DNA from: Acholeplasmataceae bacterium
GTDB taxonomy: Bacteria; Bacillota_I; Bacilli_A; Acholeplasmatales; Acholeplasmataceae
Assembly (NCBI GenBank): GCA_024709245.1
Contig: JANJXB010000012.1
Span: 1 to 42,714, forward strand
DNA: 42,714 nucleotides
Direction: 5' to 3'
Shown here one piece after another: positions 1 through 42,714 of this stretch. The translations under genes were made by a program, and so were the position numbers. Under the pieces are notes generated by a model. It was not told the origin of the DNA and searched no databases. It saw nothing but the letters and a program-made list of their open reading frames with translations. Each line of letters starts with the position of its first letter. Within the stretch, counting starts at the first letter, position 1.

Positions 1-660
1 ATCATCATCGATCACCATCAAAACGATACAGATATTCCAAATGTTTCTGTCTTCTATAAAGATCCTTCTTACGCCTCAGCATCCGAAATGATCATTGATT
101 TTGTGAAGACATTCAATTTCAAAATCAATCCAGATACTGCAACCTATCTTTATGGGGGTATGGTCACGGATACAGGCAGATTTCTTTACTTAAATAATGC
201 CAGCAAAACATTTGAACTTGCATCTTATATCACGAAGTTCAATCCTTCCTATCAAGATTTCTATGATTATATTTACACTGAACCACTTTCAAAAAGACAG
301 ACAAAAAATCTATTTGCCTCCTTTGAATTGACCGAAAACAATGTGGCTTATCGTAAAAATAATGCAGAATTGATTCAAAAATCAGGTCTTGAATTCCAAG
401 CCATTTCAAGAGGTATGGTTAACCAGATGGCAGGGATTAAAGAAGTTCCCATTTGGGCAAATTTCACTGAAGATGTTGAAAATAACTTGATTGTTGGTGA
501 ATTTAGAGCCAGAGGTATTACCATTGTTGATATCGCCAAGAAATATGGTGGTGGTGGACACAATCAAGCATGTGGAGCAAGTTTGAAAGATTGGAACGAG
601 GTCGAACTCGTGTTGAAGGATTTAGACGAAAGGGCAAAAAACAATGCAAAAAATTCTTGA
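1..660 (+). CDS. DHH-family phosphoesterase (NrnA-like), 5' end outside window
   Basis: The frame is open from base 1, so the gene enters from the left and the first internal ATG (88) is not the start. Codons at 10-18 read Asp-His-His within IIIDHHQND, the metal-binding motif that names the family. The DHHA1 substrate motif GGGGH is encoded at 547-561. Family members such as NrnA (oligoribonuclease / pAp phosphatase) hydrolyse short RNAs and 3'-phosphoadenosine 5'-phosphate in the cytoplasm. About 100 N-terminal residues are missing, judging from the intact paralogue that follows. It overlaps that paralogue by 17 bases, so the two are probably co-translated. The exact substrate is not decided by the sequence. 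Confidence 0.9.
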   Translation: MIIDHHQNDTDIPNVSVFYKDPSYASASEMIIDFVKTFNFKINPDTATYLYGGMVTDTGRFLYLNNASKTFELASYITKFNPSYQDFYDYIYTEPLSKRQTKNLFASFELTENNVAYRKNNAELIQKSGLEFQAISRGMVNQMAGIKEVPIWANFTEDVENNLIVGEFRARGITIVDIAKKYGGGGHNQACGASLKDWNEVELVLKDLDERAKNNAKNS

Positions 661-1582
661 GAAGATTAAACAATACGATACCATCATCATTCATGGACAC
701 AAAAGACCTGATGGTGATTGTTATGGTTCTCAGTTCGGATTGAAAGATGTGATTCAAACCTCATTTCCTAATAAGAAGGTCTATGTTGTTGGTGAACGAA
801 GCGCATTTGTTGATTTCATCGGACAAATGGATGTGATTGAAGATACAGTGTATCAAGGTGCGTTATCGATTGTTGTTGATACGGCGGTTCAAGATCGTAT
901 CAGTGATCCTAGGTATGTTTTAGGCAAAGAAGTCATTAAGATTGATCACCACATACCAGTTGATGATTATGGTGATTATAGATGGGTGGATACAAATTTC
1001 CCATCATGTGCACAAATGATTGCTTATTTCTATGAGTCATTTAAAAACGAACTTGAAATCTCACAAACGGGTGCGATTGCGATGTATACCGGCATTGTCA
1101 CAGATACCGGACGATTCAGATTTAGAGGTGTTTCAGAGTTAACCCATCAAATGGCAGGTATGCTCATCAGAAAAGGTGTTGATGTCGAATACATTGATAG
1201 CAAGCTTTCTATTGAAACACTTGAAATGATTGCTTTAAAAGGCTATGTCTATAGCAATTTTGTTACTGCAGATGGTTTTGTCTACTTAAAAATGACGAGA
1301 GATATCATCGAAAAATATAATGTCACTGATGAACAAGCAGCATCTGTTGTGGGTTTAATTGGAGGTATTGAAGGTTTCCCAGTGTGGGCACTTTTCATCG
1401 AATATCCAAATGAAATTAGAATTCGTTTGAGATCCAATGGTCCCACCATCGATAAACTCGCCAATCAATATGGTGGTGGTGGACATGCAAAAGCTGCGGG
1501 TGCAAGACTCGATTCCTGGGATGATTTAGGGAAGTTCATCACTGATGTTGAAGCTGTTGTCAAGGCGTATCGCGGAGTTTAA
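644..1582 (+). CDS. DHH-family phosphoesterase (NrnA-like), second tandem copy
   Basis: This 312-residue protein is full length for the NrnA family. Metal ligands are visible: H17, H19, D23 and D25 in the HGHKRPDGD segment, the DHH motif at 101-103, and the DHHA1 motif GGGGH at 277-281. The expected activity is Mn-dependent hydrolysis of nanoRNA 2-5 nt long and/or dephosphorylation of pAp (family knowledge). It is clearly related to the gene just before it but diverged. Its ATG lies inside the end of that gene (17-base overlap), with the purine-rich GAAAGGG upstream as a weak ribosome site. It heads into ttcA two bases after its stop. Confidence 0.92.
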   Translation: MQKILEKIKQYDTIIIHGHKRPDGDCYGSQFGLKDVIQTSFPNKKVYVVGERSAFVDFIGQMDVIEDTVYQGALSIVVDTAVQDRISDPRYVLGKEVIKIDHHIPVDDYGDYRWVDTNFPSCAQMIAYFYESFKNELEISQTGAIAMYTGIVTDTGRFRFRGVSELTHQMAGMLIRKGVDVEYIDSKLSIETLEMIALKGYVYSNFVTADGFVYLKMTRDIIEKYNVTDEQAASVVGLIGGIEGFPVWALFIEYPNEIRIRLRSNGPTIDKLANQYGGGGHAKAAGARLDSWDDLGKFITDVEAVVKAYRGV

Positions 1583-1583
1583 T

Positions 1584-2489
1584 ATGAATCAATGTGAAAC
1601 CATTTTGGTTGAAACACCAAAATTATCATTAGAAGCCATTGAACAAAGTTTGACCAAGACTTACCGAAGAGACATTTTCAAACCCTTTGTTCAAGCGATT
1701 AACCAATATAACCTCGTTGAAGAAGGCGATAAGATTGCTGTAGGTATTTCAGGGGGTAAGGATAGTTTATTACTTGCAAAACTATTCCAAGCTCTGAAAA
1801 GATACAACAAGTTTCCTTTTGAAGTCATTTTCCTATCGATGGACCCAGGTTTTCGTGATGTCAACCGGGAACTCCTCATCTCAAATTGCAATTATTTAAA
1901 CATCCCAGTCGTCATCAAAGATTCCAAAGTCTTTGAAACAGTGGGAAAGATTGCTAAGGAAAATCCTTGCTATATGTGTGCTCGGATGCGAAGAGGTTTT
2001 CTATATCATCAAGCGAAAGAACTTGGGTGTAATAAACTCGCTCTTGCCCATCATTTTGATGACTTCATTGAGACGACACTGCTCAACATGTTTTATAATG
2101 GGTCTTTCAAAACCATGGTTCCAAAGATTAAAGCGGAAAACTTTGATGACATCGAACTGATTCGTCCGCTCATGTTTGTTAAAGAAAAAGATATCATCCG
2201 TTTCACAAAACATAGTGGCATCCAAGCGATGAATTGTGGGTGCACAGTGGTTGCTGAAAAGACTTCATCGAAGCGTAGAGAAATCAAGCAATTAATCGAA
2301 CAGCTCAAAAAAATCAATCCAAGCATTGACAACAACATCTTTAATGCATCGATGAATGTCAATTTGGAGGCTATTTTAGGATATCAAAAAGGTGAGAAGA
2401 AAGTTGATTTCAATGGAATATTTCAAGAGATGCATCAACAATCACCTGTTGAAAAAAATAAAAATCTTGAATCAAGGGAGGAAAAATGA
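1584..2489 (+). CDS. ttcA: TtcA-like PP-loop tRNA thiolation enzyme
   Basis: 301 residues with ATG at 1584, chosen because CGGAGT lies about 7 bases upstream; a longer in-frame start at 1545 would overlap the previous gene. The PP-loop ATPase motif SGGKDS is at residues 56-61. A CxxC pair is at C129/C132 in CYMCARMRRG, and further cysteines are C218/C220. These match the TtcA subfamily, which uses an Fe-S cluster to make 2-thiocytidine at tRNA position 32. Firmicute homologues of this family are not all proven to do that reaction, so the substrate is inferred. Its TGA overlaps the ATG of the MgtC gene. Confidence 0.85.
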   Translation: MNQCETILVETPKLSLEAIEQSLTKTYRRDIFKPFVQAINQYNLVEEGDKIAVGISGGKDSLLLAKLFQALKRYNKFPFEVIFLSMDPGFRDVNRELLISNCNYLNIPVVIKDSKVFETVGKIAKENPCYMCARMRRGFLYHQAKELGCNKLALAHHFDDFIETTLLNMFYNGSFKTMVPKIKAENFDDIELIRPLMFVKEKDIIRFTKHSGIQAMNCGCTVVAEKTSSKRREIKQLIEQLKKINPSIDNNIFNASMNVNLEAILGYQKGEKKVDFNGIFQEMHQQSPVEKNKNLESREEK

Positions 2490-3004
2490 TGATTTTAGAT
2501 CTCAGTTTATCACTTGAAGCATTACTCGTCAAAGTATTGTTACCCCTAGTTATTACATTCTTTGTCGCACTCTTTGTTGGATTAGAACGTCAAAATGTTG
2601 GAAAAGCAGCAGGTATTTCATCGCACATTTTGGTTGCCATGGGGAGTGCAGGAATTGCCATCATGCAACGCTTGATGTTCGAACATCAGATTTTCTTGCA
2701 ATCGACTGGGATTGCGATTGACCCAGAAGGACAGCGTGTCATCGCACAAGTCATTACAGGCATTGGTTTCGTAGGTGCTGGGGTCATCATTAAAGATCAG
2801 TCTCACGTTGTTAAAGGCATCACCACAGCAGCAACCATCTGGTTTACTGCCATGATTGGACTCATTTTAGGCAGTGGATACATCATCGTAGGATCTATTT
2901 TAGGATTATTTGTTGTCGTATTCATTTTATCAAGAGATATTCATCGTGGATTCAATCCACTGAAACCTAAAGTCGATAAAAAGGCTACACCACACGAGGA
3001 GTAA
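2486..3004 (+). CDS. MgtC/SapB family inner-membrane protein
   Basis: 172 residues with four or five hydrophobic segments. The MgtC/SapB signature is seen: GLERQNVGKAAGISSHILVA near residues 32-51, then GIGFVGAGVI and KGITTAATIW around 92-115, followed by further membrane helices and a short basic tail. Family members are linked to survival in low magnesium and regulation of ATP synthase or phosphate uptake; the biochemical role varies, so only the family call is firm. A strong GGGAGG precedes the ATG. The start overlaps the ttcA stop by four bases, placing it in the same operon. It lacks the long cytosolic C-terminal domain of Salmonella MgtC. Confidence 0.9.
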   Translation: MMILDLSLSLEALLVKVLLPLVITFFVALFVGLERQNVGKAAGISSHILVAMGSAGIAIMQRLMFEHQIFLQSTGIAIDPEGQRVIAQVITGIGFVGAGVIIKDQSHVVKGITTAATIWFTAMIGLILGSGYIIVGSILGLFVVVFILSRDIHRGFNPLKPKVDKKATPHEE

Positions 3005-3005
3005 T

Positions 3006-4352
3006 ATGAACTTCGATACCATTGCTGCGATATCAACGCCGTTTGGTACAGCAGGAATATCAGTGATTAGGATTACTGGTGAACAGTCTATTTCCAAATT
3101 CAATACCATCTTCAAGGGGAAAAACTTGAATCAAGTGAAAAGTCATACCATTCACTATGGCCATGTTTTAAATCAGGATGGCTCCTATCTTGATGAGGTT
3201 ATGGTTGCTGTGATGAAAGCTCCCAAGACATTTACTGCAGAAGATACTGTGGAAGTATCAACACATGGGGGATTACTCATTACCCAAAAAGTTTTGGAAA
3301 GAATCTTACAGTTAGACATCAGACTCGCTGAGCCCGGTGAGTTTTCTAAGCGCGCCTATTTGAATGGTAGAATTGATTTGGTTGAAGCTGAATCCATCAT
3401 GGATCTGATTCACGCGAAAAGTGAAGCAGCTCTAAAGATTGCAAATCTAGGTGTTCAAAAAGAAACATCCAAATTGATCAGAAACTTAAGAAGCAAGTTA
3501 CTGACCATCATCGCTCAAATTGAAGTCAATATCGATTATCCAGAATATGATGATGCGATCGTCATGAGTAAGGAAATCATCTTACCTAGAACTCTTGATT
3601 TAATCAAAGATATCGATCAAATCTTGCAAGAGTCTCACAAAAATCAAATCATTCGAGATGGTGTGAAAACTGTCATTATCGGAAAACCCAATGTAGGTAA
3701 GAGTAGTTTGCTCAACGCACTTCTCAATGAAGAAAAAGCGATTGTCACTGATATTGCTGGAACCACGAGAGATACCATCGAAGCTTACATCAACATCAGC
3801 GGATTAACTTTGAAACTGATGGATACTGCAGGGATCAGAGAGACCGAAGACTTCGTTGAAAAAATAGGTGTTGATCGCTCCATGAAGGCACTCTCAGAAG
3901 CCGAACTTGTTTTACTGGTCTTAGACCAAAGCGCTCACTTGTCTAAAGAAGACAAACTTCTCTTAGAAGCTACAAAAGATAAAAAACGAATCATCATTCT
4001 GAATAAATCTGATCTACCTAAAGCACTTAAGATGGAGGAAGTTATTGAGATTTCAACCCTCACGAAACACGGGTTAAAGGATCTTGAATCGGCCATTTTA
4101 AAACTGCTATCCTTAGAAGATATCAGCCATAGAGATTTCAATTATCTATCCAATGCGAGACAAATTCAAAAAGTTCATGAAGCCAAAGCATCTTTAGAAA
4201 ACGTATTAAGATCGATTGATCTGGATATGCCTGTGGATGTGTATGCGATTGATCTCACACAGGCATGGGAATCCTTAGGCGAAATATTGGGTGAGAATAA
4301 TCCTGGGGATCTTCTAACTGAATTATTTTCTAAATTCTGTCTGGGTAAATAA
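3006..4352 (+). CDS. mnmE: tRNA uridine-5-carboxymethylaminomethyl modification GTPase MnmE
   Basis: 448 residues, normal length. The N-terminal folate-binding domain begins DTIAAISTPFGTAGISVIRI. The G domain has G1 GKPNVGKSS at 226-234, G3 DTAG from 273 and G4 NKSD near 335. The C-terminal CLGK (445-448) supplies the conserved cysteine of the C(I/L/V)GK tail. With MnmG it installs cmnm5U34 at the wobble base of several tRNAs. GAGGAGT precedes the start. It is the last gene of the operon that includes two RNA-related phosphoesterases and a tRNA thiolase, which makes an RNA-metabolism theme. Confidence 0.97.
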   Translation: MNFDTIAAISTPFGTAGISVIRITGEQSISKFNTIFKGKNLNQVKSHTIHYGHVLNQDGSYLDEVMVAVMKAPKTFTAEDTVEVSTHGGLLITQKVLERILQLDIRLAEPGEFSKRAYLNGRIDLVEAESIMDLIHAKSEAALKIANLGVQKETSKLIRNLRSKLLTIIAQIEVNIDYPEYDDAIVMSKEIILPRTLDLIKDIDQILQESHKNQIIRDGVKTVIIGKPNVGKSSLLNALLNEEKAIVTDIAGTTRDTIEAYINISGLTLKLMDTAGIRETEDFVEKIGVDRSMKALSEAELVLLVLDQSAHLSKEDKLLLEATKDKKRIIILNKSDLPKALKMEEVIEISTLTKHGLKDLESAILKLLSLEDISHRDFNYLSNARQIQKVHEAKASLENVLRSIDLDMPVDVYAIDLTQAWESLGEILGENNPGDLLTELFSKFCLGK

Positions 4353-4361
4353 CACGGAAAA

Positions 4362-4381
4362 ATGCATGCGTTATCATGCAT
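4362..4381. repeat. Inverted repeat upstream of dnaX promoter
   Basis: ATGCATG at 4362-4368 and CATGCAT at 4375-4381 form a perfect 7-bp inverted repeat with a six-base centre. It lies just upstream of the dnaX extended -10, across the usual -35 position. There is no T-run after it on the + strand, so it does not look like an intrinsic mnmE terminator. It could be an operator or simply an AT-rich palindrome. Confidence 0.5.
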
Positions 4382-4384
4382 CTA

Positions 4385-4393
4385 TGCTATAAT
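4385..4393 (+). promoter_or_regulatory. dnaX promoter (extended -10)
   Basis: TGC at 4385-4387 directly precedes TATAAT at 4388-4393, an extended -10. No good -35 is seen at the right distance; an inverted repeat occupies that space. The dnaX ATG follows 30 bases later, after an AAAGGAGGG ribosome site. Confidence 0.7.
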
Positions 4394-4422
4394 AAATAAA
4401 GAAAGAAAAGGAGGGCAATCCC

Positions 4423-6072
4423 ATGGCTTATGTAGCACTTTACCGCGCATATCGACCCAAATCATTTGAAGAAGTTTCTGGCCAAAAAGTCATCATCAAA
4501 ACGCTTCAAAATGCGCTTCTTCATGATAAGATCGCCCATGCCTATCTTTTCTCAGGTCCAAGAGGAACTGGTAAAACTTCGATTGCAAAAATATTCGCAA
4601 AAGCCGTCAACTGTGAACATCAACCCAATAGTGATCCTTGTAATGAATGTGCCATCTGTAAAGGCATCGATAAAGGTGATATCCCAGATGTGATTGAAAT
4701 TGATGCCGCATCCAACAATGGTGTTGATGAAATCAGAGACCTTCGTGATAAAGTCAAGTACATGCCATCCGTTGGTAAATTCAAAGTCTATATCATCGAT
4801 GAAGTGCACATGCTCACACCAGGTGCATTCAACGCACTCTTAAAAACACTTGAAGAACCACCGAAACATGTCATCTTCATTTTAGCAACCACCGAAGTTC
4901 AAAAAATTCCAGCAACGATTTTATCCCGTTGCCAACGGTTTGATTTTAAGAACATTGAAACGCACGACATTGTTGAACGTTTAAACATCATTGCTGAAAA
5001 AGAAAACATCAACATCACCAAAGAAGCCATTTATGCAGTTGCAGAAAATGCAGAAGGTGGATTAAGAGATGCGATTAGCTTACTCGATCAGGCGATTTCT
5101 TATGCGAGTGATGCCATCACAGAAGATGATGTGCATCAAGTCTCAGGATCTGTTTCTAAAAAAGCACTCACAAAACTCTTGATGGCAATTTCGAATAAAG
5201 AAATCAGTACAGCCATGGTGACACTGAGAGACTTACTTGCTGAAGGCAAGGAAATCTCAAGAATCGTCAATGATTTGATTTTAGCATTAAGAGACATTTT
5301 ACTTGAGAAATCAACAAAAGTCGAACATCCAAAATATAGCGACTTACTCAGTGTCTTCTCATTTGATCGTATTTATTTCTATCTTGAAGTGCTCAATCAA
5401 CTTCAACAAGACATGAAGTGGACACATCAAAAACGAGCATATGTTGAACTCGCTCTCATCAAGATGATGGAACACCCGACCTTGAAATCCATTGATTATG
5501 ATGCACTCCTCATGGATTTAAAAAATCAAGTTCAAGAACTCAAAGAGAACATCAAATCAGCTCCAAGAACCATCAAAGAGGAAAAGTCTTTGAAACCTTT
5601 GGTGACTGTAAAAGATATTGAACACATTCTTAATCATTCAGATAAAGATAAGAAAGCGAAGATGCTTGCAGGTTGGGAGCACTTGAAGAATTATCCCAAA
5701 GCACATTTAAAGATGGTTGCTTACCTGTTATCTCAAGGCGAGTTAGAAGCAGTATCCGATAAAATGTTACTCGTCTACGATGATTTATCCTTATGCAGAC
5801 AAATCATGGACCCCGAAGCTAAAAAATTAGTCTTAGAAATTTTCAATAACAAAACACAACTCATTGAAGATTATGTCGCAATCCAGAAATCTGATTGGCT
5901 GATCTTAAAAGAAGTTTATGTTGATCAGTGGAAAAAAGGAACAAAGAAACCCAAATTACCTTCAATCGATCTCAAATTATACCAAGACGATCGCATTGAA
6001 GATTCAAAAGAACCCGAACTCATATCGCTTGCGAAAGAGTATTTCGGAGATAAAGTAACGGTAAAGGAGTAA
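4423..6072 (+). CDS. dnaX: DNA polymerase III subunit gamma/tau
   Basis: 549-residue clamp-loader subunit. It opens with the family sequence YRAYRPKSFEEVSGQ. Walker A GPRGTGKT is at 45-52, the zinc site has C64, C73, C76 and C79, then comes the DEVHM Walker B region and the SRC arginine-finger sensor. Domains I-III are followed by a tau-like C-terminal region with low similarity expectation. It loads the sliding clamp in the replisome together with HolA/HolB homologues. It leads the conserved dnaX-ybaB-recR cluster and has its own extended -10 promoter and a very strong AAGGAGGG ribosome site. Confidence 0.97.
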   Translation: MAYVALYRAYRPKSFEEVSGQKVIIKTLQNALLHDKIAHAYLFSGPRGTGKTSIAKIFAKAVNCEHQPNSDPCNECAICKGIDKGDIPDVIEIDAASNNGVDEIRDLRDKVKYMPSVGKFKVYIIDEVHMLTPGAFNALLKTLEEPPKHVIFILATTEVQKIPATILSRCQRFDFKNIETHDIVERLNIIAEKENINITKEAIYAVAENAEGGLRDAISLLDQAISYASDAITEDDVHQVSGSVSKKALTKLLMAISNKEISTAMVTLRDLLAEGKEISRIVNDLILALRDILLEKSTKVEHPKYSDLLSVFSFDRIYFYLEVLNQLQQDMKWTHQKRAYVELALIKMMEHPTLKSIDYDALLMDLKNQVQELKENIKSAPRTIKEEKSLKPLVTVKDIEHILNHSDKDKKAKMLAGWEHLKNYPKAHLKMVAYLLSQGELEAVSDKMLLVYDDLSLCRQIMDPEAKKLVLEIFNNKTQLIEDYVAIQKSDWLILKEVYVDQWKKGTKKPKLPSIDLKLYQDDRIEDSKEPELISLAKEYFGDKVTVKE

Positions 6073-6076
6073 TCAT

Positions 6077-6367
6077 ATGAATCCAAACATGTTAAACAAA
6101 CTCAAAAAAATTCAGAAACAAATGATGGAAGCCCAAGAAACACTTGAACGTAAAGAATTTTTTGGTAAATCCTCAGGTGTAACCGTCGTGATGCAAGGCA
6201 CCAGACAAGTCATCGATGTACAAATCAATCCTGAACTTTTAGAAGAAGTTGAAATGCTTCAAGACTCGATTTTACTCGCAGTCAATGATGCACTGAAACA
6301 AATCGATAAAGAGCAGGAAGCAACCATGGGACAATTCTCAGGTGGCATGGGCGGGTTCGGATTCTAA
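6077..6367 (+). CDS. YbaB/EbfC nucleoid-associated protein
   Basis: 96 residues starting MNPNMLNKLKKIQKQMMEAQ, the typical coiled N-terminal helix of the family, followed by the GVTVVMQGTRQVIDVQINPELL sheet region and a Gly/Met-rich tail. The family binds DNA as a dimer and is almost always encoded between dnaX and recR, as here. AAAGGAG precedes the ATG by 7 bases. Its TAA shares one base with the recR ATG, so translation of the two is coupled. Confidence 0.95.
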   Translation: MNPNMLNKLKKIQKQMMEAQETLERKEFFGKSSGVTVVMQGTRQVIDVQINPELLEEVEMLQDSILLAVNDALKQIDKEQEATMGQFSGGMGGFGF

Positions 6368-6957
6368 TGTACCCCTCGATTTTGAAGAAAATCATCGAGG
6401 ACTTCCAAAAACTGCCAGGCATTGGTGAGAAAACAGCTGAAAGGCTTGCACTTCATCTGATTTCCCACATGGAATCCGATGATATCCTCTCCTTTTCAGA
6501 TCATTTAAGACGCGTTAAAGACGAAATTAAAACATGTCCTATCTGTCATATGATTACAGATCAAGACCTATGCGACATTTGCCAAGATAAAGATCGTGAT
6601 CGTGACACACTGATGGTAGTTGCAGATCCGAAAGATGTCTTTGTGATGGAACGCATGAAAACCTATCACGGGTTATATCATGTCTTAGGGGGTCTCATCG
6701 ATTTCTCTAGAGGAAAGACAGATAAGGATTTATCCATTGACGCACTTTCAATCAGATTGAAGAACGTTAAGGAAATGATTATAGCAACCAGTGGCACGGT
6801 TGAAGGTGAAATGACAGCAAAGTACTTGAAACAACTCTTCGATCAAAGCGAACTGAAAGTGACGAGACTGGCATACGGTCTTCCAGTCGGAGCAGATTTG
6901 AAGTATGCAGATGAATTGACGTTAAGCAAAGCCGTCGAAAATCGGCAAAAGTATTAG
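6367..6957 (+). CDS. recR: Recombination mediator RecR
   Basis: 196 residues, normal length. The helix-hairpin-helix LPGIGEKTAERLALHL is at about 16-31. The zinc finger uses C57, C60, C69 and C72. The Toprim fold starts at TLMVVADPKDVFVMER and continues to the YHVLGGLIDFSRG segment. RecR acts with RecO to load RecA on SSB-coated gaps. It is translationally coupled to ybaB through the overlapping TAATG. Confidence 0.97.
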   Translation: MYPSILKKIIEDFQKLPGIGEKTAERLALHLISHMESDDILSFSDHLRRVKDEIKTCPICHMITDQDLCDICQDKDRDRDTLMVVADPKDVFVMERMKTYHGLYHVLGGLIDFSRGKTDKDLSIDALSIRLKNVKEMIIATSGTVEGEMTAKYLKQLFDQSELKVTRLAYGLPVGADLKYADELTLSKAVENRQKY

Positions 6958-6969
6958 GAGGACACAATC

Positions 6970-7254
6970 ATGTGGAACTTTATTCAAGGATTGTTTGATA
7001 ACTTGCTTGGGAACCTATTTGACAGGTTCAATCAGTTTTTGATTGACACATTAAAGATTGACGAGACACTCCTCGGACTGTATGACCAGTTCGTCGTTCC
7101 ACTCCCTGAGTGGATTAAGATTCTCGGAATCATCTTCACTGGCATTGTATTGGTGCTTGGCACCATCAGTTTTGTCAAGAAGATGCTCAAACTCTTCATT
7201 GTGATTGCTGTCATCCTTGCAATCGTCGTTCTTGCCACCCAAATGAATGGTTAA
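6970..7254 (+). CDS. Small two-helix membrane protein, function unknown
   Basis: 94 residues. The N-terminal third is amphipathic (WNFIQGLFDNLLGNLFDRF), then two adjoining hydrophobic stretches at about 47-66 and 72-89 with a KK turn between them suggest a hairpin in the membrane. TAGGAGG precedes the ATG, so translation is well supported, and it sits 12 bases after recR in the same transcript. In Bacillus the recR cluster also ends in a small membrane protein (BofA), but I see no sequence likeness, so the similarity is positional only. Confidence 0.75.
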   Translation: MWNFIQGLFDNLLGNLFDRFNQFLIDTLKIDETLLGLYDQFVVPLPEWIKILGIIFTGIVLVLGTISFVKKMLKLFIVIAVILAIVVLATQMNG

Positions 7255-7257
7255 CCC

Positions 7258-7286
7258 TTGCAAAAACAAAATGATTAGTATACAAT
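7258..7286 (+). promoter_or_regulatory. rpoE promoter
   Basis: TTGCAA at 7258-7263 and TACAAT at 7281-7286 are separated by 17 bases, a near-consensus vegetative promoter. It starts four bases after the stop of the small membrane protein and is followed by AAGGAGG and the rpoE ATG. Confidence 0.8.
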
Positions 7287-7310
7287 ATATACGGTTTTAA
7301 GGAGGCAGAA

Positions 7311-7850
7311 ATGAGCGATAAATTGAAATCATTGGCAATGCTGGAAGTGGCGGAAGTTCTTTTAAAAGAAAGTCCAAAACCGATGACGATTCAACAGATC
7401 ATCCAGAGCGTTGCTGAAATCAAGACTATTTCACTTGATGACATTGACAAACTCACACAACTCTATATGGATATTACAACAAGCGCGAAGTTTGTTTATT
7501 GTGGTGATGATCAATGGGATTTGAAGGAAAGAAATCTTGAACTGTGGGACAAAGATGGTTTTGCATTTGTTCATGCAGATGAAGTTGAAGAAGACGTCGA
7601 AGAAGATTTAGATTTCACTGAATTTGTTCTTGAGGACGAAGAAGAAGTTGAAGTCGAAGTTGATGACGAAGAAGTCGAAGAAGTCGACGAAGAAATCAAA
7701 GAAGAAAAGGCCTATATCGACATTGATCTGCCGATCAAGTCCACGGATGAAGAAGATGTTGATGATCCAGAAATCGAATTCGATGATGAATACGATGAAG
7801 ATGATTACAACGAAATCATGGACGATTACGAGGACATGTACGACGAATAA
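7311..7850 (+). CDS. rpoE: DNA-directed RNA polymerase delta subunit
   Basis: 179 residues. The N-terminal HARE-HTH type fold (about 1-75, with KPMTIQQIIQ and QWDLKERNLELWDKDGF) is followed by about 95 residues that are almost entirely Asp/Glu with a few hydrophobics, the disordered acidic tail of the delta subunit. Delta binds core RNA polymerase and speeds recycling and promoter discrimination in Firmicutes. Placement just before pyrG and fba matches Bacillus. Own promoter upstream and an intrinsic terminator downstream. This is the Gram-positive rpoE, not a sigma factor. Confidence 0.95.
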   Translation: MSDKLKSLAMLEVAEVLLKESPKPMTIQQIIQSVAEIKTISLDDIDKLTQLYMDITTSAKFVYCGDDQWDLKERNLELWDKDGFAFVHADEVEEDVEEDLDFTEFVLEDEEEVEVEVDDEEVEEVDEEIKEEKAYIDIDLPIKSTDEEDVDDPEIEFDDEYDEDDYNEIMDDYEDMYDE

Positions 7851-7871
7851 GTCAAAGGATACGGAGCTTAG

Positions 7872-7901
7872 AGGGTGTATCTCAACCATATACCCTTTTT
7901 T
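7872..7901 (+). terminator. Intrinsic terminator after rpoE
   Basis: GGGTGTAT (7873-7880) pairs with ATATACCC (7888-7895) with one G-U pair and a seven-base loop. The outer A-T pair and six Ts at 7896-7901 complete a standard hairpin-plus-U-tract. Confidence 0.8.
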
Positions 7902-7926
7902 CATCCATGAGAAAGGAATCTAGACA

Positions 7927-8550
7927 ATGGTTAATTTTGTTGAATGGTTAGGGTATGCAGCATCACTGATCGTGCTCGTTTCACTCTTGATGAGTTCCGT
8001 GAAAAGACTCAGATGGATCAATTTGGCGGGTTCTTTAGCATTTGCAGTGTACGGCTTTTTAGTTGGAGCTTTACCGGTAGGTTTCATGAATACAGGTATT
8101 GTTTTGATCAACGTATACTTTTTATTTCAGATGTATACCAAAAAAGACTATTTCACGTTACTGCCAACCAGTGATGTCACCTATTTCAATCATTTCATTG
8201 AAAGTTTTAAAAATGATATCAAGCAATTCATGTGGCTGGACGAAAATGTCAGTGATCAATCCTACATGAAATTATTCATCTTAAGAAACACAGTACCCGC
8301 AGGTGTTGTTGTCTGTAAAACGAAAGATCAAGGAACACTTGAGATCTTAATCGATTATGTAACCCCCACCTATCGTGATTTCAAGATGGGTCAATTTCTC
8401 TATCGTGATCAAAAATCCTATTTCACGAATTTAGGGTATGAAAGACTCATCTCTAAACCCGGAACAGAAAAACATGAAGCCTATTTGAAACGGATGGGGT
8501 TTGTCTTAGAACAATTAAAACAAGAATCTTATTACGTGAAGACACTTTAA
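7927..8550 (+). CDS. YgjV-type membrane protein with C-terminal GNAT-like domain
   Basis: 207 residues. The first about 75 residues hold three hydrophobic helices (GYAASLIVLVSLL, INLAGSLAFAVYGFLVG, MNTGIVLINVYFLF) as in YgjV-family inner-membrane proteins. The rest has the layout of an N-acetyltransferase fold: a strand LEILIDYVTPTYRD, then FKMGQFLY where the acetyl-CoA loop would be, then a terminal YLKRMGF. The acetyl-CoA loop is poorly conserved, so activity is uncertain. It begins after the rpoE terminator with a GAAAGG ribosome site, but no promoter of its own is clear. Confidence 0.65.
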   Translation: MVNFVEWLGYAASLIVLVSLLMSSVKRLRWINLAGSLAFAVYGFLVGALPVGFMNTGIVLINVYFLFQMYTKKDYFTLLPTSDVTYFNHFIESFKNDIKQFMWLDENVSDQSYMKLFILRNTVPAGVVVCKTKDQGTLEILIDYVTPTYRDFKMGQFLYRDQKSYFTNLGYERLISKPGTEKHEAYLKRMGFVLEQLKQESYYVKTL

Positions 8551-8577
8551 GGAATCATTAAAATCACAAATTGATGG

Positions 8578-8605
8578 TTGCCTTTCTGACTTCTTTTGAT
8601 ATAAT
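8578..8605 (+). promoter_or_regulatory. pyrG promoter
   Basis: TTGCCT (8578-8583), a 16-base spacer and TATAAT (8600-8605), with TGA at 8597-8599 as extended -10. The predicted first transcribed bases, 7 after the -10, are GGGCAC at 8612, the start pattern used for CTP-controlled pyrG promoters. Confidence 0.8.
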
Positions 8606-8611
8606 AGATAA

Positions 8612-8656
8612 GGGCACACCAAAGAGTCTCCTAGACATAGGGGACTCTTTTATTTT
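8612..8656 (+). promoter_or_regulatory. pyrG CTP-responsive attenuator (reiterative transcription type)
   Basis: The leader would begin GGGCAC. A 12-bp hairpin follows: 8621-8632 pairs with 8639-8650 around the loop AGACAT, with one G-U pair, then TATTTT. The 5' arm contains the pyrimidine run TCTCCT. In Bacillus subtilis pyrG, low CTP makes polymerase stutter at the GGG before the first C; the added G's pair with the pyrimidine-rich 5' arm and block the terminator. All three parts (GGGC start, U/C-rich arm, terminator before the gene) are present here. The mechanism is inferred from that match. Confidence 0.8.
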
Positions 8657-8658
8657 AA

Positions 8659-10287
<1,629 letters not shown>

Positions 10288-10290
10288 AGT

Positions 10291-10304
10291 TGTGAACGGT
10301 TACA
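10291..10304 (+). promoter_or_regulatory. cre-like box upstream of fba promoter
   Basis: TGTGAACGGTTACA matches 13 of 14 positions of the Bacillus CcpA site TGWAANCGNTNWCA (the fourth base is G instead of A). It ends 12 bases upstream of the fba -35. Sites upstream of the -35 go with CcpA activation in Bacillus. No ccpA gene is in the window, so the binding protein is unknown. Confidence 0.45.
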
Positions 10305-10316
10305 CGCATCGTTTCA

Positions 10317-10345
10317 TTGCTATTGAAGATGCTTTGTAATATAAT
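10317..10345 (+). promoter_or_regulatory. fba promoter
   Basis: TTGCTA (10317-10322), a 17-base spacer and TATAAT (10340-10345). The ATG follows 32 bases later after CAAGGAGG. Confidence 0.85.
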
Positions 10346-10377
10346 AGATTTGAATTTCATTCAAGGAGGAATTATAA

Positions 10378-11244
10378 ATGGCAGTCGTATCAGCAAAAGA
10401 GATGTTACTGAAAGCACGTAAAGAAGGTTATGGCGTTGCACAGATTAACATCAATAATTTAGAGTGGATTAAAGCAGTATTAACCACAGTAGAAGAATTG
10501 AAGTCACCTGTTATTCTTGGCGTATCTGAAGGTGCAGCTAAGTACATGGGCGGATATAAGACCGTCATGGCAATGGTTAGAGAACTTTATGCGTTTTATA
10601 ACATGACAGTTCCTGTTGCAGTCCATTTGGATCACGGTACTTATGAAGGCGCATATAAGGCACTCAATGCGGGATTTACATCCATTATGTTTGATGGTTC
10701 ACATTATCCATTTGAAGAAAACCTAGCAAAGACCATTGAAATCGTTGCAGCATGCCACGCTAAAGGTGTATCCGTAGAAGCTGAAGTTGGTTCTATTGGT
10801 GGTGAGGAAGATGGTGTCATCGGTATGGGCGAAGTTGCAGATCCAAAAGAATGTGCAGCCATTGCAGCAACCGGTGTTGATATGTTTGCCGCAGGTATTG
10901 GTAATATCCATGGCAAATATCCAGCCAATTGGCCAGGTTTAAGATTTGATGTCCTAGAAACAGTAGCTTCAGTAACAGGTGGAGTTCCACTTGTTTTACA
11001 TGGTGGTACGGGTATCCCTGCACACATGGTTCAAAGAGCAATTTCAATGGGTGTTTCAAAGATTAACGTCAACACTGAACTTCAACTAGCATTCGCAGAA
11101 GCAACCAGAAAATACATTGAAGCAGGTAAAGATTTAGAGTCTAAAGGATTTGACCCCAGAAAATTGTTACAACCAGGCTATGAAGCCATGAAGAAAGTTG
11201 TTAAAGACAAACTTGAAATGTTTGGCTCAGTCAATAAAGCGTAA
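10378..11244 (+). CDS. fba: Class II fructose-1,6-bisphosphate aldolase
   Basis: 288 residues. The zinc/catalytic segment AVHLDHGT places D85 and H86 where the class II enzymes carry the catalytic Asp and zinc His. Further motifs are VEAEVGSIGGEEDG, the glycine-rich VLHGGTGIP with another metal His, and KINVNTEL. It cleaves fructose-1,6-bisphosphate in glycolysis in the cytoplasm. Strong promoter and AAGGAGG ribosome site suggest high expression. The next gene begins 14 bases after its stop without an intervening terminator. Confidence 0.97.
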   Translation: MAVVSAKEMLLKARKEGYGVAQININNLEWIKAVLTTVEELKSPVILGVSEGAAKYMGGYKTVMAMVRELYAFYNMTVPVAVHLDHGTYEGAYKALNAGFTSIMFDGSHYPFEENLAKTIEIVAACHAKGVSVEAEVGSIGGEEDGVIGMGEVADPKECAAIAATGVDMFAAGIGNIHGKYPANWPGLRFDVLETVASVTGGVPLVLHGGTGIPAHMVQRAISMGVSKINVNTELQLAFAEATRKYIEAGKDLESKGFDPRKLLQPGYEAMKKVVKDKLEMFGSVNKA

Positions 11245-11258
11245 TTGAGGTGAATTCC

Positions 11259-11807
11259 ATGCGTGATGAAAAGCTTTATCACGAGTATGCTAATTGGAAA
11301 ATCGAACATCATCAGCTGCTCAAAGAACTGATCGATCGTGATTCCGATTTGATCATCCGTTTTAAGCATGTCATCGATGTGACGGATCATCTTTATGACC
11401 GATTGATTGACGATACCAATTATACCGATGAAGAAGATCAAATCTTTGAAACAGGTTTTTATTACTTAGTCGATCAAATCGAGGAAATAGCAAAACTCCT
11501 TAAAAAGCCTTATAAAGATTTAGAAGAGTTAGAATCTAGAAGTAGAGAAGTGAATTTACTACTTTCTACGATTGATTTCCAAAATGAGCTCTTAACGATT
11601 GAAAATTTTGAACAAGGTGATATGGATAAACTCGTCGAATTCGAATTAGATGTCGTGAGACGTCTTGAGAATAAGGAAACCATTCCACTGGATATGTTTG
11701 AAAAGTTAGATCAGATGACGTTTAATATGTTTAAGAAGTTGAATGTCGAATATTTCCCAATTGATGATATCTTCTTGGAAATTGCTGATGAACTAGGGAT
11801 ACTCTAA
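11259..11807 (+). CDS. Acidic helical protein of unknown function
   Basis: 182 residues from ATG 11259, chosen because GAGGTGA ends 6 bases before it; a GTG at 11250 lies inside that site. The protein is rich in Asp, Glu, Leu and Ile, appears all-helical, and has no signal peptide, membrane segment or cysteine. A run near the middle (EEIAKLLKKPYKDLEELESRS in part) could be coiled coil. I do not recognise a family. It is co-transcribed with fba and closed by a strong terminator. Confidence 0.75.
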   Translation: MRDEKLYHEYANWKIEHHQLLKELIDRDSDLIIRFKHVIDVTDHLYDRLIDDTNYTDEEDQIFETGFYYLVDQIEEIAKLLKKPYKDLEELESRSREVNLLLSTIDFQNELLTIENFEQGDMDKLVEFELDVVRRLENKETIPLDMFEKLDQMTFNMFKKLNVEYFPIDDIFLEIADELGIL

Positions 11808-11829
11808 ATTATCAATTATTATAAAAAAT

Positions 11830-11867
11830 AAGCTCTTAGACCAATCAAGTCTAGGAGCATTTTTTTA
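11830..11867. terminator. Bidirectional terminator between fba operon and oxidoreductase
   Basis: A 10-bp stem pairs 11832-11841 with 11849-11858, loop CAATCAA, one T-G pair. On the + strand it is followed by A and seven Ts; on the - strand by TTATTTTTTAT. It can therefore serve both converging genes. Confidence 0.85.
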
Positions 11868-11883
11868 TGATTGAATGATGTTT

Positions 11884-12855
11884 TTAGATTGATTCATGAG
11901 TGATGATGACTTTTCCAAGTGCATTGCCTGATGCATAATGTTGATAAGCTTTTTGTACATCATTCATAGTGAAAACTGAATCAATGAACGGTGTTATAAG
12001 TCCTTGATCAGCCATTTGAGCAAGAACTTCAGTATCATTTGCGTTATTTTTTGCAACTAAACTCTTGAAAGTCTTACGTGTGAATAAACCACGAATAGGT
12101 CCTTGAAGCATCGCTTGTGCGATTTGTCTGCCATCGCCACCAACGCAAACATAAATACCACCTTTTTTGAGATGCTTTTGATAATAACTGAGTTTCTGAT
12201 AACCATTCACGCCAAGAATTAAATCGTATTGACTTATACAAGATAAATCACTTGCAAGATTGTAATCTAAAATAACATCAGCTTTTGACATACGAGCATG
12301 TTCGTGATTTCTCTTGCTGCAGACCGCAGTCACATGTGCACCCATGGCTTTAGCAATTTGAATCGCATAGGTCCCAACACCACCAGAAGCACCATAAATA
12401 AGTACTTGCTGACCTGATTTGAGTTTTCCAGAGTCTCTTAATGCTTGAAGTGCAGTCTGTCCTGCAAGAGGAAGGGCAGATGTTTTTTGATGAGATAAGC
12501 TTTTAGGTTTAAGCACTATATGTTTTTCTTTAAGAACAGCATAATCTGCAAACACACCTGAAGTGGATGATTCAGCAAACACCTCATCTCCAACTTTGAA
12601 GATATTGACATTTTTTCCAACGGATTCAATAATACCTGAGAAATCACCCACTGGAGTCTGGTTTTTTGGACCCTTCAGTCCATAAAACAAACGAATCATC
12701 AAGGGTTTCCCCTGGAGTAAGAGCAAGTTTGCTTTATTGATCGAGTTCGCCTTAATGGAAACCAATACCTCATCCTCTTGAGGTGTTGGTTTCTTGATTT
12801 CTAATATTTTAAGTTCATCAAATGAACCGTACTTTTCGTAAATGACAGTTTTCAT
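11884..12855 (-). CDS. Zinc-independent MDR (quinone-oxidoreductase-like) NAD(P)-dependent oxidoreductase
   Basis: 323 residues of the medium-chain dehydrogenase/reductase superfamily. The GroES-like N-terminal half contains SIKANSINKANLLL and the GDFSGIIESVGKNV turn; the Rossmann half has YGASGGVGTYAIQIAKAMGA around 150-170. The structural zinc cysteine cluster and catalytic zinc ligands of alcohol dehydrogenases are absent, so it resembles quinone oxidoreductase (QOR) types. Substrate cannot be told. An AAAAGGAAAA ribosome site precedes the ATG. It starts one base after the stop of the HTH gene, forming a three-gene operon with it and the membrane protein. Confidence 0.88.
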   Translation of the reverse strand: MKTVIYEKYGSFDELKILEIKKPTPQEDEVLVSIKANSINKANLLLLQGKPLMIRLFYGLKGPKNQTPVGDFSGIIESVGKNVNIFKVGDEVFAESSTSGVFADYAVLKEKHIVLKPKSLSHQKTSALPLAGQTALQALRDSGKLKSGQQVLIYGASGGVGTYAIQIAKAMGAHVTAVCSKRNHEHARMSKADVILDYNLASDLSCISQYDLILGVNGYQKLSYYQKHLKKGGIYVCVGGDGRQIAQAMLQGPIRGLFTRKTFKSLVAKNNANDTEVLAQMADQGLITPFIDSVFTMNDVQKAYQHYASGNALGKVIITHESI

Positions 12856-12856
12856 G

Positions 12857-13078
12857 TTATTTTTCCTTTTCTACAGATGTAAACACCTGATCTAAAGTCA
12901 CATTGAAAATGCGGGCGATTGCGAATGCAAGTTCTAATGTGGGTGAATACTTTCCGTTTTCAATGGCGACAATGGTTTGTCTTGAAACACCTGTCAAATT
13001 GGCGAGTTCTTGTTGTGTCATTTCGTGATGGTCAAAACGTAGACGGCGAATCTGGTTTTGGATCTCATACTTAGCCAT
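12857..13078 (-). CDS. Small Xre-family HTH regulator
   Basis: 73 residues from the ATG at 13078, chosen because GAGGTATC lies just upstream; the longer open frame to 13159 lies inside the upstream gene. The helix-turn-helix is MTQQELANLTGVSRQTIVAIENGKYSPTL (about 20-48, shown in part). This compact class is commonly encoded beside a small membrane protein, as here, and probably autoregulates. Its start overlaps the end of the membrane-protein gene by 8 bases. Confidence 0.88.
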   Translation of the reverse strand: MAKYEIQNQIRRLRFDHHEMTQQELANLTGVSRQTIVAIENGKYSPTLELAFAIARIFNVTLDQVFTSVEKEK

Positions 13079-13529
13079 TTTTGATACCTCGACGATAGAA
13101 GTATAATTTAGAGCACTCTTCGAAGATTGCAGCGACAAAGAATCCGATATAAACCACATTGAGCACCCAAATCAACGAAACATCAAATAACACCAGTATA
13201 GGAGCAAATAGAATTGTCACTGAAGATACAATGCCACCATTTCTAATGGATTTCAGTGAAATGAGTTTTTCCATTTCATCCACGACATCATCAATTTGTC
13301 CTTTTTCATTTTTCACAGTATATATCACTTCATAAGCGATATGAAATGCAATCAAGATGATGATCGTCATGACAATCAGAATACCGATGAAGATGAGCAT
13401 GGTGCTTGCCCAAAATTTAGAATCGTTGTATTGCTCTGGATCACGTGTCAGAATGTAACCTAAATAAGAACCGATACCTAAGATGTAAATCAAAATGGTG
13501 ATGAGTGATTGTTTTTCTTTATAAGCCAT
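13071..13529 (-). CDS. Four-helix membrane protein paired with HTH regulator
   Basis: 152 residues with four hydrophobic helices at about 8-27, 42-66, 100-116 and 119-137. The loop DEMEKLISLKSIRNG between helices 2 and 3 resembles the conserved ERD..I..KS.R loop of DUF2178-like proteins that are partnered with Xre regulators. Function unknown; possibly a sensor or co-factor for the regulator. It leads the operon, directly after a near-consensus promoter carrying a palindrome. Confidence 0.75.
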   Translation of the reverse strand: MAYKEKQSLITILIYILGIGSYLGYILTRDPEQYNDSKFWASTMLIFIGILIVMTIIILIAFHIAYEVIYTVKNEKGQIDDVVDEMEKLISLKSIRNGGIVSSVTILFAPILVLFDVSLIWVLNVVYIGFFVAAIFEECSKLYFYRRGIKNG

Positions 13530-13560
13530 GGGTAGATACCTCTTTCTGTTTGATGATTAT

Positions 13561-13589
13561 ATTGTATAACATAACATACAAGATGTCAA
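13561..13589 (-). promoter_or_regulatory. Promoter and palindromic operator of the HTH operon
   Basis: On the - strand TTGACA (13584-13589), a 17-base spacer and TACAAT (13561-13566): the best vegetative promoter in the window. A perfect inverted repeat TTGTAT-8-ATACAA (13562-13581) overlaps the -10 and spacer, a position that suits repression by the HTH protein two genes down. Confidence 0.8.
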
Positions 13590-13657
13590 ATATATTGTAC
13601 ACAAAGTTTATTATATTTGTCATTGATGTGGAATCATGTGACGATGTATCTTCTCTC

Positions 13658-13686
13658 TTCATGAAATGAAGGAGTCGTGATATCAT
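13658..13686 (+). promoter_or_regulatory. Candidate aldehyde dehydrogenase promoter
   Basis: TTCATG (13658-13663), 17 bases, TATCAT (13681-13686) with TGA extended -10 at 13678-13680. Moderate match. Confidence 0.5.
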
Positions 13687-13707
13687 AGAAATCAAAGAGG
13701 TGTACGT

Positions 13708-15072
13708 ATGAACTATCAAGAACTTGTTTCCAAACAAAGAGCATTTTATCAAACTGAAATAACAAAATCCTATGCATTTAGAAGAGATGCACTCATCAAG
13801 CTTAAAGAAGCCATCAAAGCTCATGAAACAGATATTTTGAATGCCCTTCAAATGGATTTAGGGAAATCCCATTTCGAAGGATTTCTCACGGAGATCAGTG
13901 TTGTTTTACTCGAATTAAATGATGCCATCAAGCATTTAAAGAAGTGGATGAAAGTCAAAAAGGTTGCGACGCCTCTCACACTCTTCAAAGCGAAAAGTTA
14001 TCTCTATCAAGAACCCTACGGTACTGTACTCATCATGAGTCCGTGGAACTATCCTTTTCAACTCACCATCGGACCATTGATTGGAGCAATCTCTGCAGGA
14101 AACACAGCTGTCATCAAATCAAGCCCTGATTCTATTCACACATCAAAACTCTTGAAAACCATTCTTGAAGATCTATTTCCCGAAGAATATGTCAAGATTT
14201 ATACAGGTGGACTAGAAGAAAGTAAAGCAGTACTTTCAGAGCATTATGATTATATCTTTTTCACAGGAAGCACGACTGTTGGAAAGATTGTCATGAGTGA
14301 AGCAGCAAAACATTTAACACCGGTCACACTTGAACTGGGTGGAAAAAGTCCAGCGATTGTTGATGACACCATGGATTTAAGCATGGTTGCTAAACGCATT
14401 GTCTATGGGAAATTCGTGAATGCTGGTCAGACGTGCATTGCTCCAGATTATCTTTTGATTCAAAAAGGATTGGAAGAAACATTCATCGTACACGCAAACG
14501 CATGGATACGCGCATTTTATGGTAGTGAACCCATGAAATCTGACGATTATCCCAAGATAGTGTCTAAAAAACACCATGCTCGATTGGTATCACTGATTCA
14601 ACATGGAAAACCCGTTGTCGGTGGATCATTTACTGAGACTAAAATTGAACCAACACTTCTAACAGATGTTCATCCCGATAGCCCAATCATGCAAGAAGAG
14701 ATATTTGGTCCAATTCTACCCATCTTAACGTATGATGATGTTGACCAGATGATTCATGAACTTAAAATCAAAGAAAAGCCACTTGCTTTATATTTGTTCA
14801 CCAAAAACAAGAAACTCGAACAAAAAGTCTTATCACAAGTGTCATTCGGCGGAGCCACTCTTAATGATACCATCATGCACTTCGCAAATTCCAATATGCC
14901 CTTTGGTGGGGTTGGACATTCTGGAATGGGTGGTTATCATGGAAAATTCAGTTTCATGACATTCAGCCATGCAAAAGGGGTTGTCGATCGCTCAAGAATT
15001 GTCGATTTATTCTTTAGATATCCACCCTATCCAAAAAAGAGAATTCAATTGATGAAAAAAATCGTGAAGTGA
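13708..15072 (+). CDS. NAD(P)-dependent aldehyde dehydrogenase (ALDH3-like)
   Basis: 454 residues, the shorter length of the class 3 / YwdH-like ALDHs. The active site is complete: MSPWNYPFQL near the cofactor Asn, FTGSTTVGK, general base E209 in LELGGKSPAIV and nucleophile C243 in GQTCIAPDYLL, then EEIFGPILP. It lacks an N-terminal targeting sequence; the C terminus is basic and hydrophobic (VDLFFRYPPYPKKR), as in fatty-aldehyde enzymes that touch membranes. It oxidises aldehydes to acids; the substrate is not determinable. GAGGTGTACGT precedes the ATG. Confidence 0.93.
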   Translation: MNYQELVSKQRAFYQTEITKSYAFRRDALIKLKEAIKAHETDILNALQMDLGKSHFEGFLTEISVVLLELNDAIKHLKKWMKVKKVATPLTLFKAKSYLYQEPYGTVLIMSPWNYPFQLTIGPLIGAISAGNTAVIKSSPDSIHTSKLLKTILEDLFPEEYVKIYTGGLEESKAVLSEHYDYIFFTGSTTVGKIVMSEAAKHLTPVTLELGGKSPAIVDDTMDLSMVAKRIVYGKFVNAGQTCIAPDYLLIQKGLEETFIVHANAWIRAFYGSEPMKSDDYPKIVSKKHHARLVSLIQHGKPVVGGSFTETKIEPTLLTDVHPDSPIMQEEIFGPILPILTYDDVDQMIHELKIKEKPLALYLFTKNKKLEQKVLSQVSFGGATLNDTIMHFANSNMPFGGVGHSGMGGYHGKFSFMTFSHAKGVVDRSRIVDLFFRYPPYPKKRIQLMKKIVK

Positions 15073-15092
15073 TGCAAATCACCTCACTTTTT
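15067..15092 (+). terminator. Weak terminator after aldehyde dehydrogenase
   Basis: AAGTGA (15067-15072) can pair with TCACTT (15084-15089) followed by three Ts; alternatively GTGAT-GCAA-ATCAC forms a small tetraloop hairpin. Either is short. Confidence 0.35.
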
Positions 15093-15133
15093 GCATCTTA
15101 AAGGCATCATTTCGCAACTCAGTGAATCCTCTA

Positions 15134-15162
15134 TTGTTTCAATATCACATGTGTATTATTAT
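15134..15162 (+). promoter_or_regulatory. Promoter of small lipoprotein gene
   Basis: TTGTTT (15134-15139), 17-base spacer, TATTAT (15157-15162). AAAGGAGG follows before the ATG at 15195. Confidence 0.6.
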
Positions 15163-15194
15163 GGAAGCATCAAGGAACCCAAAGGAGGCAACCC

Positions 15195-15818
15195 ATGAAA
15201 AAATTATTGACAATCGCTACACTCACACTCTTTACAATCGTACTCGTTTCGTGCAGTGCACTTGATCCACTTTCCACATTCATCAAGACTGCAGACTCTA
15301 ATGTCAGCACCATGGAAACATTTGAAGCTGTCGAAACAGAGGATGAAACAAGCGTCAACGCTCTAACTTCACAAAGCATTTTAGAAGTATCATTAGATTT
15401 ATCAACAGATCATGAAAAGGTTCAATATATCCGATCCCTTTTCCAAGAAATCAAGTTACTACATGCACATAATGTCATCGATGGAAATGATGTGAAGACA
15501 TCATGGGAAGCATTAAAGTCCAATGCTGAAACATTCAAGTCACTCGAACTTGAAATGAGTGAGGAAGACAAAGACGCTATTAGAGCAGCAAGACAACTGC
15601 TCGTGAATGAACGTCAAACCATTTTAGAAACACGCGGTGTTGTTCGTGATTTATTCTTAGAATTACGGGGTAAGTATAATCTTGAAAACTTAGACTTAAT
15701 CATCAGCAATCTCGAAGAAGTGAAAGCGATACTTGAACAAAGAGCTGCATACATTGAACTGTTCGGAACGACCATCAATGAAGTGAATGTGATTGTAATC
15801 TCTTATTTACCTGAATGA
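15195..15818 (+). CDS. Small lipoprotein, function unknown
   Basis: 207 residues. MKKLL, a hydrophobic stretch and the lipobox LVSC with C20 mark a type II signal peptide; the mature chain would be a lipid-anchored protein outside the membrane. Residues about 60-205 are charged and helical with likely coiled coils (EEDKDAIRAARQLL; LEEVKAILEQRAAYIELF). I recognise no domain. It is monocistronic: own promoter before and a strong terminator after, and converges on the large lipoprotein gene. Confidence 0.8.
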   Translation: MKKLLTIATLTLFTIVLVSCSALDPLSTFIKTADSNVSTMETFEAVETEDETSVNALTSQSILEVSLDLSTDHEKVQYIRSLFQEIKLLHAHNVIDGNDVKTSWEALKSNAETFKSLELEMSEEDKDAIRAARQLLVNERQTILETRGVVRDLFLELRGKYNLENLDLIISNLEEVKAILEQRAAYIELFGTTINEVNVIVISYLPE

Positions 15819-15835
15819 AAAAGTAGAATCGATAA

Positions 15836-15870
15836 CAAAAAAGCGGAATCCTTGACGGGTTCCGCTTTGT
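15836..15870. terminator. Bidirectional terminator between two lipoprotein genes
   Basis: AAAGCGGAATCC (15840-15851) pairs fully with GGGTTCCGCTTT (15857-15868), one T-G pair, loop TTGAC. The left flank is a run of As, giving a U-tract for the - strand gene; the right flank gives the short U-tract for the + gene. Confidence 0.85.
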
Positions 15871-15886
15871 CTTGAATAAGAAATCA

Positions 15887-18484
15887 TTAGTTCATTACAG
15901 GTTCTTGAACTACATTACCCATATCAAAGATGCCTCTGATAAAGTCGATTTGTTCAGGTGTAGGTGTACCCATTGTATAGGTTCTTGCAGTATCGATATC
16001 TGCAATCAGCTGTTCAATCATATCAATCAATTCTGCTTGAGTGGTATTGAGATCAGCGAGAACCATTTCTGTCAATGCGAGTACGTTACTATTTTCCAAG
16101 ATGCCATCGAAGACAAGATTGATGGTTGAATAAAGTAATGTTTGGAACTGAGTTGTCAAGATATTATCCAACAAAATGACGAGAGTCAACATGAGATCAA
16201 CTTCGAATTCTTGTTCCCATGTGTTCAAATACATGACTCCATCCAAATCAAGTGCTGTTGCATGAGCAACTGCAAGTTCTTGGAGTGATCTGACATTAAA
16301 GACGACTTGTGCGGCATTTGCAACGATTGCAGTAAATGCTGCATCAAATTCAGTTGCTAAGACGCCACTTTGAACAGCAGCAACCTTTAGAGGAATCTTC
16401 ACAAGTCTCAATACATTGGTAATGGTTGGAAGATCCATCGGTGTGAAGAATGCAGTGTTATAAGGTACGAATAAGTCAATCAGGAGTTCGATATCAATGA
16501 ACATTTGTTGACTGGGTTCTGCGTATTCTTGAAGATCAAGGATACCAAAGAACAATGCAGCATCAGTTGCTAAGAATTCATCGATGAATCCTGTACCGAT
16601 TTCACCAAATAAATCCATGACATCACGTAAAGGTGCATAAGCTGCAATCAGTTCATCAGCAACTAAAGTGAGTATTTCGATATCTTCTTCAGATTCCATC
16701 TGTTCTAATGCGATTGCCTTGAAGCCTTGAATGAATTTGACGTAGAGTTGTTCCATTTCAGCATCATCTAAAAGTGCATCTAAGGCATCGACTTTAGTCT
16801 GGTTTGCTGTAACGAACGCATCGACATGATTCAGTAGATAAAGTGCTAATTCAAGAACTGTATAAGGATCAGTTCTATCTTCATAATAGGTATGAGTGAC
16901 ATATTGTTCAGTTTCCCAATCCCAATATTCATAGGTGACTTCTTCTTGATATGTCAAAGTCTCAGTGATTTCCATGATGTTTTCTAAATCAAGTTGAGTG
17001 ACTGAATCTAAATAGAGTAAGACAAGTTCAACGACTGAATGATCGATTTCACCAAGATAAGGTGCATGAGGGATGTATTGAGTCGCATTGATATCACCAA
17101 ATACGGCTGATAGGGTAAACAATACTTCATACATGTTACCAAATGCTTCAGCTTCTGGAAGTGTTGTGATGAGGATGTTGAGGACTTCATCTTTGATGAT
17201 GAAGACTTCATCCAGACCAAACATACCACCAGGTAATGTATCAAGTGCTGCAATCAGTTCTGGTGTTACAGAGTCATAAAGTAGAGTAGCATATTCAACA
17301 AAGTCAGCAATGGCTTGTTTGAAGAGATCATCTTCTGCAATCCATAGTGCTTTAAATTCAAGAAGCATTGGAATGCGTTCTTCGGATTCAGCAATACTAT
17401 CTACAAGCCAGCCTCTTTCAAATGCATACATGTTGATCATTTGGAATGGGTTCAATACTGCTGGATAATCACTGTATAAGAAGCCTTCAACGAATGCAGT
17501 TTGACCTTGAGCCTTGGCATTGGTTAAAATATTGTGGAATAATGCAGCATATCGATAATTTTCTTCTAGATACCAATTATCATTCCATTCATAGACAATG
17601 TTTGGTGCAATCGAATATGCAATGATACTCATCAATTCATAATATTCCCCTTCTTCATAATCAAGTGCAAAGAATGCATCTAGATCTGTATAGAAAGAAG
17701 TAGAAGTGAATGATTTGAGCAGTGTATAAAGTGCTGCACCATCAACTGAGGTCTTAAATCCTTGAATTTGAAGATTGAGTTCAGCAAGTCTTTCTTCATC
17801 ACGGTCGATGCCTAAATTTTCATCGATGATGATTTGATCAATCGCAGTGAGTAACAAGTTATAAATCATGACTGCAACATCATCAGCATCCATATCAAAG
17901 TCAAATGCATCGAGTTGGAGCTTGATGTCACTAAAATCTTCAACATCTCCCATACCCTCACCCATATCTTTGACTTGTGAGAACATCGAGATGGCCTGAG
18001 CTTGGTCCATACCGACTTCTACAGCGGTCTGTGAAAAGGTTTGAATCAGAGAAACAGTTCGTTGATAATCGCGATACTCCCATTCATCTTCAAAACTAGA
18101 TTCTTGCATTCCTAATGTATAAGTGGGATCAATCATGACGAGTAGAGCTTGGTTGAGCAATGTCAGATCAATACTTTCAATAGAGAACGTCTTGTTTGAA
18201 GAGGGTAAAGAGATTTTATCTCCAGCTTTTGCAACAACGTAGACGGTGTAATCACCAGCACCCAGTTCGAGTGAACCGATGTTGAATGTTGTTGTGGTGA
18301 CAGTAAACTGTTGAGTACCTACAAACACAATATACTCTTCTGCGCCTTCAACGGCATCCCAAGTCACAATCCCATTGCTAATCACAACATTTTCAGGTGC
18401 ATCGAGCGAAATTTCGGTTTCGCCGCATGCAACGAGCACGAACACAAGCATGATGGCAATGACAAACTTCAATAATTTACTCAT
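15887..18484 (-). CDS. Large lipoprotein with N-terminal FN3-like domain
   Basis: 865 residues. The type II signal peptide ends in LVAC with C20. Residues about 27-108 look like one fibronectin-III-type sandwich (LDAPENVVISNGIVTWDAV, GAEEYIVFV, GDYTVYVVA). The remaining about 750 residues are acidic, rich in Ala, Leu, Phe, Tyr and Glu, apparently all-helical, with no motif I know and few or no cysteines. It would be displayed on the outer face of the membrane. It lies downstream of an ABC exporter on the same strand, with no clear terminator between but with its own TATAAT promoter. GGGAGG precedes the ATG. The FN3-like call is by eye. Confidence 0.8.
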   Translation of the reverse strand: MSKLLKFVIAIMLVFVLVACGETEISLDAPENVVISNGIVTWDAVEGAEEYIVFVGTQQFTVTTTTFNIGSLELGAGDYTVYVVAKAGDKISLPSSNKTFSIESIDLTLLNQALLVMIDPTYTLGMQESSFEDEWEYRDYQRTVSLIQTFSQTAVEVGMDQAQAISMFSQVKDMGEGMGDVEDFSDIKLQLDAFDFDMDADDVAVMIYNLLLTAIDQIIIDENLGIDRDEERLAELNLQIQGFKTSVDGAALYTLLKSFTSTSFYTDLDAFFALDYEEGEYYELMSIIAYSIAPNIVYEWNDNWYLEENYRYAALFHNILTNAKAQGQTAFVEGFLYSDYPAVLNPFQMINMYAFERGWLVDSIAESEERIPMLLEFKALWIAEDDLFKQAIADFVEYATLLYDSVTPELIAALDTLPGGMFGLDEVFIIKDEVLNILITTLPEAEAFGNMYEVLFTLSAVFGDINATQYIPHAPYLGEIDHSVVELVLLYLDSVTQLDLENIMEITETLTYQEEVTYEYWDWETEQYVTHTYYEDRTDPYTVLELALYLLNHVDAFVTANQTKVDALDALLDDAEMEQLYVKFIQGFKAIALEQMESEEDIEILTLVADELIAAYAPLRDVMDLFGEIGTGFIDEFLATDAALFFGILDLQEYAEPSQQMFIDIELLIDLFVPYNTAFFTPMDLPTITNVLRLVKIPLKVAAVQSGVLATEFDAAFTAIVANAAQVVFNVRSLQELAVAHATALDLDGVMYLNTWEQEFEVDLMLTLVILLDNILTTQFQTLLYSTINLVFDGILENSNVLALTEMVLADLNTTQAELIDMIEQLIADIDTARTYTMGTPTPEQIDFIRGIFDMGNVVQEPVMN

Positions 18485-18543
18485 GTTTAAATCCTCCCTT
18501 TAATCCATTTCAACAATATAAACATTATTGATTAGTTACCTCA

Positions 18544-18572
18544 ATTATACCCCTGTTTCATGAAATTGTAAT
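18544..18572 (-). promoter_or_regulatory. Promoter of large lipoprotein gene
   Basis: On the - strand ATTACA (18567-18572), 17 bases, TATAAT (18544-18549). The -10 is perfect and the -35 matches 4 of 6. Confidence 0.6.
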
Positions 18573-18584
18573 AAAGACGCATTA

Positions 18585-21077
18585 TCATTCATAGGTTCTG
18601 AGTACAATTGACGGTTGAATATTCAATAATTTTACAATATAAACTATTCGAGTAAAGATAAAGACAATCAAAACAAAGAATGAGCCAAAGATGAGTGCAG
18701 ATGATGAGAGTGTGATGTTCTCATACTCTCCCGACCATAAGATGAGGTCGGTCAATTCAAATGAGAGCAAAGTAAATCCGATGAAAGTACCGACGAAAAG
18801 TGGAATGAATAAACCAATACTTTCGCGAATCATCAATAGAATCATTTGTCTTCTGGATAAACCCAAGATGGACATTCTCGCATCGTTTTTCCGCATTTGG
18901 ACAAGTAATAACAGTGAATGATTGATGATGGATAGCACAAAGCATAAGATGATGGCTATCAAAATCACTGTCATATAAAGGGTTGCTCTTTCCATTCTAG
19001 ATACATTGGATTCTACAAATTGCTGATAGTCAAGTACATAAACTAGATTCTGACTGTATGCTTCAATTAAATTAGGATACAAAAGAGATGAATCTTCAGT
19101 ACCATTTACGAAGATGGATGATATACCTGTTTCAGCATAATTGGGTAAGGTATGCAAATTAGTAAATGCCAGATTAGCAATGTATTTCTCAAAGAAACCA
19201 CCAATCACCATCTCAACATTTGGAAAATCAGGATGAATATAACTGATGATGGTATCACCGATATTTAAATGATAAAGCATGCGATAACGTTCAGGAAGTA
19301 TGATGACAGGATAAGGTGCCAAGAGTGATGATATGGAATCATCTGAAAGTGGAAGATCAAAGTAAGTGCTCAATTTGGAAGGTTCCATCGAAACAGTCAT
19401 CAACATCGAATCACCATAGTCTGTGAAGATGATGTTCTCGTAAATCAATGCAGGATCTGAATGTTCTACATCAGTCATTGATTCGATTTCAAGAAGTGTT
19501 TCATCATATCCGGTGATGAAGTTTGTGAGTACATAATCAACTTGATATTCACTTCGGTGAGATGTGAACCGGTGCTCCATGTGTGTGTTTGTGAGCACAA
19601 GTAAAAAGATAGATAGAAAAGATAGCAACAAAACCGATGTGTATTGTCTGAATGATTTTTGTTCGATGAGCATTTTCAGATGAAAAAAGAGTTCTGTTTT
19701 TGCTGGGAAGATGACGAGAAGTTTGATGAGTAAAAAAGGAAGAGTAAATGTCATCAAAACAATTGAAATCACACGAAGGATGACACCAAAATCATTCATA
19801 TGAAATATGCTTGCAACGATGTAGAGTAGGATGGATAAAATGATCAAGATGATGTACATTGTGATTGAAATGGGATCTTTGTTGATATGCTCATTCACTT
19901 CACGGATGGAAGCACTTCTTTGAGTATATAGATAATAACGTAATGATGCACCCACGAAAAGGAAGAGGGATACGCCTAGCGTGAGTAAGATGGTTTGTGG
20001 CTTTAGTTCAAAGATAGAACTTGAGCCGACAAATCGCATACCAAATGAAACAATCCATTGACCGATTGCAACTGAAGCAAATGCGGAAAGCATGAAAAAC
20101 AGCATGAACTCAAGCAAAATCACACCATAGGATAAAGCGGATCTGCCACCCAGCAAATCAATGATTGCAACCATTTTTTTCTTTTCTTCAAAGTATACCA
20201 TCATGGTTGTTGACATCACCAAAAGAATTGCAAAAATAACAATCACGAAAATAACGGAAAATACCGCCAAGTTTCGATCAATCATTTCATTAATTTCTTC
20301 TAGATTAATGGTTTCCCTGATGAAGAGATTGGAGTATCCTGGTAAATCATGCAAATACGATGTGACACTACTTGCTGTTTGTTCATCTTCAATATCGATA
20401 TAAAGTGTGTTGTATAGATTTGCAAAAAAGATTTCAGGCAGTCCAGATAGAGCAGGATTGAGTGCAGATAAGAAGAATGGTAAGCTATAATTTTTATTCA
20501 AATAAATGGCTTTTCCACTCATTAAACCACCATCATCAATGATATCTATGATCACATATGTTTTTTCAGATGATGTCAGTTGCATCGTGATCTCATCACC
20601 GTGACTTAAATTGTAATCATCAGCAAGTGATTGCGTGATGATGACTTGATGCTCAGAAAGTTCAAGCCTTGCTGGATTGACATTTGATATTTTCTTTAAG
20701 GCATCGATCGAAGAAGACATCACTTTGACGTACACTTTTTCTTGATTGAGGGATACCAAGGTATCAATTTCAAAGAATGGGATGACATCTTTCATGTATG
20801 TCCCTTGATTGGGGTCATCGTTTAAAGTTCTCAAAGTAAAGTATCTAGAATTACCAGCCGTTCCAACTGATGCAATCAAATCCAAGTCCCGATATTGAGA
20901 TTTAAGGTCACCAATAAAGTATTCTGTCATGAAACTAGAAGATGAAGTAGCAAGCAATAAAGATGTCATTAAAGCAATCAAGCTCAGCATCAAAAGAATC
21001 GATCTGAGCGGATTTTTAATGATATTTTTGTAGGCATAGCGTAACGAAAAGAGAAACCGATTAGCTGTTTCTTTCAT
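18585..21077 (-). CDS. FtsX/MacB-like ABC transporter permease
   Basis: 830 residues from ATG 21077. This start keeps the usual short cytosolic lead ([26 protein letters not shown]) before helix 1; the open frame extends to 21134 but that would overlap the ATPase gene by 74 bases. About ten membrane helices are seen in the 1+3, 2, 1+3 layout of duplicated FtsX-like permeases, with two large extracytoplasmic domains after helix 1 and after helix 7. This class uses ATP to move lipoproteins, peptides or substrates outside the membrane (LolCDE, MacB, bacitracin exporters) rather than import. Overlaps the ATPase stop by 17 bases. Possible partner: the lipoprotein downstream. Confidence 0.88.
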   Translation of the reverse strand: MKETANRFLFSLRYAYKNIIKNPLRSILLMLSLIALMTSLLLATSSSSFMTEYFIGDLKSQYRDLDLIASVGTAGNSRYFTLRTLNDDPNQGTYMKDVIPFFEIDTLVSLNQEKVYVKVMSSSIDALKKISNVNPARLELSEHQVIITQSLADDYNLSHGDEITMQLTSSEKTYVIIDIIDDGGLMSGKAIYLNKNYSLPFFLSALNPALSGLPEIFFANLYNTLYIDIEDEQTASSVTSYLHDLPGYSNLFIRETINLEEINEMIDRNLAVFSVIFVIVIFAILLVMSTTMMVYFEEKKKMVAIIDLLGGRSALSYGVILLEFMLFFMLSAFASVAIGQWIVSFGMRFVGSSSIFELKPQTILLTLGVSLFLFVGASLRYYLYTQRSASIREVNEHINKDPISITMYIILIILSILLYIVASIFHMNDFGVILRVISIVLMTFTLPFLLIKLLVIFPAKTELFFHLKMLIEQKSFRQYTSVLLLSFLSIFLLVLTNTHMEHRFTSHRSEYQVDYVLTNFITGYDETLLEIESMTDVEHSDPALIYENIIFTDYGDSMLMTVSMEPSKLSTYFDLPLSDDSISSLLAPYPVIILPERYRMLYHLNIGDTIISYIHPDFPNVEMVIGGFFEKYIANLAFTNLHTLPNYAETGISSIFVNGTEDSSLLYPNLIEAYSQNLVYVLDYQQFVESNVSRMERATLYMTVILIAIILCFVLSIINHSLLLLVQMRKNDARMSILGLSRRQMILLMIRESIGLFIPLFVGTFIGFTLLSFELTDLILWSGEYENITLSSSALIFGSFFVLIVFIFTRIVYIVKLLNIQPSIVLRTYE

Positions 21078-21738
21078 CCTTGACCACTTTCCCGTCTTGC
21101 ATATGAATGACTCTTGAACCATAACGTGTGACATCTTCGTTATGTGTTACCATGAGTATGGTTGTATGTAGTTTGATATTAAGCATCTTAAAGAGTTCCA
21201 TGATGAGAATCCCTTGATGATGATCCAAGTTACCAATGGGCTCATCAGCAAATAATACTTTCGGATCATTAATGATGGCGCGTGCAATGGAAACACGTTG
21301 TTGCATCCCACCCGAAAGTTGAGCAGGATAGTAATCGTGATGATTTTTCAGTCCAACCAAATCAAGACAAGCCATGATTTCATCTTTCGATTTTTGTTTA
21401 CCAATCACACTGGCAAGCATCACATTTTCATAGACCGTCAGATTGGGAACTAGATTATAGAATTGAAAAACAAATCCCATATCATGTGCACGCATACGCG
21501 CTCTTTCCTGATCAGTCATGGAGGAAATTTCTTTACCCAACCAAAGGATTTGACCACCTTGATGTGATTCTAATCCAGATAGTGTATAAAGAAGTGTTGT
21601 TTTACCGGATCCGGAAGGACCACAAATTGAAATGAATTCTCCAGACTCAACATCAAAATCGATACCTCTTAAGATATCATAAGTCACACTGCCGTTTGTA
21701 TAGGATTTGGTAAGACCTTTGACTTCAATCTGTTTCAT
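21061..21738 (-). CDS. ABC transporter ATP-binding protein (LolD/MacB class)
   Basis: 225 residues. Walker [10 protein letters not shown] is at 40-48, the Q-loop is in [20 protein letters not shown], the signature [15 protein letters not shown] is near 138-152, Walker B is [12 protein letters not shown] and the H-loop is MVTHNED. The [12 protein letters not shown] and EPIGNLD wording is typical of the MacB/LolD/FtsE group whose permeases are FtsX-like, fitting the next gene. Promoter upstream has an extended -10. Confidence 0.95.
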
Positions 21739-21758
21739 CAGTTCACTTCCTTGAATTT

Positions 21759-21767
21759 ATTGTAACA
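21759..21767 (-). promoter_or_regulatory. ABC exporter promoter (extended -10)
   Basis: On the - strand TGT directly precedes TACAAT (21759-21764). No convincing -35. The ATPase ATG lies 20 bases downstream after an AAGGAAGTGA ribosome site. Confidence 0.5.
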
Positions 21768-21826
21768 TAGAAGCGATGAGTCGTGCTCTTTTGGTGATGG
21801 GAGAAACCTAGGAACGATTTAATTTA

Positions 21827-21835
21827 TGCTATAAT
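21827..21835 (+). promoter_or_regulatory. Extended -10 promoter of membrane-protein gene
   Basis: TGC (21827-21829) then TATAAT (21830-21835), preceded by TTA, the same TATGCTATAAT string as the dnaX and maf promoters. No good -35. Confidence 0.65.
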
Positions 21836-21872
21836 ATGACTAAATCAATTCAAGGTATACCTGAAGGGATGT

Positions 21873-23222
21873 GTGGAAACAATGAGAAAAATCATGAGAT
21901 ATATACTACAACTAACAGTTTCTATGATGTTAGGTATACTGATTTTAGGTATCCAATTTTATATCACAAGTTCTAAAGAAAAGCTCATAGGCAATTTAGC
22001 GGAGATTGACTCTTTTGGTATCGTCGATACGCACAAGTCAGAAGCATGGCATCATCAATTGATTCGAGCAATCGATGATGATGCAGCATCTGTTTCTTTT
22101 TTCTTATACAGTAATCAAGAAAATGCACGCTTCACTTTCCTAGATGAAGACGATCAAGAAATCGAAAGTATTCAAGGATCATTACTCATCGAGGATTATC
22201 AATTCATTTCACTCGATATTGATCACTTAACAATCGTTCGCATGACAGTTCATATCGATAACGCCTTAGTAGATTCAGTCACATTCATGTATCTAAATGA
22301 CTACAGGGATGCGAAACTACTGGATGTCTATCCCAATCAATCAAACCTGTTACTTCTCTATGAGGAGATTTCTACAAACATCACGATTTTTGAATACATC
22401 AAGACACAGTTTCTATGGCTTGCTGTCATCATTGTTTCACTTACGGCGTTCTTCAATATTGTTCACATCATCTACAAAAAAATAAACCTCAAGAATATTC
22501 CCATTTCAGAACGTATGTCTATTCATTTTAAATACATGAGAAACATCTTATCAAAAGTGAAGTGGTTATTGAAACAACTAACCTACAATCTGTTTGGTGG
22601 ATTGTTCATCTATGTCATCTCAACACTCTTACTTGTCATCATTATTGGTGAGGATGAAACAGAAGGTTTAGAACCGCCTCATGAGGCCATTTACTTCAAC
22701 GAAGTATCTAATGGATTTGACATTACTGTGAACATTGGAGCATCCGATTCTACATGGAATGATTCAGACTATGGCCCGAATTATATTTATTACAATGTCG
22801 TCTTTAATGGTAAACCTTCAGGCTATTATGTTGCATCCTTAAGCACAGACAATGGTTATCAAGGACGCGCTCTTTCTGATCAAGGATTACTCTTTACAGG
22901 TTATGAAGATCCCGAATATAGCACGATTAATATCTATCATGCATATGACTTTGAATCATCAGAAACCTTTACGTTGGTCATTCGGAATGCAGCAACCGGA
23001 CTCATCGTTTTTGAGTCCGATACCTACACACTCTACAAGCATTATGATGATGTCAGTGATGCATTTGGTATTGTGATTGAACCTGAACCTTGGCAGTATT
23101 CGCTTTACGTGTTTGTATTCCATGTACTCATTACAACATCACTAATCCGGTATTTATACGATAAAGGTCACAATAAGAGACTTGCCAAAAAGGCTCAAAG
23201 AGAAGCACTCAAGAATCAATAA
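21873..23222 (+). CDS. Four-helix membrane protein with two external domains, function unknown
   Basis: 449 residues from GTG 21873 (AAGGG just upstream); ATG 21882 is an equal alternative. Predicted helices lie at about 10-31, 181-203, 240-260 and 407-428. Between helices 1 and 2 is a 150-residue domain rich in Asp and beta pattern, and between 3 and 4 a 145-residue domain with aromatic beta strands (NGFDITVNIGASDS; NYIYYNVVFNGKPSGYYVA), both probably outside. The tail after helix 4 is Lys/Arg-rich, so cytosolic. No family recognised. It is divergent from the ABC exporter across 134 bases, which hints at a shared envelope role. Confidence 0.75.
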   Translation: METMRKIMRYILQLTVSMMLGILILGIQFYITSSKEKLIGNLAEIDSFGIVDTHKSEAWHHQLIRAIDDDAASVSFFLYSNQENARFTFLDEDDQEIESIQGSLLIEDYQFISLDIDHLTIVRMTVHIDNALVDSVTFMYLNDYRDAKLLDVYPNQSNLLLLYEEISTNITIFEYIKTQFLWLAVIIVSLTAFFNIVHIIYKKINLKNIPISERMSIHFKYMRNILSKVKWLLKQLTYNLFGGLFIYVISTLLLVIIIGEDETEGLEPPHEAIYFNEVSNGFDITVNIGASDSTWNDSDYGPNYIYYNVVFNGKPSGYYVASLSTDNGYQGRALSDQGLLFTGYEDPEYSTINIYHAYDFESSETFTLVIRNAATGLIVFESDTYTLYKHYDDVSDAFGIVIEPEPWQYSLYVFVFHVLITTSLIRYLYDKGHNKRLAKKAQREALKNQ

Positions 23223-23228
23223 ATAAAA

Positions 23229-23258
23229 GGCGTTCACCACAAGGTGAGCGCCTCATCT
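23229..23258. terminator. Bidirectional terminator between membrane-protein gene and lysS
   Basis: GGCGTTCACC (23229-23238) pairs with GGTGAGCGCC (23243-23252), one T-G pair, loop ACAA. The - strand side has CCTTTTATTTATT, a fair U-tract for lysS; the + side is weaker (TCATCTTTT). Confidence 0.75.
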
Positions 23259-23259
23259 T

Positions 23260-24795
<1,536 letters not shown>

Positions 24796-24797
24796 AG

Positions 24798-25043
24798 TTA
24801 TGGCCGTTTTTCTTCCTTCAAAAGCTCATACATCAGTTGGTCTTTCTTCGGTTCAATCGAAGTGACTTTAACCGTGATGATTTTAAGTCCCAAATGAAGC
24901 GTCAGGATATCATTTTCTTTGATGGCTGTTGATGGTTTGGCAAGTTTGCCATTCACTTCAACTTTTTCCTTTTCAGCTGCTTCTTTGGCAACAGTGCGAC
25001 GCTTGATGATGCGTGCAACTTTTAAGTACTTATCAAGCCGCAT
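24798..25043 (-). CDS. rqcP: S4-domain RNA-binding protein RqcP (YabO-like)
   Basis: 81 residues from ATG 25043; the open frame extends further but only within fts[29 protein letters not shown] is the S4 domain opening (given in part), followed by [23 protein letters not shown]. In Firmicutes RqcP works with RqcH in adding alanine tails to stalled peptides on the 50S subunit. RqcH is not in this window. It overlaps ftsH by 11 bases and ends in a terminator. Confidence 0.88.
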
Positions 25044-26955
25044 TGCCGTTTGCTGCCTGTTTCTCACTCCACCATGAGAGTTTACCGGTTTGAACAATTT
25101 CATCAATATCGGACTTGGTTAAAGTTTCAACATCAATTAAATACTGTGCAATCAAATCCAGGAGTGATCTGTTTTCTGTGATGATGGCTTTCGCATTTTC
25201 ATAACATGCTGTAATGATATGTCGGACTTCTTTATCAATTTCATGAGCGACTTGGTCGGAGAAGTTCTTTTCTTTCATGTAGTCTCTGCCTAAGAAGACG
25301 TTGCCACCAACACTTTCGTATTGGACAGGACCTAAGTCGGACATTCCATATTCAGTAACCATGGCTCTTGCGATGGTGGTTGCCATTTGGAAGTCGTTGT
25401 ATGCACCTGTGGTGACAGTATCAAAGACGATTTCCTCAGCTACACGACCTCCCATATAAGAAGTGATTCGTGCAAGTAAGGATTTCTTAGTTTCAAGGAA
25501 TTTTTCTTCAAGAGGTGTCATGAGATTATATCCACCTGCTCGACCTCTTGGGATGATTGTAACTTTTTGAACGATATTGGCATCTTCTAATTTGATACCG
25601 ATGACAGCATGTCCTGCTTCGTGATATGCGACTGTTTTCTTTTCGTCAACAGAATATTTCCGACTCTTTTTCGCAGGTCCCATCATGACTCTATCGATGG
25701 CTTCATCCATATCTTGTTCTGAAATCATGGTGCGATTATCTCTTGCAGCAAGAAGAGCGGCTTCATTGAGCAAGTTTTCAATGTCCGCACCCGAGAATCC
25801 TGGAATACGTCCTGCAAATTCGTTGAACTTGATTTTTGGATCAAGTTTCTTATTTCGAGCATGGACTTTAAGGATTGCTTCACGACCTCTGATGTCTGGA
25901 AGACTAATTGTAATCTGACGGTCAAAACGTCCTGGTCTAAGGAGTGCTGGGTCAAGTACGTCTGGACGGTTGGTAGCTGCAATGATGATAATGCCCATGT
26001 TGGATGTAAATCCATCCATTTCAACAAGGAGTTGGTTTAATGTTTGTTCTCTTTCGTCGTGTCCACCACCTAAACCTGCGCCTCTTTGACGACCCACCGC
26101 ATCAATTTCATCGATGAAGATGATGCAAGGAGAATTCTCTTTAGCAACCTTGAAAAGGTCTCTGACACGGGATGCACCGACCCCGACAAACATTTCAACG
26201 AAATCAGAACCGGAAATCGAGAAGAAGGGAACATTGGCTTCACCTGCGACTGCACGTGCAATCAATGTTTTACCAGTTCCTGGAGAACCGACAAGTAGAA
26301 CACCTTTAGGAATTCTTGCACCCATGTCAACATATTTCTTGGGTGTTTTTAAGAAATCGATGAGTTCTTCCATTTCTTGCTTTTCTTCATCACAACCTGC
26401 AACATCTTTAAATGTGACTGATTTTTCACGGTTGAGTTTTGCTCTATTCTTCGCAAAATCGAATGCCTTTGAATTTTGATTATTGGCATTTCTAAAGATG
26501 ATGAATAAAATAACAACCACCAAGATGAGAGGGACAAGGTTTAAAATGACGGTCCAGAATGTGATTCCGGATCTTGGAACAATCGAAGTTGTTCCACCTT
26601 TAGATTCTACAACTTCAAAAATCGCTTGTGCTTGATCAAGCGGCATGATGGATTCGAAATTGACAGTTCCATACACTGAAGAGGAACCAGTATTGGGATA
26701 GAAGATACCTGAAATTTGAACTAAAGTGATGTTGTCACCACCTACAGGCGTGTATTCTATCTTTTCAATATGTCCAAGATCAGCGGATTGCGCGAGTTCG
26801 GTTGCATTAAGACTTGCGACTTCACCTTGAAGTGCGTCTCTTAAGAATAGAAAAATACCAATGACAATGATCAAGGTGAACAGCATGATCAAATAGTCAG
26901 GCTTTTTGCGATAATCTACTTTTTTTCTTGGATTGCGGTTTGGGTTTTGATTCAT
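25033..26955 (-). CDS. ftsH: ATP-dependent zinc metalloprotease FtsH
   Basis: 640 residues from ATG 26955, chosen over the ATG two codons upstream because AAGGGG is 7 bases before it. Two N-terminal membrane helices (about 20-40 and 130-150) enclose a small external domain. AAA domain: Walker A GSPGTGKT at 223-230, Walker [13 protein letters not shown], and the second region of homology with [20 protein letters not shown]. Zinc protease HEAGH at 445-449. Membrane-bound quality-control protease. It is next to hpt and tilS, as in Bacillus. Confidence 0.98.
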
Positions 26956-26967
26956 GGACATACCCCT

Positions 26968-27510
26968 TTATTTAGAGTTATATACTTCGGGTTTTAGAAT
27001 TCCTACGTATGGTAAATTGCGATAAAATTCATCATAATCGAGTCCATATCCTACAACGAATGCTTTCGGAATAACTCGTCCTACATAGTCGGGCTGATAC
27101 TCTCTGACTCGTCCTGCGGGTTTATCAAGAAGTGTTGCAATCTTGACGGTTTTAGCCCCCCTATGCTTGAGCAGTTCAAGGATGGTGACAATCGTATTGG
27201 CTGTATCTACAATATCTTCAACAATCAAGACATCTCGATCCTTGACAGAGATATCTAAATCCATTTTGATTTTCACATCACCTGAAGATGCGATGCCACC
27301 ATGATAACTTGAGACGGACATATAAGCGAGTTCAAACTTCAGATCAATCGATCTGGATAAGTCTGCCATGAAAGGCACACATCCTTTGAGAAGACCAATG
27401 AGCAAAGGACTTTTATCACGATAGTCTTCAGTGATTTGCTTACCCATGGTTCTACAAATTTCTTTGATTTCAGTTTCAGAAACAAGAATCGCTTGAATAT
27501 CATTGTGCAT
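26968..27510 (-). CDS. hpt: Hypoxanthine phosphoribosyltransferase
   Basis: 180 residues, normal length. The PRPP-binding loop VLIVEDIVDTANT (94-106) carries acidic E98/D99; the family more often has DTGLT, so DTANT is a small variation. LLIGLLKGCVPFMADL and SSYHGGIASSGDVK also match the family. It salvages hypoxanthine (and guanine) to IMP/GMP. It overlaps the tilS stop by 11 bases and lies 12 bases before ftsH. Confidence 0.95.
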   Translation of the reverse strand: MHNDIQAILVSETEIKEICRTMGKQITEDYRDKSPLLIGLLKGCVPFMADLSRSIDLKFELAYMSVSSYHGGIASSGDVKIKMDLDISVKDRDVLIVEDIVDTANTIVTILELLKHRGAKTVKIATLLDKPAGRVREYQPDYVGRVIPKAFVVGYGLDYDEFYRNLPYVGILKPEVYNSK

Positions 27511-28795
27511 GTTTTTTGTCCTCTTTTATCGTGAAATATAGTGTGTGATCATTGCCAAGTGTTTGGTTGATATAATAATGCTCAACCCATAAGATTTGAT
27601 TGTTTGAATCCGTGAGCAACCAGAGTTTTTGTCGTTCTTCCATGGGGATTTTCAAATCAATCAAGAGTTTTTTAAGCTTCTTATGACCATAATCAAAGGC
27701 GAGTTGATCTCCTTCTTCACGATGGCGTAGCCATAGTGGAAATGCTAATTCATTATAACATAATTTAGTGAATTCTTCAGTAACAGCACCAGAATTGTAT
27801 GAAAATGTGAAAACTGCGACATTTTCAATGACGGTCGTTTCAGGTGTGAGTTTGATACGTGTGTTTTTTGAATGTGTCGTTGATGTAATATAAGCCTCAC
27901 GATAAGCCTTTGTGAAGCGAAATTCCCTGCTAAGCTCATACGATTGATTCGGCTTAGATGAGAGAAGCATTTTCTTGATTTTTAAGACGGTTTCAAATGT
28001 AAATGAGATTTCGTGATCTTCCATCAAATAGGCAATCGCATCCTCTTGGAGGACTGGGTCCCAATGAGCAAATAAATTGAGATCAATGATCATTGATGAT
28101 GGGATGTGTTGAATGGTTGTCTTTCTGATAAAATGAAATGCATTCGATAACTGCATATGGTATTGTTTAATCTGTTCAAGCAGGTTTTCGTTTTCCTGTT
28201 TCATGACAGGAACAATCGCATGTCGATATCGATTTCTAAGGTAGTAGTTATCTTCATTTGAACTGTCATTTAAGTAGAGCACATGATGCTCGGTTGCATA
28301 GTCAATCAATTCAGTTTTTGATGTGTACAATAAGGGTTTAACATAAATGAATTCTCCATCTTGATGCATCATCTGCATGCCAGCGTACCCAAGAAGGTTG
28401 CTACCACGTGTGAGTTTCATTAAAATATTTTCGAAGAGATCATCCAGATGATGAGCTGTGAGGATATAAGGAGTTTGGTAGAGTCGAGCTACTTCTTTGA
28501 GATAATGAGTTCTTAATAGATGAGCTTGATGATGAAAATTGCCATCACGAATATCAATGGTGTAGTAATGAAAAGCGAGATTGTTTTTTTGGGCAAAAGA
28601 TTCAACCAAATCTTTTTCGATGATGGATTCATCACGCTTTAAGTGATTAAAGTGAACAACGATGATTCTGTACCCTGAATCAAGCAACATTGAAACAAGT
28701 GACATGGAGTCAATGCCGCCGCTCACAGAAAGAATGAGTGGGTATTGATTCGAAATATGCAATTCCTTTTGCAATACATGGCTGATCGATTTCAT
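27500..28795 (-). CDS. tilS: tRNA(Ile)-lysidine synthetase
   Basis: 431 residues. The N-type ATP pyrophosphatase motif SGGIDS is at 25-30, followed by VVHFNHLKRDES and the TAHHLDDLFENILMKLTRG segment typical of TilS. A C-terminal substrate-recognition domain ends KKLLIDLKIPMEERQKLWLL. It converts C34 of the AUA-reading tRNA-Ile to lysidine. GAGGTGA precedes the ATG; it leads the tilS-hpt-ftsH-rqcP operon. Confidence 0.96.
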   Translation of the reverse strand: MKSISHVLQKELHISNQYPLILSVSGGIDSMSLVSMLLDSGYRIIVVHFNHLKRDESIIEKDLVESFAQKNNLAFHYYTIDIRDGNFHHQAHLLRTHYLKEVARLYQTPYILTAHHLDDLFENILMKLTRGSNLLGYAGMQMMHQDGEFIYVKPLLYTSKTELIDYATEHHVLYLNDSSNEDNYYLRNRYRHAIVPVMKQENENLLEQIKQYHMQLSNAFHFIRKTTIQHIPSSMIIDLNLFAHWDPVLQEDAIAYLMEDHEISFTFETVLKIKKMLLSSKPNQSYELSREFRFTKAYREAYITSTTHSKNTRIKLTPETTVIENVAVFTFSYNSGAVTEEFTKLCYNELAFPLWLRHREEGDQLAFDYGHKKLKKLLIDLKIPMEERQKLWLLTDSNNQILWVEHYYINQTLGNDHTLYFTIKEDKKHAQ

Positions 28796-28822
28796 GCAGG
28801 GTCACCTCATTTCTATGGTCAT

Positions 28823-28831
28823 ATTATATCA
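28823..28831 (-). promoter_or_regulatory. tilS operon promoter (extended -10)
   Basis: On the - strand TGA then TATAAT (28823-28828). No clear -35. The divergent maf promoter is about 45 bases away. Confidence 0.65.
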
Positions 28832-28871
28832 TGCGAACTCAACATTTTGATGATTAATATCCCCAAACCTA

Positions 28872-28880
28872 TGCTATAAT
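28872..28880 (+). promoter_or_regulatory. maf promoter (extended -10)
   Basis: TGC (28872-28874) then TATAAT (28875-28880). GAAGGAGG follows before the ATG at 28906. Confidence 0.7.
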
Positions 28881-28905
28881 GAGGTAGATTGAAGGAGGCA
28901 TTTCA

Positions 28906-29457
28906 ATGCTTGTACTTGCCAGCAGTTCTCCAAGAAGAGCGAAATTAATGAAAGACGCAGGTCTTGATTTTATTGTTGAACCGAGTTATATTGATGAAGA
29001 TATCGATGAAAAAATGAAGCCTGCCGATTTGGTCACCGAGCTTGCAAAATTAAAAGCCGTTCATGTCGCTGGTAAATATCCAAACGATGTTGTCATTGGT
29101 GCGGATACGATTGTTGTCTATGAAGATCAAATCCTGGGAAAACCAAAAGATGAAAATGACGCATATCGTATGCTGAAATTACTCTCGAATGATCGTCATA
29201 TCGTATACACAGCGGTTGCACTCGTCAAAGGCGAAAACATCAAAACATTTGTTTCTGAAACTGAAGTTTCAATGAAAAATTTATCAGATTTAGAAATATG
29301 GAACTATATTAAAACAGGTGAACCCATGGACAAAGCCGGAGCGTATGGCATCCAAGGGGGTGGTGGAAGTCTTGTTGATCACTACAAGGGCGATTTCTTC
29401 ACCATTGTTGGGTTACCTCTCAAAGATTTGCTTGAAGCACTCAAGACATTTAAATAG
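28906..29457 (+). CDS. maf: Maf family nucleotide pyrophosphatase
   Basis: 183 residues. LVLASSSPRRAKLM is the Maf substrate loop at 2-15; GADTIVVYEDQILGKP carries the catalytic Asp; later GAYGIQGGGG fits. The family hydrolyses non-canonical or modified nucleoside triphosphates (dTTP/UTP or m7GTP types). Single-gene transcript bounded by an extended -10 promoter and a strong terminator. Confidence 0.94.
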   Translation: MLVLASSSPRRAKLMKDAGLDFIVEPSYIDEDIDEKMKPADLVTELAKLKAVHVAGKYPNDVVIGADTIVVYEDQILGKPKDENDAYRMLKLLSNDRHIVYTAVALVKGENIKTFVSETEVSMKNLSDLEIWNYIKTGEPMDKAGAYGIQGGGGSLVDHYKGDFFTIVGLPLKDLLEALKTFK

Positions 29458-29466
29458 AAGAATTCG

Positions 29467-29499
29467 AAAGTCGTTTGCAAAAAACGGCTTTTTCTTTTT
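29467..29499 (+). terminator. Intrinsic terminator after maf
   Basis: AAAGTCGTTT (29467-29476) pairs with AAACGGCTTT (29482-29491), one T-G pair, loop GCAAA, followed by TTCTTTTT. The end of the T-tract touches the -35 of the next operon. Confidence 0.85.
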
Positions 29500-29533
29500 A
29501 CAAGGACATAAAACATGGATATTATTATATAAT
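29497..29533 (+). promoter_or_regulatory. Promoter of the glycoside operon
   Basis: TTTACA (29497-29502), 17-base spacer, TATTAT (29520-29525). A perfect TATAAT at 29528-29533 is an alternative -10 but has no -35 at the right distance. Confidence 0.6.
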
Positions 29534-29542
29534 AAAATAAAA

Positions 29543-29556
29543 GTAAAGCGTTTACA
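29543..29556 (+). promoter_or_regulatory. cre-like LacI-family operator of the glycoside operon
   Basis: GTAAA-GCG-TTTAC is a perfect palindrome around GCG (29543-29555). Read on the other strand it gives TGTAAACGCTTTAC, matching 12 of 14 positions of the CcpA site TGWAANCGNTNWCA. It lies just downstream of the predicted transcription start, where CcpA-type sites repress. A dedicated LacI-family repressor would fit as well. Confidence 0.6.
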
Positions 29557-29566
29557 GGAGCGTGTC

Positions 29567-31177
29567 ATGGAACATAGACAATCGTGGAAATCAAGTGTCG
29601 TCTATCAAATCTATCCGAGAAGTTTTATGGATTCCAATGGTGATGGCATTGGCGATATTCAAGGCATTATTTCTAAACTTGATTATCTCAAAGATTTGGG
29701 CATTAACACCCTTTGGCTTTCTCCTGTGTATCAATCCCCAAACGATGATAACGGATATGATATAAGCAATTACCTCGATATTCACCCTGATTTTGGAACG
29801 ATGAACGATATGGATCAACTGATCTTTGAAGCGAAACAAAGAGGAATCAAGATCATTATGGACTTGGTCATCAATCATACATCCGACGAACATCCTTGGT
29901 TTATACAAAGTAAAGATAAAAAAAGTCCTTATCGAGATTACTACATCTGGAAAGATAAACCCAATAACTGGACAAGTTTTTTCAGTGGTTCAGCTTGGGA
30001 TCAAATCGGTGATAGTTATTATCTCCATCTCTTCTCAAAAAAACAACCTGATCTCAATTGGAACAATCCTAAAGTCATGGAAGAAATCAAAGATATCATG
30101 AGATTTTGGCTTGATAAAGGGATTTATGTGTTTAGATGTGATGTGATCAACATCATATATAAGTCATCACTTGAAGATGGAAAGAGAAGACTCGTATTGG
30201 TGGGTCGAGAGTTCTATCACTCACAAGAAGGATGCCACCAAATCTTAAAGACATTACGAAAAGATGTGCTCTCAAAGTATGATTGCATGACGGTTGGTGA
30301 AACTGTTTTGGTGAACACCGCACAAGCAAATGATTTGATTCTTCCTGAACGGGAAGAACTTGATATGGTTTTCGGATTTGAGCACATGGAAACGGATCAA
30401 ATCAACAATAAATGGTTCAAAACGAGATTTAAACCTCAAAAATTCATGAAAGTCATCGCAAAATGGCAAGAAGAACTCTATTGGAATGCCAATTACCTCG
30501 AAAATCATGATCAACCCAGATCGATTACACGTTTTGGAAATGATCAAAAGTATCACGAAGTGAGTGCAAAGATGCTTGCAACCTTACTCTTAACGCTCAA
30601 AGGTACACCCTATATCTTTGAGGGACAAGAGATAGGAATGACCAATGCAGACATCAAACGGCTCGAGGACTATAGAGATATTGAAACACACCGGATTGTT
30701 GCACTCGCCAAGAAGCTTCATTTTCCTCAATTCTACATCAGACACATGCTAAAAACAGCATCTAGAGATAATGCAAGACAACCCATGCAGTGGAAAAAAG
30801 AGGGTGGATTTACGACAGGAATTCCATGGCTCAAAATGAATGAAAATATGTCTTTTATCAATGTTGAAGACAACTTAAAGAACACTGATTCCATTCTTAG
30901 ACACTATCAGCAACTGATTTCCTTAAGACAAAATCATGATGTTCTGATTGATGGCTCATTTAAGCCATTATATATGAAACACAACGTGTTCATATTCGAA
31001 CGAAAACTCAATGAAACATCATGGATTACCGTATCCAATCTGTCAGGGAATAAGAAACGAATACCCAAGAATATCAAAGGATCGATTCTATTATCAAATA
31101 TGCATAGAACATCCCTCTCAAATCCAGTATTAATGCCTTACGAATCCATACTCATTGACAAGGAGAAAACCCTATGA
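29567..31177 (+). CDS. GH13 alpha-glucosidase / oligo-1,6-glucosidase-like
   Basis: 536 residues from ATG 29567 (ACAGGAG 7 bases upstream); the frame stays open upstream through maf, which is coincidental. It begins WWKS-type VVYQIYPRSFMDSNGDGIGDIQG, with the GH13 metal loop. Catalytic residues are intact: nucleophile D192 (FRCDVIN), acid/base E245 (VGET) and D315 (ENHDQPR). The layout fits subfamily 31 (oligo-1,6-glucosidase, trehalose-6-phosphate hydrolase, sucrose-type enzymes). No signal peptide, so it is cytosolic. The usual FRMDVIN is FRCDVIN here. Its TGA overlaps the GH36 ATG. Confidence 0.9.
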   Translation: MEHRQSWKSSVVYQIYPRSFMDSNGDGIGDIQGIISKLDYLKDLGINTLWLSPVYQSPNDDNGYDISNYLDIHPDFGTMNDMDQLIFEAKQRGIKIIMDLVINHTSDEHPWFIQSKDKKSPYRDYYIWKDKPNNWTSFFSGSAWDQIGDSYYLHLFSKKQPDLNWNNPKVMEEIKDIMRFWLDKGIYVFRCDVINIIYKSSLEDGKRRLVLVGREFYHSQEGCHQILKTLRKDVLSKYDCMTVGETVLVNTAQANDLILPEREELDMVFGFEHMETDQINNKWFKTRFKPQKFMKVIAKWQEELYWNANYLENHDQPRSITRFGNDQKYHEVSAKMLATLLLTLKGTPYIFEGQEIGMTNADIKRLEDYRDIETHRIVALAKKLHFPQFYIRHMLKTASRDNARQPMQWKKEGGFTTGIPWLKMNENMSFINVEDNLKNTDSILRHYQQLISLRQNHDVLIDGSFKPLYMKHNVFIFERKLNETSWITVSNLSGNKKRIPKNIKGSILLSNMHRTSLSNPVLMPYESILIDKEKTL

Positions 31178-33501
31178 TTACTTTTGAACATCCATACTTC
31201 AAATTAGAGACCAAAGATCTTCACTACATCTTTAGTATTTGTCCAACAGGTCAACTTGAACACCTCTATTTTGGACCTAAAATCATCGATTTGGATCTCA
31301 AAATTCTACACACAAAAATCACTGCAGGCGCAGGGGCAACGATTGAATACACAAACGAGCACGGTAAAACATTACTCGATTTGATGCCGCTTGAATATTC
31401 AGGAATCGGTAAAGGCGATTTCAGGTTAACACCATTAGAAATCAAAATGCCCGATGGTACCTACGTCACCGATTTTGTCTATGACTCGTTCACCATTCAC
31501 ACATCAATCGTGAAGAGCAGAGAAATCCCGACCGCTCGAGCAACCGATCCAGAAGCAACAAGTCTTATCGTTTTGATGAAAGATCACCATGCTCAATTGG
31601 ACATGCAATTGATCTATACCGTCTTTCATGATACAAATACCATCACACGACGCGTGATTCTAACCAATCATCACGCATCTGAATTAAGCATTCGCAAAAT
31701 CATGAGCCTCATGCTGGATCTATCCGAATCCGATTATGATTTGATCACGTTTGATGGAGGTTGGATTAAGGAAACTCACAAACACTTAAGACCTCTTTCT
31801 TATGGCACATACATCAACGATTCAACCACAGGAAATTCATCCAATCGACATAATCCTGGCATTATTCTCGCCAAAAAAGGAACAACGGAAGACCATGGTG
31901 TCTGCATCGGCATCAATCTAGTGTACAGTGGAAATCACTATGAAGCTGTACAGATTTCAAATCACGGATTACTCAGAGTCATGACAGGCATTCATCCACA
32001 TTGTTTTGAATGGCCACTGAAGACAGGTCAATCTTTTGAAACACCTGAAGCTGTTTTGTCGTACTCCAATCAAGGGTTCAATGGACTATCTAAGAACTTC
32101 CATGGCTTCATCAACAATCACATCGTACCTAGGCAATTCCAACATGTAACCAAGCCAGTCATCCTAAACAGTTGGGAAGCATTTTTCTTTGATTTTAATT
32201 ATGGCAAAATCATGCGTCTTGCCAGACAAGCTAAAAAACTCGGTGTCGAGCTTTTTGTCTTGGATGATGGATGGTTTGGAAATCGAAATGACGATCATCG
32301 AAGTTTAGGTGATTATCATGTGAATCGTCGTAAATTACCAGGAGGTATTACGCATTTAGCCAATCGAATGCATCATATCGGACTCAAATTCGGTTTGTGG
32401 TTTGAACCCGAAATGGTCAATCCTGATTCTAAGTTATATAGAGAGCACCCCGAATATGCAGTTAAGATAGAAGGCAGAAAGCCATCTTTAGGTCGAAATC
32501 AGTTGGTGCTTGATTTATGCAATCCCAAAGTAAGGGAATACATTAAGCACGAACTGATTAAAGTGATTCAGTCTGCAGACATCGACTACATCAAATGGGA
32601 TATGAATCGCCATATGACCGATATGTATTCCAAGCATGTTGAAAATCAAGGTATGTTTTATCATCGCTACATTTTAGGACTTTATGAGATTTTGCATTAT
32701 GTTCGGAAGAAGTATCCAAAAATCATGATTGAGACATGTGCTTCAGGTGGAAACAGATTTGACTTGGGGATGTTGACCTATGGAACTCAGATTTGGGCAT
32801 CGGATAATACCGATCCGATTGAACGATTATCCATACAGGAAGGGTTGAGCTATTTATATCCTCAGTCAACCATCAGCTGTCATGTATCCCTTGCACCACA
32901 TGCTCAGACACTCCGAAAATCACCGCTTTCGACAAGATTCAATGTTGCTAGTTTTGGTGTGCTTGGATATGAATTGAATCTGAATTATGTTACCCCAGCG
33001 GAAAAGAAAGAGATTAAAGAACAAATCAAACTTTATAAAGGGTATCGCGGTGTATTACAGTACGGTGAATTCAAACGTTTTGATATAGAAGACTCCAATC
33101 GAAAGGTTTGGCAAGTTTCACGAGGGGATACACACTTTGTTGGCAATTTTCAATACATGCAACCCTCAAGCCCAAATTTTGAAACGCTTTATGTGAAAGA
33201 TTTAAAACCAGACTCTCTGTATCGTATTCAGTCCATCCAACAGAAAATGCCTTTGGATCGTTTTGGGCATCTGATTGCCCATGCACTTCCCATCAAATTA
33301 CACCCAAATGGGTGGTTGATGCGGACGATTGGAAAACACAAGCAACTTGAGAATGCAACCGAAGATTATAGTGCAAGCGGTCAAGTCTTGATGAATGGGT
33401 TTAAGCTAAAACAGCAGTTTATGGGGACTTGGTATAATGATCAAACAAGAATTTTAGGTGATTTTGGATCTCAACTCTATAAGATTGAAAAGAAGGCGTG
33501 A
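31174..33501 (+). CDS. GH36 alpha-galactosidase
   Basis: 775 residues, the length of GH36 alpha-galactosidases. An N-terminal beta-sandwich precedes the barrel, where NSWEAFFFDF, LFVLDDGWFG and GLWFEPEMVNPDS are family signatures. The nucleophile is D476 in IKWDMNR and the acid/base D544 in WASDNTDPIERL. It removes alpha-1,6-linked galactose from raffinose-type sugars or galactomannan fragments. No signal peptide. The ATG overlaps the GH13 stop (ATGA), and its own TGA runs into the next gene. Confidence 0.95.
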   Translation: MITFEHPYFKLETKDLHYIFSICPTGQLEHLYFGPKIIDLDLKILHTKITAGAGATIEYTNEHGKTLLDLMPLEYSGIGKGDFRLTPLEIKMPDGTYVTDFVYDSFTIHTSIVKSREIPTARATDPEATSLIVLMKDHHAQLDMQLIYTVFHDTNTITRRVILTNHHASELSIRKIMSLMLDLSESDYDLITFDGGWIKETHKHLRPLSYGTYINDSTTGNSSNRHNPGIILAKKGTTEDHGVCIGINLVYSGNHYEAVQISNHGLLRVMTGIHPHCFEWPLKTGQSFETPEAVLSYSNQGFNGLSKNFHGFINNHIVPRQFQHVTKPVILNSWEAFFFDFNYGKIMRLARQAKKLGVELFVLDDGWFGNRNDDHRSLGDYHVNRRKLPGGITHLANRMHHIGLKFGLWFEPEMVNPDSKLYREHPEYAVKIEGRKPSLGRNQLVLDLCNPKVREYIKHELIKVIQSADIDYIKWDMNRHMTDMYSKHVENQGMFYHRYILGLYEILHYVRKKYPKIMIETCASGGNRFDLGMLTYGTQIWASDNTDPIERLSIQEGLSYLYPQSTISCHVSLAPHAQTLRKSPLSTRFNVASFGVLGYELNLNYVTPAEKKEIKEQIKLYKGYRGVLQYGEFKRFDIEDSNRKVWQVSRGDTHFVGNFQYMQPSSPNFETLYVKDLKPDSLYRIQSIQQKMPLDRFGHLIAHALPIKLHPNGWLMRTIGKHKQLENATEDYSASGQVLMNGFKLKQQFMGTWYNDQTRILGDFGSQLYKIEKKA

Positions 33502-33506
33502 CACGC

Positions 33507-35855
33507 ATGCGAGTAGAACAACATCTTAATTTTGATTGGAAATTTGGGTTTTTTCAAGAACAGCATTTGAGAGGTGTTGGATTTGAACAGTTAAATCCAG
33601 TTGATATCCCTCACAATGCTGTGGATATTCCATTCAATAACTTCAACGAACAGATGACCTTGTCTGTTTTTACGTATGTCAAAACGATAGATATCCCAAT
33701 GGAGTTGAAGGGGCAAATGCTAAGACTTCGGTTTGAGGGTGTCGCTCATCGTGCCAATGTCTATTTCAATTTAAAGCATGTCAAAGAACACCTAGGGGGC
33801 TATACTCCTTTTGAAATCGATATCACTGAGAATGTTTTATATGGAAGCGTAAATACACTTTTAGTGGTTGTTGATACACATGAACATGAAGATATCCCAC
33901 CCTTTGGTGGTGTTGTTGACTATTTGGGATATGGTGGCATCTACCGTGAAGTGAAACTCATCCAAACACCACCCGCATACATCAAAGATGTGTTCATCGA
34001 ACAAAATGGAACACCGGATCTCAGTGTTCATTTGAGACTTTCAAAACCACACGGGCAAGTCCAAATTAAAATCAAAGACTCTGAAGGACTCAAAGTCTTA
34101 CATGATAAATTTGAATTGAATGATTCAACTCATACCGTCATGCTTCATCTGGATGACATCAAGCTTTGGGATCTGGATCATCCCTATCTTTATACGATGA
34201 CGGTTTCATATATCAACGGCAAAGATACCGATCAAATGGAGATACCTTTTGGAATCCGTAAAGCTATCTTTAAAAATGACGGGTTTTATTTAAATGATCA
34301 GAAAATCAAACTCAGAGGATTGAATAGACATCAAAGCTTCCCCTATGTCGGATATGCGATGCCTAAACATGCTCAAGAAGAAGATGCGGATATCCTAAAG
34401 CATGAACTCGGTGTGAATATCGTTAGAACCTCACATTATCCACAATCTGTTCATTTCCTCAAGCGCTGTGACGAAATTGGCTTATTGGTGTTTGAAGAAA
34501 TACCTGGTTGGCAACATATCGGCAAAGAATTATGGAAAGAAATCTCATTTCAACATGTTCAAGAAATGATTGAAAGAGATCGCAACCATCCATCGATAGT
34601 TTTATGGGGTGTGAGAATCAATGAATCACCCGATGATCATCAATTCTATTTGAAGACTAATGATATCGCACATACACTTGATCCATCGAGACAAACAGCA
34701 GGTGTCAGAAATATTGCCTTTTCTGATTTTTTAGAAGATGTCTACACCTATAATGATTTTTCTCATACAGGTCAAAATATCGGACTAAGCGATACAAAGA
34801 AGATCACTCAAGACGTTCCATATCTTGTTACAGAGTACAATGGCCATATGTTTCCTACCAAACGCTATGATGATGAGTCAAAACGCATCGAGCATACAAG
34901 AAGACATCTCAATGTACTTGATGCCATGATGAAAAAAGACAACGGCATATCGGGTTGTATCGGTTGGTGCATGAGCGATTACAACACACATCAAGAATTT
35001 GGTTCAGGTGATAAGATTTGTTATCATGGGGTTCTTGATATGTTTAGAATTCCTAAAATGGCTGCACATGCTTATCAAGCAGAAGGCTTAAAAAAGCCAT
35101 TTATGGCTGTTTCTTCAACAATGAACATCGGTGAATATCCAGGAGGTAACTTACCTAACGCCTTAGTATTCACAAATCTTGATGAAATCAAACTCTACAA
35201 GAATGATACATTCATTAAATCATTCTATCCCAATCATAAGGACTACAAAAACTTAATTCACCCTCCTGTATGGATCGATGATTTGATTGGTGATACCATG
35301 ATGCAACAAGAGCACATGGAGAAAAAAGATGCTGAAATGACCAAGCGTATTTTGAAGTCAATCACGACGCATGGTAACCGTCTATCACTGAAGCATAAAC
35401 TCCAAACACTCTATCTTCTGAAAAAATATAAGATGACTTTTGATGAAGGTGTCAAGATGTTTTTCCGATACATCAGCGGTTGGGGTTCTCAAGGAATGTC
35501 CTACAGGTTTGATGGGTATCAAGAAGGTAAACTCGTTCAAAGCATTGTGAAAACAAATACGGAGTACACAGATTTCAACATTCAAACCGATGATCACACA
35601 CTTCAAATTCAAGAGACCTACGATGTTAAACGTTATGTGATTCGTAAAGTCAATCAAGTCGGTGAACTCTTGCCTTATGCGAGTGATGTCATCACCATAT
35701 CCACAGAAGGCTCGATTGAAGTCATCGGTCCTCAGCATCTTGCATTACAAGGTGGAGCCATTGGATTTTGGGTAAAAACAAAACATCAAGGTCACGGAAT
35801 CATTCATATTCAATCACTCGAAAAATCTATTGATATTGGAGTCGATGTCCTTTGA
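33507..35855 (+). CDS. GH2 beta-galactosidase/beta-glucuronidase-like hydrolase
   Basis: 782 residues from ATG 33507, which has AAGAAGG ten bases upstream; a GTG at 33498 overlapping the GH36 stop is the alternative. The order is jelly-roll sugar-binding domain (FEGVAHRANVYFN, PFGGVVDYLGYGGIYREV), immunoglobulin-like domain, then the barrel with FYLNDQKIKLRGLNRHQ. Acid/base E373 is in WGVRINES and the nucleophile is E443 in LVTEYNGHMF. Long C-terminal extension beyond the barrel. GH2 covers beta-galactosidase, mannosidase and glucuronidase; the sugar cannot be fixed by sequence alone. No signal peptide. Confidence 0.9.
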   Translation: MRVEQHLNFDWKFGFFQEQHLRGVGFEQLNPVDIPHNAVDIPFNNFNEQMTLSVFTYVKTIDIPMELKGQMLRLRFEGVAHRANVYFNLKHVKEHLGGYTPFEIDITENVLYGSVNTLLVVVDTHEHEDIPPFGGVVDYLGYGGIYREVKLIQTPPAYIKDVFIEQNGTPDLSVHLRLSKPHGQVQIKIKDSEGLKVLHDKFELNDSTHTVMLHLDDIKLWDLDHPYLYTMTVSYINGKDTDQMEIPFGIRKAIFKNDGFYLNDQKIKLRGLNRHQSFPYVGYAMPKHAQEEDADILKHELGVNIVRTSHYPQSVHFLKRCDEIGLLVFEEIPGWQHIGKELWKEISFQHVQEMIERDRNHPSIVLWGVRINESPDDHQFYLKTNDIAHTLDPSRQTAGVRNIAFSDFLEDVYTYNDFSHTGQNIGLSDTKKITQDVPYLVTEYNGHMFPTKRYDDESKRIEHTRRHLNVLDAMMKKDNGISGCIGWCMSDYNTHQEFGSGDKICYHGVLDMFRIPKMAAHAYQAEGLKKPFMAVSSTMNIGEYPGGNLPNALVFTNLDEIKLYKNDTFIKSFYPNHKDYKNLIHPPVWIDDLIGDTMMQQEHMEKKDAEMTKRILKSITTHGNRLSLKHKLQTLYLLKKYKMTFDEGVKMFFRYISGWGSQGMSYRFDGYQEGKLVQSIVKTNTEYTDFNIQTDDHTLQIQETYDVKRYVIRKVNQVGELLPYASDVITISTEGSIEVIGPQHLALQGGAIGFWVKTKHQGHGIIHIQSLEKSIDIGVDVL

Positions 35856-38194
35856 AAAAAACAATTGAACAACAAGCCAGTCTACTTGATGGACTTGATG
35901 TATGGAGAACGAAATCCTTCGAAGATCTGCCATCGCTCATGATGGCTGATGGTCCTCACGGTTTGAGAAAGCAAATCGAATTTTCGGATAACCTGGGTGC
36001 CAAAGGGTCTGTTCCAGCGACTTGCTTCCCTACAGCAAGTCTTTTAGCGTGCAGTTTTGATCGTAAGTTGTTAGGTGATTTAGGAAAAAGACTTGCCATT
36101 GAAGCGAAAGCCAATCAGGTTCATGTGGTTCTAGGTCCAGGCATCAATATGAAAAGAACCCCACTGTGTGGCAGAAATTTCGAATATTTTTCTGAGGATC
36201 CTTATCTTGCAGGTGAACTTGCTGCAAGTTATGTGCGTGGCGTTGAAGATATGGGAGTCGGAACATCCGTCAAACATTTTTTTGCGAACAACCAGGAGAA
36301 AAACAGATTCTTCGTGAATTCCATCGTCGACCCCAGGGCACTGAGAGAAATTTATTTAAAAGCATTTGAGCGAGTGGTTGCTGAACAGCCTGCAACCATC
36401 ATGGCAAGTTACAATAAGATCAATGGTTTTTATGCAACTGAACATCCTTATTTGAAAAAAGTCTTAAGAGATGAGTGGAAGTATCAAGGTCTTGTTGTTT
36501 CAGATTGGGGTGCGATTCATCATAGAGTGCGAAGCTTAAAGGCAGGTACTGATCTTGAGATGCCTTCTTCATTTGGATACCGCACAGAAGAAATCTTAAA
36601 CCGCATTCAAGAAGACCCAGAGTTCAAAAAGGACATTGAAAAATCAGCAGAACGCGTCGAAAACTTAGTAAAAAAATACGTTAAAAAGGATGCAACCATC
36701 ACTTTTAATTCTGAAGATCATCACACGTTTGCGAGAAAAGCAGCATCGGAATCGATGGTGTTACTGAAAAATCAAGGTGTATTACCTCTTCAATCTTCTC
36801 AAAAAGTACTCGTTGTCGGTGGCTTTATTGAACATATGAGATATCAAGGCGCAGGCAGTTCTCTCATCAATCCAACCAAAGTCGATCAAATCAATGAGAT
36901 CATGAAAGAATACACAGAAAACTATGAACTTGCTTTAGGATATGTTTTAGAGGGCAATGATACGACACCTCTTCTCGCTGAACAAGCCATTGAAAAAGCA
37001 AAACAGGTAGATCAGGTTGTATTCTTGTTCGGTCTACCCGATTCCTTTGAAGCGGAAGGGTTTGATCGAAAAGACTTAAGAATTCCTATGCAGCAAGTTG
37101 AACTCATAGAACGTATGTATGAAGTCAATCAAAACATCATTGGGGTTGCGATTGGCGGTTCCGTTATGGATTTATCCATCGAGAAGTACATGAAGGGATT
37201 ACTGATGGCCTATCTCGGTGGCCAAGCTTCAGCCCACGCTATTTTTGATATTCTCTATGGTATTCAAAACCCATCGGGAAGACTTGCTGAAAGTTTCATT
37301 GATGAAATTGAATCATGTAATGTGCAGCTCACAGAGGATAATAATGCTGTTTATTATGACGAATCTATCTTTATAGGATATCGATATTATCATACATTCA
37401 ATAAGCAAGTGAGATATCCTTTTGGATATGGCCAAAGTTATACGACCTTTGAATATTCAAACATCCAAGTCAGTAAGACACCTGAGGGATGTTATGTAAC
37501 GATGAACATCAAAAATACTGGGCAATACAAAGGTAAAGAAGTTGTTCAAATCTATGTTGACCAACCCAAAACGTCCGTTTATCGTGCAAAAAGAGAATTA
37601 AAATCATTTGATAAGATTGAACTCGAACCTGGTGAAACCAAGACAGTTGGATTGATGATTGATTATGATCAGTTTAAATTTTATGACATTCATGAGGAAA
37701 GATGGATTCTTGAACAGGCAGAGTATCGCATTTCTGTTTGTAAAAATGTCAATGACTTGATCGCATCCATCCCCGTGAAGCTAAAAGGCGAAACGGTCAA
37801 ACATATCGAAACCAGTTATCATCAAACTGAATATGATCCATCGAGTTTTAGAGATATTGTCCAGACAGAACTTCCCCCCAAGAACATCAAAAAGGGAAGA
37901 CCTTATACATTGTCATCAACACTACAAGATGCACAAAACACATGGATGGGAAGAAGAATATCCAACACTATCATCAGAAAAGGGTTGAAAACAGTGAAAA
38001 AACTGAACAATCCATGGATGAGTGAAATGATGAAGAAGACGATGTTGGAAACTCCGCTTCAAATGCTTGTATTGTTTAGTTCTGGATCGATTACCTTCAA
38101 GCAGGCAGAAGGATTAATCGATATCATGAATTTGAAAATCATGAAAGGCATCAAAAAAATAACTGAGAAAAACAGGGAGAAGAAACATGAATGA
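35852..38194 (+). CDS. GH3 beta-glucosidase-like hydrolase
   Basis: 780 residues. The start is a TTG at 35852 (GGAG about 10 bases before), since the next Met lies inside the conserved LMMADGPHGLRKQ; homologues usually have about 10-15 more residues. Family motifs follow: GRNFEYFSEDPYLAGE, KHFFANNQEKNRF, and nucleophile D218 in VVSDWGA. The second alpha/beta domain and an FN3-like domain (VDQPKTSVYRAKRELKSF) are present, then an about 110-residue helical tail. It takes beta-glucosyl or related residues from oligosaccharides. TTG overlaps the GH2 TGA by four bases. Confidence 0.92.
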   Translation: MKKTIEQQASLLDGLDVWRTKSFEDLPSLMMADGPHGLRKQIEFSDNLGAKGSVPATCFPTASLLACSFDRKLLGDLGKRLAIEAKANQVHVVLGPGINMKRTPLCGRNFEYFSEDPYLAGELAASYVRGVEDMGVGTSVKHFFANNQEKNRFFVNSIVDPRALREIYLKAFERVVAEQPATIMASYNKINGFYATEHPYLKKVLRDEWKYQGLVVSDWGAIHHRVRSLKAGTDLEMPSSFGYRTEEILNRIQEDPEFKKDIEKSAERVENLVKKYVKKDATITFNSEDHHTFARKAASESMVLLKNQGVLPLQSSQKVLVVGGFIEHMRYQGAGSSLINPTKVDQINEIMKEYTENYELALGYVLEGNDTTPLLAEQAIEKAKQVDQVVFLFGLPDSFEAEGFDRKDLRIPMQQVELIERMYEVNQNIIGVAIGGSVMDLSIEKYMKGLLMAYLGGQASAHAIFDILYGIQNPSGRLAESFIDEIESCNVQLTEDNNAVYYDESIFIGYRYYHTFNKQVRYPFGYGQSYTTFEYSNIQVSKTPEGCYVTMNIKNTGQYKGKEVVQIYVDQPKTSVYRAKRELKSFDKIELEPGETKTVGLMIDYDQFKFYDIHEERWILEQAEYRISVCKNVNDLIASIPVKLKGETVKHIETSYHQTEYDPSSFRDIVQTELPPKNIKKGRPYTLSSTLQDAQNTWMGRRISNTIIRKGLKTVKKLNNPWMSEMMKKTMLETPLQMLVLFSSGSITFKQAEGLIDIMNLKIMKGIKKITEKNREKKHE

Positions 38195-39647
38195 ACTTGT
38201 GAAAGTACCTAGATCAACCAAATTGATTTACTCCATGAGCGGCATTGGTCGCGATATGATGTACGCACTCTATGCAAATTTCTTACTCGTCTTTTTAACT
38301 GATGCTGTGGGTGTCAGTGATCTAGAGTTGGTTGCGATTGGTACGATCATCGCACTCGCGAGAGTTTGGGATGCCATCAATGACCCCATGATGGGTGTCA
38401 TCGTGGATAATACGAAATCGAGATATGGGAAATTCAAACCTTGGATTTTGATCGGCGCGATTTCATCAGCCATCATTTTCTTCTTACTTTTCCAAGATCT
38501 TGGATTGTCAGGAACTGCTTTCCTGGTCGTGTTTGGTATTCTTTATGTGTTATCCGGTATGACATTTACGATGAATGACATCTCCTATTGGTCGATGTAT
38601 CCATCGTTTTCATCAGACCCTAAAGAAAGAGAACAAATCGGTTCTCTTGCCAGAATTTTCGCAAGCTTGGGCATGTTCTTAGTCATTGCATTAGTTCCCA
38701 TCATTTATTCGAATTATGGTGGTGGACGTAAAGCTGCATTCAGTTTGATTGCACTTGTCATTTGTATTATCTTTGTGATTTCACAAGTGGTCTTATTCGT
38801 TTTCTTAAAACAACCAAAGAATAAACTTGCTGAAGTCAAACAACAAAACACAAAACTCAAAGACATGATTAAAATCATTGGTAAAAATGATCAACTCATG
38901 GTGATTATCGTTGCCATCTTCTTATTCAATGTCGGCTATTTTATTACAACCGCTCTGGGTATTTATTTCTTCAATTATGACTTCAATAAATTCGGAGGCT
39001 TTGAATTCACACTGTTTTCAGCGATACTAGCCATCAGCCAACTCACCGCCCTCATTTCATTTCCAATCTTAATGAAGAAAATGAGTCGAAAGAAGCTATT
39101 CACACTATCGGTTGGATTGATTTTAGTGGGTTATGTCATTTTCATGAGTGTTGGTTATGTATTACCCATGAGCATGCTCTTCATTGGCATTGCAGGATTG
39201 TTGTTATTTTCAGGGCAAGGATTCATTCAAGTACTCGTTTTAGTCATGCTTGCCGATACGATTGAATATGGCCACTGGAAACTAGGAACCAGAAACGAAT
39301 CGATTGTATTTGCCATCAATCCATTTGTCACCAAACTCGCAACCGCTGTACAGACCATTGTCGTTGCGATTACACTTGCTGCTTCTGGACTGAACAGAAA
39401 CGTCATTGAACCATTAACAGAACTCTCTGAAAATAGTCCAACACCACTTTCAACAGAAGCTGCACGTGCATTCATCAGTGCCAATGTCACTGATTCCATG
39501 CTCTTAGGTTTAAGAACTTCGATGATTGTCTTACCCCTCATTTTGATCGTCTTGTCATATTTGATTTATCGATGGAAGTACCGAATTGATTCTAAGTTTT
39601 TTCATGAAATTACAACAGACTTAGCCAATCGAATCAACCAAGAATAG
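38187..39647 (+). CDS. GPH-family sugar:cation symporter
   Basis: 486 residues with about 12 hydrophobic helices. The first helix region and loop YGKFKPWILIGA with DAINDPMMGVIVDNTKSR before it are the signature of glycoside-pentoside-hexuronide (MelB-like) transporters. It would import the oligosaccharide that the four upstream hydrolases split. The ATG overlaps the GH3 stop by 8 bases and has GGGAGAAGAAAC upstream. Terminated by a strong hairpin. Confidence 0.93.
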   Translation: MNELVKVPRSTKLIYSMSGIGRDMMYALYANFLLVFLTDAVGVSDLELVAIGTIIALARVWDAINDPMMGVIVDNTKSRYGKFKPWILIGAISSAIIFFLLFQDLGLSGTAFLVVFGILYVLSGMTFTMNDISYWSMYPSFSSDPKEREQIGSLARIFASLGMFLVIALVPIIYSNYGGGRKAAFSLIALVICIIFVISQVVLFVFLKQPKNKLAEVKQQNTKLKDMIKIIGKNDQLMVIIVAIFLFNVGYFITTALGIYFFNYDFNKFGGFEFTLFSAILAISQLTALISFPILMKKMSRKKLFTLSVGLILVGYVIFMSVGYVLPMSMLFIGIAGLLLFSGQGFIQVLVLVMLADTIEYGHWKLGTRNESIVFAINPFVTKLATAVQTIVVAITLAASGLNRNVIEPLTELSENSPTPLSTEAARAFISANVTDSMLLGLRTSMIVLPLILIVLSYLIYRWKYRIDSKFFHEITTDLANRINQE

Positions 39648-39653
39648 AATATG

Positions 39654-39689
39654 AAAATAGGAACTGCACAAGGCAATTCCTATTTTTTT
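39654..39689. terminator. Bidirectional terminator between GPH symporter and hslO
   Basis: AAAATAGGAA (39654-39663) pairs with TTCCTATTTT (39677-39686); an inner TGC/GCA pair extends it past one mismatch. T-runs exist on both sides. The hslO stop codon lies in the right arm. Confidence 0.85.
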
Positions 39690-40564
39690 CGCTTGATGTT
39701 AATATCGATTAATTCTTCTTTACTAAAGATGTATTTTGTTTTACAGAAGTGACACTCAATTTCAGCTTGACCATCTTCATGAATGAGAGAATGCAGTGTT
39801 TCCTCATCTAACGCAGATAAGGATCGTGCAAAGCCTGATTTCGAACAATGACAGGTATATGAAATGTCTTTCTTTGTTAAAATTTGTTCCGTGCCCGATG
39901 CTAAAAGAGTTAATATATCTTCAGGAGTCTTTCCAGATTGGATGAGCGAAGAAACTGGAGGTAACTTTGAGATCAGTGCTTCAACTTGTGTGATGGTTTC
40001 TTCTGTGCATGCTGGCATCACTTGTAAGATATATCCACCACTTGCAAGAACTGATTGATCAATATCCACCAGAACACCTACCCCGACAGATGCCGGTGTT
40101 TGTTCGGAAATGACAAAATAATAAGTGAAATCATCACCAATTTCTCCGGTTTGAAGTTCAGAAGATGAGGTGAAATAATCTTTCATCCCTAAGTCTTTAG
40201 TAACATGAAGGAATCCTTGACCTACACCTTGACCGACATTCAGTTTTCCCTTTTTTGGACCATCCTCATACTTTAAATAGACGTGAGGGTTTTGAATCTC
40301 ACCACGAACTTCGCCAAACGAATTCGCTTCAACAAGCATCACACCAATGGGACCATCCCCTTTAATTCTCAGTGTTATTTTTTCTTCGTTTTTATACATC
40401 AATCCCATCATCGCGGAAACGGTGAGAAAACGACCGAGTGCAGCAGTAGCTGTCGGCCATGTGTCGTGGATTGTTCTCGCCTTTTCAACCAAATGCGTTG
40501 AACTTGCGACATAGATTCTAACCGTTTGGTTGTATGCGGTTGCTATTAAAGCGTAATCGTTCAT
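39680..40564 (-). CDS. hslO: Redox-regulated chaperonin Hsp33
   Basis: 294 residues. The redox switch is intact: C238/C240 (CxC in YTCHCSKSG) and C271/C274 (CxxC in CHFCKTKYIF). These bind zinc when reduced; oxidation unfolds the C-terminal part and activates chaperone function. N-terminal motifs ATAALGRFLTVSAMMGLMYK and IKGDGPIGVMLVEA fit. GGAGATAG precedes the ATG. Divergent from dusB. Confidence 0.96.
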   Translation of the reverse strand: MNDYALIATAYNQTVRIYVASSTHLVEKARTIHDTWPTATAALGRFLTVSAMMGLMYKNEEKITLRIKGDGPIGVMLVEANSFGEVRGEIQNPHVYLKYEDGPKKGKLNVGQGVGQGFLHVTKDLGMKDYFTSSSELQTGEIGDDFTYYFVISEQTPASVGVGVLVDIDQSVLASGGYILQVMPACTEETITQVEALISKLPPVSSLIQSGKTPEDILTLLASGTEQILTKKDISYTCHCSKSGFARSLSALDEETLHSLIHEDGQAEIECHFCKTKYIFSKEELIDINIKRKK

Positions 40565-40586
40565 GGTATCTATCTCCTACTTATCC

Positions 40587-40595
40587 ATTGTAGCA
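40587..40595 (-). promoter_or_regulatory. hslO promoter (extended -10)
   Basis: On the - strand TGC then TACAAT (40587-40592), within TATGCTACAAT. No clear -35. It partly faces the dusB promoter, whose -35 starts 4 bases away. Confidence 0.6.
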
Positions 40596-40598
40596 TAA

Positions 40599-40627
40599 TT
40601 GAAACTTGTCACTGTATGTGATACAAT
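40599..40627 (+). promoter_or_regulatory. dusB promoter
   Basis: TTGAAA (40599-40604), 17 bases, TACAAT (40622-40627) with TGA extended -10. It probably also drives the tRNA-Ser gene. Confidence 0.8.
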
Positions 40628-40644
40628 GAATCAGGTGAAAAACA

Positions 40645-41613
40645 ATGAGTTTTAAAATCGGCAATCTTGTCATAGAAAACAAAATCATTCTTGCACCAAT
40701 GGCTGGAGTTTCCAACAGTCCATTTCGTATTTTATCCAGACAATACGGTGCGGGTCTTGTTTATGCCGAAATGGTTTCAGATAAAGGACTCATTTATCAG
40801 AATGAAAAAACGAAGCGTTTGTTATACATGACCGACTATGAAAAACCCATGGCACAGCAAATCTTTGGTAGTGATTTAAAGACGATGGTTGAAGCTGCGT
40901 TATACATTGATCAAAACTCAAATTGTGACATCATTGATATCAACATGGGTTGTCCTGTTCCTAAAGTAGCAATCAAAGCACAAGCCGGTGCTTCATTGAT
41001 GAAAAATCCGGATTTAATTTATGATATTGTTTCTGAAATTGTTAAAAAAGTGAAGAAACCAGTCTCTGTGAAAATCAGAAGTGGTTGGGATCACAGCAGT
41101 GTCAATGCTGTTGAAGTTGCAAAAAGAATTGAAGCAGCGGGTGCAAGTGCAATTACTGTTCACGCGAGAACCAGATCACAAGGCTATGGAGGATTTGCTG
41201 ATTTGGATGTGATTAAGGCAGTCAAAGAAGCCGTCAAGATTCCGGTGATTGGGAATGGAGATGTTATTGACGGTCCTTCAGCAAAACGTATGCTTGAGTA
41301 TACCGGTTGTGATGCTGTGATGATTGGAAGAGGTGCTTTAGGTAATCCATGGATTTTTAGAGAAATCGATCAGTATTTGAAAGATGGAACTTTATTGGAA
41401 AGACCTTCACATCAAGAAATCAAAGAAATGATGATCAGACACATGGAATCTTTGGTAGAATTAAAGGGAGAACACACTGCGATTCTTGAAATGAGAAGTC
41501 ATGGTCCTTGGTACTTAAGAGGCATTGATCATGCATCAACTTTAAGAAAACAGTTATCTCAAGCAAAGACGAAAGACGAATTCATTCAGTACATTGAAGC
41601 GTTTTTTAGTTGA
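40645..41613 (+). CDS. dusB: tRNA-dihydrouridine synthase
   Basis: 322 residues. FMN barrel opening ILAPMAGVSNSPFR, catalytic C103 in NMGCPVPKV, SVKIRSGWD, HARTRSQGY and GNGDVIDGPSA, MIGRGALGNPW. It reduces uridines in the tRNA D-loop with NADPH. AGGTGA lies 7 bases before the ATG. The stop is only 7 bases upstream of a tRNA-Ser gene, with no terminator between. Confidence 0.95.
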   Translation: MSFKIGNLVIENKIILAPMAGVSNSPFRILSRQYGAGLVYAEMVSDKGLIYQNEKTKRLLYMTDYEKPMAQQIFGSDLKTMVEAALYIDQNSNCDIIDINMGCPVPKVAIKAQAGASLMKNPDLIYDIVSEIVKKVKKPVSVKIRSGWDHSSVNAVEVAKRIEAAGASAITVHARTRSQGYGGFADLDVIKAVKEAVKIPVIGNGDVIDGPSAKRMLEYTGCDAVMIGRGALGNPWIFREIDQYLKDGTLLERPSHQEIKEMMIRHMESLVELKGEHTAILEMRSHGPWYLRGIDHASTLRKQLSQAKTKDEFIQYIEAFFS

Positions 41614-41620
41614 TGTATCC

Positions 41621-41712
41621 GGAAGAGTATCGAAGTGGTTATAACGAGCTGCCCTCGAAATGCAGTTACCCTCATAAGGGGTACGTGGGTTCGAATCCCA
41701 TCTCTTCCGCCA
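41621..41712 (+). tRNA. tRNA-Ser(CGA)
   Basis: 92 bases including encoded CCA. Acceptor GGAAGAG pairs with CTCTTCC (41702-41708), discriminator G. D-stem TCG/CGA. Anticodon loop CTCGAAA gives anticodon CGA at 41656-41658 (reads UCG). The anticodon stem has four pairs plus a C-T mismatch at the base next to the loop (41653/41661). A long variable arm TACCC...GGGTA is class II, serine type. T-stem GTGGG/CCCAT with loop TTCGAAT. Confidence 0.93.
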
Positions 41713-41724
41713 TCTAACTAGAAT

Positions 41725-41754
41725 AGGTCTGATACACTAATCAGGCCTTTTTTT
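41725..41754 (+). terminator. Intrinsic terminator after tRNA-Ser
   Basis: AGGTCTGAT (41725-41733) pairs with ATCAGGCCT (41740-41748), one T-G pair, loop ACACTA, followed by Ts to 41754. Confidence 0.85.
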
Positions 41755-41882
41755 GTGCTTAAATATGGCCAAAATAACCAAAATAAGCTTATTATTAGCC
41801 AATTTTCACGTTTTTTAGCACAGTCATGTCAATTTAGGGAAGCTGAAACTAGTATGCTAATCATAACTTCAACTCAACTTTT

Positions 41883-41990
41883 TACACGATTTGAGCAAGG
41901 GGTGCTAAAAATTCTGCACGATATGAAGAGGGGGTGCTAAAAATATTACACGATTTGGGTGGGGGTGCTAAAATTCTACACGATTTGAAA
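41883..41990. repeat. Four tandem 30-32-bp repeats (IS-end-like)
   Basis: The core CACGATTTG or variant occurs at 41885, 41917, 41949 and 41979 (spacing 32, 32, 30). Each of the last three is preceded by GGGGTGCTAAAA and a short AT stretch. Units are joined without spacers and differ by a few bases. Arrays of short repeats at an end are seen in some insertion sequences, such as the IS21 family; no transposase is in the window, so the element type is inference. Confidence 0.8.
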
Positions 41991-42084
41991 TGCGATCACT
42001 AGAATCAATGCAAATATCAAATAATTGTAGGTCTTTACTTGTTTCTTGATTTAAATATGAAAAGAATAGATCTTGATTTTAATT

Positions 42085-42171
42085 GGTGACATATGATGAC
42101 AATTATGATGACAACTTATATAACTACATTGGTGACAAAAATGGTGACATATGGTGACAATAATGATGACA
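42085..42171. repeat. Seven GRTGACA boxes
   Basis: GGTGACA or GATGACA begins at 42085, 42095, 42107, 42131, 42143, 42153 and 42165; steps are 10, 12, 24, 12, 10 and 12. The first three and last three form the same spaced triplet repeated 58 bases apart. The final box overlaps the -35 of the next gene. Looks like an array of protein-binding sites. Confidence 0.85.
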
Positions 42172-42194
42172 AACTTGTAAAATATTGATATAAT
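42166..42194 (+). promoter_or_regulatory. Promoter of AlbA_2 gene
   Basis: ATGACA (42166-42171), 17 bases, TATAAT (42189-42194) with TGA extended -10 (42186-42188). The -35 is part of the seventh GRTGACA box. Confidence 0.75.
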
Positions 42195-42216
42195 TTAATT
42201 AATTAAGGTGTTAATG

Positions 42217-42714
42217 ATGAAGTTGATAGAAAATAATGCCAATGAATTTAAACTTTTTTAAATGACAAGTTCGAAAAAGTCGTTGTATCTTTTCTTAACT
42301 CAAAAGATGGAGGTAACATTTATCTTGGGGTTGATGATTTAGGACAACCTGTAGGTTTAAAAGAAGTAGATAAGACACAATTAGAAGTCAAAGATAGAAT
42401 CAAGAACAACATAAGTCCTTCCACATTAGGCTTATTTGATGTTGTGATTGAAGAAATGAACAATCAACAGATAATTCATGTAATTATTGCAAGTGGAACT
42501 GATAATCCATATTACATAAAACGAAAAGGCATGTCGCCAGAAGGGTGCTTCATAAGAATAGGCAGTTCAGTTGAATCCATGAATAATGAGATGATTATTG
42601 ACCTTTTTTCTAGAAGAACCAAGAACTCGCTTAAATCAATTATTTCTCCCCAACAAAGTTTGACTTTTTCGCAACTAAAAATTTTCTATGAAGAGGTTGG
42701 GTATGAAATTGGAG
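42217..42714 (+). pseudogene. AlbA_2 (Schlafen-type) domain protein, frame broken, 3' end outside window
   Basis: From ATG 42217 (AAGGTG 6 bases before) the frame reads MKLIENNANEFKLF and stops at TAA 42259-42261. The -1 frame continues at once as LNDKFEKVVVSFLNSKDGG, then NIYLGVDDLGQPVGL, and stays open to the window end. Joined, it is a clear AlbA_2 N-terminal domain: E near the start, then GGNIYLGVDD, the domain that binds nucleic acid or acts as nuclease in Schlafen-like proteins; GSSVESM appears later. The break is inside six Ts (42254-42259); one more T would restore the frame. Downstream frame has no start codon of its own. It may be decayed, phase-variable, frameshifted in translation, or misread. 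Confidence 0.8.

Follow-up and report, generated by a model that had tools for sequence, protein, structure and literature searches.

Phased box arrays at bacterial Schlafen-type genes as candidate autoregulatory operators, sited at the promoter or within the coding sequence

Seven phased copies of the heptamer GRTGACA precede an SLFN_AlbA_2 gene in a stretch of 42,714 nucleotides from an Acholeplasmataceae bacterium (hereafter the window). We propose that these boxes quite probably form the operator of the adjacent gene, to be bound by its product, a bacterial Schlafen-type protein that would thereby repress itself, and that this is a habit of the whole protein family. Arrays of this kind are best read as product-bound autoregulatory operators, which in about a third of the genes would lie inside the coding sequence. 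This reading draws, at the level of sequence, on the arrays themselves, on their two locations, on the joint change of the motif at both, on the link between motif and winged helix, and on the private occurrence of motifs in the genomes checked.

In the proposed mechanism, the C-terminal winged helix of the gene product would bind each box, and adjacent protein copies about one helical turn apart would occupy the whole array, masking the -35 element, so that the gene represses itself. Each family gene would have its own box motif, fitted to its own winged helix, with the array sited either at the promoter or in the DNA that encodes the disordered linker immediately preceding the winged helix; some genes may carry single or inverted box copies around the -10 element as well. 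Arrays within genes may act by looping or as a roadblock. One-turn steps point to monomers bound side by side, while self-repression is suggested by boxes that overlie the -35 element or by a pair of inverted boxes around the -10 element. Cooperative binding, which the initial annotation had also raised, is suggested by the layout of the array.

The window array was largely as first described (Table 1). All seven boxes are present on the forward strand at successive steps of 10, 12, 24, 12, 10 and 12 bases, the triplet with steps of 10 and 12 occurs twice, and the seventh box supplies the -35 hexamer of a promoter. The initial annotation had placed all sites on about the same face of the DNA; this holds within each cluster of boxes and fails between clusters. 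At 10.5 bp per turn, boxes 1-3 lie at 0, 343 and 34 degrees and boxes 4-7 at 137, 189, 171 and 223 degrees, about half a turn off because of the 24-bp step. The phased-chain score of the array (k=8, z = 9.1) was reached by none of 1000 Markov shuffles, and the chance of seven boxes within 94 bp is about 3e-15 (Poisson). Tight GRTGACA pairs (3-base gap) occur in this genome only at the array; when gaps of 3-5 bases are allowed there is one extra pair, on a different contig, which we judged to be due to chance.

Table 1. Features of the window array, its promoter and the adjacent gene
Feature	Position	Strand	Basis or remark
Box 1, GGTGACA	42085..42091	+	sequence match
Box 2, GATGACA	42095..42101	+	sequence match
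Box 3, GATGACA	42107..42113	+	sequence match
Box 4, GGTGACA	42131..42137	+	sequence match; spacing shared with G417 and G009
Box 5, GGTGACA	42143..42149	+	sequence match
Box 6, GGTGACA	42153..42159	+	sequence match
Box 7, GATGACA	42165..42171	+	its ATGACA (42166-42171) is the -35 hexamer
-10, TATAAT	42189..42194	+	17 bp past the -35; invariant in promoter alignment
SLFN_AlbA_2 gene	42216..42714	+	PF04326, E=5e-17; frameshift near codon 15; 3' end lost at contig end

The reading frame of the window gene is broken at a T run (about 42254-42259) that is one base shorter than in its homologues from genomes G417 and G009, and the contig end cuts the gene before the HATPase_c_4 domain and the winged helix, into which the homologues run on in that order. 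Frameshift and truncation could reflect assembly error or real loss. In the orthologues, PF04326 is matched at E=6.6e-17 to 1.4e-20 (P0001-P0003) and E=1.1e-15 (P0004), and HATPase_c_4 and a C-terminal winged helix are present in all four as well as in the AF2 model. The model has pLDDT <50 only in the linker (358-369), and the winged helix is modelled confidently. In a structure comparison with an orthologue, 3LMM was the closest solved structure, followed by SLFN12/SLFN11. The product is a bacterial Schlafen-type protein. Bacterial Schlafen proteins with the same domain order (SLFN_AlbA_2, a minimal histidine-kinase-like ATPase and wHTH; COG2865) have been found beside BREX systems and, as RNases, connected with anti-phage defence, in a report that makes no mention of direct or tandem repeats, an operator, autoregulation or binding sites (PMC12839542).

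Just 5' of the array lie a tRNA-Ser(CGA) gene (41621-41712) and, after it, three to four copies of a repeat of about 31 nucleotides (41873-41990, GGGGGTGCTAAAA..CTACACGATTTG). Sites beside tRNA genes are typical for genomic islands. The matched form of the repeat has no further copy in its own genome, and the repeat may be what is left of an IS end.

Phased arrays are present again upstream of AlbA_2 genes in related genomes, where the initial annotation had proposed to search. In a pattern search of 150 relatives, G009, G137 and G091 proved to have the same arrays directly 5' of AlbA_2 genes, and G032 to have an inverted set of boxes. Across the class, RRTGACA triples occur in 11 of 395 genomes, the control pattern in two. 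Seven of the 11 have the triple at a family gene (inside it in G269, downstream of it in G461, at a short broken gene in G455), which is not the random genome-wide scatter that had been named as an argument against a link to the gene. At two further loci (L317, G414:C63; L316, G238:C7), with no family gene, triples adjoin genes for XRE-type regulators.

Orthologues in other genera and families retain the boxes: the array is conserved at the orthologous promoters of G009, G091 and G417, with three boxes at the more distant G137. The spacing in G417, which belongs to another family, is identical to that of the window from box 3 on (24-12-10-12), and that in G009 from box 4 on (12-10-12). The last box serves as the -35 element in each of the five aligned promoters, and TATAAT is invariant at a distance of 16-17 bp. 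These orthologous genes encode SLFN_AlbA_2, HATPase_c_4 and a winged helix. The protein fragment from the G417 locus (L315, contig C104) is 95% identical to that of the window (146 of 153 residues). Found in a different family together with an unchanged spacing of the boxes, it makes recent horizontal transfer probable. Among homologues in a sample of named genomes GRTGACA itself is mostly absent; we dropped this scarcity as a refutation once other motifs appeared at the same place. The TAACTGA repeats of Beggiatoaceae were rejected as a further case, as they form a separate, genome-wide repeat set.

We surveyed 256 distinct family genes, picked almost entirely by protein similarity, from 80 named-genome loci, order-wide PF04326 matches, part of the class-wide PF13749 matches and a few viral matches; viral contigs hold few relatives, and four loci (L004, L010, L023, L026) are included although first found by pattern. 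Arrays were scored as chained 8-mers with at most one mismatch, at steps of 9-13 or 20-25, against Markov shuffles, with z>3 counted as an array. In this unevenly sampled set, where related genes are counted though not independent, the 160 bp before the start codon carry an array in 36 of 252 family genes against 3 of 300 control genes (P=2e-10), and the DNA for the linker, immediately ahead of that for the winged helix, carries one in 74 of 235 cases against 4 of 705 other windows of the same genes (P=8e-44). Two of the three control matches (L227, L288) are intergenic regions shared with an AlbA_2 family gene that has an array. These are the only two peaks in the positional profile, any other window round the genes reaching at most about 3%, with a minor peak just past the stop codon (3.1%).

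The motifs are diverse, among them ATTTCCCGAG and CCTAGATTTC in six copies each, TTTGAAGT, ATGCGAAGT, TGTAGAATAA, GAACAAGTTA and, in an array with 21-bp steps, AATGCCACCAA. Neither kind of array is present at the threshold used in 135 of 231 genes, which means either that the rule has exceptions or that the test lacks sensitivity. Arrays were found in 1 of 22 genes without a winged helix and 35 of 225 with one, a difference that is not significant (P=0.14). No gene has both a promoter and a linker array at z>3.5 (P=2e-5). We rejected strict exclusivity of the two sites as partly a threshold artefact, since a number of genes combine an array at one site with some copies at the second.

Repeats in a disordered linker might arise at the level of the peptide, as a flexible linker grown by 12-bp slippage and unrelated to the promoter repeats. 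The period is 12 bp in most linker arrays, a disordered linker tolerates repeats and tandem duplication is common. However, seven linker arrays (L065, L071, L066, L202, L203, L084, L217) have a period of 10-11 bp and pass through all reading frames, as in Capnocytophaga sputigena (L065, CAAGTACCATG), and in three of these (L203, L084, L217) the box is conserved while the spacer varies. One DNA motif can be read in different frames (SDHA and MQDT; DQIN and PNKS), near-identical linker DNA occurs in different frames in L086 and L064 and likewise in L277 and L263, and the encoded peptides are unrelated (VTEQ, GGQI, NEGL, MQDT, PKNE, SDHA, NGDE, LKKD). In some genes the own promoter has the same motif, often on the opposite strand. 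We consider an origin at the peptide level very unlikely. The all-frame periods, the frame-shifted motifs and the joint change of promoter and linker indicate that linker arrays act as DNA, and the sequences place the constraint on the DNA rather than on the peptide.

The promoter and linker motifs of one and the same gene are alike in about a dozen genes (L004, L023, L095, L132, both L156 genes, L166, L197, L200, L263, L266, L268, L277). Words of at least 15 nucleotides common to a gene's own promoter and linker occur in 7 of 228 genes, against none of 1365 mismatched pairs, a significant excess; a PWM scan for each array gene's motif at its second site was not significant overall. Promoter and linker also change together, with GACCCAATAA in L266 and L268, GACCAAATAA in L277 and L166 and CGCCAAATAA in L263, and in each of these groups an inverted box pair around the -10 element matches the variant of the in-gene array. 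In L023, L095, L132 and both L156 genes, the promoter and linker copies lie on opposite strands.

The opposite strands bear on the possibility that the arrays are RNA elements in leader or coding mRNA, bound by the Schlafen-type domain. The SLFN_AlbA_2 family includes tRNases and RNA-binding members, and the transcript would include the linker arrays and some of the upstream ones. Many upstream arrays, however, lie 5' of the -10 element and so are not transcribed, copies on opposite strands fit recognition of double-stranded DNA and not of RNA, and the motif follows the winged helix. We consider RNA recognition very unlikely.

Across different genes, the similarity between promoter-array motifs and linker-array motifs increases with that of the winged helices (Mantel test on representatives, r=0.106, P=2e-4). 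Cores of the form [TC]GACA accompany recognition helices with T-[IV]-x-R in 8 of 23 cases against 2 of 87 (P=4e-5), for a class that was defined post hoc. Three arrays were searched genome-wide, two in G032 (one contig) and one (GCGAAGT) in G093, and each occurs only at its own gene.

The initial annotation had left a choice between control by the product itself and sites that titrate a host factor. The motifs differ between genes, follow the winged helix of the gene concerned and, in the genomes checked, occur nowhere else; this pattern favours the product itself and speaks against a common host factor. More broadly, the arrays might be sites of another host regulator, which would control the gene or be titrated by it. 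Such a regulator would accord with the few RRTGACA triples away from family genes, some of them near the XRE-type regulator genes of L316 and L317, and binding by the product is something that we infer. It would, however, be expected to have other sites, whereas the motif is specific to each gene and changes together at promoter and linker; this alternative is unlikely. We lean towards a private operator code, in which each winged helix would co-evolve with its own phased array and the linker would be a by-product of the DNA element, even when the repeat is read in all three frames.

Arrays just 3' of the stop codon were observed at the family genes L157, L333, L255, L275, L288 and L227, and in the last four the motif is the same as that upstream. 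Some arrays, lying 3' of the -10 element or past the stop codon, are unsuited to simple promoter occlusion. Alternatively, the arrays could be centromere-like or end-like sites of the TubR/tubC type, serving partition, mobility or the marking of self and non-self, with autoregulation secondary. An array combined with a winged helix recalls tubC, the same array flanks both sides of the gene in the four loci with matching motifs, the 95% identical protein fragment with the same box spacing in G417 suggests mobility, and a tRNA-Ser gene precedes the window array. Nevertheless, many upstream arrays are positioned for promoter control, and the motif of each gene is private. We regard a primary role of this kind as improbable, and retain autoregulation by the product as the preferred reading.

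We found no description of such arrays in the open-access PMC literature. In TubR-tubC and similar systems, a DNA-binding protein sits on repeats upstream of its own gene and also represses the operon (PMC7762940). Multiple repeats 5' of the gene are a feature of the present arrays too, where the protein is presumed to bind them; here, however, the array is often inside the gene, every gene has a private motif, and no partner NTPase is known. The AbiEi antitoxin, of defence type, binds promoter repeats cooperatively and thereby represses its operon (PMC7319586). Its repeats are inverted and a separate toxin gene is present, whereas our family has mostly direct repeats and a single polypeptide.

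Repressor sites within genes that pair with a promoter site include lac O2 and the internal operator of galE. Here, in contrast, a phased array encodes the linker of the regulator itself, and such arrays recur within a protein family. Plasmid iterons, to which a winged-helix protein able to autoregulate binds, are likewise phased direct repeats, with steps of about 22; the present arrays have steps mostly of 10-12, and no replication gene or origin was found with them.

The proposed operators would provide a testable control rule for likely anti-phage RNases, a family both widespread and little studied, and the binding sites of many members would be predictable from sequence alone. The many naturally evolved pairs of winged helix and site may serve as material for learning rules of DNA recognition. 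The linker arrays would also be a clear case in which a DNA regulatory element, and not protein function, shapes a protein segment. Fourteen SLFN_AlbA_2 matches occur in a single genome, G093, and the motifs differ among those examined.
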